DNA from: Enterobacter cloacae complex sp. R_G8
Lineage (GTDB): Bacteria; Pseudomonadota; Gammaproteobacteria; Enterobacterales; Enterobacteriaceae
Assembly (NCBI RefSeq): GCF_024599795.1
Contig: NZ_CP102246.1
Span: 4,774,001 to 4,838,000 of the forward strand
DNA length: 64,000 bases
Direction of reading: 5' to 3'
In this document: positions 1-64,000 of the stretch, in pieces
How positions within the stretch are numbered: the first letter of the stretch is position 1
How the letters are laid out: each line of letters starts with the position of its first letter
Program-made: the position numbers and the translations under genes
The notes under the pieces: model-generated
Told to the model about the DNA's origin: nothing
The model's database searches: none
Seen by the model: only the letters and a program-made list of their open reading frames with translations

Positions 1-544
1 GGTGCGTGGCCGGCAGAGAGGAGAGGCCCAGACCAAACAACACCGAGAAGAAGATGATAGGCAGCATCTCGCCCTTCGCCATCGACGCCACAATGTTGGT
101 CGGCACCAGCGACAGGATCGTACCCATCAGGCCATGCGCATGGCTCTGCACATCAGCGGTCGTACTTTGGTATTTCGAAATATCCACCGTCGCCAGTTGC
201 GACATATCAATCCCGGAGCCTGGCTGGAAGACATTCGCCATGGTGATGCCGAGAATGATGGCAATCGTCGTGATCACTTCGAAATAGATAATGGTTTTTG
301 CACCGATGCGGCCTAACTGTTTTGCATCACCGACACCGGCGATACCCACCACCAGCGTAGAGATCACAATCGGCACCACAATCATCTTGATCAGATGAAT
401 AAAGATATCACCCGCCGGTGAGAGCAGGTTCGCAATCAGCCACTCACGGCTGTCGCTGTGATAATGGAGATAACTCCCCAGCAGGATACCCAGCACAAGG
501 GCCAGCAGGATTTGCCAGGCCAGGCTGACTTTAACGTTTTTCAT
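1..544 (-). CDS. gltP: Glutamate/aspartate:proton symporter GltP (N-terminal part)
   Basis: Inner-membrane dicarboxylate/amino acid:cation symporter (DAACS family) that imports glutamate and aspartate with protons. About 181 codons are present, beginning MKNVKVSLAWQILLALVLG; the 3' end lies beyond base 1. Hydrophobic segments and the family stretch KMIVVPIVISTLVVGIAG (about residues 53-70) are visible. The ATG is at 544-542. It is transcribed away from acs, so the two genes share a 423-bp control region. In E. coli K-12 the nrf operon lies between acs and gltP; here they are direct neighbours. Identification rests on family resemblance and synteny. Confidence 0.93.
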   Translation of the reverse strand, partial: MKNVKVSLAWQILLALVLGILLGSYLHYHSDSREWLIANLLSPAGDIFIHLIKMIVVPIVISTLVVGIAGVGDAKQLGRIGAKTIIYFEVITTIAIILGITMANVFQPGSGIDMSQLATVDISKYQSTTADVQSHAHGLMGTILSLVPTNIVASMAKGEMLPIIFFSVLFGLGLSSLPATH

Positions 545-795
545 AGAAACTGACTTCCTCAATGAAGCACCTTATTCACACAAACTGCATGAATATGGAG
601 ACATACTGAAAGGGTATGAATTGTGTTGCGTTGGTTTATGGGATTTTTTAACGCGGCGTATGAGTATCATTTGCGCGGTATGTTGCGCAAGCCTTAAAGA
701 ACGACGCATTTCACTACGAAAAGCCGCGATGACGCGAGTTTATGATAATTCTTATAAATAACCGTTTGTTATAAAAACGCTTTTTTAAACGCAAA

Positions 796-811
796 TGTGA
801 ATAATCCGCAC
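796..811 (+). promoter_or_regulatory. Possible CRP site in the gltP-acs intergenic region
   Basis: The sequence tgtgaataatccgcac has a perfect left half-site (TGTGA) and a weak right half (CGCAC against TCACA). It lies about 160 bp upstream of acs, where E. coli acs is CRP-activated. The rest of 545-967 is AT-rich and holds the acs ribosome binding site (aaggag at 951-956); I see no gene in it. The CRP assignment is inferred from one good half-site. Confidence 0.4.
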
Positions 812-967
812 GGTAAATTATTTTCCTTCAAAGTTTCATTCGCTCATTTTTCATACTATTCAAACAATGCGTGATCTGTAGCCCAAATAATAAACAAAGC
901 TTGTAAAGCCCCTACTATTAACGTTTTTGCGACATATTATTAACATCTTACAAGGAGAAAAAAAGCC

Positions 968-2926
968 ATGAGCCAAATACACAAACATGACATTCCCGCT
1001 AACATTGCGGACCGTTGCCTGATAAACCCGGAGCAATACCACGAGAAGTATCAGCAATCTGTCTCTGACCCTGACGCCTTCTGGGGCGAGCAGGGCCATA
1101 TTCTTGACTGGATCAAACCTTACCAGAAGGTGAAGAACACCTCCTTTGCGCCGGGTAACGTTTCTATTAAATGGTATGAAGACGGCACGCTGAACCTTGC
1201 GGCGAACTGCCTCGATCGCCATCTTGCCGAACGCGGTAACGAAACGGCTATCATCTGGGAAGGCGACGACGCCTCTCAGAGCAAACATATCACCTATAAA
1301 GAGCTGCACCGTGACGTATGCCGCTTCGCCAACGTCCTGCTGGAGAGGGGCATCAAAAAAGGCGATGTGGTCGCTATCTATATGCCAATGGTGCCGGAAG
1401 CGGCGGTGGCGATGCTGGCCTGCGCGCGCATCGGCGCGATCCATTCCGTTATCTTTGGCGGGTTCTCGCCGGAAGCAGTTGCCGGGCGTATTGTCGACTC
1501 AAGTTCGAAACTGGTGATCACCGCCGATGAAGGCGTGCGTGCCGGGCGCGGTATTCCCCTGAAGAAAAATGTCGACGAAGCGCTGAAAAATCCGAACGTC
1601 AAAACCGTCAGCAACGTTATTGTCCTTAAGCGTACCGGTGGCAAGATCGACTGGAACGAAGGGCGTGACCTGTGGTGGAGCGATCTGATTGAGAAAGCGA
1701 GCGACCAGCATCAACCGCAAGAGATGAACGCGGAAGATCCACTGTTTATTCTCTATACCTCCGGCTCCACCGGCAAACCCAAAGGCGTGCTGCACACCAC
1801 CGGCGGCTATCTGGTCTATGCGGCCACCACGTTCAAATATGTCTTCGACTACCATCCGGGCGATATCTACTGGTGTACCGCCGACGTGGGTTGGGTCACC
1901 GGGCACAGCTACCTGCTGTACGGCCCGCTGGCCTGTGGCGCAACGACGCTGATGTTTGAGGGTGTGCCGAACTGGCCGACCCCGGCGCGAATGTGTCAGG
2001 TGGTCGATAAGCACCAGGTTAACATTCTCTACACCGCGCCAACGGCCATCCGTGCGCTGATGGCGGAAGGTGACAAGGCCATCGAAGGCACGGACCGCTC
2101 TTCCCTGCGCATCCTCGGTTCCGTGGGTGAGCCCATCAACCCGGAAGCCTGGGAGTGGTACTGGAAAAAAATCGGTAACGAGAAATGCCCGGTCATGGAC
2201 ACCTGGTGGCAGACCGAAACCGGCGGCTTCATGATCACCCCGATGCCTGGCGCCACCCAGCTAAAAGCCGGTTCCGCAACCCGCCCGTTCTTTGGCGTCC
2301 AGCCTGCGCTGGTGGATAACGAAGGCAATCCGCTGGACGGTGCCACCGAAGGCAACCTGGTGATCACCGATTCCTGGCCGGGCCAGGCGCGTACGCTGTT
2401 CGGCGACCATGAGCGCTTCGAGCAGACCTACTTCTCAACCTTTAAAAACATGTACTTCAGCGGCGACGGTGCGCGTCGTGACGAGGATGGCTACTACTGG
2501 ATCACCGGGCGCGTGGACGACGTGCTAAACGTCTCCGGCCACCGTCTGGGCACCGCGGAGATTGAATCCGCGCTGGTATCGCATCCGAAGATCGCCGAAG
2601 CCGCGGTCGTGGGTATTCCGCACAACATTAAAGGCCAGGCGATTTACGCCTACGTCACCCTGAACCACGGTGAAGAGCCGTCGCCAGAGCTGTATGCCGA
2701 AGTGCGCAACTGGGTCCGCAAAGAGATTGGCCCGCTTGCCACGCCGGATGTGCTGCACTGGACTGACTCTCTGCCGAAAACCCGCTCAGGAAAAATTATG
2801 CGCCGAATCTTGCGCAAAATCGCGGCAGGTGACACCAGCAACCTCGGCGATACCTCAACGCTCGCCGATCCGGGTGTGGTGGAAAAACTGCTCGAAGAGA
2901 AGCAGGCCATCGCAATGCCATCGTAA
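968..2926 (+). CDS. acs: Acetyl-CoA synthetase (AMP-forming)
   Basis: Converts acetate, ATP and CoA to acetyl-CoA through acetyl-AMP; the high-affinity acetate scavenging route. 652 residues, the usual family length. Adenylate-forming motifs are present: the P-loop-like [11 protein letters not shown] near residue 264, [10 protein letters not shown] near 414, and near the C-terminus [11 protein letters not shown], whose Lys is the conserved catalytic lysine that is reversibly acetylated in Salmonella and E. coli. The start follows an aaggag ribosome binding site. It heads the acs-yjcH-actP group; an inverted pair of palindromic repeats separates acs from yjcH. Confidence 0.98.
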
Positions 2927-2934
2927 TCTTTTCT

Positions 2935-3023
2935 CCCTCTCCCTGTGGGAGAGGGCCGGGGTGAGGGCATCAGACCGCACCTTCCTCCCCTCACCCTAAC
3001 CCTCTCCCCACAGGGGAGAGGGG
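2935..3023. repeat. Inverted pair of ccctctccc/gggagaggg palindromes
   Basis: Copy 1 (2935-2967) reads ccctctccctgtgggagaggg followed by ccggggtgaggg. Copy 2 (2988-3023) is the same unit inverted: ccctcaccctaa, then ccctctcccc-aca-ggggagaggg. They lie in the acs-yjcH intercistronic gap. Each copy can form a stem-loop, and the two can pair with each other. Further copies occur at 7124, 7504/8817 (split), 8861, 22205 and 43607. Confidence 0.85.
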
Positions 3024-3060
3024 ATAAAACAAACCAACCTTACTTCTGGAGATTTCTGTG

Positions 3061-5021
<1,961 letters not shown>

Positions 5022-5029
5022 GTCTTGAT

Positions 5030-5049
5030 CCCCGGCCTTCGGGCCGGGG
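5030..5049. terminator. Hairpin terminator between convergent actP and cidB-like gene
   Basis: Perfect 8-bp stem CCCCGGCC-TTCG-GGCCGGGG with a stable tetraloop, eight bases after the actP stop. It lacks a long T-run on either side but lies exactly in the 31-bp gap between two convergent genes. Confidence 0.7.
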
Positions 5050-5052
5050 AGT

Positions 5053-5742
5053 TCAGAACATCACCCACGCCACCAGCGGCGCAATCAGCACCATCAACAC
5101 GCCGGAAAGCATCATCACCAGGCTTGCTACCACGCCCTCCTGCTGACCCAACTCATAAGAACGTGCCGTTCCCGCGCCGTGTGACGCCGCGCCAAATCCC
5201 GCCCCTTTTGCCAACCCTTCACGGATAGAAAGCCGCAGAAATAGCATATCGCCCACCGCCATGCCGAAGACACCGGTAACGACCACAAACAACGCCACCA
5301 GATCCGGCTGGCCGCCGAGTGGTTTGGCTGCCGCCAGTGCAAATGGCGTCGTCACCGAGCGCACAGCCAGGCTGCGCTGAATTTCATCGGGCAGCGTAAA
5401 CAACCGCGCCAGCCAGACCGAGCTACAGACCGCCACCACCGTGGCGGTGATCACACCCGCGCTGAGCGACATCCAGTGGCGTTTGATAATCGCCAGATTG
5501 TCGTACACCGGCACTGCAAAGGCGATGGTGGCCGGACCCAGTAGCCACAGCAACCAGTGGGATTCACCGATGTAGTTCTGCCAGGAGATATGGCCGAAAA
5601 CTAGCATCAGCACCAGCAGGATCGGCGTAAAGACCAGCGGCATCAGCGGCAAGGCGTGAAAACGACGATACAGGCGCTTGTTGGCAAAGTAGATAACCAG
5701 GGTGGCAATCAGGCACAGCACGCTGATTTGAAAGTTAGTCAT
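5053..5742 (-). CDS. CidB/LrgB family membrane protein
   Basis: 229-residue polytopic membrane protein of the LrgB/CidB (YohK) family, associated with murein hydrolase export, cell death modulation and pyruvate/metabolite transport in other bacteria. Family signatures visible are LGPATIAFAVPVYDN (about 67-81), RSVTTPFALAAAKPLGG (about 128-144) and GFGAASHGAGTARSYELGQQEG (about 182-203). The start overlaps the end of the upstream cidA-like gene by eight bases, so the pair is an operon. It lies where K-12 carries yjcF, which is missing. Which paralogue it is cannot be decided. Confidence 0.88.
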   Translation of the reverse strand: MTNFQISVLCLIATLVIYFANKRLYRRFHALPLMPLVFTPILLVLMLVFGHISWQNYIGESHWLLWLLGPATIAFAVPVYDNLAIIKRHWMSLSAGVITATVVAVCSSVWLARLFTLPDEIQRSLAVRSVTTPFALAAAKPLGGQPDLVALFVVVTGVFGMAVGDMLFLRLSIREGLAKGAGFGAASHGAGTARSYELGQQEGVVASLVMMLSGVLMVLIAPLVAWVMF

Positions 5743-6145
5743 TTTTTTGCCTGCTGATTTCGAACCGATAGACTTTGTCCACTACCCAGGCGGTAGCGCC
5801 CAGCACCATCAACGTGCTCAGCGCGATGACTGCGAAGATCCGCCAGCCGTCCACCATCAGCAGTTGCGCATAATTTACCACCGCCACCACGGCAGGGACA
5901 AAGAACAGCAGCATCTCCGCCAGCAGCCAGCGCGCGCCGGCGCGTACCCAGTTGAGGGGGATTACGCGACAGAGGATGAGCGTCAACATCAGCAGCATTC
6001 CCACCAGGTTGGCAGGCAGCGGCAGATGCAGCCAGCCGACAAGATATTCTGCAAAAACAAACAGTCCCGCGTAGAGCAGTACCTGAAGCGGCACCAGGAG
6101 TCTTTGCACAACGGCAGGCGTAACACGGCTTAACGCCACGGCCAT
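5735..6145 (-). CDS. CidA/LrgA family membrane protein
   Basis: Small holin-like membrane protein of the CidA/LrgA (YohJ) family, 136 residues with four hydrophobic segments and the family core LPANLVGMLLMLTLI followed by FFVPAVVAVVNY. The ATG at 6145 is preferred over an upstream in-frame TTG because tgagg lies nine bases before it. It is the first gene of a two-gene operon with the cidB-like gene. A LysR-type regulator is divergently transcribed across a gap of about 100 bp, the arrangement seen for cidR-cidAB in Gram-positive bacteria. Confidence 0.87.
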   Translation of the reverse strand: MAVALSRVTPAVVQRLLVPLQVLLYAGLFVFAEYLVGWLHLPLPANLVGMLLMLTLILCRVIPLNWVRAGARWLLAEMLLFFVPAVVAVVNYAQLLMVDGWRIFAVIALSTLMVLGATAWVVDKVYRFEISRQKND

Positions 6146-6247
6146 GGGGGTTTTCCTCAAGAATGAGACGAGGCGCTAGTATAGTGAGCGCACGGTATGG
6201 ACTGAAATGAATTAAAATCATCGAAGGTATAGTTTCGAGGAATAATC

Positions 6248-7135
6248 ATGGACATAAGAACGCTGCGCTATTTTGTCGAAGTGGTTCGCCAGCAGAGTTT
6301 TACCCGCGCAGCGGAGAAGTTATTCGTAACCCAACCCACCATCAGCAAGATGCTGAAAAACCTCGAAGATGAACTCAACTGTACCCTGCTTATCCGCGAC
6401 GGACGCAAGCTGTTGCTCACCGATACCGGGCGCGTGGTGTTCGAACGGGGGCTGGCGATCCTGGCCGAGTTTCGTCAGCTGGAAGCGGAGCTTGATGATA
6501 TAAATCATCTGACCAAAGGGGTGCTGCGCCTTGGCATCCCGCCAATGGTCGGGATGATGATGGCCGGGCCGATTAGCCTGTTTCGCCAGCGTTACCCCGG
6601 CGTCGAACTCAAAATTTCGGAGTTTGGTGGGTTAACCGTCCAGCAGGCGGTTACTAACGGCGAGCTGGACGTCGCCATGACAGCCCTCCCCGTTGAGGAA
6701 GAGAGCGGTCTGGCGACGCTTCCGCTCTTTAGCCATCCGCTGTGCGTGCTGGTTCCCCGCTCCGGTGACTGGCTGAAGCGAGACTCAGTGAAACCTGAAC
6801 TGCTCGGTGAATACCCTCTGTTGATCTACAACGAAGATTTCGCCCTCAGCCGCCAGCTAATGACGCTGTTTAATCAACATAGCGTGAAGCCGCGCATTGC
6901 GGTGCGCAGCGGCCAGTGGGATTTCCTGGCAGCGATGGTGCAGGCAGGCGTGGGGATTGCCATTCTGCCGCAACCCATTTGCGAGCGTCTGGATAAAAAC
7001 ACGTTGCGCTGGATCCCACTCGAAAGCGATTTGCACTGGCAACTGGGGATGATCTGGCGAGAAGGGATATATTTGTCGCACAGCGCCCAGGCGTGGCTGC
7101 AATGTTGTGAGGGATTTTGGGTGCCCTCACCCTAA
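6248..7135 (+). CDS. LysR-type regulator, CidR-like
   Basis: 295-residue LysR family regulator. Residues 1-60 form the winged HTH (MDIRTLRYFVEVVRQQSFTR, then AAEKLFVTQPTISKMLKNLE), followed by a substrate-binding fold from about 90 onward (LRLGIPPMVGMMMAGPI). Its divergent position to the cidAB-like operon makes it the probable activator of that operon, by analogy with CidR; the ligand is unknown (acetate or pyruvate is a guess from the family). The last four codons and the stop (VPSP, TAA) are supplied by an intergenic palindromic repeat that begins at 7124, so the natural C-terminus has probably been altered. Confidence 0.9.
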   Translation: MDIRTLRYFVEVVRQQSFTRAAEKLFVTQPTISKMLKNLEDELNCTLLIRDGRKLLLTDTGRVVFERGLAILAEFRQLEAELDDINHLTKGVLRLGIPPMVGMMMAGPISLFRQRYPGVELKISEFGGLTVQQAVTNGELDVAMTALPVEEESGLATLPLFSHPLCVLVPRSGDWLKRDSVKPELLGEYPLLIYNEDFALSRQLMTLFNQHSVKPRIAVRSGQWDFLAAMVQAGVGIAILPQPICERLDKNTLRWIPLESDLHWQLGMIWREGIYLSHSAQAWLQCCEGFWVPSP

Positions 7136-7157
7136 CCCTCTCCCACAGGGTTGAGGG
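7124..7157 (+). repeat. Palindromic repeat overlapping the LysR gene end
   Basis: Copy of the ccctcaccctaaccctctccc-aca-gggttgaggg family. Its first twelve bases include the stop codon of the LysR gene. The right arm is degenerate compared with other copies (gggttgaggg for gggagaggg). Confidence 0.75.
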
Positions 7158-7503
7158 ATCCCCAGTAATTTTTTTACCGAAAGCGACGAAAGTTGTTTCA
7201 GGAAAATTAATGACTTACAGCGACGCCCTGGTCCGGCTGTAAATCGCTGAGGCGTTTCCTGCAGGCCGGGGCGAGGCGCAGGGATGCGCCGAGAGGGCGG
7301 CTTTACAGGGACGTTACATCCGCCCGTCCCCGATAAGCCGGAAGGAATAAGACGAGGGCACCGCGAAGCGGCGATTTACCGCCGGGAGCCCGGGTCGCCA
7401 GGGTGGTGGCGACTGAGCCACCCTGGCACGTTCACGGGCTATGTCGTTACAGAGTAGCAAGGAACATAAAGTGAACGGAATTACCTCTACAGCCATATGT
7501 TCC
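7158..7503. other. Hairpin-rich non-coding stretch of unknown nature
   Basis: No credible gene. The stretch contains several internal inverted repeats: TTACAG (7215-7220) with CTGTAA (7237-7242), CAGCGA (7218-7223) with TCGCTG (7244-7249), and a 10-bp perfect stem GCCAGGGTGG/CCACCCTGGC at 7397-7427. It is GC-rich in the middle and lies between a palindromic repeat and the IS481 insertion. It could be a dispersed non-coding element or a structured RNA. I cannot name a family. Confidence 0.45.
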
Positions 7504-7526
7504 CCCTCACCCCAACCCTCTCCCTC
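7504..7526 (+). repeat. Left part of a palindromic repeat split by the IS element
   Basis: ccctcaccccaaccctctccctc ends exactly at the IS left end. Joined to 8817-8827 (aagggagaggg) after removing the IS and one copy of the ccctc target duplication, it restores a full ccctctccc/gggagaggg unit like those elsewhere in the window. Confidence 0.8.
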
Positions 7527-8811
7527 TGTACGGTCCGGGGACATAGTGAACACTTGTTCGGGGACATGGTAGACACTTACAACTAAGGCATAAGAACCCG
7601 TTTATGGAGTCGCTTATGCCCTGGGATGCGAGAGATACCATGTCATTACGTACCGAGTTTGTTTTGTTCGCCTCGCAGGACGGGGCGAACATCCGTTCCC
7701 TCTGCCGTCGCTTCGGCATTTCACCTGCCACCGGCTACAAGTGGCTTCGTCGCTGGATGGAGGAAGGTTCCTCCGGCCTTCAGGACCGCCCGCGCATACC
7801 GCACCATTCCCCGAACCGCTCATCTGACGACATCACTGCCCTGCTGCGTATGGCCCATGACCGCCATGAACGCTGGGGCGCACGCAAGATAAAGCGCTGG
7901 CTGGAAGACCAGGGGCACCGTATGCCCGCCTTCAGCACCGTTCATAACCTGATGGCCCGTCACGGCCTGCTGCCGGGCACTTCACCGGGCATTCCCGCCA
8001 CGGGACGGTTCGAACATGACGCGCCGAACCGGCTCTGGCAGATGGATTTTAAGGGCCACTTTCCCTTTGGCGGTGGCCGCTGCCATCCGCTCACCCTGCT
8101 GGATGACCACTCCCGTTTTTCCCTGTGCCTGGCGCACTGTAGCGATGAACGGCGTGAGACCGTGCAGCAACAACTGGTCAGCGTGTTTGAACGCTACGGC
8201 CTGCCGGACAGGATGACGATGGACAACGGCGCCCCGTGGGGAGACACCACCGGCACCTGGACGGCGCTCGAGCTGTGGCTGATGCGCCATGGTATCCGGG
8301 TGGGACACTCCCGGCCGTATCATCCGCAGACGCAGGGCAAGCTGGAGCGTTTTCACCGCAGCCTGAAGACGGAGGTGCTGCAGGGTAAATGGTTCGCGAG
8401 TGAGGGCGAACTGCAGCGCGCCTTCGACCACTGGCGGACGGTCTATAACCTTGAACGCCCGCATGAGGCGCTGGATATGGCGGTACCGGGCTCGCGGTAT
8501 CAGCCGTCATCGCGACGGTACAGCGGCAACACAACGCCCCCGGAATACGACGAGGGCGTGATGGTCAGGAAAGTGGATATCAGCGGAAAGCTGAGCGTGA
8601 AAGGGGTAAGTCTGAGCGCAGGCAAGGCGTTCAGGGGAGAACGGGTCGGGCTGAAGGAGATGCAGGAAGACGGCCGCTACGAGGTGTGGTGGTACAGCAC
8701 AAAAGTGGGGGTGATCGACCTGAAGAAAAAGTCGATCACCATGGGTAAAGGATGTTAAAAAGTGTTCACCATGTCCCCGAACACCTGTCTACCATGTCCC
8801 CGGACCGTACA
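7527..8811 (+). mobile_element. Complete IS481-family insertion sequence (1285 bp)
   Basis: The ends begin with a perfect 18-bp inverted repeat, TGTACGGTCCGGGGACAT. Each end then carries a second related copy, GTTCGGGGACATGGT, about 30 bp in, so each terminus has two GGGGACAT-containing motifs, probably transposase binding sites. A 5-bp direct repeat ccctc flanks the element (7522-7526 and 8812-8816), matching target duplication. One intact DDE transposase gene fills the element. The insertion site is inside a palindromic repeat unit. Confidence 0.92.
7616..8758 (+). CDS. IS481-family DDE transposase
   Basis: 380 residues. An N-terminal HTH (RTEFVLFASQDGANIRSLCR, then RFGISPATGYKWLRRW) precedes an integrase-like catalytic core with the three acidic residues in WQMDFKGHF, TMDNGAPWG and GKLERFHRSLKTE. 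The ATG at 7616 is preferred because GGAG lies at 7606-7609, six bases upstream; an in-frame ATG at 7604 has no such signal. The reading frame is intact, so the element may still be mobile. Confidence 0.93.
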   Translation: MPWDARDTMSLRTEFVLFASQDGANIRSLCRRFGISPATGYKWLRRWMEEGSSGLQDRPRIPHHSPNRSSDDITALLRMAHDRHERWGARKIKRWLEDQGHRMPAFSTVHNLMARHGLLPGTSPGIPATGRFEHDAPNRLWQMDFKGHFPFGGGRCHPLTLLDDHSRFSLCLAHCSDERRETVQQQLVSVFERYGLPDRMTMDNGAPWGDTTGTWTALELWLMRHGIRVGHSRPYHPQTQGKLERFHRSLKTEVLQGKWFASEGELQRAFDHWRTVYNLERPHEALDMAVPGSRYQPSSRRYSGNTTPPEYDEGVMVRKVDISGKLSVKGVSLSAGKAFRGERVGLKEMQEDGRYEVWWYSTKVGVIDLKKKSITMGKGC

Positions 8812-8860
8812 CCCTCAAGGGAGAGGGGGGGCCTCCGTGCAGGCATTATTTTGTGGGGAA

Positions 8861-8882
8861 CCCTCAGCCCACAGGGAGAGGG
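8861..8882 (+). repeat. Palindromic repeat, short copy
   Basis: ccctcagcccacagggagaggg, a shortened member of the ccctctccc family, 50 bp after the IS right end. It is followed by a REP-like element at 8897. Confidence 0.6.
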
Positions 8883-8896
8883 AACCGATCGCGCAC

Positions 8897-8926
8897 GTAG
8901 GCCCGGTAAGCGCAGCGCCACCGGGC
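8897..8926. repeat. REP-like palindrome
   Basis: gtaggcccggtaagcgcagcgccaccgggc: stem GCCCGGT/ACCGGGC (allowing the central bulge) typical of enterobacterial REP/PU elements, just downstream of yjcE. Confidence 0.7.
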
Positions 8927-8936
8927 AAAAACAGCG

Positions 8937-10583
8937 TTACTGATTCTCTATCAACAACGCTTCCAGCAGATCCAGATCGTGCAGCAGCTTTTGCAGCGTC
9001 TCGTTGCTGATCTGCCGCGTGGCGCGCAGGTGGTACAGCTCGGCACGCTCGGAGCGCAGCGCCGCCAGACGGAACCGGCGCTCCAGGTTCTCCTCCTGCA
9101 GCGAGCTTTCCACATCGTTACGCCCGTCTGCGCGGCGACGCAAATTACCAATCACGCGTGAGCTCACTTCCGTCAGCAGCTGATTGTCGATGTTCTCTTC
9201 GGCATCGGCGGCCAGGCGCTCCTCCATTTTCTGGATGGCCACAATCGCCACTTCGGCGGTGGCGGCGCGGGCAATCCGCTCCTCTTTATGCTGCTGGGTG
9301 GCGTCGCCTGCATCAATATGCTGTAGCAACAGCGGCAGCATAATTACCCCGACGAACAGGGAGAAGAGGATCACCCCCGCCGCCAGGAAGACCAGCTCGT
9401 AACGCGCCGGAAAGACATCCCCGGTAGGCAAGAGCAGCGGAATGGAGAGCACACCGGCAAGGGTGATCGCCCCGCGTACGCCTGCAAAGGAGGCAATCAG
9501 CAGTTCACGCGTTGTCCACGAACCGAACTCCATCGGCTTTTTCTTCAGGAAGCGCACGCTGAACTTTTTCATCGTCCACAGCCAGCCAAAACGCACCAGC
9601 ATCAGCGCCATATAGATCAGCACGATATCGGTAAACAACATCCAGGTTTCTACGTTCGGGTCGGCTTCGGCCGCCACCAGCGAGGATTCCATAATGCCCG
9701 GCAGCTGCAGGCCCAACAGCAGGAACACCATGCCGTTAAAGACAAACTCCAGCATCGCCCAGGTGCTGTTCGCACGCAGACGCATGGCCAGCGGTGCACG
9801 GCGCATTACGCCAGAGCGGGTGATGGTCATCCCTGCCGCAACCGCCGCCAGAATGCCCGATACCCCAATGTGTTCGGCAATCAGATAAGAGGCAAACGGC
9901 AGCAGGAACAGCAGCACGATCTGCGTAGCCGGCTCATCGCCACCCCAGCGGCTGAGAAAGCGCAGCGAACGGCCATACAGCCAGCTCACCACAAACCCGG
10001 CCAGGATACCGCCGATAGCCACCTTGAAGAATTCCAGCGTTGCGCCACCGATAGTAAAGATCATGGTCCCCATCGCGACGGCCACGGCGAACTTCAGGGC
10101 AACCAGACCGGAGGCGTCATTCATCAGCGCCTCTCCCTGTAAAATGCCCATGATTTTCTTCGGAATTCGCCCCTCACCCACAATGCCGGACAGCGCCACG
10201 GCATCGGTTGGCGACAGGACTGCGGCCAGTGCAAAAGCGGGTATAAGCGGGATCCCCGGGACCACCCAGTAGATCAGGAAACCAATCCCGACCACGGTCA
10301 CAACCACCAGCGCCAGCGCCAGACCGAAGATTTCGCGCCCATGTTCCAGAAACTCGCGTGTGGGTGTTTTCCAGCCATCGGCAAACAGCAGTGGCGGGAT
10401 AAACAGCACGAGGAACAGTTCCGGGTCGAACTCAACGTGCAGGCCGAACGTCGGCCACGCCAGCAGCGCGCCGATGGCAATTTGCATTAATGGCAGGGGG
10501 ACCTGAAAGGGCAGTACGCGTGTAACCACCCCGGATAATGAGACCACAAGGGTCATGATGAGTATTGTGAAAAAGATTTCCAT
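8937..10583 (-). CDS. yjcE: CPA1-family Na+/H+ antiporter YjcE
   Basis: Predicted inner-membrane cation/proton antiporter of the monovalent cation:proton antiporter-1 family. 548 residues (E. coli about 549) with about 12 transmembrane helices and a charged cytosolic C-terminal tail from about residue 420 (EERIARAATAEVAIVAIQKM onward). The family ion-path motif LSPTDAVALSGIVGEGRIP (about 122-140), followed by GEALMNDASGLVALKF, carries the conserved acidic residues. Monocistronic, downstream of ghxP on the same strand with a terminator between them. In K-12 yjcF follows; here the cid-like block and an IS do. Confidence 0.94.
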   Translation of the reverse strand: MEIFFTILIMTLVVSLSGVVTRVLPFQVPLPLMQIAIGALLAWPTFGLHVEFDPELFLVLFIPPLLFADGWKTPTREFLEHGREIFGLALALVVVTVVGIGFLIYWVVPGIPLIPAFALAAVLSPTDAVALSGIVGEGRIPKKIMGILQGEALMNDASGLVALKFAVAVAMGTMIFTIGGATLEFFKVAIGGILAGFVVSWLYGRSLRFLSRWGGDEPATQIVLLFLLPFASYLIAEHIGVSGILAAVAAGMTITRSGVMRRAPLAMRLRANSTWAMLEFVFNGMVFLLLGLQLPGIMESSLVAAEADPNVETWMLFTDIVLIYMALMLVRFGWLWTMKKFSVRFLKKKPMEFGSWTTRELLIASFAGVRGAITLAGVLSIPLLLPTGDVFPARYELVFLAAGVILFSLFVGVIMLPLLLQHIDAGDATQQHKEERIARAATAEVAIVAIQKMEERLAADAEENIDNQLLTEVSSRVIGNLRRRADGRNDVESSLQEENLERRFRLAALRSERAELYHLRATRQISNETLQKLLHDLDLLEALLIENQ

Positions 10584-10689
10584 GCGTTCCCTGTTTGCTG
10601 TGTTACTTATGTACTACGGAAGGCGTCGTGCCTTTTATTCTATCCTCCCCAGAGTAACGCAAAAGGCAACGGGATGAGTCCTGAAAATA

Positions 10690-10716
10690 AAAACGGGCGG
10701 CCTGAGCCACCCGTTT
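10690..10716 (-). terminator. Rho-independent terminator of ghxP
   Basis: On the minus strand the stem AACGGGtGG...CCgCCCGTT is followed by TTTTATTTTC. It lies 18 bases past the ghxP stop. Confidence 0.8.
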
Positions 10717-10733
10717 TCGCATCAAAGGACAAT

Positions 10734-12083
10734 TTAGATAGCCCAGCCGCCCGCGTAGAACACCACCAGCGCAACGGCGATGACCACGGTGCCGATGTTC
10801 AGCTTGCGCCACTCACCGGAGACCAGGCGCCCAATCACCAGTGACGCGAAGCCGATCATGATGCCGGTCACGATGTTACAGGTCAGCACGATAAACACCG
10901 CCGTGATCAGGCCTGACATCGCGTCCACAAAGTCCGCAAAGTCAATTTTCGCCACGTTGCTCAGCATCAGCAGGCCGACGTACATCAGTGCCGGAGCCGT
11001 AGCGTAGGCTGGCACCAGGTAAGAGAGCGGCGAGAGGAACAGGATCAGCAGAAATAGCACACCAACGGTAATGGCCGTGAGACCCGTTTTACCGCCTGCT
11101 GCCGTCCCCGCAGCGGACTCAATATAGACCGCAGCCGGAGCAGCCCCGACCAGACCCGAGAAGACGCTGCTCAGGGAGTCGGTGGTCAGCGCTTTGCCAC
11201 CGTCGATAATCTGACCGTCTTTATCCAGCAGGTTCGCCTGACCGGCCACCGCACGGATGGTACCGGTGGCATCAAACACCGCCGTCATCACCAGCGCCAG
11301 CACGCTTGGCAGGATCACCGGGTTCAGCGCGCCGACAATATCCAGGCTGCCAATCAGTGAGTTACCGTTGTCATCGCTCAGTGACGGCATGGCAAAAATA
11401 CCGGAGAAATGCACGGTCGGGTCGAAAATCAGGCCGACAATGGACACACCGATAATGGTCAGCAGAATGCCGCCAGGGACTTTCAGTTTTTCCAGACCAA
11501 TAATCACCGCCAGGCCAATCAGGGACATGATCACCGGGAAGCTGGCGAAGTGGCCCAGCGCCACCGGCAGACCGTCCAGCGGGTTCTTAATGACCAGACC
11601 CACGCCGTTGGCGGCAATCAGCAGCAGGAACAGCCCGATACCGATACCGGTGCCGTGCGCCACGCCGTGCGGCAGATTGCGCAAAATCCAGCTACGAATG
11701 CCGGTTGCCGAGATAATGGTGAACAGCACGCCCATCAGGAAGACGGCGCCCAGGGCAACCGGTACGCTGATGTGTTGGCCCAGCACCAGGCTAAACGCGG
11801 TGAAGGCGGTCAAGGAAATGGCACAGCCAATCGCCATCGGCAGATTCGCCCACAGCCCCATTACGATGGAGCCAACACCGGCGACCAGACAGGTTGCAAC
11901 GAAGACCGCTGCCGGTGGGAAGCCTGCTTTACCGAGCATGCCCGGCACAACGATGACGGAGTACACCATTGCCAGAAACGTTGTCAGACCGGCAACGATT
12001 TCCTGGCGCACGGTGCTGCCGCGAGCAGAAATTTTAAAGATGGCGTCAAGTGAACCGCCGGTACGCGCGGATGGCGTAGACAT
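10734..12083 (-). CDS. ghxP: Guanine/hypoxanthine permease GhxP
   Basis: Proton-coupled purine base importer of the AzgA-like NCS2 family, inner membrane, specific for guanine and hypoxanthine in E. coli (YjcD). 449 residues from the ATG at 12083, which follows aggggat and matches the E. coli start; a longer frame upstream has no support. The characteristic N-terminal [20 protein letters not shown] and many hydrophobic segments are present. PurR-like operator sequences lie upstream, consistent with purine repression. Confidence 0.95.
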
Positions 12084-12199
12084 AGAAAACATCCCCTGAG
12101 AGTTTTTATAGAAAGTCCGTAAGCGTGGTGGAGACTCCACTGCCAGCAAAACGTCAAATCCTTGTGCTGCGTTTGCGACGAAAAGGGGCGTCACAAAAA

Positions 12200-12215
12200 A
12201 AGCAAACGTTTAGCT
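12200..12215. promoter_or_regulatory. PurR-like operator 1 upstream of ghxP
   Basis: aagcaaacgtttagct carries the PurR core GCAAACGTTT (consensus ACGCAAACGTTTNCGT), 117 bp upstream of the ghxP start codon. Site assignment is by similarity only. Confidence 0.6.
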
Positions 12216-12244
12216 CCGCGCTTACAAAACGGGTGGTCAAATTT

Positions 12245-12260
12245 AGGCAAACGATTATCC
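12245..12260. promoter_or_regulatory. PurR-like operator 2 upstream of ghxP
   Basis: aggcaaacgattatcc shares the GCAAACGNTT core but has a weak right half. It lies 45 bases from operator 1. Confidence 0.45.
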
Positions 12261-12343
12261 AGCCTAATCACCGCCCTTTTCAACTGAACTTTCTCGTTTT
12301 TCGCTAAATTTCCCTTATGACGACGAAGAAATAAGCAGAGGAT

Positions 12344-12359
12344 GCGCAAACGTTATCGT
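12344..12359. promoter_or_regulatory. PurR-like operator 3, best match
   Basis: gcgcaaacgttatcgt matches 14 of 16 positions of the PurR consensus ACGCAAACGTTTTCGT. It lies about 260 bp upstream of ghxP and just downstream of the glutathione S-transferase gene. Confidence 0.6.
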
Positions 12360-12381
12360 TAATGCGCAATCAGGTTACAAA

Positions 12382-13053
12382 TCACCCTTCCCCCGGAATC
12401 GTTAATGGCCCACCTTGTTCCAGCGTTCTCTGCCAGGCAGGACAACTTTCGACCTTTTTCTTCCATGCATGGGTGTGCGGAAGATCCTCGATACCGCCCC
12501 GCGCCAGCAGGGCAAAAATCGGGAAACTCATCTGAATATCGGCCATGCTGAGTTTATCTCCGGCAAACCAGCTATGTTGAGCCAGGTGTGACTCAATAAA
12601 CCGCGCGTGGGTTTCCAGCTGGCGGTTGAGATACGCTTTTTGTACTCCCTGTCCCAGCGCTTTCCCCAGCGTTCGTATTCCAAACGGCACAGGCGGTTTA
12701 CCGAGGCTGTTAAAAACCAGCTTCATTAACAGTAGCGGCATAAGTGAACCTTCTGCATAGTGCAGCCAGAAGCGGTATTGCACTTTATGGGCAGGATCCA
12801 GCGGCTTAAGCTGCGATTCTGTGTCGTAGGTTTCCTGCAGGTACTCCAGAATGGCACCCGATTCGGCAAGGATCAGCCCGTTGTCTTCGATGACCGGAGA
12901 CTTGCCCAACGGATGCACGCGTTTAAGGGCCTCGGGAGCCAGCATGTTCTTTTCGCGCTGGTAGTGAACGATCTCATAGGGCAGAGAAAGTTCTTCCAGA
13001 GCCCAGATCACGCGGTGCGAGCGCGACTGGTTGAGATGGTGTACCGTGAGCAT
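12382..13053 (-). CDS. Glutathione S-transferase family protein
   Basis: 223-residue cytosolic GST: N-terminal thioredoxin-like domain (MLTVHHLNQSRSHRVIWALE, with the cis-Pro region GKSPVIEDNGLILAESGAI near 49-67 that binds glutathione) and a C-terminal all-helical domain from about residue 88. The substrate cannot be predicted. It sits between ghxP and the SraL/soxR region, matching the Salmonella arrangement in which a GST gene neighbours SraL and soxR; K-12 lacks it here. Proximity to soxRS is compatible with an oxidative or xenobiotic stress role, but no SoxS site was identified. Confidence 0.88.
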   Translation of the reverse strand: MLTVHHLNQSRSHRVIWALEELSLPYEIVHYQREKNMLAPEALKRVHPLGKSPVIEDNGLILAESGAILEYLQETYDTESQLKPLDPAHKVQYRFWLHYAEGSLMPLLLMKLVFNSLGKPPVPFGIRTLGKALGQGVQKAYLNRQLETHARFIESHLAQHSWFAGDKLSMADIQMSFPIFALLARGGIEDLPHTHAWKKKVESCPAWQRTLEQGGPLTIPGEG

Positions 13054-13173
13054 GGTTCTCTCCTGTTATTCATACTTTTTAACTATAGAAAATTGAACAA
13101 CACCGCGAAAAAAATTCGCCTAAAAAACGGTCAGGTCGGCTGGCGAAAAAACGGACCTTGCGTAGAATTAAAG

Positions 13174-13318
13174 TGTCAGCACAAACCGGAACCTCCTCAA
13201 CCAGCTCGACATGAGGGGTGCTGATGTCGGGGGAAACCCTCCCGTGAGCCAGCGGGATAGAGAGAAAGACAAAGACCGGAAAAAACTAAAGCGCCCTTAT
13301 GTGGCGCTTTAGTTCTTT
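13174..13318 (+). ncRNA. sraL: Small RNA SraL (RyjA)
   Basis: About 143 nt, convergent to soxR and ending in a hairpin terminator (13284-13314) shared with soxR. Established knowledge: SraL/RyjA is about 140 nt, lies next to and opposite soxR in E. coli and Salmonella, accumulates in stationary phase and acts on tig and rho mRNAs. In the sequence, GTCAGCAC pairs with the later GGTGCTGAT, cctcctc...atgagg forms an inner stem, and gggggaaaccctccc a second. A -10 like TAGAAT at 13163-13168 sets the start near 13174. Boundaries are inferred. Confidence 0.78.
13284..13314. terminator. Bidirectional terminator for SraL and soxR
   Basis: Perfect 12-bp stem AACTAAAGCGCC/GGCGCTTTAGTT with a 7-base loop, followed by tctttatt on the plus side and TTTTTCC on the minus side. 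Confidence 0.85.
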
Positions 13319-13330
13319 ATTATGCTTTTT

Positions 13331-13357
13331 GCCGGGTAAGGCGCAACCGCCACCCGG
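13331..13357. repeat. REP-like palindrome downstream of soxR
   Basis: gccgggtaaggcgcaaccgccacccgg, a REP/PU-type palindrome between the terminator and the soxR stop codon. Confidence 0.7.
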
Positions 13358-13367
13358 AAAACAGATC

Positions 13368-13826
13368 TCAATCCTCCTCCAGCAGCCGCGCCCCCGTCCC
13401 CTGTTCGCCCAATTTGTCACCGGGGTTGCGTAACGGGCAATCGCTACGCGACAAACAGCCGCAACCGATGCAGCCGTCCAGCTCGTCGCGCAGCGCCACC
13501 AGCGTATGAATACGCCGGTCCAGCTCCTCACGCCACTGGGATGACAGCTCTTTCCACTCCTTCGGACTTAGCGTGTGGCCTTCCGGTAGCACGCCGAACG
13601 CTTCGCCGATGGTGGCCAGGGGAATTCCGATTCGTTGCGCAATTTTGATAATGGCTACGTAGCGGAGTACGTCACGGGTGTAGCGCCGCTGGTTTCCGGC
13701 ATTACGAATGCTTTTAATTAACCCTTTACTTTCATAGAAGTGGAGCGCCGATACCGCCACACCGCTTCGTTTAGCCACTTCACCCGGGGTTAAAAGCGCT
13801 TTTATTCTCGGCAATCTCTTTTCCAT
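13368..13826 (-). CDS. soxR: Redox-sensing regulator SoxR
   Basis: MerR-family sensor of redox-cycling compounds that activates soxS when its [2Fe-2S] cluster is oxidised. 152 residues: MerR HTH at about 12-50 ([20 protein letters not shown]), a dimerisation helix, and the four-cysteine cluster motif [12 protein letters not shown] near residues 119-130. Divergent from soxS across a 97-bp gap that contains the operator. Length and cysteine spacing equal those of E. coli SoxR. Confidence 0.98.
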
Positions 13827-13834
13827 AAAACCTC

Positions 13835-13865
13835 TTTACCTCAAGTTAACTTGAGGAATTATACT
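13835..13865 (+). promoter_or_regulatory. soxS promoter with SoxR operator
   Basis: The perfect 18-bp palindrome CCTCAAGTTAACTTGAGG at 13839-13856 lies between a -35 TTTACC (13835-13840) and a -10 TATACT (13860-13865). The spacer is 19 bp, the over-long spacing that MerR-family activators untwist. Confidence 0.93.
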
Positions 13866-13923
13866 CCCCCGCAGAGAAAACGACGAATCAACCAGGAAAG
13901 TTGTATCTACAGAGGGCAACCGT

Positions 13924-14250
13924 ATGTCGCATCAGCAAATTATTCAGACACTTATTGAATGGATTGATGAACATATCGACCAACCGTTGAACATTGATGT
14001 GGTCGCTAAAAAGTCGGGCTATTCGAAATGGTATTTACAGAGAATGTTCCGGACCGTTATGCACCAGACGCTGGGTGAGTACATTCGTCAGCGCAGGTTA
14101 CTGCTGGCGGCGCAGGCGTTACGCTCTACGCAGCGGCCCATTTTTGATATCGCGATGGATCTGGGGTATGTGTCGCAACAAACCTTTTCCCGCGTGTTTC
14201 GCCGCGAGTTTGATCGCACGCCGAGCGATTACCGTCACCAGTTGAATTAA
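13924..14250 (+). CDS. soxS: Superoxide response regulator SoxS
   Basis: AraC/XylS-family activator consisting only of the DNA-binding domain. 108 residues with two HTH motifs (about 26-47, NIDVVAKKSGYSKWYLQRMF, and about 75-97, IFDIAMDLGYVSQQTFSRVF). It switches on superoxide defence and efflux genes. Its transcription is controlled by SoxR from the shared intergenic operator. A convergent pdeC gene ends seven bases after it. Confidence 0.97.
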   Translation: MSHQQIIQTLIEWIDEHIDQPLNIDVVAKKSGYSKWYLQRMFRTVMHQTLGEYIRQRRLLLAAQALRSTQRPIFDIAMDLGYVSQQTFSRVFRREFDRTPSDYRHQLN

Positions 14251-14256
14251 GGTTTA

Positions 14257-15822
14257 TCAGTGTAAAGGTTGCTGCTGCCAGGTCATAAACTCCTGGGGCG
14301 GCATCGCTTTCGCGAAGTGCCATCCCTGACAGAACTGTACGCCGCGCTTCAACAACCAGCTTACCTGCTCGGCAGTTTCTACCCCTTCCGCAATGGTTTT
14401 GAGCCGCAGGCTCTGCGCCATCTCGATAATGTGCTCGGCGATAAGATGGCTGGTGCTGTTGGTGGTTAAGGTGTCGATAAAGGATTTGTCGATTTTCAGA
14501 ATATCGACATTCAGCGAGTAGAGGTTGTGCAGGTTCGAGTAACCCGTACCAAAATCATCGATCGCCACTTCATAACCTGCCTGACGGAAGGCCTGGATGA
14601 CCGGCGTGGTTTTCGGCACATCAATAAATCCGCGTTCCGTGACCTCGATTTTGATCTGCTGCGCACGCACGGCATAGTGCCGCGCCTTGTCGGAAATCAT
14701 GGCGATCAATCGCGAGGAGTGGAAATCAGTGGCCGACAGGTTAATCGAAATATAGAGGTCCGGATGCGTCGCCAGGAAATGGCCCAGATCGCTGAACACC
14801 TCTTCCACCACATAATCCGTAATCCGTTCGCTCATCCCCTCTTTTTCCGCCAGCGGAATAAATTCCGCCGGGCTCATGACCGGCCCGTTAAAGCCAGGCC
14901 AGCGCAACAACGCCTCTGCTCCAACGCACCGGTTATTCTTGATATCAATAATCGGTTGATAATGGACACATAGCTGGCGTTTATTGAGCGCCCGGTGCAG
15001 TAACCGCCCGGGGGAGTTGAGTTCACGATGAGTGCGAGACCAGACCAACAAAATAATGATACTGCAGATCATTCCCAACGGCAGCGTCAGCGTCGCCTGA
15101 TGGTAGAGCGTTTCATAAAAGCGTTTATTCGATGTGGAAACGATGGCGGCGATAGGACGTTTATCAGACTTCACCACCGTATAAAAACGGTCATCTTTTT
15201 GAAATACCACGTCCTTATCCCGAATCATCGAGTTTAATAAAGAAACGTTGGCTTTCTGACTGACGGAAAAGAAGGCATTCGTCACCGTGTCATACACTCC
15301 CCAGGAGAGGGAATGATCGTTCGACATCACTTCACTGTACGAAAGCGGATTAACCACCACGACATAATTCCCGCGCTGCATATATGTCATTTTATAGCCA
15401 GTGAAAAATGGCGTATCACGATAATAATAGATAGCGATATCGGGTTTACGGGTGTAATTAGCGGGGGAGATCGCGTAGGGCTGATCCGGGGTAAAAATGG
15501 ATGAACAACGAAAATTCTGACCTTCGGCATAAATTAAATCAGCGATGAACAGACGGCCACGAACCACGTTCAACATATATTGGCGATGTGACGGCGTACA
15601 AACTTTACCCTGATATTTTTCCGCCTCGCCCCGGGCCAGATCAACCTGTTCAATAACCAGTTCAGTTTTGTCTAAAGCCAGTTCAGCAAAGGTGCGTAAC
15701 TGCGCGCTTGTTTCCGACACGGCTCTAAGCTGGGCAAACCATAGGGCAAGCATCACCGGCAGCATAACTACCATGATGATCCCTACCACTCTGAGCATCT
15801 TGCGCCGCGCGCTACGATTCAT
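14257..15822 (-). CDS. pdeC: Cyclic-di-GMP phosphodiesterase PdeC (CSS-EAL)
   Basis: Inner-membrane enzyme that hydrolyses c-di-GMP. 521 residues from the ATG at 15822, close to the 528 of E. coli; an upstream frame extension has no support. The first transmembrane segment is near 10-30. A periplasmic CSS domain follows, with CSS in NFRCSSIFTP; a second transmembrane segment is near 240-260. The EAL domain covers about 265-515, with signature EALLRWP and IDDFGTGYSNL, ESxEGVET-type IAEGVET also visible. Catalytic residues appear intact. Known CSS-domain enzymes respond to periplasmic redox, which fits the soxRS neighbourhood. Confidence 0.93.
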   Translation of the reverse strand: MNRSARRKMLRVVGIIMVVMLPVMLALWFAQLRAVSETSAQLRTFAELALDKTELVIEQVDLARGEAEKYQGKVCTPSHRQYMLNVVRGRLFIADLIYAEGQNFRCSSIFTPDQPYAISPANYTRKPDIAIYYYRDTPFFTGYKMTYMQRGNYVVVVNPLSYSEVMSNDHSLSWGVYDTVTNAFFSVSQKANVSLLNSMIRDKDVVFQKDDRFYTVVKSDKRPIAAIVSTSNKRFYETLYHQATLTLPLGMICSIIILLVWSRTHRELNSPGRLLHRALNKRQLCVHYQPIIDIKNNRCVGAEALLRWPGFNGPVMSPAEFIPLAEKEGMSERITDYVVEEVFSDLGHFLATHPDLYISINLSATDFHSSRLIAMISDKARHYAVRAQQIKIEVTERGFIDVPKTTPVIQAFRQAGYEVAIDDFGTGYSNLHNLYSLNVDILKIDKSFIDTLTTNSTSHLIAEHIIEMAQSLRLKTIAEGVETAEQVSWLLKRGVQFCQGWHFAKAMPPQEFMTWQQQPLH

Positions 15823-16493
15823 TTCCCGCCCTATATCCCTGCATGTTGTACGCCTGTAGTATTGAAGGCCGGATGCTTTGATAAACAGGTGATTACGTTG
15901 CATGAATCATGCGAAGTTAGCAACTGACTTTTAGTATTAAAAATCTTAAATTTCGTTATGACGATAATATTTGTCCGTAAGCTAAACTAAAAGTATTCGT
16001 TCCGTTTCTATTAAGGGAAATATTTATCCAGCCTGGACCCGGGGTTTGAAGATAACGCAACAGAGGATCGTTGATTAAGCCAAACTTCTGGCAGCATGAA
16101 AAAAGTACAACGTCAACATGACGTTTTATACTATTTTCGCGGGTGTATTTTGATCAATGTTTTATAAATGTTCAGCTATTACCACAATATTTCCAGGATT
16201 AGCCGAGAATAACGTTCCACTTATAAAAGTGCCATCGCCGGCGAGTCCGTTCCTCCACCGTTGCTCTCCCCCCGCTCGCCCAGAGGACGTTGGATCCGGC
16301 ACGTTGTGGGTTCGCTCCCGCGGATGTCGAAGCCGTTCCCTCCTGTAACCTCTCTTTTCCAGAGCAATAAAATGCCCATTATGCGCACACAGGCACTGGC
16401 GAATAAATCAACAAATGTGATATAGTTCACACATATCATGTAACGAGAAACACTGTTTCATTCAGTTCGTCTGTTTTGGAGAGGATGGGTTTT
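15823..16493. other. Long intergenic region pdeC-yjcB
   Basis: 671 bp without a convincing gene. It is mostly AT-rich, with a GC-rich block at about 16238-16350 unlike its surroundings. A small hairpin CACTTATAAAAGTG lies at 16219-16232. Presumably it holds the pdeC promoter (near 15850-16000) and the yjcB promoter, but no operator could be assigned. Confidence 0.5.
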
Positions 16494-16775
16494 ATGGCAA
16501 CCATTACTACCAGCATGGTTCTCCTGCGCTGGCCTTTGTTGAGTGCGGTACTGATGTTTTTAGCCAGCACGCTGAACATTCAGTTTCGTAAATCTGACTA
16601 CGCGGGTCTTGCGGTTATCAGTACGCTGTTAGGACTGGGCGCGGCTTGCTGGTTCGCAACGGGTCTGCTTGGTATCACCCTGCTGGATATTGCCGCCGTC
16701 TGGGAAAATATTAAAGTAGTGATGGTTGAGGCAATGAGCCATACGCCACCAGACTGGCCGATGGTAATTACCTGA
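16494..16775 (+). CDS. yjcB: Inner-membrane protein YjcB
   Basis: Small membrane protein of 93 residues, function unknown. Two or three hydrophobic segments (about 8-25, 38-65) surround a conserved basic turn NIQFRKSDYAGLAVIS. The ATG at 16494 matches the E. coli start; an in-frame ATG nine bases upstream (16485) is also possible since ggag lies just before it. It is convergent with ssb and they share a terminator. Confidence 0.85.
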   Translation: MATITTSMVLLRWPLLSAVLMFLASTLNIQFRKSDYAGLAVISTLLGLGAACWFATGLLGITLLDIAAVWENIKVVMVEAMSHTPPDWPMVIT

Positions 16776-16790
16776 TACCTGACTGAATAA

Positions 16791-16818
16791 AAAAACCCAG
16801 ACCGATGTCTGGGTTTTT
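16791..16818. terminator. Bidirectional terminator between yjcB and ssb
   Basis: Perfect 12-bp stem AAAAACCCAGAC-cgat-GTCTGGGTTTTT, with a T-run on each strand. It serves yjcB (plus) and ssb (minus). Confidence 0.93.
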
Positions 16819-16837
16819 TATTTTGCATATCCGTGAA

Positions 16838-17362
16838 TCAGAACGGAATGTCGTCGTCGAAGTCCATTGGTGGTTCGTTAGACGGTGCCGGTGCGGATTG
16901 CTGCTGCGGGCGAGACTGCGCGCCGCCGCTGAACTGGTTGCCGCCCTGTGGCTGCTGAGGCTGGCCCCAACCGCCCTGCTGCTGGCCGCCACCTGCTGGT
17001 GCGCCACCGCCCTGACGGCCACCCAGCATCTGCATGGTGCCGCCAACGTTTACCACCACTTCAGTGGTGTATTTCTCAGCGCCGGACTGATCGGTCCATT
17101 TGCGGGTACGCAACTGGCCTTCAATATAAACCTGAGAACCTTTACGCAGGTACTCACCGGCCACTTCTGCCAGTTTGCCAAACAGCACAACGCGGTGCCA
17201 TTCGGTCTGCTCTTTCATCTCACCGGTCGCTTTGTCACGCCAGGATTCGGAAGTAGCCAGCGTAATGTTGGCAACTGCACCACCACTCGGCATGTAGCGT
17301 ACTTCCGGGTCCTGGCCCAGATTACCGACGAGAATCACCTTGTTTACGCCTCTGCTGGCCAT
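16838..17362 (-). CDS. ssb: Single-stranded DNA-binding protein
   Basis: Homotetrameric ssDNA-binding protein required for replication, repair and recombination. 174 residues: OB-fold at about 1-112 ([20 protein letters not shown]), a Gly/Gln/Pro-rich disordered linker, and the acidic tip DFDDDIPF, which docks partner proteins. Divergent from uvrA; the 251-bp gap holds a LexA box, as in E. coli. Confidence 0.98.
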
Positions 17363-17510
17363 GTTCGTGTCTCCTGAATACGTTTCTTAATAGTGTAAAC
17401 GCGCGAGTGTACCATTTCCACGCGTCAATTTGCATAGTTGCGTGGCGGGTTCAGAAATCTCTCGCGAACTCGACATTGTTACACAGCTAAACAGAAAATG
17501 CATTCCAATA

Positions 17511-17526
17511 CTGTATATTCAAACAG
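17511..17526. promoter_or_regulatory. LexA (SOS) box of the ssb-uvrA control region
   Basis: CTGTATATTCAAACAG fits CTG-N10-CAG. It lies 88 bp before uvrA and 149 bp before ssb, the same position as the E. coli SOS box controlling both genes. Confidence 0.92.
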
Positions 17527-17613
17527 GTTAAATTGTGTCATAATTAGCCGTTTCTGACAGCCGGTTGTCCTTCAAACAAACCAGGCAATCCGTGTTCCAA
17601 CCGGGAAAGGTGA

Positions 17614-20436
17614 ATGGATAAGATCGAAGTTCGGGGCGCCCGCACCCACAATCTCAAGAATATCAACCTCATAATCCCTCGCGACAAACTCATCGTCGTG
17701 ACCGGGCTTTCGGGGTCTGGCAAATCCTCACTGGCTTTCGACACTTTATATGCCGAAGGACAGCGTCGTTACGTTGAATCACTCTCTGCGTACGCGCGTC
17801 AGTTCCTGTCGCTGATGGAAAAACCGGATGTCGACCACATTGAAGGGTTGTCTCCTGCTATCTCTATCGAGCAGAAGTCTACTTCCCACAACCCGCGTTC
17901 AACGGTCGGTACCATTACCGAAATTCATGACTACCTGCGTCTGCTCTACGCCCGTGTGGGTGAGCCGCGCTGCCCGGATCACGACGTCCCACTGGCGGCG
18001 CAGACCGTGAGCCAGATGGTGGATAACGTGCTGTCGCAGCCGGAGGGCAAACGCCTGATGCTGCTTGCGCCCATCATCAAAGAGCGTAAGGGCGAGCACA
18101 CCAAAACGCTGGAAAACCTGGCAAGCCAGGGGTATATCCGCGCCCGTATTGATGGCGAGGTATGTGACCTGTCGGATCCCCCCAAGCTGGAGCTGCAGAA
18201 GAAGCACACCATCGAAGTGGTGATTGACCGCTTTAAAGTGCGTGACGATCTGGCGACGCGTCTGGCGGAATCCTTTGAAACCGCACTGGAACTCTCTGGC
18301 GGTACGGCGGTGGTCTCCGATATGGACGACCCGAACGCGGAAGAACTGCTCTTCTCCGCCAACTTTGCCTGCCCGATTTGCGGCTACAGTATGCGCGAGC
18401 TGGAGCCACGTCTGTTCTCCTTTAACAACCCGGCGGGTGCCTGCCCGACGTGTGACGGTCTGGGCGTACAGCAGTATTTCGACCCGGATCGGGTGATCCA
18501 GAATCCTGAACTGTCGCTGGCTGGCGGTGCGATCCGCGGCTGGGATAAGCGTAACTTTTACTACTTCCAGATGCTCAAATCGCTGGCAGAGCACTATAAG
18601 TTCGACGTGGAAGCGCCGTGGGCCAGCCTGAGCCCGAACGTGCACAAAGTGATCCTGTTCGGTTCCGGTAAAGAGAACATCGAGTTCAAATACATGAACG
18701 ATCGCGGCGATACCTCCGTGCGTCGCCACCCGTTCGAAGGGGTGCTGCACAACATGGAGCGGCGCTACAAAGAGACTGAATCCAGCGCGGTGCGTGAGGA
18801 GCTGGCGAAGTTCATCAGCAACCGCTCCTGCGCCACCTGTGACGGCACGCGTCTGCGTCGTGAAGCTCGCCACGTGTTTGTCGAAAACACGGCGCTGCCG
18901 ACCATCTCAGACATGAGCATCGGCCACGCGATGGACTTCTTCAACAACCTGAAGCTCTCCGGCCAGCGTGCGAAGATTGCCGAAAAAGTGCTGAAAGAGA
19001 TCGGCGATCGTCTGAAATTCCTGGTGAACGTCGGCCTGAACTACCTGACGCTTTCTCGCTCCGCAGAGACGCTGTCCGGCGGTGAAGCCCAGCGTATCCG
19101 TCTGGCCAGCCAGATTGGTGCCGGCCTGGTGGGCGTCATGTATGTCCTGGACGAACCGTCCATCGGCCTGCACCAGCGCGACAACGAGCGTCTGCTCGGT
19201 ACGCTGATCCACCTGCGTAACCTCGGCAACACGGTGATTGTGGTCGAGCACGACGAAGATGCCATCCGTGCTGCCGACCATGTTATCGACATCGGCCCGG
19301 GTGCGGGTGTGCACGGCGGCCAGGTGGTCGCAGAAGGCACCCTGAAAGACATTATGGCAGTGCCCGAATCGTTAACCGGCCAGTACATGAGCGGCAAGCG
19401 CAAGATTGAGGTGCCGAAACAGCGCGTGCCGGCGAACCCGGAAAAAGTGCTTAAGCTCACCGGCGCTCGCGGCAACAACCTGAAAGACGTGACCCTGACG
19501 CTGCCGGTGGGTCTGTTTACCTGTATCACCGGTGTATCCGGTTCCGGTAAGTCGACGCTGATCAACGATACGTTGTTCCCGATTGCGCAGACGGCGCTGA
19601 ACGGCGCGACGCTTGCCGAACCTGCACCGTACCGCGATATCCAGGGGCTGGAGCATTTCGATAAGGTTATCGACATTGATCAAAGCCCGATCGGCCGTAC
19701 ACCGCGTTCCAACCCGGCAACCTATACCGGCGTCTTCACGCCCGTCCGTGAACTCTTCGCGGGTGTACCGGAAGCGCGTTCGCGCGGCTACACGCCAGGA
19801 CGTTTCAGCTTTAACGTTCGCGGCGGCCGCTGCGAAGCATGCCAGGGCGACGGCGTGATCAAGGTTGAGATGCACTTCCTGCCGGATATCTACGTGCCGT
19901 GCGACCAGTGCAAAGGCAAACGCTATAACCGTGAAACGCTGGAGATTAAGTACAAAGGCAAAACCATCCACGAAGTGCTGGATATGACCATTGAAGAGGC
20001 GCGCGAGTTCTTTGATGCCGTTCCTGCGCTGGCGCGTAAGCTGCAAACGCTGATGGACGTAGGTCTGACCTACATTCGTCTGGGGCAGTCAGCAACCACG
20101 CTCTCTGGAGGTGAAGCGCAGCGCGTGAAGCTGGCGCGTGAGCTATCCAAACGTGGTACCGGGCAGACGCTGTATATTCTCGATGAGCCGACCACCGGTC
20201 TGCACTTTGCGGATATCCAGCAGTTGCTCGACGTTCTGCATCAGCTTCGCGATCAGGGCAACACCATTGTGGTCATTGAGCACAACCTGGACGTGATTAA
20301 AACCGCGGACTGGATCGTCGATCTCGGCCCGGAAGGCGGCAGCGGCGGCGGTGAAATCCTCGTCTCCGGTACGCCAGAGACCGTTGCAGAGTGCGAAGTC
20401 TCGCACACCGCACGCTTCCTCAAACCGTTGCTGTAA
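17614..20436 (+). CDS. uvrA: Excinuclease ABC subunit UvrA
   Basis: DNA damage recognition ATPase of nucleotide excision repair, acting as a dimer that loads UvrB. 940 residues, the standard length. Two ABC ATPase modules: Walker [10 protein letters not shown] near 31-39 and GVSGSGKST near 640-648, each with an ABC signature (LSGGEAQR) and Walker B (YVLDEPS, YILDEPT). Zinc modules are visible as CPICGY...CPTCDG near 253-283 and CEACQGDG...CDQCKGKR near 740-766. SOS-induced through the LexA box upstream. Convergent with yjbR, three bases apart. Confidence 0.98.
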
Positions 20437-20439
20437 TCG

Positions 20440-20793
20440 TCACACGGAGAGTTGCTGTCGGGTCGCTTCCGGCAGCAGCTCAACCGCCTGCTTATAAGAT
20501 GCGTCCACCAGGTAGTAAATCTGCGACCCCGGGATGGAACCATCGAGATAGACCGTACTCCAGTGCGCTTTGTTCAGATGTTTACTTGGCCGGACGTCAT
20601 CGTGCTGCTGACGTAATAGCTCCGCCAGTTCCGGGCTGGTTTTCAGCGATGCCGCCGGGCGGCCTTCCACCTCTTTCACCATCGCAAACAAGACATCTCC
20701 CACTTTAATCTGCGTAGCTTTCCAGTCGCTGTGCACACTCTGCTCCGCGCCAGGCTTACTCATGCAGTACTGAAGTAGCTCCGAAATTGTCAT
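20440..20793 (-). CDS. yjbR: MmcQ/YjbR family protein
   Basis: 117-residue protein of the MmcQ/YjbR family (CyaY-like fold, predicted DNA-binding), function unknown. Typical features: an N-terminal helix MTISELLQYCMSKPGAEQS and the stretch LNKAHWSTVYLDGSIPGSQI near the middle. It begins two bases after yjbQ ends, so the two form an operon. Confidence 0.92.
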   Translation of the reverse strand: MTISELLQYCMSKPGAEQSVHSDWKATQIKVGDVLFAMVKEVEGRPAASLKTSPELAELLRQQHDDVRPSKHLNKAHWSTVYLDGSIPGSQIYYLVDASYKQAVELLPEATRQQLSV

Positions 20794-20795
20794 CT

Positions 20796-21212
20796 TTATT
20801 CCCCTTGTAGCGTTGCGATAATTTTACGCGAACCACCGTGAATGCGATGTTCTCCCAGCCAGATCCCTTGCCATGTTCCCAGCAATGGCCGCCCGTTATG
20901 AACCGGCAGCATCAGCGATACGCCCAGCAGCGAAGATTTGATATGCGAAGGCATGTCATCCGCCCCCTCATAGTCGTGATCGTAAGGGGCATTGTCCGGA
21001 ACGGTCTTCAGAAAATGCTGCTCCATGTCAGACCGGACGGTGGGATCGCAATTTTCATTAAGCGTGAGAGAGGCCGACGTGTGCTGAAGCAGCAGATGCA
21101 GCAAACCCGTTTTGACGCGCGACAGGTCGCGGATTTGCCCGATAACTTCGTCAGTCACCAGATGAAATCCGCGAGGTTTAGCGCTTAAGGTCAGGGTCTG
21201 TTGGTACCACAT
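20796..21212 (-). CDS. yjbQ: UPF0047 family protein YjbQ
   Basis: 138-residue YjbQ/UPF0047 protein. The family is a trimeric beta-fold with weak promiscuous thiamin phosphate synthase activity in E. coli; its physiological role is unknown. The signature [20 protein letters not shown] (about 43-62) and the later [12 protein letters not shown] contain the conserved His residues. First gene of the yjbQ-yjbR operon. Confidence 0.93.
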
Positions 21213-21324
21213 GTGCTGCTCCGTTATGAAAGTGAATCTTTCTAAGTGTGCAGCAAGAAGGCGAAAGGTAAAACCCGCAGCGACGAGATTTGCTTAAAAA
21301 AGAGCCAAACTCGCCGCCAACGGT

Positions 21325-22038
21325 TTAATATTCAGAGTTCACAATGACCTCTTCGCCAAACTTCCCGGCCATCGGCAGCGGTCGATAGGTCGAGTTAGAG
21401 GCGCGTAACACCCTGATTCCTCTGGCACCCACATCACGCGCGGCGCTGATATCGTTATCAGAATCGCCGTAGAAGACTTTGATATTTTTCTGCTCCAGCC
21501 ACTGGGTTTTGGTGTTTTGTCCCGGTTTGTCGCCAGCGAAAATCACCGGGTTCATGCTGGCCGCCGGGATGCGGAAATCGTCCTGCAGCGTTTTAGAGAC
21601 CGTTTCCGTTTTGGTCTGGCTGCGCCCGGTTACGAAGTAAATGCTGTCGCCACGCTTAACGTGCATATCGATGAGCGCGCGGGCCACCTCTTTCGGGATG
21701 CTGAATTCGTCCCAGCCGTTGTTCATCTTTTCCCAAAACTCAGGATTTTGCAGATACGCTTCGCTGTCCGGTGAGTATGTTTTTTTACCACGCCAGAAAC
21801 CCGGGCTTGAGAAGAGGACGGTATCGTCAATGTCGAAGCCCACGGCCATTGGCGGGCGACCCATCAGGCTGTTTTCAATCTGAGCCACAGAAACCCAGTG
21901 AATGGGGGCTTGTTCAGCCAGAATGGCAGCAGTGGTGCCGGTGTAAAGCGGCGTCGGTGCGGAAGCGCGCGCGACGACCGTACTGTTAAGCGAGAACAAT
22001 AAGCAGGCGGCGCTGAGCGCCAGTGTGATCTTGCGCAT
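21325..22038 (-). CDS. aphA: Class B acid phosphatase AphA
   Basis: Periplasmic nonspecific acid phosphatase/phosphotransferase of the HAD superfamily (class B). 237 residues with a signal peptide ([20 protein letters not shown], cleaved near 23-25). HAD motif 1 [12 protein letters not shown] (about 69-80) carries the nucleophilic Asp; motif 2 is in [10 protein letters not shown] and motif 3 in [15 protein letters not shown]. Monocistronic between yjbQ and tyrB. Confidence 0.96.
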
Positions 22039-22204
22039 ATTTTCCCCTGAATATTCAGTTTGTTATCGTTTTAATTTGAGCGACTGGTCAAAAATCTATC
22101 CGACCATAACCCCAGCGGGAGATGAAGGGAAGGAGTTTTTGCTTATGAAACTGAATAAAAAGAAGAAGATCACAAAGCGAGATGTCGACCTGAACGGCCT
22201 GATG

Positions 22205-22237
22205 CCCTCACCCCGGCCCTCTCCCACAGGGAGAGGG
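22205..22237 (+). repeat. Palindromic repeat between aphA and tyrB
   Basis: ccctcaccccggccctctccc-aca-gggagaggg, a well-preserved copy of the ccctctccc family, 23 bp past the tyrB stop. Confidence 0.85.
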
Positions 22238-22259
22238 AGGAATAAATGATAGTGAGTAC

Positions 22260-23453
22260 TTACATTACAGCAGCAAACGCCTGCGCCACGCGATGAACGT
22301 TACTGGCATTCAGACCCGCCACGCACATACGTCCGCTGGCAATCAGGTAGACACCAAACTCTTCGCGCAGACGATCGACCTGTGCGGCGCTCAGACCGGT
22401 GTAGCTGAACATCCCGCGCTGTTTAAGCAGATAGTCAAAGTTATGTCCCGGTACGGCCTCCTTCAGGACATTAACCAGCTCCTGACGCATCGACAGAATG
22501 CGCTTACGCATGGATTCCACTTCGGCAAGCCAGTTGGCTTTCAGCTGTTCGTCACCGAGCACGGTCGCCACCACCTGCGCGCCAAAGTTAGGCGGGCTGG
22601 AGTAGATGCGACGTACGGTCGCCTTCAACTGACCCAGCACACGGCTCGCCGCTTCGGCGTCTTCGCACACCACGGAAAGGCCACCTACGCGCTCGCCGTA
22701 CAGGGAGAAGATTTTTGAGAAAGAGTTGCTGACCAGAACGGGCAGCCCGGCGCTGGCCACGGCGCGGATGGCATAGGCATCGTCTTCCATCCCGGCACCA
22801 AAGCCCTGATAGGCGATGTCGAGGAATGGGATCAGGTTGCGCGCCTTCAGCACCTCAATTACCGCGTCCCACTGGGCGTTGGTAAGGTCTGCCCCCGTCG
22901 GGTTATGGCAGCACGGATGCAGCAGCACAATACTGCGCTCTGGCAGGGTATTCAGCTTTTCCAGCAGCGCGTCAACGCGTACGCCGTTGGTTTCGCTGTC
23001 GAACCATGGATAGGTCGCCACCTTAAAGCCGGCACCCTCAAAGATCGCCACGTGGTTTTCCCAGGTAGGATCGCTGACCCATACCCCTGAATCCGGGAAG
23101 TATTTTTTCAGGAAATCCGCACCCACTTTAAGCGCGCCTGAACCGCCCAGCGTCTGGATAGTCGCCACGCGCTTTTGCGCCAGCACCGCGTGATCGGCAC
23201 CAAACAGCAGCGGCGCGATGGCGTTACGGTAAGTATTGAGCCCTTCCATCGGCAGATAAAGAGAAGCACCGTGCGGGGCGGCGCTAAGACGCGCTTCCGC
23301 TTCAGCAACCGCTTTCAACTGAGGAATAATGCCGTCCTCGTTGTAATACAGACCAATGCTGAGGTTCACTTTGTCGCTGCGAGGATCTTCTTTGAAACGC
23401 TCCATTAAGGAGAGAATGGGGTCGCCGGCGTAGGCGTCAACTTTCTGAAACAC
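22260..23453 (-). CDS. tyrB: Aromatic-amino-acid aminotransferase
   Basis: PLP-dependent class I aminotransferase; last step of tyrosine and phenylalanine synthesis, also leucine. 397 residues from a GTG at 23453 ([14 protein letters not shown]), which follows ccggagaa with nine-base spacing and reproduces the E. coli start; an upstream ATG adds 14 unsupported residues. PLP lysine in [17 protein letters not shown] near residue 247 and the carboxylate-binding Arg in GRMCVAGLN near the C-terminus are present. No convincing TyrR box was found in the gap to alr. Confidence 0.96.
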
Positions 23454-23536
23454 GCGATGGTTCTCCGGAATTCGATGAGGCAGGGAATTCAACAATAAAC
23501 CGGATATGACAGAAGATCGAGCGTTTAACCTGTTTC

Positions 23537-23568
23537 ATGCCGGGTCAGGCAACGCTGCCCCCCGGCAT
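23537..23568. repeat. REP-like palindrome between tyrB and alr
   Basis: atgccgggtcaggcaacgctgccccccggcat: 8-bp outer stem ATGCCGGG/CCCGGCAT with an inner GGCA/TGCC stem, 11 bases past the alr stop. It may also stop alr transcripts. Confidence 0.7.
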
Positions 23569-23578
23569 TCACAGCAGT

Positions 23579-24658
23579 TTAGTCGATATACTTCATCGCC
23601 ACCCTTGACGTCAGGCGCGTAATAAGTTCGTAAGCACTCACTTTCGTTATTTCCGCGATGCGTTCGACGGGCAAACCGTCACCCCACATCATCACATCGT
23701 CGCCTGCTTTGTCCTGCGCATCGGGGCCGAGATCTACGCAAATCATGTCCATCGCCACGCGACCGACAATCGTTACTTCGCGGCCATTGACCAGAACCGG
23801 CGTACCGGACGGCGCGGCGCGTGGATAACCGTCACCATACCCCATCGCTACCACCCCCAGTCGGGTGTCACGCTCGCTGGTCCAGGTGCCGCCGTAACCC
23901 ACCGGCTCACCCGCTTTATGCTCGCGCACTGCAATCAGCTTAGACACCAGAGACATCACCGGCTGGAAACCAAAGTCCGGCCCCCAGGGTCTGTTCTCCA
24001 GCGGCGATACGCCGTAAAGAATAATGCCCGGACGCGCCCAGTCGAAGTGCGACTGCGGCCACAGTAAAATCCCGCCAGAAGCCGCGATAGAGCGCATACC
24101 CGGCTTGCCTTCGCAGAAGGTGTTAAAGATATCGAGCTGCTGTTCAGTGGCGCCGCAATCAGGCTCATCAGCCCGGGCAAAATGGCTGACGATATTCACC
24201 GGCTGGCGGACGTTTTTGCACTGGCACAGACGCTGATAAAACGCCTGCGCGTTTTCCGGGCGTACACCCAGACGGTGCATGCCCGTGTCGAGCTTCATCC
24301 AGACGGTGACTGGCTCACTCAGCTCAGCGGTTTCGAGTGCGGAAAGCTGTTCTTCGTTGTGTACCGCCGTGTGCAGATGCTGGTCTGCAATGGTCGGCAG
24401 GTCTGCAGCCTCAAAAAAACCTTCGAGCAATAAAATCGGTTGGGCGATCCCCCCCGCGCGCAGGCGGAGGGCTTCTTCAAGACGGGCAACGCCAAAGGCG
24501 TCGGCATCGGGGAGCGTTCGCGCGGTCTCAAGAAGACCGTGTCCGTAAGCGTTCGCTTTCACGACTGCAACAAGTTTACTGGCGGGCGCCAGTTCACGCA
24601 GACGTTGCAGGTTGTGTCGCAGAGCGCGGCGGTTAATCACAACAGTTGCCGCTTGCAT
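23579..24658 (-). CDS. alr: Alanine racemase (biosynthetic)
   Basis: PLP enzyme interconverting L- and D-alanine for peptidoglycan. 359 residues: N-terminal TIM barrel with the PLP lysine in [12 protein letters not shown] (about residue 34), C-terminal beta domain with the catalytic tyrosine in [11 protein letters not shown] (about 255) and the [11 protein letters not shown] motif. It follows dnaB by 16 bases on the same strand, as in E. coli. Confidence 0.97.
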
Positions 24659-24674
24659 TTGATTTCCTTAGAAA

Positions 24675-26087
24675 TTACTCATCATCATATTGAGGACCGG
24701 CATAGTTGTCAAAACGCGACCACTGTCCGTTAAAGGTCAGACGTACCGTACCGATAGGGCCGTTACGTTGTTTACCGATAATAATTTCGGCGATCCCTTT
24801 CAGGTCGCTGTTCTCGTGATAAACCTCATCACGGTAGATGAACATGATTAAGTCGGCATCCTGCTCGATGGAGCCGGATTCACGCAGGTCGGAGTTGACC
24901 GGGCGTTTGTCGGCACGTTGTTCCAGGGAGCGGTTAAGCTGCGAGAGCGCCACGACCGGCACATGCAGCTCTTTGGCTAATGCCTTGAGCGAGCGGGAAA
25001 TTTCCGCAATCTCCAGCGTACGGTTATCGGAAAGCGACGGCACGCGCATCAGCTGAAGGTAATCGATCATGATAAGGCCAATACCGCCGTGCTCACGGGC
25101 GATACGGCGCGCACGGGAGCGCACTTCTGTCGGCGTCAGGCCGGAGGAGTCATCAATATAGATGTTACGTTTTTCCAGCAGGATCCCCATGGTGCCGGAG
25201 ATACGCGCCCAGTCCTCATCGTCGAGCTGACCGGTACGGATTCGGGTCTGATCCACACGTGACAGCGACGCCAGAGAACGCATCATGATCTGCTCTGATG
25301 GCATCTCCAGACTGAAGATCAAGACCGGTTTATCCTGCAACATCGCCGCGTTTTCGACGAGGTTCATCGCAAACGTGGTTTTACCCATCGACGGACGCGC
25401 AGCGACGATAATCAAATCCGACGGCTGCAGGCCTGCGGTTTTCTTATTGAGATCGTCATAGCCGGTGTTAACCCCGGTTACGCCATCGTGCGGCTGCTGG
25501 AAGAGCTGTTCAATACGGGCAACGGTGGCATCAAGGACATCGGCGATATTTTTCGGGCCTTCGTCTTTATTGGCGCGACTTTCGGCGATTTTAAAGACAC
25601 GGGATTCTGCGAGATCGAGCAGGTCTTCGCTGGTGCGACCCTGCGGATCAAAGCCCGCTTCGGCGATTTCATTCGCAACGGAGATCATCTCACGAACAAC
25701 GGCACGTTCGCGGACGATATCCGCATAGGCACTGATGTTCGCCGCACTTGGTGTGTTTTTCGAAAGTTCCGCTAAATAAGCAAAACCGCCAACGCTGTCC
25801 AGTTGCCCCTGCCGCTCCAGCGATTCCGCGAGCGTAATCAGGTCAATCGGACTACCGGATTCCTGCAGACGCGCCATTTCGGTGAAGATGTGGCGGTGCG
25901 GGCGGGTGTAGAAATCGTCGGACACGACGCGCTCGGCAACGTCGTCCCAGCGCTCGTTATCCAGCATTAAACCGCCCAACACCGACTGTTCCGCTTCAAT
26001 CGAGTGCGGCGGGACTTTTAACCCGGCGACCTGAAAATCACGCTCACGAGGTTCAGTCTGTTTGTTGAAGGGTTTGTTTCCTGCCAT
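24675..26087 (-). CDS. dnaB: Replicative DNA helicase DnaB
   Basis: Hexameric 5'-3' helicase at the replication fork. 470 residues: the N-terminal primase-binding domain (about 25-170, HSIEAEQSVLGGLMLDNERW), a linker, and a RecA-like ATPase with Walker A ARPSMGKTTFAMN near 230-242 and Walker B LIMIDYLQLM near 335. No intein. Divergent from qorA across 60 bp and followed by alr. Confidence 0.98.
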   Translation of the reverse strand: MAGNKPFNKQTEPRERDFQVAGLKVPPHSIEAEQSVLGGLMLDNERWDDVAERVVSDDFYTRPHRHIFTEMARLQESGSPIDLITLAESLERQGQLDSVGGFAYLAELSKNTPSAANISAYADIVRERAVVREMISVANEIAEAGFDPQGRTSEDLLDLAESRVFKIAESRANKDEGPKNIADVLDATVARIEQLFQQPHDGVTGVNTGYDDLNKKTAGLQPSDLIIVAARPSMGKTTFAMNLVENAAMLQDKPVLIFSLEMPSEQIMMRSLASLSRVDQTRIRTGQLDDEDWARISGTMGILLEKRNIYIDDSSGLTPTEVRSRARRIAREHGGIGLIMIDYLQLMRVPSLSDNRTLEIAEISRSLKALAKELHVPVVALSQLNRSLEQRADKRPVNSDLRESGSIEQDADLIMFIYRDEVYHENSDLKGIAEIIIGKQRNGPIGTVRLTFNGQWSRFDNYAGPQYDDE

Positions 26088-26147
26088 AGTGAATGGAGTT
26101 ACCGAGATAAAGAGTGGGTCGAAAGATTACCACATTCTGGAGGAAGC

Positions 26148-27131
26148 ATGGCAACACGTATTGAATTTCACAAGCATGGTGGCCCTGACGTACTCAACGC
26201 GGTGGAGTTTACCCCCGCCGCGCCTGGCGAAAATGAAGTACAGGTTGAAAATAAAGCCATCGGCATTAACTACATCGACACCTATATTCGCGGCGGCCTC
26301 TATCCACCGCCGTCACTGCCGAGCGGTCTGGGCACCGAAGCGGCGGGCGTGGTCAGCAAAGTGGGCAGCGCCGTTAAGCATATTAAAGAAGGCGATCGCG
26401 TGGTGTATGCGCAATCGGCGCTGGGCGCTTACAGCTCCGTGCACAACGTTCCGGCTGACAAAGTTGCCCTCCTGCCCAATGCCATTTCGTTTGAACAGGC
26501 CGCGGCCTCCTTCCTGAAAGGGCTGACGGTCTATTATCTGCTGCGCAAAACCTATGAAATCAAACCCGACGAGCAGTTCCTGTTCCATGCTGCGGCAGGC
26601 GGCGTGGGGCTGATCGCCTGCCAGTGGGCCAAAGCGCTAGGCGCAAAACTGATCGGCACCGTAGGAAGCGCGCAAAAAGCCCAGCGTGCGCTGCAGGCCG
26701 GTGCATGGCAGGTGATTAACTACCGGGAAGAGAGCATTGTTGAACGCTTAAAAGAGGTAACCGGCGGCAAGAAAGTGCGCGTGGTGTATGACTCGGTAGG
26801 GAAAGATACCTGGGAAGCGTCTCTGGATTGCCTGCAGCGCCGCGGTCTGATGGTGAGCTTCGGCAACGCGTCAGGTGCGGTGACCGGGGTAAATCTGGGT
26901 ATTCTGAACCAGAAAGGCTCGTTGTATGTCACGCGCCCATCCCTGCAGGGTTACATCACCAATCGCGAAGAGTTGCTCGAAGCCAGCAACGAGCTGTTCT
27001 CACTGATTGCAAGCGGGGTCATCAAAGTGGATGTGGCAGATGCGCAGAAGTACGCGCTAAGCGATGCGCAACGTGCGCATGAGGTGCTGGAGAGCCGGTC
27101 AACGCAGGGGTCAAGTCTGTTAATTCCCTGA
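26148..27131 (+). CDS. qorA: NADPH:quinone oxidoreductase QorA
   Basis: Zinc-independent medium-chain dehydrogenase/reductase (zeta-crystallin type), one-electron quinone reduction with NADPH. 327 residues. GroES-like N-terminal half, then a Rossmann domain with FLHAAAGGVG-type motif (FHAAAGGVGLIACQWAKALG near 144-163) that binds NADPH. Monocistronic with its own terminator. Confidence 0.96.
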   Translation: MATRIEFHKHGGPDVLNAVEFTPAAPGENEVQVENKAIGINYIDTYIRGGLYPPPSLPSGLGTEAAGVVSKVGSAVKHIKEGDRVVYAQSALGAYSSVHNVPADKVALLPNAISFEQAAASFLKGLTVYYLLRKTYEIKPDEQFLFHAAAGGVGLIACQWAKALGAKLIGTVGSAQKAQRALQAGAWQVINYREESIVERLKEVTGGKKVRVVYDSVGKDTWEASLDCLQRRGLMVSFGNASGAVTGVNLGILNQKGSLYVTRPSLQGYITNREELLEASNELFSLIASGVIKVDVADAQKYALSDAQRAHEVLESRSTQGSSLLIP

Positions 27132-27147
27132 TCCCATAAAAGAAATT

Positions 27148-27179
27148 GGGCTTCCCTGAGGAAGCCCTTTCTTTTTTTT
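27148..27179 (+). terminator. Terminator of qorA
   Basis: Perfect 8-bp stem GGGCTTCC-CTGA-GGAAGCCC followed by TTTCTTTTTTT. Confidence 0.95.
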
Positions 27180-27316
27180 AGTTCGGCTGTATGTAGGGTA
27201 CAGCTCGATGAATTCTTTAGCGGCAGTCATAGTGACAGATTCGATAAGTAAATCCTATTCCGTTCTAAGCAATGCCGCCGGGAAAGTTGCAGGTATGTGA
27301 CGAACCCCTCAATACC

Positions 27317-27559
27317 TTAGTAACGAAAGCGGTTATTACGCTGATAAGTGGGCAGTTTTGGTGATTTAATCGCCCGTATCACCCACACCACTGCAACGGC
27401 CAGCAGCAGCCACGGCAGAAGTTTGATCGTCAGGGCAAATAATCCACCAATAAACATGACTACCGTCGCCACCACAAGCGCTGCCAGAATGCCGAGCAGC
27501 GAAACGCCTGTCGCTAACAGCATGACAAAAAAGCCAATCACAAAAAGTAGTTCCAGCAT
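27317..27559 (-). CDS. pspG: Phage shock protein G
   Basis: 80-residue inner-membrane effector of the envelope stress (Psp) response. Almost entirely hydrophobic (about 1-60) with a basic tail ending RNNRFRY. The ATG at 27559 gives the E. coli length; a frame extension 17 residues upstream overlaps the promoter and is rejected. A sigma-54-type promoter lies upstream, as expected for a PspF-dependent gene. Confidence 0.95.
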   Translation of the reverse strand: MLELLFVIGFFVMLLATGVSLLGILAALVVATVVMFIGGLFALTIKLLPWLLLAVAVVWVIRAIKSPKLPTYQRNNRFRY

Positions 27560-27597
27560 GGTGCTCTCCCACGAGTTCCCGAATAATGCAGTAAGCA

Positions 27598-27615
27598 TTA
27601 CAAGATCCATGCCAA
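27598..27615 (-). promoter_or_regulatory. Sigma-54 promoter of pspG
   Basis: On the minus strand TTGGCATGGATCTTGTAA has the GG (-24) and TTG (-12) elements with correct spacing (consensus TGGCACG-N4-TTGCW). The predicted start of transcription is near 27586, about 27 bases before the pspG ATG. Confidence 0.8.
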
Positions 27616-27635
27616 CACTAACCCATTGTTCTTAA

Positions 27636-27666
27636 AGCAAAACGCCCCGCAATGCTGTGCGGGGCG
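27636..27666 (-). terminator. Terminator of dusA
   Basis: On the minus strand, stem CGCCCCGC/GCGGGGCG with an 8-base loop, followed by TTTTGCTTT, 30 bases past the dusA stop and just upstream of the pspG promoter. Confidence 0.88.
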
Positions 27667-27695
27667 TGGTGAATTTGACGATTTTTTAGTGAGAT

Positions 27696-28691
27696 TTATC
27701 GTTTATCTGCGACCAGACGCAGCGCGTGTTCCAGCACCTCAATATCGGCACCGGCTTTATGGGCGTTCTCGCTGAGATAGCGACGCCACTGGCGCGCCCC
27801 GGGGATCCCCTGGAACAGGCCGAGCATATGGCGGGTGATATGGCCGAGATACGTACCGTTGCTCAACTCGCGTTCGATGTACGGATACATGGCTCTCACT
27901 ACCGCAACCGGATCGCTGTCTGCCCCTTCAACGCCAAAGATTTCGCGATCGACCGTCGCCAGAATGCCCGGATTCTGATATGCCTCGCGACCGACCATCA
28001 CACCATCCATATGCGCCAGATGTGTTTTGGCCTCGTCGAGCGACTTGATGCCGCCGTTAATCGACATCGTCAGATGCGGGAAATCACGCTTCAGCTGGTA
28101 CACGCGAGGGTAGTCCAGCGGCGGAATTTCACGGTTCTCTTTCGGGCTCAGGCCAGAGAGCCAGGCCTTACGCGCGTGGATGATAAACATCCCGCACTCG
28201 CCCTTTCCGGCAACCGTATTGATGAAATCACACAAGAATTCGTAGCTGTCCTGGTCGTCAATACCGATACGGGTTTTCACCGTCACGGGAATGGAGACCA
28301 CATCGCGCATCGCCTTGATGCAGTCCGCTACCAGCTGTGCGTTCCCCATCAGACAGGCGCCGAACATGCCGTTTTGCACGCGATCGGACGGACAGCCAAC
28401 GTTAAGGTTAATTTCGTCGTAGCCACGCGCTTCTGCCAGCTTTGCACAGTGCGCCAGCGCGGCCGGATCGCTGCCGCCCAGCTGCAGGGCTACCGGATGC
28501 TCTTCTTCGCTGTACGCCAGATAGTCGCCCTTCCCGTGAATAATCGCACCAGTGGTGACCATTTCGGTGTACAGCAACGTATGGCGGGAAAGCTGGCGCA
28601 GGAAATAGCGGCAGTGTCTGTCCGTCCAGTCGAGCATGGGCGCAATGGAGAAACGGTGTGCAGGAAAAGCAGTCTGGTGTTCTGACGACAT
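27696..28691 (-). CDS. dusA: tRNA-dihydrouridine(20/20a) synthase DusA
   Basis: FMN-dependent reductase that makes dihydrouridine at tRNA positions 20/20a. 331 residues: TIM-barrel with the N-terminal [18 protein letters not shown], the catalytic-cysteine region [20 protein letters not shown] near 97-116, and the FMN-phosphate motif [14 protein letters not shown]. Monocistronic with its own terminator. Confidence 0.96.
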
Positions 28692-28740
28692 GGCGAAGTT
28701 TTAAGCATCTGGTGGAAAAGGGGCGCTACTATAGCATAAA

Positions 28741-28767
28741 GAAAAGCCGGAGGCGCAACGCCTCCGG
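28741..28767 (-). terminator. Terminator of the TraF-like gene
   Basis: On the minus strand, perfect stem CCGGAGGCG/CGCCTCCGG around a 3-base loop, followed by CTTTTCTTT, seven bases past the stop. Confidence 0.85.
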
Positions 28768-28773
28768 TGCCCT

Positions 28774-30084
28774 TTAGAACGTCATACTCAACTGCGCCCC
28801 GGCGCCCCAGGTTTCATCTTCACCGTAGAGCCCCATCAGGTCGACGTGAACCGTGTTAAACGGTGCAAAACCGACACCACCGGTAAAGACGTTACTGTCA
28901 TTCCCTTTCATATCGGCGCGATAACCCGCACGCACGGCCAGCCAGCTCAGCGGCGTCACTTCCGCACCTACGCCAACATACTGCGAGGTATCCTCGCTTT
29001 TAAAGCCCTTGGTTTCTGTCAGATCGCCATCGGCGGTCAGGGTCACCAGATCGTTGTGCCAGGCAGCCCCCGCCGTCACCAGCGGACGGATTTGATAGGT
29101 GTCTTTATAGCTCACCACTTCCCCCGTGCGCCCGTTGCGGATGCGAATATCTTTGGTGTCGATATCGCGTGACATCAGGTTTTGCCCACTCACCCCGACC
29201 GTCCAGTGTTCGCCGAAATCTGCCGCGATACCCGCATCCACGTTAAAGCCGGTATCGTCTGTCCGGTAGCGGCTGTCGTTCCACTTGTTACTGTCGTAAT
29301 CGTAAATGGAGGTGGTGTAGTTATAGACCCATGTTTTCTGCAGCTTCGGCGTGACGCCAAGGGAAACCGGGACGCCACCCAGATCGAACTGACGGGCAAT
29401 CGCAACACCATAATCGGAGACAATCGCCGCCCGGCCAGACGCCGTAGAGTTGAGGTTTTTTGTGATTTGATCGGTACCGTTCAGGGCCGCATCCAGTGCA
29501 ACCCCCGCCGCCACCGCATCACTGTTTTGAATACCGCGCAGGTAGTCAATATCTTGCTGATCAATAGAAGAGCTGACGCGCCCGTGGGCATAGCCTTTCG
29601 CCATAAAGGCCACGGAGAGCCCATCGTTAGGGATACTCACCGCAATCCCCGCGCCTGCCGTTGCACGTGCAGTTTTGCCCTTGAGATAGTCCAGTTCATC
29701 GGCAAGATCTTTTGCCGCGCCCTGGAACTGATCGATTGAGCCCAGCGGGTTGGTAATCACTTCAATGGGGGTAAGGCTATCAACCACATCCTTGTAGTGT
29801 TTGATTTTGTCGTTGATGGTATCAATCTCATCCTGAAGATTGTCTTCATCCGTCACCTGCACGCCGACGGACGGTAAAATAACCGTCACATCATCGTCCG
29901 GTTTTGCCTTTGCCAGCAGCGCGGGGTTGATTAACACCCCGCTGCCATAGCTGCCTGAAGCAACGCCCGTGCCACCCATTGCGTCGCTACGTGATTCTGT
30001 CCAGGTATTGGCTGCTCCCGCCTGATTTGCCATAAACAGGGAGACAGCGATGCTAACCACCGAAAATTTAAAATGTTTTTTCAC
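28774..30084 (-). CDS. TraF-like/outer-membrane beta-barrel protein
   Basis: 436 residues. Signal peptide MKKHFKFSVVSIAVSLFMANQAGA, then SRSDAMGGTGVASGSYGSGVLINPALLA, the FadL/TraF_2-type start of a long outer-membrane barrel. A coiled, charged segment follows at about 78-125, and amphipathic strands run to a terminal Phe (GAGAQLSMTF), typical of outer-membrane proteins. Database names of this family mention conjugal transfer, but no conjugation genes lie nearby, so that role is unsupported. Function unknown. With the cupin gene it fills the place of yjbL-yjbM in K-12. Own terminator, likely monocistronic. Confidence 0.75.
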   Translation of the reverse strand: MKKHFKFSVVSIAVSLFMANQAGAANTWTESRSDAMGGTGVASGSYGSGVLINPALLAKAKPDDDVTVILPSVGVQVTDEDNLQDEIDTINDKIKHYKDVVDSLTPIEVITNPLGSIDQFQGAAKDLADELDYLKGKTARATAGAGIAVSIPNDGLSVAFMAKGYAHGRVSSSIDQQDIDYLRGIQNSDAVAAGVALDAALNGTDQITKNLNSTASGRAAIVSDYGVAIARQFDLGGVPVSLGVTPKLQKTWVYNYTTSIYDYDSNKWNDSRYRTDDTGFNVDAGIAADFGEHWTVGVSGQNLMSRDIDTKDIRIRNGRTGEVVSYKDTYQIRPLVTAGAAWHNDLVTLTADGDLTETKGFKSEDTSQYVGVGAEVTPLSWLAVRAGYRADMKGNDSNVFTGGVGFAPFNTVHVDLMGLYGEDETWGAGAQLSMTF

Positions 30085-30253
30085 AGTATGCTCGTCTTAT
30101 TGTCGTTAATAACATCACCCTGTCTGTTATCACCCAAACAGGAACGAACTATTGCTGTGAATAAGTACAAAAAGACCCGCTATTTCCTTAAGTAAAACTC
30201 CGGACAGGCCTGTTGTTATTTGTGACGGCCCTCAATATTTATAGAAGAGGAAA

Positions 30254-30742
30254 TTATTTTTTCCCAGGTTTTCCATCGTGCGGCCCAAAGAACTGAGGGG
30301 GATGATCAACCCAGCGATCTTCACGCGTGGCGGCATACTCCGGATTAAGCGGATAGTAGATTCGGTTGTGCTTCTTATTAGCCTCGCCAACCACCAGTAA
30401 TCGCACCTCTTCTTCAGTGTTATTAATAAAGGTATGGCAGATGCCTGTACCAGCGGGAAAGCCTACGCTGTCGCCGGGTTCGAGCTTCCACAAATAGCCG
30501 TTAATCCAGGCTTCCGGATACCCTTCCAGCACATAGATGAACTCCTCTTCGTCGCTTTCCGCGTGGGGATAGGAGGTTCGACGTCCGGGCGGCAAACGTT
30601 CGTGGTGAATACCAATCCGCCGAAGGCCAAGGTGGCGGGCCAGCGGTGCACCGATAGAGAAAAGCTCGTTACTGTCGGGATAGGTTGAATTATCTGGCTC
30701 TTCCACATCTCGCCAGTGCCGAATACAGTCAGGTTTTTTCAT
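30254..30742 (-). CDS. Cupin-domain protein
   Basis: 162-residue single-cupin protein. Motif 1 (PGRRTSYPHAESDEEEFIYV onward to LEG, about 52-76) has one His followed by the acidic cluster rather than the full HxH; motif 2 (GDSVGFPAGTGICHTFINNT, about 91-110) has the conserved His and Asn. Metal binding is likely but the reaction cannot be told. Divergent from zur across 114 bp, so zinc-related regulation is conceivable; no Zur box was identified. Confidence 0.8.
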   Translation of the reverse strand: MKKPDCIRHWRDVEEPDNSTYPDSNELFSIGAPLARHLGLRRIGIHHERLPPGRRTSYPHAESDEEEFIYVLEGYPEAWINGYLWKLEPGDSVGFPAGTGICHTFINNTEEEVRLLVVGEANKKHNRIYYPLNPEYAATREDRWVDHPPQFFGPHDGKPGKK

Positions 30743-30856
30743 GGTTAATTTCCCGGTTTGCGATGGGTCAGGTATAGCACAGCCTGGCGGATCTCGGCGT
30801 TTTTACCAGAACATGATAAAGTGAGGGTTTCCATCCTATAACATCCGAGGTGCTGA

Positions 30857-31369
30857 ATGGATAAGTCCACAAAAGAGCTGTTAGCGCAGGCAGAGAAGCT
30901 GTGCGCGCAACGCAATGTGCGCCTGACTCCGCAGCGCCTTGAAGTATTACGCCTGATGAGCCTGCAACAGGGCGCCATCAGCGCATACGACCTGCTCGAT
31001 CTGCTGCGCGAAAGCGAGCCGCAGGCTAAACCGCCTACGGTCTATCGTGCACTCGATTTCCTGTTAGAACAAGGGTTTGTACACAAGGTCGAATCCACAA
31101 ACAGCTATGTGCTATGTCATCTTTTTGACCAGCCAACCCACACATCGGCCATGTTTATCTGCGACCGTTGTGGCGTGGTGAAAGAAGAAGGTGCGGAAGG
31201 CGTAGAAGATATTATGCATACGCTCGCAGCCAGAATGGGCTTTGCTTTGCGTCATAATGTGATTGAAGCGCATGGTCTGTGCTCAGTGTGTGTCGAAGTA
31301 GAGGCCTGTCGGCATCAGGATGAATGCCACCACGACCACTCGATCCTCGTAAAGAAAAAGCCACGCTAA
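30857..31369 (+). CDS. zur: Zinc uptake regulator Zur
   Basis: Fur-family repressor that senses zinc and controls high-affinity zinc uptake. 170 residues (E. coli 171). N-terminal winged HTH with RLTPQRLEVLRLM and PPTVYRALDFLLEQGFVHKV; C-terminal dimerisation domain with the structural zinc cysteines in CDRCG and CSVCVEVEAC, and sensing-site residues in CHLFDQPTHTSA. The KEEG stretch has Gly where E. coli Zur has Cys113. Monocistronic. Confidence 0.95.
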   Translation: MDKSTKELLAQAEKLCAQRNVRLTPQRLEVLRLMSLQQGAISAYDLLDLLRESEPQAKPPTVYRALDFLLEQGFVHKVESTNSYVLCHLFDQPTHTSAMFICDRCGVVKEEGAEGVEDIMHTLAARMGFALRHNVIEAHGLCSVCVEVEACRHQDECHHDHSILVKKKPR

Positions 31370-31435
31370 TCATAGTAAAGGCGGCTCATGGCCGCCCTCA
31401 GGGAGTACTTCCTTGTACTTGCGGGTATTATCCGC

Positions 31436-31645
31436 TTACCAACGGTAGTCGTTGCGTTTTTCCCAGTCGCCGACTTCTTTTTCAGCCTGGTCTTTCGCGT
31501 AGCCGTAACGTTCCTGAATTTTCCCGACAAGCTGATCGCGTTTACCTTCGATGACCGTCATATCGTCATCCGTCAGCTTACCCCACTGTTCTTTCGCTTT
31601 ACCTTTGAACTGCTTCCAGTTGCCGCCGATTTCGTCTTTATTCAT
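31436..31645 (-). CDS. yjbJ: CsbD-family stress protein YjbJ
   Basis: 69-residue hydrophilic CsbD-like protein, abundant in stationary phase and RpoS-dependent in E. coli. The family core GNWKQFKGKAKEQWGKLTDD is present. Two adjacent ATGs (31648, 31645) follow tgagga; the second gives the E. coli length. Confidence 0.92.
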   Translation of the reverse strand: MNKDEIGGNWKQFKGKAKEQWGKLTDDDMTVIEGKRDQLVGKIQERYGYAKDQAEKEVGDWEKRNDYRW

Positions 31646-31765
31646 CATCGTGTCCTCATAGTTAAGCGTCGGTTCGTAACGTCCGTTACGTTCTTTTCTG
31701 CTGGACGTGATAATAATTGTAGTTAAGGATTCGGCGGTTTATTTCATATTCGGAATCTTTAACCG

Positions 31766-33103
31766 TCACGATATATCGTGACGGGAAGGAAGCCAGGTAT
31801 TGTTTTGCCAGTGACGGTACCAGATAAAGCCCAGCGACACCCCCCGCAATGCGAGAAAGACCGCCAGAGAGAGCCATAAGCCATGGTTACCCAGCCAGGG
31901 GAGCGTCAGTAACGTCAGGGCAAAACCAGCCGCCGCCACCGCCATGCTGTTACGCATCTCCGCACCTCGCGTCGCGCCAATAAACATGCCGTCCAGCAGG
32001 TAACACCAGACCCCCACCACCGGCAAAATGACCTGCCAGATGAGGTAATGGCTTGCCAGCTCGCGCAGTGCAGGAAGGGAGGTCAGTAACGCAATAATCT
32101 GTTCGCCAAAACAGGCGTAAATCAGCGCAAACACCAGCGCCACCAGCCCCGACTGCCGACAGGCCGCCCGCCAGACATCCCGCAGCTGACCACTTTCACG
32201 TGCGCCATATGCCTGGCCGGAATGCGCTTCGACAGCATAGGCAAAGCCATCCAGCGCATAGGCGGTAAAGGTCAGCAGCGTCATCAGAACGGCATTCACC
32301 GCAACGATGTCTGGCCCAAGCCGTGCGCCAAAGACCGTCAGTGCGCCGAAGCAGAGCTGGAGCAGCAAGGAGCGCAGCATGATGTCGCGATTGAGCGCCA
32401 ACAGCGTGCGAATATTACCGCGCCATGCGCTCTTCAGCAGCGCAAGAGAGATCCCGCGCATGACCAGCACCCGCCAGACCATCCACAGACCGAGGATAAA
32501 CGTCCCGTATTCAGCAATCGCCGTCGCCAGTGCCGCACCCTGCACATTCATGTGCAGGCCCATCACCAGCCAGAGATCGAGCACGATGTTGAGGAGGTTG
32601 CCTACCACCAGCAGGATCACGGGCGCGCGGGCGTACTGCACGCCGAGTAACCACCCCAGCAGGACCAGATTGGCCAGCGACGCGGGCGCACTGAGCCAAC
32701 GAATTTCAAGGAAGCGTCGTGCCTGCTCCAGTACCGCTTCGCTGCCGCCAACGATATGCAGCGCCAGGTCAATCAGTGGGGTACGCAATATAGCGATTAA
32801 CGCGCCGGCCCCAAGCGCCAGAATTAACGGCTGAACCAGCGCACGCGCCAGACGCAAAGGATCTTTAGCACCGTACGCCTGCGCCGTGAGTCCGGTGGTG
32901 CTCATGCGCAAAAAAAGCAGGAGCATAAAAAGGAAGCTGGTCGCCGTTGCGCCAATCGCCACGCCGCCCAGATAGATGGGTGAATCAAGGTGACCAATAA
33001 CTGCCGTATCCACCAGCCCCAGCAGCGGAACGGTGATATTGGAAAAAATCATCGGCAGTGCAAGACGCCACAATGCCTTATCGGATGCCGTCAGCAGTGA
33101 CAT
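31766..33103 (-). CDS. dinF: MATE-family efflux protein DinF
   Basis: Multidrug and toxic compound extrusion (MATE) transporter, 445 residues with 12 hydrophobic segments. DinF of E. coli protects against oxidative stress and bile salts. MATE signatures such as PMIFSNITVPLLGLVDTAVIGHL (about 17-39) are visible. It follows lexA by 64 bases with no terminator, forming the SOS-controlled lexA-dinF operon. Confidence 0.95.
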   Translation of the reverse strand: MSLLTASDKALWRLALPMIFSNITVPLLGLVDTAVIGHLDSPIYLGGVAIGATATSFLFMLLLFLRMSTTGLTAQAYGAKDPLRLARALVQPLILALGAGALIAILRTPLIDLALHIVGGSEAVLEQARRFLEIRWLSAPASLANLVLLGWLLGVQYARAPVILLVVGNLLNIVLDLWLVMGLHMNVQGAALATAIAEYGTFILGLWMVWRVLVMRGISLALLKSAWRGNIRTLLALNRDIMLRSLLLQLCFGALTVFGARLGPDIVAVNAVLMTLLTFTAYALDGFAYAVEAHSGQAYGARESGQLRDVWRAACRQSGLVALVFALIYACFGEQIIALLTSLPALRELASHYLIWQVILPVVGVWCYLLDGMFIGATRGAEMRNSMAVAAAGFALTLLTLPWLGNHGLWLSLAVFLALRGVSLGFIWYRHWQNNTWLPSRHDIS

Positions 33104-33167
33104 GAAAAAATACCGGGAGTGGATGAGGGATCAGGCCACGGCGGATCCGTAGCCTGTCAGGATGAGA

Positions 33168-33776
33168 TTACAGCCATTCTCCATTGCGAATAACCCCTAC
33201 TGCCAGCCCCTCGATAGAGAAGTTTTGCTCGCGCAGGTCAACCACAATGGGGGAAAACTCGCTGTTTTCCGGCAACAACTGGACGGTATTGCCCTGTTTT
33301 TTCAGACGCTTAACCGTCACTTCATCATCGATGCGTGCCACGACAACCTGGCCGTTACGCACGTCTTGCGTTTTATGCACCGCAAGCAGATCGCCGTCAA
33401 GAATACCGATGTCTTTCATGGACATACCGCTTACGCGCAGCAGGAAATCCGCGCTCGGTTTGAACATGCCAGGATCAACCTGGTAGTGGCCTTCGATATG
33501 CTGTTGCGCCAGCAGAGGTTCACCTGCAGCGACGCGGCCTATCAGCGGAATGCCTGTCTCTTCTTCCACCAGCAGGCGGATACCGCGTGAAGCACCCGAT
33601 ACAATTTCAATCACGCCTTTACGCGCCAGCGCTTTCAGGTGTTCCTCGGCAGCGTTCGGAGAACGGAAGCCCAGACGCTGAGCGATTTCCGCACGCGTGG
33701 GTGGCATACCCGTCTGGCCGATATGATCCCGGATGAGATCAAACACCTCTTGCTGCCTGGTCGTTAACGCTTTCAT
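33168..33776 (-). CDS. lexA: SOS repressor LexA
   Basis: Repressor/autoprotease of the SOS regulon. 202 residues: winged HTH ([20 protein letters not shown] and [20 protein letters not shown]), the self-cleavage Ala-Gly bond in RVAAGEPLL near 84-85, the catalytic Ser in [10 protein letters not shown] near 119 and Lys in [13 protein letters not shown] near 156. Autoregulated by two upstream LexA boxes. First gene of lexA-dinF. Confidence 0.98.
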
Positions 33777-33784
33777 TCCGCCCC

Positions 33785-33821
33785 CTGGGTGTATATACAG
33801 TTATGCTGTGAGTATATACAG
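33785..33821 (-). promoter_or_regulatory. Two LexA boxes of the lexA promoter
   Basis: CTGTATATACACCCAG (33785-33800) and CTGTATATACTCACAG (33806-33821), both on the minus strand and separated by five bases, the same tandem layout as in E. coli lexA. Confidence 0.97.
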
Positions 33822-33884
33822 TCAAAGGCGATTTTGGAACCAAAAACTGCACAAAAAACCAGGGACTTAATTATTCCTCGAGGC

Positions 33885-34253
33885 TCATCGGAAATGTGAC
33901 CAAAGCAGCGTGACCCAGGTAATAGCTGCAGTAATAATCGCCAGCAACACGGCAGCAGACCCCATGTCTTTCGCCCGGCCAGAGAGCTCATGGAAATCAG
34001 AGCCGATACGGTCTACAACGGCCTCAATAGCGCTATTAAGAATTTCCACTATCATCACCAACAGTACAGAGCCGATCAGCAGCACGCGGGTCATCGCATC
34101 AACATCAAGGAAACAGGCGATAATCACGGCGACAATTGCGGCGATGCCCTCCTGGCGAAATGCGGCTTCGTTGATCCACGCGGCACGGAAACCTTTCCAG
34201 GAATAGCCGGCGGCTTTGATGATTCGGGTTAACCCAGTGGTATTATTGGCCAT
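33885..34253 (-). CDS. dgkA: Diacylglycerol kinase DgkA
   Basis: Inner-membrane trimeric kinase that recycles diacylglycerol from MDO synthesis to phosphatidate. 122 residues with three transmembrane helices and the conserved catalytic stretch EILNSAIEAVVDRIGSDFHE (about 69-88). Divergent from plsB, another phospholipid-precursor enzyme, as in E. coli. Confidence 0.97.
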   Translation of the reverse strand: MANNTTGLTRIIKAAGYSWKGFRAAWINEAAFRQEGIAAIVAVIIACFLDVDAMTRVLLIGSVLLVMIVEILNSAIEAVVDRIGSDFHELSGRAKDMGSAAVLLAIITAAITWVTLLWSHFR

Positions 34254-34407
34254 TAAAAGAACCTTTTATTTGAAATAGCGTCAATAACAGGAGGCGCAAC
34301 GTGTTGCGCTGTAGCCTGAAGTATGACGGGTAACAACAGTAATTTCGCGCGCTTTCTGTTATCCTTGCGCCGCAATTGCATTATTAACCAGAGGCTTTAC
34401 ATCGTTT

Positions 34408-36828
34408 ATGTCTGGCTGGCCACGAATTTACTACAAATTACTTAATTTACCATTAAGCGTCCTGGTAAAAAGTAAGTCTATCCCAGCAGAACCCGCGCTG
34501 GAATTGGGGCTCGATACGTCGCGCCCTATTATGTATGTTTTGCCTTACAACTCGAAGGCAGACTTGCTGACGCTTCGCGCCCAATGTCTGGCGCATGACT
34601 TACCTGACCCGCTTGAACCGTTAGAAGTCGACGGTACGCTGTTGCCGCGATACGTATTCATTCACGGTGGGCCACGCGTGTTTACCTATTACACGCCAAA
34701 AGAAGAGTCCATTAAGCTGTTCCACGACTATCTCGACCTGCATCGCAGCAATCCCGATCTGGATGTGCAAATGGTGCCGGTGTCAGTGATGTTTGGTCGT
34801 CGTCCGGGCCGCGAAAAAGGGGAAGAGAACCCACCGTTACGCATGCTTAATGGCATCCAGAAATTCTTCGCCGTCTCCTGGCTGGGACGCGACAGCTTTG
34901 TGCGTTTCTCCCCTTCCGTCTCGCTGCGCAGAATGGCGGACGAGCACGGCACCGATAAGATCATCGCGCAAAAACTGGCGCGCGTGGCGCGCATGCATTT
35001 CGCTCGTCAGCGTCTGGCCGCCGTGGGACCGCGTCTTCCGGCACGTCAGGACCTGTTCAACAAGCTGCTGGCCTCCAAAGCGATCGCCCGTGCCGTTGAA
35101 GACGAAGCGCGCACTAAGAAGATTTCTCACGAAAAAGCACAGCAGAACGCTATTGCGCTGATGGAAGAGATCGCCGCGAACTTCTCCTATGAGATGATCC
35201 GTCTTTCTGACCGCATCCTTGGCTTCACATGGAACCGCCTCTATCAGGGCATTAACGTCCATAACGCCGAGCGCGTTCGCCAACTGGCGCATGACGGCCA
35301 TGAAATTGTTTATGTGCCCTGCCACCGCAGCCACATGGACTACCTGCTTCTCTCGTATGTGCTTTATCACCAGGGACTGGTGCCTCCGCACATCGCGGCC
35401 GGTATCAACCTGAACTTCTGGCCAGCAGGCCCGATTTTCCGCCGTCTGGGGGCGTTCTTTATTCGTCGTACCTTTAAGGGCAACAAGCTCTACTCTACCG
35501 TGTTCCGCGAATATCTGGGCGAGCTGTTCAGCCGCGGTTATTCCGTTGAGTACTTCGTGGAGGGGGGACGTTCACGCACCGGCCGTCTGCTGGATCCGAA
35601 AACCGGCACGCTGTCGATGACCATCCAGGCAATGCTGCGCGGCGGTACCCGTCCGATCACGCTGGTACCCATTTACATTGGCTACGAGCACGTCATGGAA
35701 GTGGGGACTTACGCCAAAGAGCTGCGTGGGGCGACCAAAGAGAAAGAGAGCCTGCCGCAGATGCTGCGCGGTCTGAGCAAGTTACGCAATCTCGGCCAGG
35801 GCTACGTGAACTTCGGCGAGCCAATGCCGTTGATGACGTACCTGAACAACCATGTCCCTGAGTGGCGCGAGTCTATCGATCCTATCGAAGCGGTGCGTCC
35901 GGCCTGGCTGACGCCAACGGTTAACGGTATCGCGGCTGAGCTGATGGTGCGTATTAACAACGCCGGTGCCGCAAACGCCATGAACCTGTGCTGTACTGCA
36001 CTGCTGGCGTCACGTCAACGCTCGCTGACCCGTGAACAGCTTACGGAGCAGCTGGATTGCTATCTTGACCTGATGCGCAACGTTCCCTATTCGGTGGATT
36101 CAACGACGCCTGCCAGCACGGCGAGCGAGCTGATCGACCATGCGCTGCAGATGAACAAGTTTGAAGTCGAGAAAGATACGATTGGCGACATCATCATTCT
36201 CCCGCGCGAGCAGGCGGTGCTGATGACCTACTATCGTAACAATATCGCCCACATGCTGATGCTACCGTCGCTGATGGCGGCGATCATTACCCAGCATCGC
36301 CGTATTTCTCGTCAGGAGCTGCTGCGTCATGTGGAGACGCTCTATCCGATGCTGAAAGCAGAGCTGTTCCTGCGCTGGAGCAAGGATGAACTGGCGATTG
36401 AGCTGGATAAAATGACCGAGGAGTTGCGTCGTCAGGGGCTGATTACCGTCGTTAACGATGAGCTGCATATTAATCCGTCACGCTCCCGCACGCTGCAACT
36501 GCTGGCGGCGGGTGCGCGTGAAACGCTGCAGCGCTACGCTATCACCTTCTGGCTGCTGAGCGCGAACCCATCCATTAACCGCGGTACGCTGGAGAAAGAG
36601 AGTCGGACGCTGGCGCAGCGTCTGTCCGTTCTGCACGGCATCAACGCCCCGGAATTCTTCGACAAAGCGGTCTTCAGTTCACTGGTACTGACGCTGCGTG
36701 ATGAAGGGTTCATTAGCGACACGGGCGATGCCGAGCCGGAAGAGACGCTGAAGGTGTATCAGATGCTGGCAGAGCTGATTACCTCCGACGTGCGTTTGAC
36801 GATTGAGAGTGCGACGCAGGGCGAGTGA
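34408..36828 (+). CDS. plsB: Glycerol-3-phosphate acyltransferase PlsB
   Basis: First step of phospholipid synthesis, membrane-associated acylation of glycerol-3-phosphate. 806 residues. Acyltransferase motif [13 protein letters not shown] (HX4D, about 306-317), motif [24 protein letters not shown] region near 382-402, and motif IV-type [15 protein letters not shown] near 417. Monocistronic and followed by REP-like palindromes. Confidence 0.98.
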
Positions 36829-36836
36829 TGTGAAAA

Positions 36837-36920
36837 AGCCGGGTGGCGGCTTCGCCTTACCCGGCTCACAATCTGACGCTTCATATCATGCAGGCCCGGT
36901 AAGCTTCAGCGTCACCGGGC
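36837..36920. repeat. Pair of REP-like palindromes between plsB and ubiA
   Basis: agccgggtggcggcttcgccttacccggct (36837-36866) and gcccggtaagcttcagcgtcaccgggc (36894-36920) lie in opposite orientation, a BIME-like arrangement in the gap between convergent genes. The second is followed by tttatttt and could end plsB transcripts. Confidence 0.85.
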
Positions 36921-36926
36921 TTTATT

Positions 36927-37796
36927 TTAGCCAAAATAGCTCATCGCCAGCCCCAGAAACAGCACCAGGCCCACGTAGTTATTATTCATAAACGCTTTAA
37001 AACAGGCATCACGCTCACGCTTTGCGATCAGCTTCTGCTGGTAAGCAAACAGCAGTCCCGCCACCAGCACTGACCAGTAAAACTCCCAGTTCAGCCCGTT
37101 CAGGCGGCCAATCGCCACCATCAGTGCCAGCACGGCAATCTGCAGGATACCGATAATCAGCTTATCGTGACGACCAAACAGAATGGCGGTCGATTTAATA
37201 CCAATTTTCAGATCGTCATCGCGGTCGACCATCGCATATTGCGTGTCGTAAGCCACAGCCCAGAGAATGTTCGCCAGGAACATCAGCCAGCAGCTCAGCG
37301 GTACCGACTCACTGACCGCCGCAAACGCCATCGGGATCGACCAGCCAAACGCCGCGCCCAGCACCACCTGCGGCAGATGAGTATAGCGTTTCATAAACGG
37401 ATAGACCCAGGCCAGCGCGAGAGCCGCAACGGAAAGCAGGATGGTCATGGTGTTGAGGGTTAACACCAGCAGGAAGGAGAGCAGCACCAGCACGATGAAC
37501 AGCACGCGGGCCTCTTTCTCTGTGACCTGCCCACTGGGTAACGGACGATTGGCTGTCCGTTTCACATGTCCGTCGAATTTACGATCGGCGTAGTCATTGA
37601 CCACACAGCCCGCCGCACGCATCAGCCAGACACCGGCCACAAACACGCCCAGGATCCACAGCGGTGGAACGCCCGGCGTCGCCACCCATAGCGCCCATAA
37701 TGTCGGCCACAACAGCAGTAGCGCGCCGATGGGTTTATCGGTACGCATTAAGCGGTGATAGGCCAGCAGCTTGTTCTGCGTCAGGCTCCACTCCAT
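36927..37796 (-). CDS. ubiA: 4-hydroxybenzoate octaprenyltransferase UbiA
   Basis: Membrane prenyltransferase attaching the octaprenyl chain to 4-hydroxybenzoate in ubiquinone synthesis. 289 residues with about eight transmembrane helices. Two aspartate-rich motifs: NDYADRKFD (about 67-75) and [12 protein letters not shown] (about 182-193), which bind Mg-diphosphate. Follows ubiC by 12 bases, forming ubiCA. Confidence 0.97.
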
Positions 37797-37808
37797 TTTT
37801 TCTTCCTC

Positions 37809-38306
37809 TCAGTACAACGGCGATGCCGGTAAAAAAAGCTCCGTCAGTATTAACGGTTTACCGCTCAGGCGAAGACGGGAACGACGTCCCAACAGTTCGG
37901 CATCGCGACCAATCTCGATAAAATCCCGGGTAAGTTCAGACGAAGTGAAAAGGTACCGCCCGAGCGGGGTATTTCCCAGCCGTTGCAGTGCCAGCTCTGG
38001 CCCGGAAAGGGTGGATTCAGGCACCACCGTTCGCCCGGCGAGCCACGGCTCACCATCCGCGCAGAGCAAAATTTCACGCAACCAGTAGCGTGCTTCTTTT
38101 GGCAACAGCGGCAGTTCACTGGCAATGTCAGCGGAAGTGACAAACCCTTCCTGAATCATCGTCACCGTAACCGTCTTGCCCTGTTGCTCAAAACGTTTAG
38201 TCATGGAATCTTCCAGCAGCAACCAGTCAAGCTGCTGCGGGTCAAGCGCAGGTATTTGGTCAAAATAGCGCAGCGCACGCAGTTGCGTTAGCGCGGGGTG
38301 TGACAT
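37809..38306 (-). CDS. ubiC: Chorismate lyase UbiC
   Basis: Splits chorismate into 4-hydroxybenzoate and pyruvate, the first committed step of ubiquinone synthesis. 165 residues, family length. Visible conserved elements: [19 protein letters not shown] (about 29-47) and the [20 protein letters not shown] stretch with the active-site Arg. Cytosolic. First gene of ubiC-ubiA. Confidence 0.95.
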
Positions 38307-38423
38307 GCCGGACTCTCCGATACATAACGTACTGGCATTGTATCGCAGAAACGCGGATTGAGGGGGGCCAAACGTTATTTAACGATCACGATTGCAACAA
38401 GGGCGCAACAGCGCGAGCGGCAC

Positions 38424-38452
38424 GAAAAAAAGTGCGCCCACTCAGGCGCACT
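38424..38452 (-). terminator. Terminator of the malK-lamB-malM operon
   Basis: On the minus strand, stem AGTGCGCC/GGCGCACT with a 6-base loop, followed by TTTTTTTCG, 35 bases past the malM stop. Confidence 0.9.
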
Positions 38453-38486
38453 AAACTACTAACAAATCAGCACTGTGGGGAAACGG

Positions 38487-39431
38487 TTACCCCTTGCCTT
38501 TTACACTGCTGATAAAGGTGGAACGGGCAGTGGTTGAACCTAAACGTTCGGCTTCATCAAGCAGTTTCAGCGCCTTATCGACATCACCGCGCTTCACCGC
38601 CTGCTTAATGGCGTTGTTGAAGTATTCTTCGGTGTCGTTCAGTACCGGCTCAGCTTTTTTCGCCGGAGCAGGGGCTGCGGTCGCGGCTGCCGTAGCCGCT
38701 GGCGCGGTATAAACAGGTGCAGCGGTATTCCCCACGGTCACCGGACCTGGACCAGACGAGCCAAACAGTGGGCCAACGAGTACGCTGGAAGCGCTGTTGG
38801 TGGAAACTTTCAGTTTGACCAGACCATCAGTGGTATGACGGGCAAGCGGATCCGGAATATCCGGGACAGAGTTACCGGTGCCTTTGGCATAAGCTTTCGC
38901 CGGGTCAACCAGCTTTGTTGTCTGCTGCAGATCTTTCTCGGTCGTGAATACCAGAACATAAATTTTTTGCTGACCCAGGGCAGGCGTCAGGCGCATAACA
39001 CCTTCCAGCCGATCTGCACTCATCACGCCCGGTTCCTGATAGCTAAAATAGTCGCTCGGGAAGAACGCCGATGGCGTCATGTTTTGATCGAGGATCAGGA
39101 CGTTTGGCGCAAACACGCTGGTCTGTTTGTTCACTTCGCTGGTCAGCGTCAGGGTCAATTCACCAATGTTCGCCGGTACGCTATAAGCCGCAACGGGGCC
39201 AGAAATCCCCGGCACATTCAGCTGTTGGCCACCCATAGAGAGCTGGGTTGACTGCGTTTTGGATTGATCAACCGGCGTCCATGTCAGTTGCTGGAGTGCC
39301 GCTGCCGGGATAGCCGGCGCAGCACTGGTATTTTGTGGCACGAAATTCACGTCTGCCAAGGAGACGGCCGGAACACAGGCTAACAGCCCCGCAGAGAGGC
39401 ACAGCGCGACGAGACTTTTCTTCATTTTCAT
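38487..39431 (-). CDS. malM: Maltose operon periplasmic protein MalM
   Basis: Periplasmic protein of the maltose regulon, function not settled. 314 residues (E. coli 306) from the ATG at 39431, which precedes the signal peptide MKMKKSLVALCLSAGLLACV; two upstream in-frame starts are unsupported. A Pro/Ala-rich linker (TAAPVYTAPAATAAATAAPAPA, about 235-256) separates the two conserved domains and is somewhat longer than in E. coli, which explains the extra length. Last gene of malK-lamB-malM. Confidence 0.95.
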   Translation of the reverse strand: MKMKKSLVALCLSAGLLACVPAVSLADVNFVPQNTSAAPAIPAAALQQLTWTPVDQSKTQSTQLSMGGQQLNVPGISGPVAAYSVPANIGELTLTLTSEVNKQTSVFAPNVLILDQNMTPSAFFPSDYFSYQEPGVMSADRLEGVMRLTPALGQQKIYVLVFTTEKDLQQTTKLVDPAKAYAKGTGNSVPDIPDPLARHTTDGLVKLKVSTNSASSVLVGPLFGSSGPGPVTVGNTAAPVYTAPAATAAATAAPAPAKKAEPVLNDTEEYFNNAIKQAVKRGDVDKALKLLDEAERLGSTTARSTFISSVKGKG

Positions 39432-39497
39432 TGTTATTACCTCTGATAGCGTGAGCACTGCGGTGGCCAGGCAATAGCGCGCAGCACCCTAAGGAGA

Positions 39498-39515
39498 GAG
39501 GGGCTTACGCCCCTC
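39498..39515. terminator. Stem-loop between lamB and malM
   Basis: GAGGGGC-TTAC-GCCCCTC in the intercistronic gap. It lacks a T-run in the direction of the operon (minus strand), so it more likely protects the lamB message or attenuates partially than ends transcription fully. Confidence 0.6.
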
Positions 39516-39545
39516 TTTTCAGGTCATTACGTCAGGTCTAACGAA

Positions 39546-43597
<4,052 letters not shown>

Positions 43598-43606
43598 TGC
43601 CGTAGT

Positions 43607-43691
43607 CCCCTCTCCCAAAGGGAGAGGGTTAGGGTGAGGGTTGTCGCTATCTGCACGCCCACACCCCGGCCCTCTCCCCCAGGAGAGGGAG
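43607..43691. repeat. Inverted palindrome pair between malE and malF
   Basis: Copy 1 (43607-43640) cccctctcccaaagggagaggg followed by ttagggtgaggg; copy 2 (43658-43691) is inverted, cccacaccccggccctctcccccaggagagggag. Both form stem-loops. They occupy the malE-malF intercistronic gap, the same place as the REP sequences that stabilise malE mRNA in E. coli. Confidence 0.85.
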
Positions 43692-43722
43692 AAAAGATCA
43701 AACGTTGTAGAGGAAGAACCCC

Positions 43723-45267
43723 ATGGATGTCATTAAAAAGAAACATTGGTGGCAAAGCGACGTGCTGAAGTGGTCAGCGATCGGTCTGCTCTGTCTGCTG
43801 GTGGGTTACCTTGTTGTTTTAATGTACGTACAAGGGGAATATCTGTTTGCCATCATGACGCTGATTTTAAGCTCTGCTGGCCTGTATATTTTCGCCAACC
43901 GTAAGGCGTATGCCTGGCGTTATGTCTATCCGGGCGTGGCCGGGATGGGGCTGTTTGTCCTGTTCCCGCTGATCTGTACTATCGCTATCGCATTCACTAA
44001 CTACAGCAGCACCAACCAGCTCGCGCAAGAGCGCGCCACTCAGGTGCTTCTGGACCGTTCTTATCAGGCAGGCAAGACCTTCAACTTTGGTTTGTATCCT
44101 GCGGGTGACGAATGGAAATTAGCACTGACTGACGGCGAGAGCGGCAAAACCTTTATTTCCGACGCTTTCAAATTTGGCGGCGAGCAGAAGCTGGCCTTAA
44201 AAGAGGCTCCTGCCCTGCCGGAAGGCGAACGCGCTAACCTGCGTATCATTACCCAGAACCGTCAGGCGCTGACTCAGCTCACCGCCGTGCTGCCGGACGA
44301 AAGCAAAGTGACCATGAGCTCGCTGCGCCAGTTCTCCGGCACGCAGCCACTCTACACCCTGGCAGATGACGGCACGCTGACGAATAACCAGAGCGGCGTG
44401 AAGTACCGTCCGAACAACGATATTGGTTTCTATCAGTCTGTAAACGCCGACGGCAGCTGGGGCGATGACAAACTCAGCCCGGGTTATACCGTGACCATCG
44501 GCTGGGACAACTTTACCCGCGTGTTTACCGACGAAGGGATCCAGAAGCCGTTCTTTGCTATCTTCGTCTGGACGGTGGTCTTCTCCGTACTGACGGTACT
44601 CCTGACCGTTGCTGTGGGCATGGTGCTGGCCTGCCTCGTGCAGTGGGAAGCCCTGAAAGGCAAAGCGATCTACCGCGTGCTGCTGATCCTGCCGTATGCC
44701 GTTCCGTCGTTTATCTCAATTCTGATTTTCAAAGGGCTGTTTAACCAGAGCTTCGGTGAAATCAACATGATGCTGAGCGCGCTGTTCGGCATCAAACCGG
44801 CCTGGTTCAGCGACCCGACTACCGCCCGTTCGATGATTATCATCGTCAACACCTGGCTGGGTTATCCGTACATGATGATCCTGTGCATGGGCCTGCTGAA
44901 GGCCATCCCGGACGACCTGTACGAAGCCTCGGCAATGGATGGCGCGGGTCCGTTCCAGAACTTCTTTAAGATTACGCTGCCGCTGCTCATCAAGCCGCTG
45001 ACCCCGCTGATGATTGCCAGCTTTGCCTTCAACTTTAACAACTTCGTGCTGATTCAGCTGTTGACCAACGGTGGCCCGGATCGTCTCGGTACCACCACGC
45101 CGGCCGGCTATACCGACCTGCTCGTGAGCTACACCTATCGCATCGCCTTTGAAGGCGGCGGCGGTCAGGACTTTGGTCTGGCGGCAGCGATTGCCACCCT
45201 GATCTTCCTGCTGGTGGGCGCACTGGCGATAGTGAACCTGAAAGCCACACGTATGAAATTTGACTAA
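43723..45267 (+). CDS. malF: Maltose ABC transporter permease MalF
   Basis: Inner-membrane permease subunit of MalFGK2. 514 residues with eight transmembrane segments and the large periplasmic P2 loop (about 95-275) that contacts MalE. The EAA coupling loop [20 protein letters not shown] near residues 401-420 docks onto MalK. An aggaaga site precedes the ATG. malG follows 14 bases later. Confidence 0.98.
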
Positions 45268-45281
45268 GGAGGGCATCGATC

Positions 45282-46172
45282 ATGGCTATGGTACAACCCA
45301 AATCTCAGAAACTGCGCCTCCTGGCGACGCACTTAGGGCTGCTGATTTTTATTGCGGCAATCATGTTCCCGCTGCTGATGGTCATCGCCATCTCCCTGCG
45401 TTCGGGTAACTTCGCTACCGGCAGCCTGATCCCGGACGAAATCTCCTGGGAGCACTGGAAGCTCGCGCTGGGCTTCAGCGTGGAGCATGCCGATGGCCGC
45501 GTCACCCCGCCGCCGTTCCCGGTGCTGTTATGGCTGTGGAACTCGGTGAAAATCGCCGGGATCACTGCGATAGGTATTGTGACGCTCTCAACGACCTGTG
45601 CATACGCTTTCGCCCGTATGAAGTTCCCGGGCAAGGCCTCACTGCTGAAAGGGATGCTGATTTTCCAGATGTTCCCGGCGGTACTGTCTCTGGTCGCGTT
45701 GTATGCCTTGTTTGACCGCCTGGGCCAGTATGTGCCGTTTATCGGCCTGAACACCCACGGCGGCGTGATCTTCGCCTATCTTGGCGGTATCGCCCTGCAT
45801 GTGTGGACCATCAAAGGCTATTTCGAAACCATCGACGGCTCGCTGGAAGAAGCAGCGGCGCTGGATGGCGCGACGCCATGGCAGGCGTTCCGTCTGGTTC
45901 TGCTGCCGCTGTCGGTGCCTATCCTGGCGGTGGTGTTTATCCTGTCGTTTATCGCCGCCATCACCGAAGTGCCGGTCGCGTCTCTGTTACTGCGTGATGT
46001 GAATAGTTACACCCTCGCCGTGGGTATGCAGCAATACCTCAACCCGCAAAACTACCTGTGGGGCGACTTTGCCGCGGCGGCCGTACTCTCTGCCATCCCG
46101 ATTACCGTGGTGTTCCTGCTGGCCCAGCGCTGGCTGGTCAACGGCCTGACGGCGGGCGGTGTGAAAGGTTAA
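45282..46172 (+). CDS. malG: Maltose ABC transporter permease MalG
   Basis: Second permease subunit of MalFGK2. 296 residues, six transmembrane segments, with the EAA loop [21 protein letters not shown] near residues 190-210. The C-terminal tail that reaches into the MalK dimer is present ([13 protein letters not shown]). Last gene of malEFG, ended by a terminator. xylE, which follows downstream in K-12, is absent. Confidence 0.98.
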
Positions 46173-46244
46173 GTTTCATCTGTTATGCCACTGCAACCCT
46201 CAACTTTAGACGTATTGTATTAACCCAACTTGTGACTGTTGTTA

Positions 46245-46270
46245 GGCGCTCTTCGGAGCGCCATTTTTTT
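46245..46270 (+). terminator. Terminator of malEFG
   Basis: Perfect 7-bp stem GGCGCTC-TTCG-GAGCGCC followed by ATTTTTTTT; the T-run reaches into the psiE stop region, psiE being convergent. Confidence 0.95.
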
Positions 46271-46680
46271 TATTCGCGCTTCAGCCGCTTCGAATTACAC
46301 AGCCAGAGGGTGATCACCAGCAGCAGGATCGCCGCCGAGTAGATCAGCACATCAAGGGGAGATTTATGATCGACGATGATCAGCCGCACTATCGCGGTGA
46401 TCCCAATGTAGACAAAATAGCGCAGAGGGAAGTGAAAGCCTGACTGGAAATACTTCACAATCAGGGCGATAAATTCAAAGTAGAGAAAGTAGACCACCAG
46501 GCCTTCCACCAGCGCATATTTGCTGGTTTGCTCGGGGGCGAACAACACATCTGCCAGATGCACCGTCTCTTTACCCAAAAAGACGACCAGGATCAGGCCA
46601 AGGCTCAGCAGACCGAGGTTCAGCACGGTCTGGAGGATAGTTGAGATGAACTCAACGCGCGGGCGAGTCAGGGATGTCAT
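46270..46680 (-). CDS. psiE: Phosphate-starvation-inducible protein PsiE
   Basis: 136-residue inner-membrane protein with about four transmembrane segments, induced by phosphate limitation and regulated by PhoB and CRP in E. coli; function unknown. The ATG at 46680 gives the E. coli length and start ([20 protein letters not shown]). The C-terminal half is nearly invariant in the family ([20 protein letters not shown]). Confidence 0.95.
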
Positions 46681-46776
46681 ACAGCACCTCATTCTCCAGG
46701 GCGAGGTTCCTGTATAACGCAAAAATGTGACGTGGATCTATATTTTTTAATTATGTTTTATGTACGGAGGTAACGG

Positions 46777-47229
46777 ATGGAGCGCAGACCTACCGGGGTT
46801 CGCAACGTAACCTGTGGCGAAAATGTCACTCTTTATGAGCCCTGTAATCTTTATGACTGCGTGCTTGGCAACGGTGTGTTTGTCGGCCCGTTTGTTGAAA
46901 TCCAGGGCCATACGCGCATTGGCGATGAGAGCAAAATTCAGTCCCACACCTTCATTTGCGAGTACGTCAGCATAGGCGAACGCTGTTTTATTGGTCATGG
47001 GGTGATGTTTGCCAACGATCTGTTTCGCGACGGCAAACCCAATGCTGACCGGAACAGCTGGGGACGCATTACCGTGGGAAATGATGTGTCGATTGGCAGT
47101 GGCGCCACCATTCTGGCGGTCTCCATCTGCGACGGGGTGGTGATTGGTGCGGGGAGCGTGGTGACCAAATCCATCACCGAGAAAGGCATTTATGCGGGAA
47201 ACCCGGCGAGGCTGTTGCGCCGCTTGTGA
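46777..47229 (+). CDS. Hexapeptide-repeat acyltransferase
   Basis: 150-residue left-handed beta-helix protein of the LbH acyltransferase (WbbJ/maa-like) type. Hexapeptide repeats with I/V at every sixth position run from about 14 to 135 (NVTLYEPCNLYDCVLGNGVF, then VEIQGHTRIGDESKIQSHTF). The loop IGHGVMFANDLF contains a likely catalytic His, and YAGNPARLLRRL is the family C-terminus. Donor and acceptor cannot be told. It lies between psiE and the exopolysaccharide genes yjbEFGH (convergent), so polysaccharide acetylation is a reasonable but untested idea. Confidence 0.8.
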   Translation: MERRPTGVRNVTCGENVTLYEPCNLYDCVLGNGVFVGPFVEIQGHTRIGDESKIQSHTFICEYVSIGERCFIGHGVMFANDLFRDGKPNADRNSWGRITVGNDVSIGSGATILAVSICDGVVIGAGSVVTKSITEKGIYAGNPARLLRRL

Positions 47230-47232
47230 GTT

Positions 47233-47259
47233 GCCCGGTGGCGCTGGCGCTTACCGGGC
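47233..47259. repeat. REP-like palindrome after the acyltransferase gene
   Basis: gcccggtggcgctggcgcttaccgggc, a REP/PU-type palindrome four bases after the acyltransferase stop codon and 26 bp from the convergent yjbH stop. Confidence 0.75.
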
Positions 47260-47284
47260 CTACAACAGAAAAGGATGAGAGCTA

Positions 47285-49381
47285 TCAGCGGAAGTTAATG
47301 TTCTTATCGCTGGTCATGTCATACAGCTGGAACTTACGGCCCAACTGCTGGCCCCCGTCGCGCGTCAGCGGCGTCCAGCCAATGGCCGCACGGCTGCGGG
47401 TTGGGCCGGATGAGAACAGATCCAGTGGAATCGACACATACACCCCTTTGGTGAAGTCCCCTTCCCCGTATTCGTCCGGCGAAACGTTGGTGATGGTGGC
47501 GTAACCGCCTACCACCACTCCGCTGTCGAAGTGTTTGGAGATATCCAGCGTGCCGCCCTTATCGCCCGCCAGGTACTGACCCACGCTGGCTTTCACCAGC
47601 ACGTCCTGGGCGAACGACGGCGTCCAGTAGGCCGTCAGGTGACCGGTTTTCACGCTATAGTCGGTGAACTTCATCATGTCCTGCGCGCTGCGCCAGTCAC
47701 GCTGTTTAACGTAGTTGGCATCAATACCAAACGCCCAGTTGCTGTCCACCGGACGATAAAGCACTTCCGCCCCCGCGCCGCCGTACATGGTTTCCAGATA
47801 ACCGCCGTAGACCTGACCGTAGAAGCCATTACCGAAGTACTGGAAGTAGTTGGCCTGCAGGTTGTTTACGTAGGCATCGTTCTGCACGTACTCACGGACG
47901 CGGGTACGCACGCGCGGCAGCTTCGAGTCGTTCGGCGGATTGGTGTAGTTGAACTTGTCGTAGTTGTTGGCAAGGTTGCCAAACAGGCTGCCGGTGGTCA
48001 GCAGGTGGTCGGTCACCCACAGATCCGCCGACGCCATCACGCCCAACTGGTACATGTAGAAGTTTTCCGGCCCACCGACAGACTGGTTTAGCACCGGGTC
48101 GATGTGGAAATCGAAGCGCGATTTATCGATATACCAGCCCTGCTCGGTCGTCTCCGGCACGATCGGCTCAACGCGTTTTTGTACCAGCTCGGTTTCATGC
48201 CCCAGCGGCTCGCCCTCCAGATGGCGCTTAAGGCTGGCCACGTCCGTTTCCGTCGTCACCTGCGGCAGGTTCAGGCGGTTCTCCGTTACGCGGATCGTGC
48301 GGATCCCCTCCGGCAGATCGTTCATGATGATCCGGTTGGCACGTTCGATCCCTTCCCGCGAGTCGCGATATTTCACCTGCTCGCCGGTCACATACAGCGT
48401 ATCGCCTTTCACCTGAATCTTCGGATCGGCCAGACCAGCGTTATATTTCAGCAGTGTCAGCTGATTGGCCACCACGGAGTGCTGCAGAATGGCATCCTGA
48501 GGCTCTGGCTGATATGCAGGCCGCGCGTTGTCGTTATAGTGCGGTCGCATATCGTTAAAGTTCGTGCGCAGCGTAAAGCCGAACATGACGGTATTGCCGC
48601 GCTCGTAGCTGAGGTTAACGTCGGCCCAATCGGTGACGCGGTAAATGGCGCCGACGTTAAACTTGCTCTTCTGCTCAATTTTCCCGGCGAAGTCCTGTGA
48701 GTAGTCGTTTCCTTCGTACTCCAGCTTCAGGCGCAGCGGCTGCCACGGCGTCTGATACTCCACGCCGCCAAACAGGGACGCCGGGCCATGGAACATCTGG
48801 TCACCGTTAATGGAACCCGCTTTCTGATAGCTGTTATCGCGATAGCAGAATTTGTCGCTGTAAGTGCAGAACGGGTTTTTCACGTTGCCGCTGGTACCGA
48901 GATAGCCCCAGCCAAGCCCCAGTGAGAAGTCAAACGGCCCCCAGGCCTTACTGGCGACAATGTACTCCGCGTCGAACAGGCCGGTACCGCCGATATCTTT
49001 CGCCCCCACGGAAACCTGCGGCATCCAGTAGCTCTCTTCCCACAGACGCAGTTTTACGTCGAAGGCTTTATCTTTGTAGGTTTGATCGCCGGAGAACGCG
49101 TCCACGCTGCTGTACTGTTTCGTCCGTACGTCGGTGTAACGCAGCGTGGTTTCGAGCCATGGGAACAGCTGTACGGATGCAGAATAGTAGCGGTACTGGT
49201 CGTTATCACGATAGTTAAGGCTAATTTCCCCTTCTCGCGCCATACGCGCGGTAGGGGTTTGCAGTAAACCGACGCCACCGAAGTCTGACTGAGACGGGCC
49301 AATGGGTGCCGGATACGTTTCTGCATGACAGGCGGCACTCACACACAGTGCCAGCATGCTATAGAGATAGGTTTTTTTCAT
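47285..49381 (-). CDS. yjbH: Exopolysaccharide outer-membrane protein YjbH
   Basis: 698-residue outer-membrane beta-barrel protein of the YjbH (GfcD-like) family, implicated in export of an extracellular polysaccharide. Signal peptide [20 protein letters not shown]. The first half starts [27 protein letters not shown], a YjbH barrel signature; a second barrel-like region extends to the C-terminal [10 protein letters not shown]. The start shares one base with the yjbG stop. Last gene of yjbEFGH. Confidence 0.94.
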
Positions 49382-50118
49382 TATTCCGGTATCCGCTGTA
49401 TCAGGGAATGAAGGATATCGGCATTCAGCCCGTCATACGCCTTCGTCCAGAAGTGGTCGGCAAAACCGACAAAAATTATGCTGCCTGGCATAGGTTCGAT
49501 ATGCCGCTTGTTCCAGTAGGCGACCGGTGCTTTTTGCGTGTTCCCGTCAGGGTAAATCACCCAGGCGTAGCTGTTATCCGCACCACTCAACAGGCTCTGC
49601 TCGTCGAGATAGCTCGCCACGTCGCGGCCGGGGGTAAAAGGCTTTTTCCCCGGACTGCTGATAAGCCCCATCACGGTGATGGTGGTAGGCTGCGCGGGGA
49701 GCCAGAGCGTGTAGTCGCCCTCGAGTGCCGGATTGCCTTTTTCCGTCACGCGGACTTCATCCGGATCGAGATTGACCTTTTGTCTTCCGGTGACCTTCAG
49801 CGCCAGAAGCTGCTGGCGAAGGCTGTTAATGGCTGCCGCATCGTCACCGTCTTCCTGCTCTGCTAACCCGGTTAACCTGGCGAGCAGCGCCTTGTGTTTT
49901 TGTTCCGCCTCAACCGTTGCCTGCCGCTCACCGATCACCGCCCCTGGCCACCAGCTGTTTGCCAGTCTTGGCTGGCCGACGAGATCAATCAGATGCCCGG
50001 CGTTCGTCAACGTTTTGGGCTGCGCGTTGTCCGGTGTGTAGACCTTCACCGTCCCGGCAGACCAGGCGAGCGGTGTGGCAAAGCTTGCGATCAGCGCAAC
50101 GCGAATAAGTGTTTTCAT
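49381..50118 (-). CDS. yjbG: Periplasmic exopolysaccharide protein YjbG
   Basis: 245-residue exported protein of the YjbG/GfcC family (capsule biosynthesis GfcC-like). Signal peptide [20 protein letters not shown], then [20 protein letters not shown]. The GfcC-like domain [20 protein letters not shown] near 138 binds a neighbouring export protein in related systems. The ATG overlaps the yjbF stop by four bases; yjbH starts on its stop codon. Confidence 0.93.
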
Positions 50119-50753
50119 GATTTCGCGGCCTTGATCAGCGTGGTTTTGACCGGGAAGAATCCGGCACCCAGATACTGCAATGACTGGCGGATCTGCCCGT
50201 CCTCATCCACCCAGAAACGGTTATGCCAGGTCGCCCGATCGGTCGTGACCTCTTCATCCAGTACGCGAACCTGAGTTTCGTCGCTGCCTACCCTGACGCT
50301 GTCCATACCGTCCCAGCGGAAGGTAGAGCGGGCGGTGGCGTAACGAACCTGCTTGTGTTCCGTCCACCCCATTGTCCGCGTCCAGCTTGCACCGTCGGTG
50401 ATCTGGTTCGGTTTGATGAGCGGATCGGCCGCGAGGTTGTTGACCTCGAGGAGGTTGTCGCCACCGAGCAGGGTTTTCACAATACGGCTATGTTGCGTCA
50501 CGATGGTGGCCTGATCCTGCGTCACCCATTTCTGCTGCCCGTTTTCATCGAAAGCGAGCACCACAAACAGTTGCGGCCCATCGTTGAGCTGCATGTACTG
50601 ACTGGCATACGGCATGTTCTGAAGTTCATCATCGGTCAAATGCACGCCCGGTGTACCGAACATGCTTTCCCACAGTGAATTACCCAGCCCTTTGGTGGTG
50701 GCCGAGCACGCCTGCAACAGCAGGCAAATCAGGATGATTGCAGGTCGCTTCAC
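50115..50753 (-). CDS. yjbF: Exopolysaccharide lipoprotein YjbF
   Basis: 212-residue lipoprotein of the YjbF/GfcB family. I chose the GTG at 50753 (VKRPAIILICLLLQACSATTKG) because ggagaa lies eight bases upstream and the length equals E. coli YjbF; the frame could start ten codons earlier, inside an intercistronic stem-loop. The lipobox is LLQA|C. Second gene of yjbEFGH, overlapping yjbG by four bases. Confidence 0.92.
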   Translation of the reverse strand: MKRPAIILICLLLQACSATTKGLGNSLWESMFGTPGVHLTDDELQNMPYASQYMQLNDGPQLFVVLAFDENGQQKWVTQDQATIVTQHSRIVKTLLGGDNLLEVNNLAADPLIKPNQITDGASWTRTMGWTEHKQVRYATARSTFRWDGMDSVRVGSDETQVRVLDEEVTTDRATWHNRFWVDEDGQIRQSLQYLGAGFFPVKTTLIKAAKS

Positions 50754-50775
50754 GACTCTTCTCCGAAGGGGCGAA

Positions 50776-50799
50776 ATAACCACACCGAAGTGTGGTTAT
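50776..50799. promoter_or_regulatory. Stem-loop between yjbE and yjbF
   Basis: Perfect 10-bp stem ATAACCACAC/GTGTGGTTAT with a 4-base loop (ttcg as read in the operon direction), placed just before the yjbF ribosome binding site. No T-run follows, so it is probably an mRNA processing or protection element that lowers yjbFGH relative to yjbE. Confidence 0.65.
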
Positions 50800-50816
50800 G
50801 ATTAAAACACCCGCTA

Positions 50817-51059
50817 TTACTGGGTGCTGGTCGTTGTGGTGGTCGTGGTTCCGGTATTGGAGCCATCACCGCCACCGGTTGCCGCCAGCGCGACACCCAC
50901 GGCTGAACTTACGGTGCTGGCGCTGGCTGCGGTAGAACTCCCCGCAGACGCAGACGTCGCAGCCGACCCTGCTGCTTCCCCGACCTGAACCGGAGCTGCA
51001 TAAACAGATGTCGCCGCAAGCGCAGATATGGCAAAAATGCCATACAGTACTTTCTTCAT
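50817..51059 (-). CDS. yjbE: Exopolysaccharide operon protein YjbE
   Basis: 80-residue exported protein of unknown function: signal peptide [20 protein letters not shown], cleaved near 21-22, then a low-complexity Ala/Ser/Gly region and a C-terminal run of ten Thr and Ser-rich residues ([11 protein letters not shown]). First gene of yjbEFGH, controlled by the Rcs phosphorelay in E. coli; an RcsB-like box lies upstream. Confidence 0.9.
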
Positions 51060-51271
51060 AACAATTTCCCTTCAATGAATGAATGGAGATTTGCCCGAAA
51101 AGAATTCCAGGCGGATTCGAGTATACACAACTAAAGCAGAGGGATTGCCGTACGGATAAATAGAGGAAGGGTTTTCGGACTATTGGATAAAATTGAAATA
51201 TAAGAACAATTTAGAAATTAAAGAATCAATAAAAATCAAATAGATATAATTACACTCAGTAAAATCACTAC

Positions 51272-51286
51272 TCCGTATAATCCTAA
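51272..51286 (-). promoter_or_regulatory. Possible RcsB/RcsAB box upstream of yjbE
   Basis: On the minus strand TTAGGATTATACGGA matches 12 of 15 positions of the RcsAB consensus TTMGGAAWWWTCMKA, 213 bp upstream of yjbE, inside an AT-rich gap (51060-51381) with no gene. Confidence 0.5.
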
Positions 51287-51381
51287 AATAAACCGTACTC
51301 ATTAACCGGTTAAAGGGTATTTTCAGATAAAACTCAGAACGGGAATTTGAGCTAAATAACAGACATCAGGAATTATCCGAT

Positions 51382-51407
51382 AAAAAAATGCCGGCATATC
51401 GCCGGCA
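51382..51407 (-). terminator. Terminator of pgi
   Basis: On the minus strand, stem TGCCGGC-gatat-GCCGGCA followed by TTTTTTTA, 20 bases past the pgi stop. Confidence 0.93.
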
Positions 51408-51426
51408 CGTTTTTATGAAGATTTAA

Positions 51427-53076
51427 TTACGCGCGCCATGCTTTATAGCGATTAATCAAACCATTTGTCGAGCTGTCGTGGCTGCTAATCGCCTTATCAT
51501 CACCCAGTTCAGGCAGAATGCGGTTCGCCAGCTGTTTGCCCAGCTCAACGCCCCACTGGTCAAAGGTGAAGATGTTCAGGATAGCGCCCTGCGTGAAGAT
51601 CTTATGCTCATAAAGGGCAATCAGCGCGCCCAGGCTGAATGGCGTGATTTCACGCAGCAGGATGGAGTTGGTTGGGCGGTTGCCTTCGAACACTTTGAAC
51701 GGCACAACGTGTTCCAGGGTGGCTGGATCTTTACCCTGGTCACGGTATTCCTGCTCTACTACCTCGCGGGATTTACCAAACGCCAGCGCTTCAGTCTGAG
51801 CGAAGAAGTTAGACAGCAGTTTCGGATGGTGATCAGACAGCGGGTTATGGGTGATAGCCGGGGCGATGAAATCGCACGGTACCATTTTGGTTCCCTGGTG
51901 AATCAGCTGATAGAACGCGTGCTGACCGTTGGTGCCTGGCTCACCCCAGATGATTGGGCCAGTCTGGTAATCCACCGCGTTGCCGTTACGGTCAACGTAT
52001 TTACCGTTGGATTCCATATTGCCCTGCTGGAAGTAGGCCGCGAAGCGGTGCATGTACTGGTCGTACGGCAGGATCGCTTCGGTCTCTGCGCCGAAGAAGT
52101 TGTTGTACCAGATGCCGATCAGCGCCAGCAGCACTGGCAGGTTTTTCTCAGGTGCGGTGGTGGAGAAGTGTTTGTCCATCGCGTGCGCGCCGGAGAGCAG
52201 CTCAACAAAGTTGTCGAAGCCCACGGAGAGGATGATGGACAGACCGATCGCGGACCACAGAGAGTAACGGCCACCCACCCAGTCCCAGAACTCGAACATG
52301 TTCGCGGTGTCGATACCGAACTCACCGACCGCTTTACCGTTGGTGGACAGAGCCGCGAAGTGCTTCGCCACGTGCTTGTTGTCGCCCGCGGTTTTCAGGA
52401 ACCAGTCGCGCGCGCTGTGGGCGTTGGTCATGGTTTCCTGGGTGGTGAAGGTTTTAGACGCCACCAGGAACAGGGTGGTTTCCGGGTTCACGTTCTTCAG
52501 CACTTCGGCGATGTGGGTACCATCGACGTTAGAGACAAAGTGCATGTTGAGGTGGTTTTTGTATGGACGCAGCGCTTCGGTCACCATGAACGGGCCGAGA
52601 TCAGAGCCGCCGATACCGATGTTAACCACGTCGGTGATCGCTTTGCCGGTGTAGCCTTTCCAGCTTCCGGAGATGATCGCTTCAGAGAAGGCTTTCATCT
52701 TTTCCAGCACCGCGTTCACTTCCGGCATCACATCTTTGCCATCAACGATGATTGGCGTATTGCTACGGTTACGCAGTGCCACGTGCAGCACGGCACGGTC
52801 TTCGGTGCGGTTGATCTTCTCACCGGAGAACATGGATTTGATGGCGTCGGCAAGCTGAGTCTCTTTTGCCAGATCCTGCAGTTTCGCCAGCGTCTCTTCG
52901 GTAATGCGGTTTTTGGAGAAATCCACCAGCATCAGGTCATCGAAGGTCGCGGAGAATTTGTTGAAACGATCGGCATCGTTCGCGAACAGCTCCGCGATAG
53001 TGACGTCTTTCATTTCATCAAAATGTTTTTGTAGTGCCTGCCAGGCAGCGGTCTGCGTTGGGTTGATGTTTTTCAT
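51427..53076 (-). CDS. pgi: Glucose-6-phosphate isomerase
   Basis: Cytosolic interconversion of glucose 6-phosphate and fructose 6-phosphate. 549 residues from the ATG at 53076 ([20 protein letters not shown]). Catalytic residues are in ESNGKYVDR (Glu, about 355), [15 protein letters not shown] (His, about 386) and [12 protein letters not shown] (Lys, about 514); the phosphate-binding SKTFTTQET stretch is intact. Monocistronic, divergent from lysC. Confidence 0.98.
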
Positions 53077-53451
53077 TAGCAATACTCTTCTGATTTGAGA
53101 ATTGTGACTGCGGTCGATTGTAGCGCCTGCAAATAAAAATTGTGATGGTTTTTATGCCATTGCCCTGGCCTGCATCAAACGCAGGTGAAAAGACCCGAAA
53201 AGTATAGCTGCTGACGCGCCCACCCGTGGCGGCGAAATGTCGGTCAAAACCGGGTAAAATGAAGCATAAAATATGGCCCTGTTATAAGTCCTGTTTCTCA
53301 GGGGTACCCCCCCATGAAAAATCCGCATAATCCCGGCATTGACAGGACCTCCCCCGCATTTTATTTATAGGGCCGTATTTTGCGCCTGCACCTGTTTTCG
53401 TTTCATTCTTGTGCCATGGTCGCTTTATTCATTCCCTGACACGAGGTTGTT
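53077..53451 (+). promoter_or_regulatory. lysC leader without a visible lysine riboswitch
   Basis: 375 bp between divergent pgi and lysC. In E. coli this gap carries the lysine riboswitch (L-box), whose core has conserved stretches such as AGAGG, AAGTAA and TTGGAGGAG. I find none of these. A small hairpin CCTGC/GCAGG is at 53169-53185. A -35 TTGACA lies at 53339-53344 with an AT-rich -10 region about 17 bases later. The lysC ribosome binding site cacgaggttgtt is normal. Confidence 0.6.
53268..53381. repeat. Nested inverted repeat in the lysC leader
   Basis: Outer arms AAAATATGGCCCT (53268-53280) and AGGGCCGTATTTT (53369-53381) pair at 12 of 13 positions, the odd one being T opposite G. Inner arms GTCCTGT (53288-53294) and ACAGGAC (53342-53348) pair perfectly. 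The palindrome ggggtacccc is at 53301-53310. The whole, 114 bp, could be a small miniature element or an RNA fold. Confidence 0.6.
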
Positions 53452-54801
53452 ATGACGAGTTTTGTGGTCGCCAAGTTTGGCGGCACCAGTGTGGCAGATT
53501 ACGATGCCATGAACCGCAGCGCCGATGTGGTGCTGGCCGATCCGAATACCCGCCTGGTAGTGCTTTCTGCCTCTGCTGGCGTGACGAACCTGCTGGTTTC
53601 TCTGTCTGAAGGACTGGAGGCCACCGAGCGCTTCGTTAAGCTGGACGCACTGCGCAAAATTCAGTTCGACATCCTTGAACGTCTGCAGAATCCAAACGTG
53701 ATCCGCGAGGAAGTAGAGCGCCTGCTGGAAAATATCACCACGCTGGCAGAAGCCGCTTCTCTGGCCACCTCCACCGCCCTGACCGATGAACTGGTCAGCC
53801 ACGGTGAGCTCATGTCCACCCTGCTGTTTGTTGAAATCATGCGTGAACGTCATGTTCAGGCACAGTGGTTCGACGTGCGTAAAATCATGCGCACCAGCGA
53901 TCGCTTTGGCCGCGCCGAGCCGGACGTGGAAGCGCTGGCCGAGCTGACCAATCAGCAGCTGGCCCCGCGCCTGGATGAGGGTATCGTGATCACCCAGGGC
54001 TTTATCGGCAGCGAAGCCAAAGGCCGCACCACCACGCTTGGCCGTGGCGGCAGTGACTACACCGCGGCGCTGCTGGGCGAAGCGCTGCACGCGACCCGCG
54101 TCGATATCTGGACTGACGTCCCGGGGATCTACACCACCGATCCACGCGTCGTCTCTGCGGCAAAACGTATTGATGTGATTGCGTTTGAAGAAGCGGCGGA
54201 AATGGCGACCTTCGGTGCGAAAGTGCTGCACCCGGCAACGCTGCTGCCTGCCGTGCGTAGTGATATCCCGGTCTTTGTCGGTTCAAGTAAAGATCCGAAA
54301 GCGGGCGGTACGCTGGTATGCAAGAAAACCGAAAACCCACCGCTGTTCCGCGCGCTGGCCCTGCGCCGTAAGCAAACGCTGGTCACGCTGCACAGCCATA
54401 ATATGCTGCACTCGCGCGGCTTCCTGGCGGAAGTGTTTGGCATCCTGGCGCGTCATAATATCTCCGTGGATCTGATCACCACCTCCGAAGTGAGCATCGC
54501 GCTGACGCTGGACACCACCGGTTCAACCTCAACGGGTGACACCCTGCTGACGCAGTCGTTGCTGATTGAGTTGTCTGAACTGTGCCGCGTGGAAGTAGAA
54601 GAAAACCTGGCGCTGGTGGCGATCATCGGTAATAAGCTGTCGCGCGCCTGTGGCGTGGGCAAAGAGGTCTTCGGGGTACTCGATCCGTTCAATATCCGTA
54701 TGATTTGCTACGGTGCCTCCAGCTACAACCTCTGCTTCCTGGTGCCAGCTGAGCAGGCGGAGCAGGTTGTGCAAAAACTTCATCAGAATTTGTTTGAATA
54801 A
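53452..54801 (+). CDS. lysC: Aspartokinase III, lysine-sensitive
   Basis: Phosphorylates aspartate, the first step to lysine, threonine, methionine and diaminopimelate; feedback-inhibited by lysine. 449 residues: kinase domain with KFGGTSVADYDAMNRSA (about 8-24) and the TTLGRGGSDYTAALLGEALH nucleotide region (about 198-217), then two ACT domains from about 300 that bind lysine (SVDLITTSEVSIALTLD near 341). Allosteric region looks intact. Terminated after its stop; the leader lacks the expected riboswitch. Confidence 0.97.
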   Translation: MTSFVVAKFGGTSVADYDAMNRSADVVLADPNTRLVVLSASAGVTNLLVSLSEGLEATERFVKLDALRKIQFDILERLQNPNVIREEVERLLENITTLAEAASLATSTALTDELVSHGELMSTLLFVEIMRERHVQAQWFDVRKIMRTSDRFGRAEPDVEALAELTNQQLAPRLDEGIVITQGFIGSEAKGRTTTLGRGGSDYTAALLGEALHATRVDIWTDVPGIYTTDPRVVSAAKRIDVIAFEEAAEMATFGAKVLHPATLLPAVRSDIPVFVGSSKDPKAGGTLVCKKTENPPLFRALALRRKQTLVTLHSHNMLHSRGFLAEVFGILARHNISVDLITTSEVSIALTLDTTGSTSTGDTLLTQSLLIELSELCRVEVEENLALVAIIGNKLSRACGVGKEVFGVLDPFNIRMICYGASSYNLCFLVPAEQAEQVVQKLHQNLFE

Positions 54802-54831
54802 AATTCGTTAGCACGATAAACAATACCTATA

Positions 54832-54857
54832 AGCCGGGCACAGACCCGGCTTTTTTA
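54832..54857 (+). terminator. Terminator of lysC
   Basis: Perfect 7-bp stem AGCCGGG-cacaga-CCCGGCT followed by TTTTTAT. Confidence 0.95.
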
Positions 54858-54893
54858 TAACTAAACAACACGACAATACTGCAAGGAATACCT

Positions 54894-55838
54894 ATGTTAT
54901 CCGCCATCACCCGGCTGTTCCCGTTATGGGCGCTGCTGCTCTCCATACTCGCGTATTACACCCCCACTACGTTCACGGGCATTGGTCCGTGGGTGACTAC
55001 GTTGCTGATGCTGATTATGTTCGGCATGGGTGTACACCTAAAAATCGACGACTTTAAACGCGTGCTGTCACGCCCGGCTCCGGTTGCCGCAGGGATTTTC
55101 CTGCACTACCTGGTGATGCCTCTTGCGGCCTGGCTGCTGGCAATGGCCTTTAAGATGCCACCCGACCTCTCCGCCGGGATGGTACTGGTGGGCAGCGTGG
55201 CCAGCGGAACCGCGTCGAATGTCATGATCTATCTGGCAAAAGGCGATGTGGCGCTCTCCGTGACCATCTCCTCGGTATCCACGCTGGTTGGCGTCATTGC
55301 CACACCATTGTTAACACGCTTGTATGTGGATGCGCATATCCAGGTGGACGTGATGGGAATGCTGCTGAGCATTTTGCAAATCGTGGTGATCCCGATCGCA
55401 TTGGGTCTGGTCATTCACCACCTGTTCCCGCGCGTGGTGAAAGCCGTTGAACCGTATCTGCCTGCGTTTTCGATGGTCTGTATTCTGGCCATCATCAGCG
55501 CCGTGGTGGCAGGTTCCGCGTCGCACATTGCATCCGTGGGCTTTGTCGTGATTATCGCGATCGTGCTGCATAACACCATTGGCCTGCTGGGCGGCTACTG
55601 GGGCGGGAAACTGTTTGGTTTCGATGAATCCACCTGCCGGACGCTGGCCATTGAGGTAGGAATGCAGAACTCCGGTCTGGCGGCGGCGCTCGGGAAAATC
55701 TACTTCTCGCCGCTGGCGGCTCTGCCTGGTGCGCTCTTCTCGGTCTGGCATAACCTGTCCGGTTCACTACTGGCGGGATACTGGTCCGGTAAACCGATTG
55801 ATGAACAAACGAAAAAAGATGCGGTGAAACAGGGTTAA
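54894..55838 (+). CDS. panS: Ketopantoate/pantoate transporter PanS
   Basis: Bile acid:sodium symporter (BASS/SBF) family membrane protein. 314 residues with about nine hydrophobic segments and the family motifs [11 protein letters not shown] (about 43-53), [20 protein letters not shown] (about 99-118) and [14 protein letters not shown] (about 258-271). Its sequence resembles Salmonella PanS, which imports ketopantoate and pantoate for CoA synthesis; the assignment to that substrate is by resemblance. Absent from this place in K-12. Confidence 0.8.
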
Positions 55839-55859
55839 TTTACGGTACTTGCTTTACAC

Positions 55860-55885
55860 TGAAGCCTCTCTCTCAGGAGGCTTCA
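55860..55885 (+). promoter_or_regulatory. Hairpin covering the yjbD ribosome binding site
   Basis: Perfect 9-bp stem TGAAGCCTC/GAGGCTTCA with an 8-base loop. The ribosome binding site AGGAGG (55875-55880) is half inside the right arm, three to eight bases before the ATG at 55889. Confidence 0.7.
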
Positions 55886-55888
55886 GCA

Positions 55889-56161
55889 ATGGCGACACCA
55901 CGATTAACCCAGAAAGACATGACGGAAGCCGAGCAGCGTGAACTTAAAACGCTTCTTGACCGCGCACGCATCGCGCATGGCCGCACGCTGACAAACGCCG
56001 AAACCAATCAGGTGAAAAAAGAGTACATCGACAAACTGATGGCGCAGCGTGATGCCGAGGCGAAGAAAGCCCGCAAACTGAAAAAGCAGCAGGCATATAA
56101 GCCGGATACTGAAACGACCTTTTCGTGGTCGGCCAATACCTCTACCCGTGGAAGGCGCTAA
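55889..56161 (+). CDS. yjbD: DUF3811 protein YjbD
   Basis: 90-residue highly charged protein of unknown function, conserved in enterobacteria. Typical elements are MTEAEQRELKTLLDRARIAHGR and the C-terminal TFSWSANTSTRGRR; a helical, Lys/Ala-rich middle (KKARKLKKQQAYKP) suggests nucleic acid or ribosome association, which is speculation. It ends directly against the convergent rluF stop, with no spacing base. Translation may be limited by the hairpin over its ribosome binding site. Confidence 0.9.
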   Translation: MATPRLTQKDMTEAEQRELKTLLDRARIAHGRTLTNAETNQVKKEYIDKLMAQRDAEAKKARKLKKQQAYKPDTETTFSWSANTSTRGRR

Positions 56162-57034
56162 TTAGCGCCCCTTCTTTTTACGGCCCGGCTGGGTAAAACG
56201 TTTCCCGTTGCCCGGCTTGCCACGCCCTTTTTCTTCCGCCTGAGGCGCCTTCACGACCGGACGCTTCATCGTCTGAGTTTTCGGTTTCGCTTTGGCCTTC
56301 GGCTTTGCTTCGGACGAGGAGTTCTCGATAAGTTTGAACAGCTCAATCAGCTCGTCGTCCGTTAGGTCACGCCACTCGCCCAGCGGGATCCCGGACAGGC
56401 TGACGTTCATGATGCGCGTGCGTTCCAGCTTCGTCACTTCGTAGCCAAAGTATTCGCACATACGGCGGATCTGGCGGTTCAGGCCCTGCACCAGCGTGAT
56501 ACGAAACGCGAAGGGTGCCTCTTTTTTGACCTTACACTTCTTCGTCACGGTGCCCAAAATCGGTACGCCTGCACCCATTCCTCGGATAAATTCGTCCGTC
56601 ACCGGCTTATTCACCGTCACGATATACTCTTTCTCGTGGTCGTTACCGGCACGCAGAATCTTGTTCACCAGATCGCCGTGGTTAGTGAGGAAAATCAGCC
56701 CCTGGGAGTCTTTATCCAGACGACCAATCGGGAAGATACGGCTGCTGTGGTTAACGAAATCAACAATGTTGTCCCGCTCGCCCTCTTCCGTGGTACTGAC
56801 GATACCAACCGGTTTATTCAACGCGATAAACACCAGGTCTTCTGCATCACGCGGTTCGATGAGCTGACCATTCACTTTAACCACGTCGCCAGGCATCACC
56901 TGGTCACCAATAGTGGCGCGTTTGCCGTTGAGGAACACATTACCTTGTTCGATGTAACGGTCCGCCTCGCGACGTGAGCAGATCCCGCTCTCGCTAATGT
57001 ATTTGTTTAATCGGGTTGATTGAGTTGGCAGCAT
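56162..57034 (-). CDS. rluF: 23S rRNA pseudouridine(2604) synthase RluF
   Basis: Modifies U2604 of 23S rRNA (and U35 of tRNA-Tyr in E. coli). 290 residues: N-terminal S4 RNA-binding domain ([27 protein letters not shown]), then the RsuA-family catalytic domain with the aspartate in [20 protein letters not shown] near 108. A basic Lys/Pro-rich tail begins near 235 ([20 protein letters not shown] onward), as in the family. Confidence 0.96.
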
Positions 57035-57088
57035 AGTTTCTCCTGTGAAGGGCGAAATATACCTTACCTTGCGGCTGACAAAAAAGGC

Positions 57089-57406
57089 CTAGTAACCGTT
57101 GATCAGAAAATCGAGTGCATCCCGCAATGAAGCTCTGTTGTCAGTGAGATCGGCAACGCGTTCACCTAACTCTTTTGAAGATATGCCTGACAGCATATGC
57201 ATCATGACAACGCAAGGCTTACCCGCGATTTCAACGACAGGGCACACTTTCGCAGGCGGACGAATGCCGCCCAGCAGGCTTAATTCAACGGCGGGAGCGA
57301 CAAGTACATGTTTCATCACATTAGCAACAGGGTGCTGCATATTAATAAGCCATGGATAGGCTTTTCTCCCATTGCCTTCATTCTCATAAGCAAAATATTG
57401 CTCCAT
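57089..57406 (-). CDS. ccdB: CcdB-family toxin
   Basis: 105-residue CcdB-like protein (gyrase-poison family): VANVMKHVLVAPAVELSLLG near the middle and VCPVVEIAGKPCVVMMHMLS, LGERVADLTDNRASLRDALDFL in the C-terminal half match the fold. The F-plasmid toxin ends in Trp-Gly-Ile, which is essential for gyrase poisoning; here the tail is INGY, so potency or target may differ. Its ATG overlaps the antitoxin stop by one base (TGATG), typical of such operons. It sits between yjbB and rluF, where K-12 has pepE. Confidence 0.85.
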   Translation of the reverse strand: MEQYFAYENEGNGRKAYPWLINMQHPVANVMKHVLVAPAVELSLLGGIRPPAKVCPVVEIAGKPCVVMMHMLSGISSKELGERVADLTDNRASLRDALDFLINGY

Positions 57407-57642
57407 CAGAACGACCTCTGAAAATCACTAAAGGAGCCGTTTTCATCAACCCACTGGTTGATGGCCTCTATAGACGCTTTATTTTCTGCTAACCACTCTG
57501 CGCGCTGATGCGCACGAAACTGCTCCTGTAGAGCGGCCGTGAGTACAGCAGAGAGATTGAGTTTCAGCCGTCGCGCTTCTTCAAGAATTTCAGGTGCTAA
57601 CGAAACATTGACTGATTTTTTAATGCCATGGGTAGTGCGCAT
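57406..57642 (-). CDS. ccdA: CcdA-family antitoxin
   Basis: 78-residue CcdA-like antitoxin: N-terminal ribbon-helix-helix (KKSVNVSLAPEILEEARRLK) for operator binding, followed by the disordered toxin-binding tail ASIEAINQWVDENGSFSDFQ. I chose the ATG at 57642 because gggggttctc precedes it; two upstream in-frame starts would add up to 19 residues. Translationally coupled to ccdB. Confidence 0.85.
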   Translation of the reverse strand: MRTTHGIKKSVNVSLAPEILEEARRLKLNLSAVLTAALQEQFRAHQRAEWLAENKASIEAINQWVDENGSFSDFQRSF

Positions 57643-57794
57643 GAGAACCCCCATTGGAATGCGCATGAATTGGCGAAGTGTAGCGTAATAAACGAGCATT
57701 TTCTATTCCCTTCAAAATATAAGGTCTGAAGAGTAAATTGCGCTTTATAAAGCGTCACGCCTCGCAAATGGGTTTTGCGAGGCGCTTTCAGAGA

Positions 57795-59426
57795 TTAATA
57801 CTCATCCCGCTCGTCATCTTCATCCGGCTGTTCCATCACGCTGTACGCCACCGCACAGAACAATGAGTTAAGGCGTTTCATATCCCCCAGCAGCCCCAGA
57901 TGCAGGGAGCTGGTTTCGATACTTTGCACGTTTTGCTGGTGCAGACGTTCAACGTGGGCGTGCGAGTAGCGGCGGTTGAGGATACGGAAACGATGTTTGT
58001 TGCGACGCAGGCGGCGTGCGCTCGGCACATCACTTGAGAAGAAGACCAGCATCGCCAGCTTCAGGTTACTCAGAAGTTGTTCGTGCAGGGCTTCCAGCTC
58101 CTTCAGCCCTTCGACGGAGAACGCACGGCGGGCGGCCAGGGATTTGTCAGCAATTTCACTGCCCATCCGCTCCACAATATCCGAGGCCTGCTCAAGGTTA
58201 AGCGACATTTCAATGATTTCCGCCCAGCGGCGGGACTCCTCTTCCGCCAGTTCATCCTGCGGGATGCGCGCCAGATAGAGCTTGATGGCGGTATAGAGCA
58301 CGTTGATATCATCCGCGAGCCTGCGCAACTCTTTCTCTTCCCGCGGCTCGCCGTGCATTACCTTTTGCAGTCCTTCGAGCATGGTTTCCATCGCATCCCC
58401 CATGCGCAGCGTTTCGCGGGCGGCATTGGCCAGCGCCAGCGCAGGGGTATCCAGCGCGGAGGTGTCCAGATGCTTCGGTTTCAGGCGCGCATCCAGCTCC
58501 GGCTCGTCGCGGATAAGCCGTTCACAGAAGCGCGCCATTGGCTCAGCAAACGGAACCATCGCCAGGCAGCGCACCAGGTTGTAGAAGACGTGGAAGTAGA
58601 TCACCAGCTCTGCCTTCGGCAGAGAGAGGTTGTCCATCAGGTTCGCCAGTGGGTGCACAAACGGCAGAATAATCAGGCTGCCCACCAGCTTAAACAGCAG
58701 ACTGCCGAGCGCCACGCGGCGGGCGGCAGCATTGGCGGCGCTGTTATTGAGCATCGCCAGCAGGCCAGAACCGAGGTTAGCCCCGATTACCAGACACAGT
58801 GCGACCGGAAAGGAGATCGCCCCGGCGGCGGTTAAGGTCGCCGTCAGCAGTACAGCCGCCAGGCTGGAGTAACTGACGATGGCAAATACCGCGCCAATCA
58901 GCGCATCCAGCATGATGTCACCGGTCAGCGAGGCAAAGATGACCTGCACGCCGTTGGCTTCGGTAATGGGCGTTACCGCCTGCACAATCAGTTCCAGCGC
59001 CAGCAGGATCAGCCCAAGGCCAATTCCCACGCGTCCAAGCTGGCCAGCGCGTGTCTGTTTACGCCCAAGGAAGAAGATAACCCCGATAAATATCAGCAGC
59101 GGTGACAGCCAGGAGAGGTCGAAAGTCAGGATACGTGCCATCAGGGCGGTACCCACGTCAGCCCCCAGCACGATAACCAGTGCAGGAGCCAGCGCCACCA
59201 GATCCTGCGCGACAAACGATGTCACGAGCAATGTGGTCGCATTACTGCTCTGAACCAGCGCCGTTACGCCAATACCCGCGCAGAAGGCGAGCGGTTTCTT
59301 CTCTACGCTGCTGCTGAGAACGGTACGTAAACGTGCGCCAAACACGCGCATCACGCCGGTACGGACAATATGGGTGCCCCAGACCAGCAGTGCGACTGCC
59401 GAAAGCAGATGTAACAGGGTCAGCAC
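57795..59426 (-). CDS. yjbB: Na/Pi-cotransporter family protein YjbB
   Basis: 543 residues. N-terminal Na+/phosphate cotransporter domain (NptA/PNaS family) with the repeated QSSNATTLLVTSFV (about 59-72) and SYSSLAAVLLTATLTAAGA stretches, then a cytosolic PhoU-like helical domain from about 330 to the end. E. coli YjbB exports phosphate when overexpressed. Lies upstream of ccdAB on the same strand, about 150 bp away. Confidence 0.95.
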   Translation of the reverse strand: MLTLLHLLSAVALLVWGTHIVRTGVMRVFGARLRTVLSSSVEKKPLAFCAGIGVTALVQSSNATTLLVTSFVAQDLVALAPALVIVLGADVGTALMARILTFDLSWLSPLLIFIGVIFFLGRKQTRAGQLGRVGIGLGLILLALELIVQAVTPITEANGVQVIFASLTGDIMLDALIGAVFAIVSYSSLAAVLLTATLTAAGAISFPVALCLVIGANLGSGLLAMLNNSAANAAARRVALGSLLFKLVGSLIILPFVHPLANLMDNLSLPKAELVIYFHVFYNLVRCLAMVPFAEPMARFCERLIRDEPELDARLKPKHLDTSALDTPALALANAARETLRMGDAMETMLEGLQKVMHGEPREEKELRRLADDINVLYTAIKLYLARIPQDELAEEESRRWAEIIEMSLNLEQASDIVERMGSEIADKSLAARRAFSVEGLKELEALHEQLLSNLKLAMLVFFSSDVPSARRLRRNKHRFRILNRRYSHAHVERLHQQNVQSIETSSLHLGLLGDMKRLNSLFCAVAYSVMEQPDEDDERDEY

Positions 59427-59495
59427 GGAAGGTTATCCTCCTTATCGTTATTCGTTTTCCTTAGGTCAGTATAAGGGTTTAAACGTAAGAAAGAG

Positions 59496-59520
59496 ACAGG
59501 GCGCTCATTGAGCGCCCTGT
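59496..59520 (-). terminator. Terminator of metH
   Basis: Perfect 11-bp stem ACAGGGCGCTC/GAGCGCCCTGT with a 3-base loop, 21 bases past the metH stop; the minus-strand tail is CTCTTTCTTAC, a weak T-run. Confidence 0.8.
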
Positions 59521-59541
59521 TAGTTGTAAGGAAAAGTGACG

Positions 59542-62500
59542 TCAGTCGGCGTCGTAGCCGAGATTCGGCGCTAACCAACGTTCCACTTCAGAGACGCTCA
59601 TGCCTTTACGCAGTGCATAATCTTCGATCTGATCGCGCTGCAGCTGCGCCACGGCGAAGTACTTGCTGTCCGGATGACTGAAGTACCAGCCGGAAACCGA
59701 TGCCCCTGGCCACATCGCGAAAGATTCGGTCAGTTTCATCCCGGTATGGGCTTCAACGTCCAGCAGCTGCCAGATGGTGCCCTTTTCGGTATGTTCCGGA
59801 CAGGCCGGGTAACCCGGCGCCGGGCGGATCCCCTGGTAGTTTTCGCGGATCAGCTCCTCATTGCTGAGATTTTCATTCGCAGCGTAGCCCCAGTACACCT
59901 TACGCACGCGCTCGTGCAGATACTCTGCGAACGCTTCCGCCAGGCGATCGGCAATCGCTTTGACCATGATTTTGTTGTAATCATCATGCTGCGCTTCAAA
60001 GGCGTCCGCCAGCGCATCCTCTTCCAGACCGCCGGTCACGGCGAAGGCACCGATGTAGTCGGCTTTGCCACTCAGCTTTGGCGCGACAAAATCGGCCAGA
60101 CAGTAGTTGGCAAACCCAACCTTCTCGGTTTGCTGACGCAGATGATGGCTCACGGCCAGCACGTGGGTGCGCGTCTCATCGCGATAAATTTCGATGTCAT
60201 CACCCACACGGTTCGCCGGAAACAGCCCCACCACGCCGCGCGGGTTAAGGGCTTTCTCGGCGCTGAGTTTGTCGAGCATGTCGTTAGCGTCTTTAAACAG
60301 GCGCTTCGCCTCTTCGCCGACAACCTCATCTTCCAGGATGCGCGGATATTTGCCCGCCAGCGACCAGGTCATAAAGAATGGTGTCCAGTCGATGTAGTTG
60401 CGCAACGTTTCGATGCTGGCGGTCACCTCCTGCACGCCCAGACGATGGGCAACCGGCGGCGTATAGCTCGCCCAGTCAAACGCCAGATCGTTATCGCGCG
60501 CCGCCTGAAGTGTCACCGGTGGGGTGCGCGGTTTCTTGCGGGCATGCTGAATGCGGACGGTTTCGTACTCTTTGCGGGTCCGGGCCACAAAGTCATCGCG
60601 CTGGGTGTCGGAGAGCAGCGCTGAGACCACGCCCACGGTGCGAGAGGCGTTCTGTACATAGACCGTCGGGCCGCTGTAGTTCTGCTCAATCTTCACCGCA
60701 GTATGCGCTTTTGAGGTGGTCGCCCCGCCAATCAGCAGCGGAATGGTGAAGCCCTGACGCTCCATCTCTTTCGCCACGTTAACCATCTCGTCGAGCGACG
60801 GGGTAATCAGCCCCGAAAGGCCAATCAGGTCAGCATTGACTTCGCGCGCGGTCCTGAGGATTTTATCCGCCGGCACCATTACACCAAGGTCAATAATCTC
60901 GTAGTTATTGCACTGTAGCACCACACCGACAATGTTCTTTCCGATGTCATGCACGTCGCCCTTCACGGTGGCGATAACCATTTTACCGTTGCTGGAACCT
61001 TGCTCTTTGCTGGCTTCGATAAACGGCTCCAGATACGCCACGGCCTGCTTCATCACGCGCGCGGACTTGACTACCTGCGGCAGGAACATTTTGCCCTCAC
61101 CGAACAGATCGCCCACCACGTTCATGCCATCCATCAGCGGCCCTTCGATAACCTCGATGGGCCGTGCAGCCTGCTGACGAGCCTCTTCGGTATCCTGCTC
61201 GATAAACTCGGTGATGCCTTTTACCAGCGAATATTCCAGCCGTTTCCTTACATCCCAGGCACGCCACTCGGCCTGCTGAACATTGGCAGCGTCGTCCGAT
61301 TTGCTGCCGCGGTATTTTTCTGCCAGATCGAGCAGTCGCTCGGTGGCGTCGTTGCGGCGGTTCAGGATCACGTCCTCTACGGCATCGCGCAGTTCGGCAG
61401 GAAGGTCGTCGTAAATCGCCAGCTGTCCGGCGTTGACGATCCCCATGTCCATTCCATTGCGAATGGCGTAATAGAGGAATACGGCGTGGATCGCTTCACG
61501 CACCGGGTCGTTGCCGCGGAACGAGAACGACACGTTCGACACGCCGCCGGAGATCAGCGCATACGGCAGCTCACGTTTGATGTCTTCACACGCGCCGATA
61601 AAGTCCTGGGCGTAGTTATTGTGCTCTTCAATCCCGGTCGCAACGGCGAAGATGTTCGGGTCGAAGATAATGTCTTCCGGCGGGAAGCCCACCTCTTCAG
61701 TCAGTATCTTGTACGCGCGGCGGCAAATTTCAATTTTTCGCTCGCGGGTATCGGCCTGGCCCACTTCATCAAAGGCCATCACCACCACGGCCGCGCCATA
61801 TCGACGGACCAGCTTTGCATGGTGAATGAAGATATCGACGCCTTCTTTCATTGAAATGGAGTTGACGATACCTTTGCCCTGAATGCACTTCAGCCCTTTT
61901 TCGATGACTTCCCATTTGGAGGAGTCAATCATGATCGGCACGCGGGCGATATCCGGCTCGCCAGCGATCAGGTTGAGGAAACGCACCATCGCCGCTTCGG
62001 CGTCGAGCATCCCCTCATCCATGTTGATGTCGATGATCTGCGCGCCGTTTTCAACCTGCTGGCGGGCAACGTCCAGCGCTTCGCTGTACTTCTCTTCTTT
62101 GATCAGCCGTTTAAACTTTGCCGAGCCCGTAACGTTTGTACGCTCCCCAACGTTCACAAACAGGCTGTCATCGCCGATGGTCAACGGCTCAAGGCCGGAG
62201 AGACGGCAGGCAACCGGCAGCTCGGGCAGTTTACGCGGCGGCAGACCGGCCACGGCATTGCTCATGGCGGCTATGTGCTCCGGCGTAGTGCCGCAGCAGC
62301 CGCCAACGATATTCAGGAAACCGGATTCAGCCCATTCGCGGATTTGCGCCGCCATGGTGTCCGCATCCAGGTCGTATTCGCCAAAGGCGTTTGGCAGTCC
62401 GGCGTTCGGGTGGGCGGTAACGTAGCATTCCGCGATGCGCGACAGCTCCTGCACGTACTGGCGCAGTTCATCCGGCCCCAGCGCGCAGTTCAGGCCGAAG

Positions 62501-63225
62501 GAGAGCGCTTCAGCGTGGCGCAGGGAGTTATAAAACGCTTCGGTGGTCTGGCCTGACAGGGTACGGCCAGAGGCATCGGTGATGGTGCCGGAAATCATGA
62601 TCGGCAGGTCAACGCCCAGCGCCTCGAACTCCTCTTTCACCGCGTATATCGCGGCTTTGGCATTGAGGGTATCGAAAACCGTTTCAATCAGGATCAGATC
62701 GGAACCCCCTTCCACCAGCGCTTTGGTTGATTCACGGTAGGCCGCAACCAGCTGGTCAAAGGTAATATTACGAAACGCCGGGTCGTTCACGTCCGGTGAA
62801 ATGGAGGCGGTGCGGTTGGTTGGACCCAGCACCCCGGCAACATAGCGCGGTTTATCCGGCGTGCGGGCCGTCCATGCGTCGGCACAGGCGCGGGCGAGTT
62901 TCGCCGCCTCAAAGTTTATCTCCGCCGACAGGGACTCCATCTGGTAATCCGCCATGGCGATGGTTGTCGAGTTAAAGGTGTTGGTTTCAACGATATCGGC
63001 ACCCGCCTCGAAGTAGGCGTTGTGGATATCCGCAATCACCTGCGGTTTGCTTAACACCAGCAGGTCGTTGTTACCTTTGAGGTCGCATGGCCAGTCCGCG
63101 AAACGTTCGCCGCGGAAATCGTCTTCACTGAGACGATAGCTCTGGATCATGGTGCCCATGCCGCCGTCCAGCACCAGAATTCGTTTATTTAACTGCGCAC
63201 GCAGTTGCTCTACTTTGCTGCTCAC
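59542..63225 (-). CDS. metH: Cobalamin-dependent methionine synthase
   Basis: Transfers methyl from methyltetrahydrofolate to homocysteine through cobalamin. 1227 residues from the GTG at 63225 ([12 protein letters not shown]), six bases after cgggagca and equal to E. coli MetH; a TTG five codons upstream is less likely. Domains in order: homocysteine-binding barrel (Zn cysteine motif [10 protein letters not shown] near 308), folate-binding barrel (about 340-650), cobalamin domain with [14 protein letters not shown] (lower-axial His, about 759), and the SAM-dependent reactivation domain from about 897 (ending [12 protein letters not shown]). Confidence 0.97.
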
Positions 63226-63315
63226 ACTTGCTCCCGACAACGCTCAACCAGGCCAAAAGGCTGCGGTCCATACTGGCACAATCTTGCAGGGTGGAAAAGT
63301 CACACGGCGGTAACA

Positions 63316-63328
63316 TGAGACATGTTCA
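63316..63328. promoter_or_regulatory. Possible MetR site upstream of metH
   Basis: TGAGACATGTTCA fits the MetR consensus TGAA-N5-TTCA at seven of eight conserved positions, about 90 bp before metH, between metH and divergent iclR. Confidence 0.45.
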
Positions 63329-63380
63329 CCATCACTCCTCCGATCAGTCAGGATAACGGTTGCAAAATCACCAAATAAAA

Positions 63381-63395
63381 CGAAAATGATTTCCA
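63381..63395. promoter_or_regulatory. IclR autoregulatory box
   Basis: CGAAAATGATTTCCA matches the IclR consensus TGGAAATNATTTCCA at 12 of 14 positions; it lies 24 bases before the iclR ATG. Confidence 0.75.
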
Positions 63396-63418
63396 CGATA
63401 CAGAAAAAGGAGATCGTC

Positions 63419-64000
63419 ATGGTCACGACCGTTCCCGCGAAACGCGGCAGAAAACCTGCCGCCACCCCCGCCGCACAACAGGGCGGACAGGTTCAATCGC
63501 TCACGCGCGGTTTGAAGCTGCTGGAGTGGATAGCCGAGTCGCACAGCAGCGTGGCCCTGACGGAGCTGGCTCAGCAGGCTGGTCTGCCGAACTCCACCAC
63601 GCACCGGCTGCTGACCACCATGCAGCAGCTTGGTTTTGTGCGTCAGGTTGGGGAGCTGGGGCACTGGGCAGTCGGCGCCCATGCGTTCATCGTCGGCAGT
63701 AGCTTCCTGCAAAGCCGCAACCTGCTGGCGATTGTGCACCCTATCCTGCGCAAATTAATGGAAGAGTCGGGCGAGACCGTGAATCTGGCCGTACTCGACC
63801 AGAGCGACCATCAGGCGATTATCATTGACCAAGTACAGTGTACCCAGCTGATGCGTATGTCAGCCCCTATTGGCGGTAAGCTGCCTATGCACGCGTCCGG
63901 TGCGGGGAAAGCCTTTCTGTCACAGCTGAGCGAGGAACAGGTGACGGGGCTGCTGCACCGTAAAGGGCTGCACGCCTATACCCACGCCACGCTGGTTTCA
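63419..64000 (+). CDS. iclR: Glyoxylate operon repressor IclR (N-terminal part)
   Basis: Repressor of aceBAK and of itself. 194 codons are visible before the window ends: N-terminal wHTH (SLTRGLKLLEWIAESHSSVA and LTELAQQAGLPNSTTHRLLT) and the start of the effector domain with GGKLPMHASGAGKAFL, which binds glyoxylate or pyruvate. The ATG at 63419 follows aaaggaga. Divergent from metH. The gene fits the K-12 order metH-iclR. Confidence 0.97.
   Translation, partial: MVTTVPAKRGRKPAATPAAQQGGQVQSLTRGLKLLEWIAESHSSVALTELAQQAGLPNSTTHRLLTTMQQLGFVRQVGELGHWAVGAHAFIVGSSFLQSRNLLAIVHPILRKLMEESGETVNLAVLDQSDHQAIIIDQVQCTQLMRMSAPIGGKLPMHASGAGKAFLSQLSEEQVTGLLHRKGLHAYTHATLVS

Follow-up and report, generated by a model that had tools for sequence, protein, structure and literature searches.

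A conserved lysC leader in Enterobacter and related genera retains the promoter and expression platform of the lysine riboswitch but lacks its aptamer

In an Enterobacter cloacae complex genome, the lysC gene is preceded by a short leader that carries the promoter and the Shine-Dalgarno (SD)-sequestering expression platform of a lysine riboswitch leader but no lysine aptamer. The same leader stands before lysC at all 30 loci sampled in the genus and in many relatives, and it is under constraint across 15 genera, being conserved above neutral expectation. We infer, with a probability of roughly 0.6, that this is a riboswitch leader stripped of its aptamer, in which two competing hairpins set lysine-independent translation of lysC while lysine acts through feedback on the LysC enzyme.

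Absence of a lysine riboswitch upstream of lysC

The genome consists of one contig of 4.95 Mb, and the window (the whole 64,000-nucleotide stretch analyzed) covers its positions 4,774,001-4,838,000. By sequence similarity, its lysC lies nearest to Enterobacter. The locus, in window coordinates, is as follows:

53077..53451, plus strand: pgi-lysC intergenic gap, 375 bp (pgi, on the minus strand, starts at 53076; lysC, on the plus strand, starts at 53452)
53452..54801, plus strand: lysC, lysine-sensitive aspartokinase III, intact by alignment to E. coli AK III

The leader lies upstream of a lysine biosynthesis gene, i.e., in the genomic context of the lysine riboswitch family RF00168. A sequence-only reading of the window had proposed that the riboswitch is missing from this gap, that its conserved motifs are gone, and that lysC and its ribosome binding site are nevertheless intact, and the analysis bears out all three. 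The SD sequence (ACGAGG) occupies 53441-53446, and LysC can be aligned to E. coli AK III (2j0w) at 449 of 449 residues. An Rfam scan of the whole window at the gathering threshold found no RF00168, and the covariance-model search of the gap that had been suggested as a check, run on 53000-53500 at E up to 10, likewise found none, returning two meaningless matches only (PCA3_2, E 0.48; sR4, E 8.8). RF00168 was also not found in the whole genome, in which all 106 first-look candidates were scored; positive-control genomes, including E. coli, do match. The aptamer core motifs AGAGG, AAGTAA, and GAGGAG are absent from the 375-bp gap, and all three are present in the E. coli lysC leader. A hidden or divergent aptamer was therefore rejected, since gap, genome, and genus have no RF00168 and the gap has no core motifs. 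At the gathering threshold, the only Rfam matches in the window were two small RNAs, STnc430 beside pgi (RF02053, 51258-51419, plus strand, 93.7 bits) and sraL (RF01408, 13175-13316, plus strand, 151.8 bits).

Motif spotting alone would be misleading. Four RF00168-negative Citrobacter leaders (L098, L100, L103, and L115) contain AGAGG, three of them (L098, L100, and L103) together with AAGTAA, but these motifs fall within inserted repeats and were rejected as traces of an aptamer.

The short leader as a riboswitch leader without its aptamer

A sequence-only model, R1, was built from 38 aligned short leaders (alignment A1, 38 of 43 distinct short leaders; alignment A2 comprises 58 of 70 distinct platforms, rows with long loops having been excluded). 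At E <= 1e-3, R1 matched 116 of 295 genomes of a family sample, 31 of them strongly (E <= 1.1e-15) and 85 weakly. The strong matches start at model position 1 in 28 of 31 cases, and RF00168 occurs in none of these 31 genomes. The weak matches have a different setting: 83 of 85 lie 4-184 nt 3′ of a same-strand RF00168 match (median 19; 68 within 30 nt), and none of these 83 begins before model position 12, indicating that the 3′ part of the short leader is the riboswitch expression platform. On this mapping, the aptamer of riboswitch genomes is located between R1 positions of about 8 and 19. By R1 homology, the window leader also contains a homolog of the SD-sequestering segment of the E. coli-type lysC platform. 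The short leader uses the riboswitch expression platform yet is not a member of RF00168.

The 5′ side of the two leader types is shared as well:

53339..53367, plus strand: inferred lysC promoter (TTGACA at 53339-53344, 17 nt, TATTTA at 53362-53367), assigned from conservation

Its −10 element is weak, and it was not picked up by a consensus promoter scan. The block AAATCCGCAT...TTGACA is common to short leaders and riboswitch leaders, standing 5′ of the aptamer in the latter. The distance from TTGACA to lysC is 112-142 nt in short leaders without a repeat insertion and at least 333 nt in those riboswitch leaders where the element was found. In addition, GGTCGC or GGTCAC follows the strand shared by the two hairpins described below in 31 of 31 short leaders, and GGTC occurs there in 0 of 46 riboswitch leaders; the RF00168-negative Enterobacter sp. 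Bisph1 retains the riboswitch-type loop GGCTGA.

The junction itself suggests how the aptamer might have been removed. The E. coli leader has its first TGCG 12 nt after the −10 element and another 27 nt before TTGTG, and the window has a single TGCGCC 12 nt from the −10 element and 28 nt before TTGTG. We hypothesize that this arrangement is the expected remnant of a deletion between direct repeats. Of the 22 riboswitch leaders with an identified −10 element (the search pattern found one in 22 of 46 rows), however, just 11 have their first TGCG at 11-12 nt and so fit repeat-mediated excision; among short leaders, 17 of 31 have TGCG at 10-12 nt, the others carrying extra bases.

Distribution across the genus and family

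RF00168 was found in 0 of 61 genomes of the genus (stricter filters, 35 candidates scored per genome). An aspartokinase match is present in 61 of 61, the best match in one of them (G325) being a distant paralog only, and all 30 of the genus lysC loci that were fetched carry the short leader. RF00168 was detected in 136 of the 295 family genomes; many of the negative genomes measure 0.4-2 Mb, and a LysC match at E <= 1e-120 is present in 204 of the 295. Among named relatives found by lysC similarity, RF00168 is present in 27 of 50 and 13 of 30, i.e., 40 of 80. Of the 40 negative ones, 31 have the short leader directly, and in a further four (L085, L098, L100, and L103) it contains an insertion or additional bases; the remainder comprise four with an Atlantibacter-type leader (L089-L091 and L102) and Bisph1, which has a degenerate aptamer (L067). 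In an E. coli genome collection the leader of the window had no match; the wider region was matched by 5375 of 5426 genomes, none covering 80% of it. The comparison with relatives that the sequence-only reading had called for (no RF00168 in any of the 61 genomes of the genus or of the 31 short-leader genomes of the family) agrees with its claim of a lost riboswitch as far as the aptamer is concerned, but the loss is not specific to this genome, and the promoter and the SD-sequestering platform have been kept.

Several RF00168-negative leaders are of another make: Bisph1 (L067/L182, G193), G268 (L183), the Atlantibacter type (L184-L185, L089-L091, L102; G062, G264), and G034 (L186). These show degenerate aptamer remnants, a lost platform, or a repeat-like remnant, and apparently represent independent losses. 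Repeats that we take to be ERIC-like, from their resemblance to ERIC primers, are inserted in or beside lysC leaders in L098, L100, L103, L160, and L180, upstream of the promoter in L115, and inside the riboswitch in L063; several coincide with the point at which transcription of the short leader presumably begins. Two records carry lysC regions that do not fit their titles: that of Citrobacter freundii M-21 (L102) clusters with Atlantibacter, and that of Chryseobacterium sp. 18061 (L054) with a genus of Enterobacteriaceae. Both records are likely mislabeled or contaminated.

Conservation of the short leader

Conservation was assessed over the 76 nt before lysC with one genome from each of 15 genera. 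Mean identity was 81.4% for the leader and 83% for the promoter, compared to 50.5% at lysC four-fold sites and 55.6% in the spacer that precedes the promoter. Leader identity exceeded four-fold-site identity in 105 of 105 genus pairs. Within the leader, identity is 0.88-0.93 in the hairpin arms, 0.71 in the apical loop, and 0.75 in the SD-hairpin loop. Should recombination have spread the leader, some of this low divergence may reflect recency and not selection.

These values bear on the suggestion, also made from the sequence alone, that lysine control may rest on enzyme feedback alone or on another element. Residues 317-348 of LysC, the feedback-site stretch, are identical to those of E. coli AK III, which fits a role for feedback; this stretch presumably holds the lysine-contact and feedback-resistance positions M318, S321, G323, L325, D340, T344, S345, and E346. 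Identity in the leader, however, clearly exceeds that at neutral sites, so feedback on the enzyme does not by itself account for everything.

Evolutionary history

The trees cover 80 genomes selected from the 204 in the family whose LysC match reaches E <= 1e-120: every short-leader genome, five that carry neither element, and 45 neighboring riboswitch genomes. The window was added to both trees and E. coli to the lysC tree. The short leader is scattered on both trees (uvrA, 81 rows; lysC, 82 rows), requiring eight changes on each, and a single short-leader clade was rejected by the AU test (p = 2e-5 for lysC and 1.4e-9 for uvrA). A partial uvrA row (G108) distorted the first uvrA tree; without it nine changes are required on uvrA, and it was omitted from the clade test. 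As metH was well recovered in only 44 of 81 loci, it was not used as a second marker.

Although the short leader is polyphyletic on the trees, one loop sequence is shared by 31 of 31 such leaders, suggesting one origin followed by recombination, with a single emergence and later transfer between genera as the probable course. Separate losses in the individual genera are disfavored, since the loop of all 31 short leaders is seen in 0 of 46 riboswitch leaders. Convergence, or regain of an aptamer, is a possible alternative to a single origin. On the lysC tree, E. coli, a riboswitch genome, nests beside two short-leader genomes (SH-aLRT 100), so exchange could have run in either direction.

Two predicted competing hairpins

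Folding of the leader predicts two mutually exclusive hairpins that share a strand:

53407..53419, plus strand: anti-SD strand of the sequesterer hairpin (UCUUGUGCCAUGG), from pairing and folding
53434..53446, plus strand: SD strand of the sequesterer hairpin (CCCUGACACGAGG), ending in the SD ACGAGG
53382..53391, plus strand: 5′ arm of the predicted anti-sequesterer (GCGCC-U-GCAC), from folding, without covariation
53411..53423, plus strand: 3′ arm of the predicted anti-sequesterer (GUGC-CAU-GG-U-CGC), from folding; its first part is the strand that also pairs with the SD

In the predicted SD hairpin, CUUGUG-CA-GG pairs with CC-UG-CACGAG. In the predicted 5′ hairpin, GCGCC-GCAC pairs with GUGC-GG-CGC, withdrawing the anti-SD strand from the SD. 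Pairing is maintained in 97.0% of SD-hairpin cells on 57 distinct platforms of both kinds, in 99.1% on 40 short leaders, and in 94.7% of cells of the 5′ hairpin, with no double changes in either structure. Covariation support was sought for both and none was found, shuffled 3′ letters pairing equally well in the tests; with no double changes and shuffles performing equally, covariation neither supports nor refutes the SD hairpin. A strand common to both hairpins would itself be expected to hold back covariation.

Fold energies distinguish the two leader types. After 31 short and 46 riboswitch leaders were collapsed to distinct 46-nt 5′ segments, the mean was −12.0 kcal/mol for 22 short leaders versus −4.6 for 33 riboswitch leaders (Mann-Whitney 4e-10, uncorrected for relatedness). 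Against dinucleotide shuffles, the 5′ segment of the window has a z-score of −1.54 (16 of 200 shuffles as good) and four other short leaders have −1.53, −1.26, −1.30, and −0.80, compared to +0.77 for E. coli and +0.23 and +0.95 for two other riboswitch leaders. The SD hairpin is not exceptional against shuffles in either the window (−0.36) or E. coli (+0.53), and the whole leader of the window gives −1.03. The sole outlier among hairpins so folded is the SD hairpin of L162 (G177; −3.50). In L162 and L071 (Enterobacteriaceae bacterium 89), the SD hairpin is nearly perfect, two base differences restoring both mismatches.

The two hairpins of the window have similar energies (−9.6 and −9.1). During stepwise extension of the transcript, the 5′ hairpin is the most favorable structure up to the emergence of the SD strand, after which the SD hairpin takes over (about 0.99 at equilibrium); a default-ON state would therefore need kinetic control. 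Minimum-energy folds of 31 short leaders contain the SD hairpin in 24, the 5′ hairpin in four, and neither clearly in three. The anti-sequesterer is damaged or weakened in genus g57 and in Trabulsiella.

Proposed mechanism and alternatives

For the E. coli lysC riboswitch, PMC5584792 describes lysine binding as changing SD access and exposing RNase E sites, and PMC5234074 describes the anti-P1 stem, predicted to hold the switch in its ON state, as particularly large. Loss of the aptamer entails loss of this stem. In the scheme proposed here, the aptamer would have been removed in one deletion, perhaps between the TGCG(C) repeats, and the short leader would then have gained a 5′ segment (GCGCCUGCAC ... 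GUGCCAxGGUCGC) able to trap the anti-SD strand during transcription. The 5′ hairpin may thereby take over the role of the anti-P1 stem, hairpin competition would set lysC translation without lysine sensing by the RNA, and lysine control would be left to feedback inhibition of LysC.

The closest contender is that the short leader is a regulated switch, with hairpins toggled by a signal other than lysine (sRNA, protein, Rho/NusG together with pausing, temperature, or ions). The similar energies of two mutually exclusive hairpins and the conservation of their arms in 15 genera are in its favor, as are, for E. coli lysC, a pause near the start codon (reported in PMC5234074) and its listing among mRNAs under premature Rho termination (PMC7815308). 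The apical loops are not conserved, arguing against a ligand pocket there, and covariation is missing. This explanation is possible but rather unlikely. Equally tentative is its evolutionary extension: instead of decaying, the orphan platform would have evolved a rival hairpin of its own and turned into a compact, autonomous RNA switch of about 75 nt answering to a non-lysine signal, and recombination across Enterobacteriaceae would exchange this allele for the aptamer-bearing one.

Plain loss, in which the leader is vestigial, lysC constitutive, and the similarity among leaders a product of recent horizontal spread and not of selection, is improbable. It accords with the absence of covariation and with the lysC and uvrA trees, on which short leaders do not form one clade and must have moved or arisen repeatedly. 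Recency should be uniform, however, and conservation is patchy, highest in the arms and lower in the loops; the promoter is equally conserved, and truly decayed leaders (Bisph1 G193, G268, Atlantibacter G062/G264, and G034) look different.

Translational coupling has a much smaller chance of being correct. A short upstream ORF lies in the SD-hairpin loop, and its translation would open that hairpin:

53416..53439, plus strand: seven-codon ORF, M-V-A-L-F-I-P-stop, from ORF reading

Of 40 aligned short leaders, 26 have its ATG, and in 21 of these 26 the frame runs for seven codons to a common TGA ahead of the SD. The ATG is missing in the other 14, also within Enterobacter, no SD precedes it, and with no lysine codon the ORF would not sense lysine; as the sole candidate ORF examined, it likewise offers no lysine leader-peptide attenuator. 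Finally, a diverged lysine riboswitch below the covariance-model threshold has next to no likelihood: weak family matches (down to 46.6 bits) show that divergence occurs, but about 80 nt from promoter to lysC compared to a 182-position model, no match at E up to 10, and no core motifs refute it unless transcription begins farther upstream than the promoter assumed here.

Significance and comparison with known systems

Half of the 80 named relatives have no lysine riboswitch, many of them through one common, conserved aptamer-less leader. No description of such a leader was recognized in the literature on lysC and the lysine riboswitch in Enterobacter, Citrobacter, and Klebsiella, a scope that leaves out most subscription journals. 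Eight species are reported in PMC5584792 to have no lysine riboswitch at all, and some of the species considered here may be among those eight. The two leader types offer a natural before-and-after comparison of how an expression platform acts and evolves once its sensor is lost, and lysine-analogue drugs aimed at the lysC riboswitch would find no such target in these genera.

Like RNA thermometers and other bistable 5′ leaders, the short leader is predicted to bury its SD in a hairpin that competes with an alternative fold. The strand opposite the SD is CUUGUG, which by inspection we take to be neither a fourU nor a ROSE motif. The degenerate lysC leaders of Bisph1, Atlantibacter, G034, and G268 are likewise RF00168-negative but differ in having aptamer or repeat remnants or a lost platform, and they share no common compact leader. 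With the E. coli lysC lysine riboswitch (RF00168), the window leader has in common its position before lysC beside pgi, the promoter block, and the 3′ SD-sequestering platform; it differs in lacking the aptamer, in its loop (GGTCGC, compared to GGCTGA in the riboswitch type), and in a 5′ segment predicted to fold against the platform.
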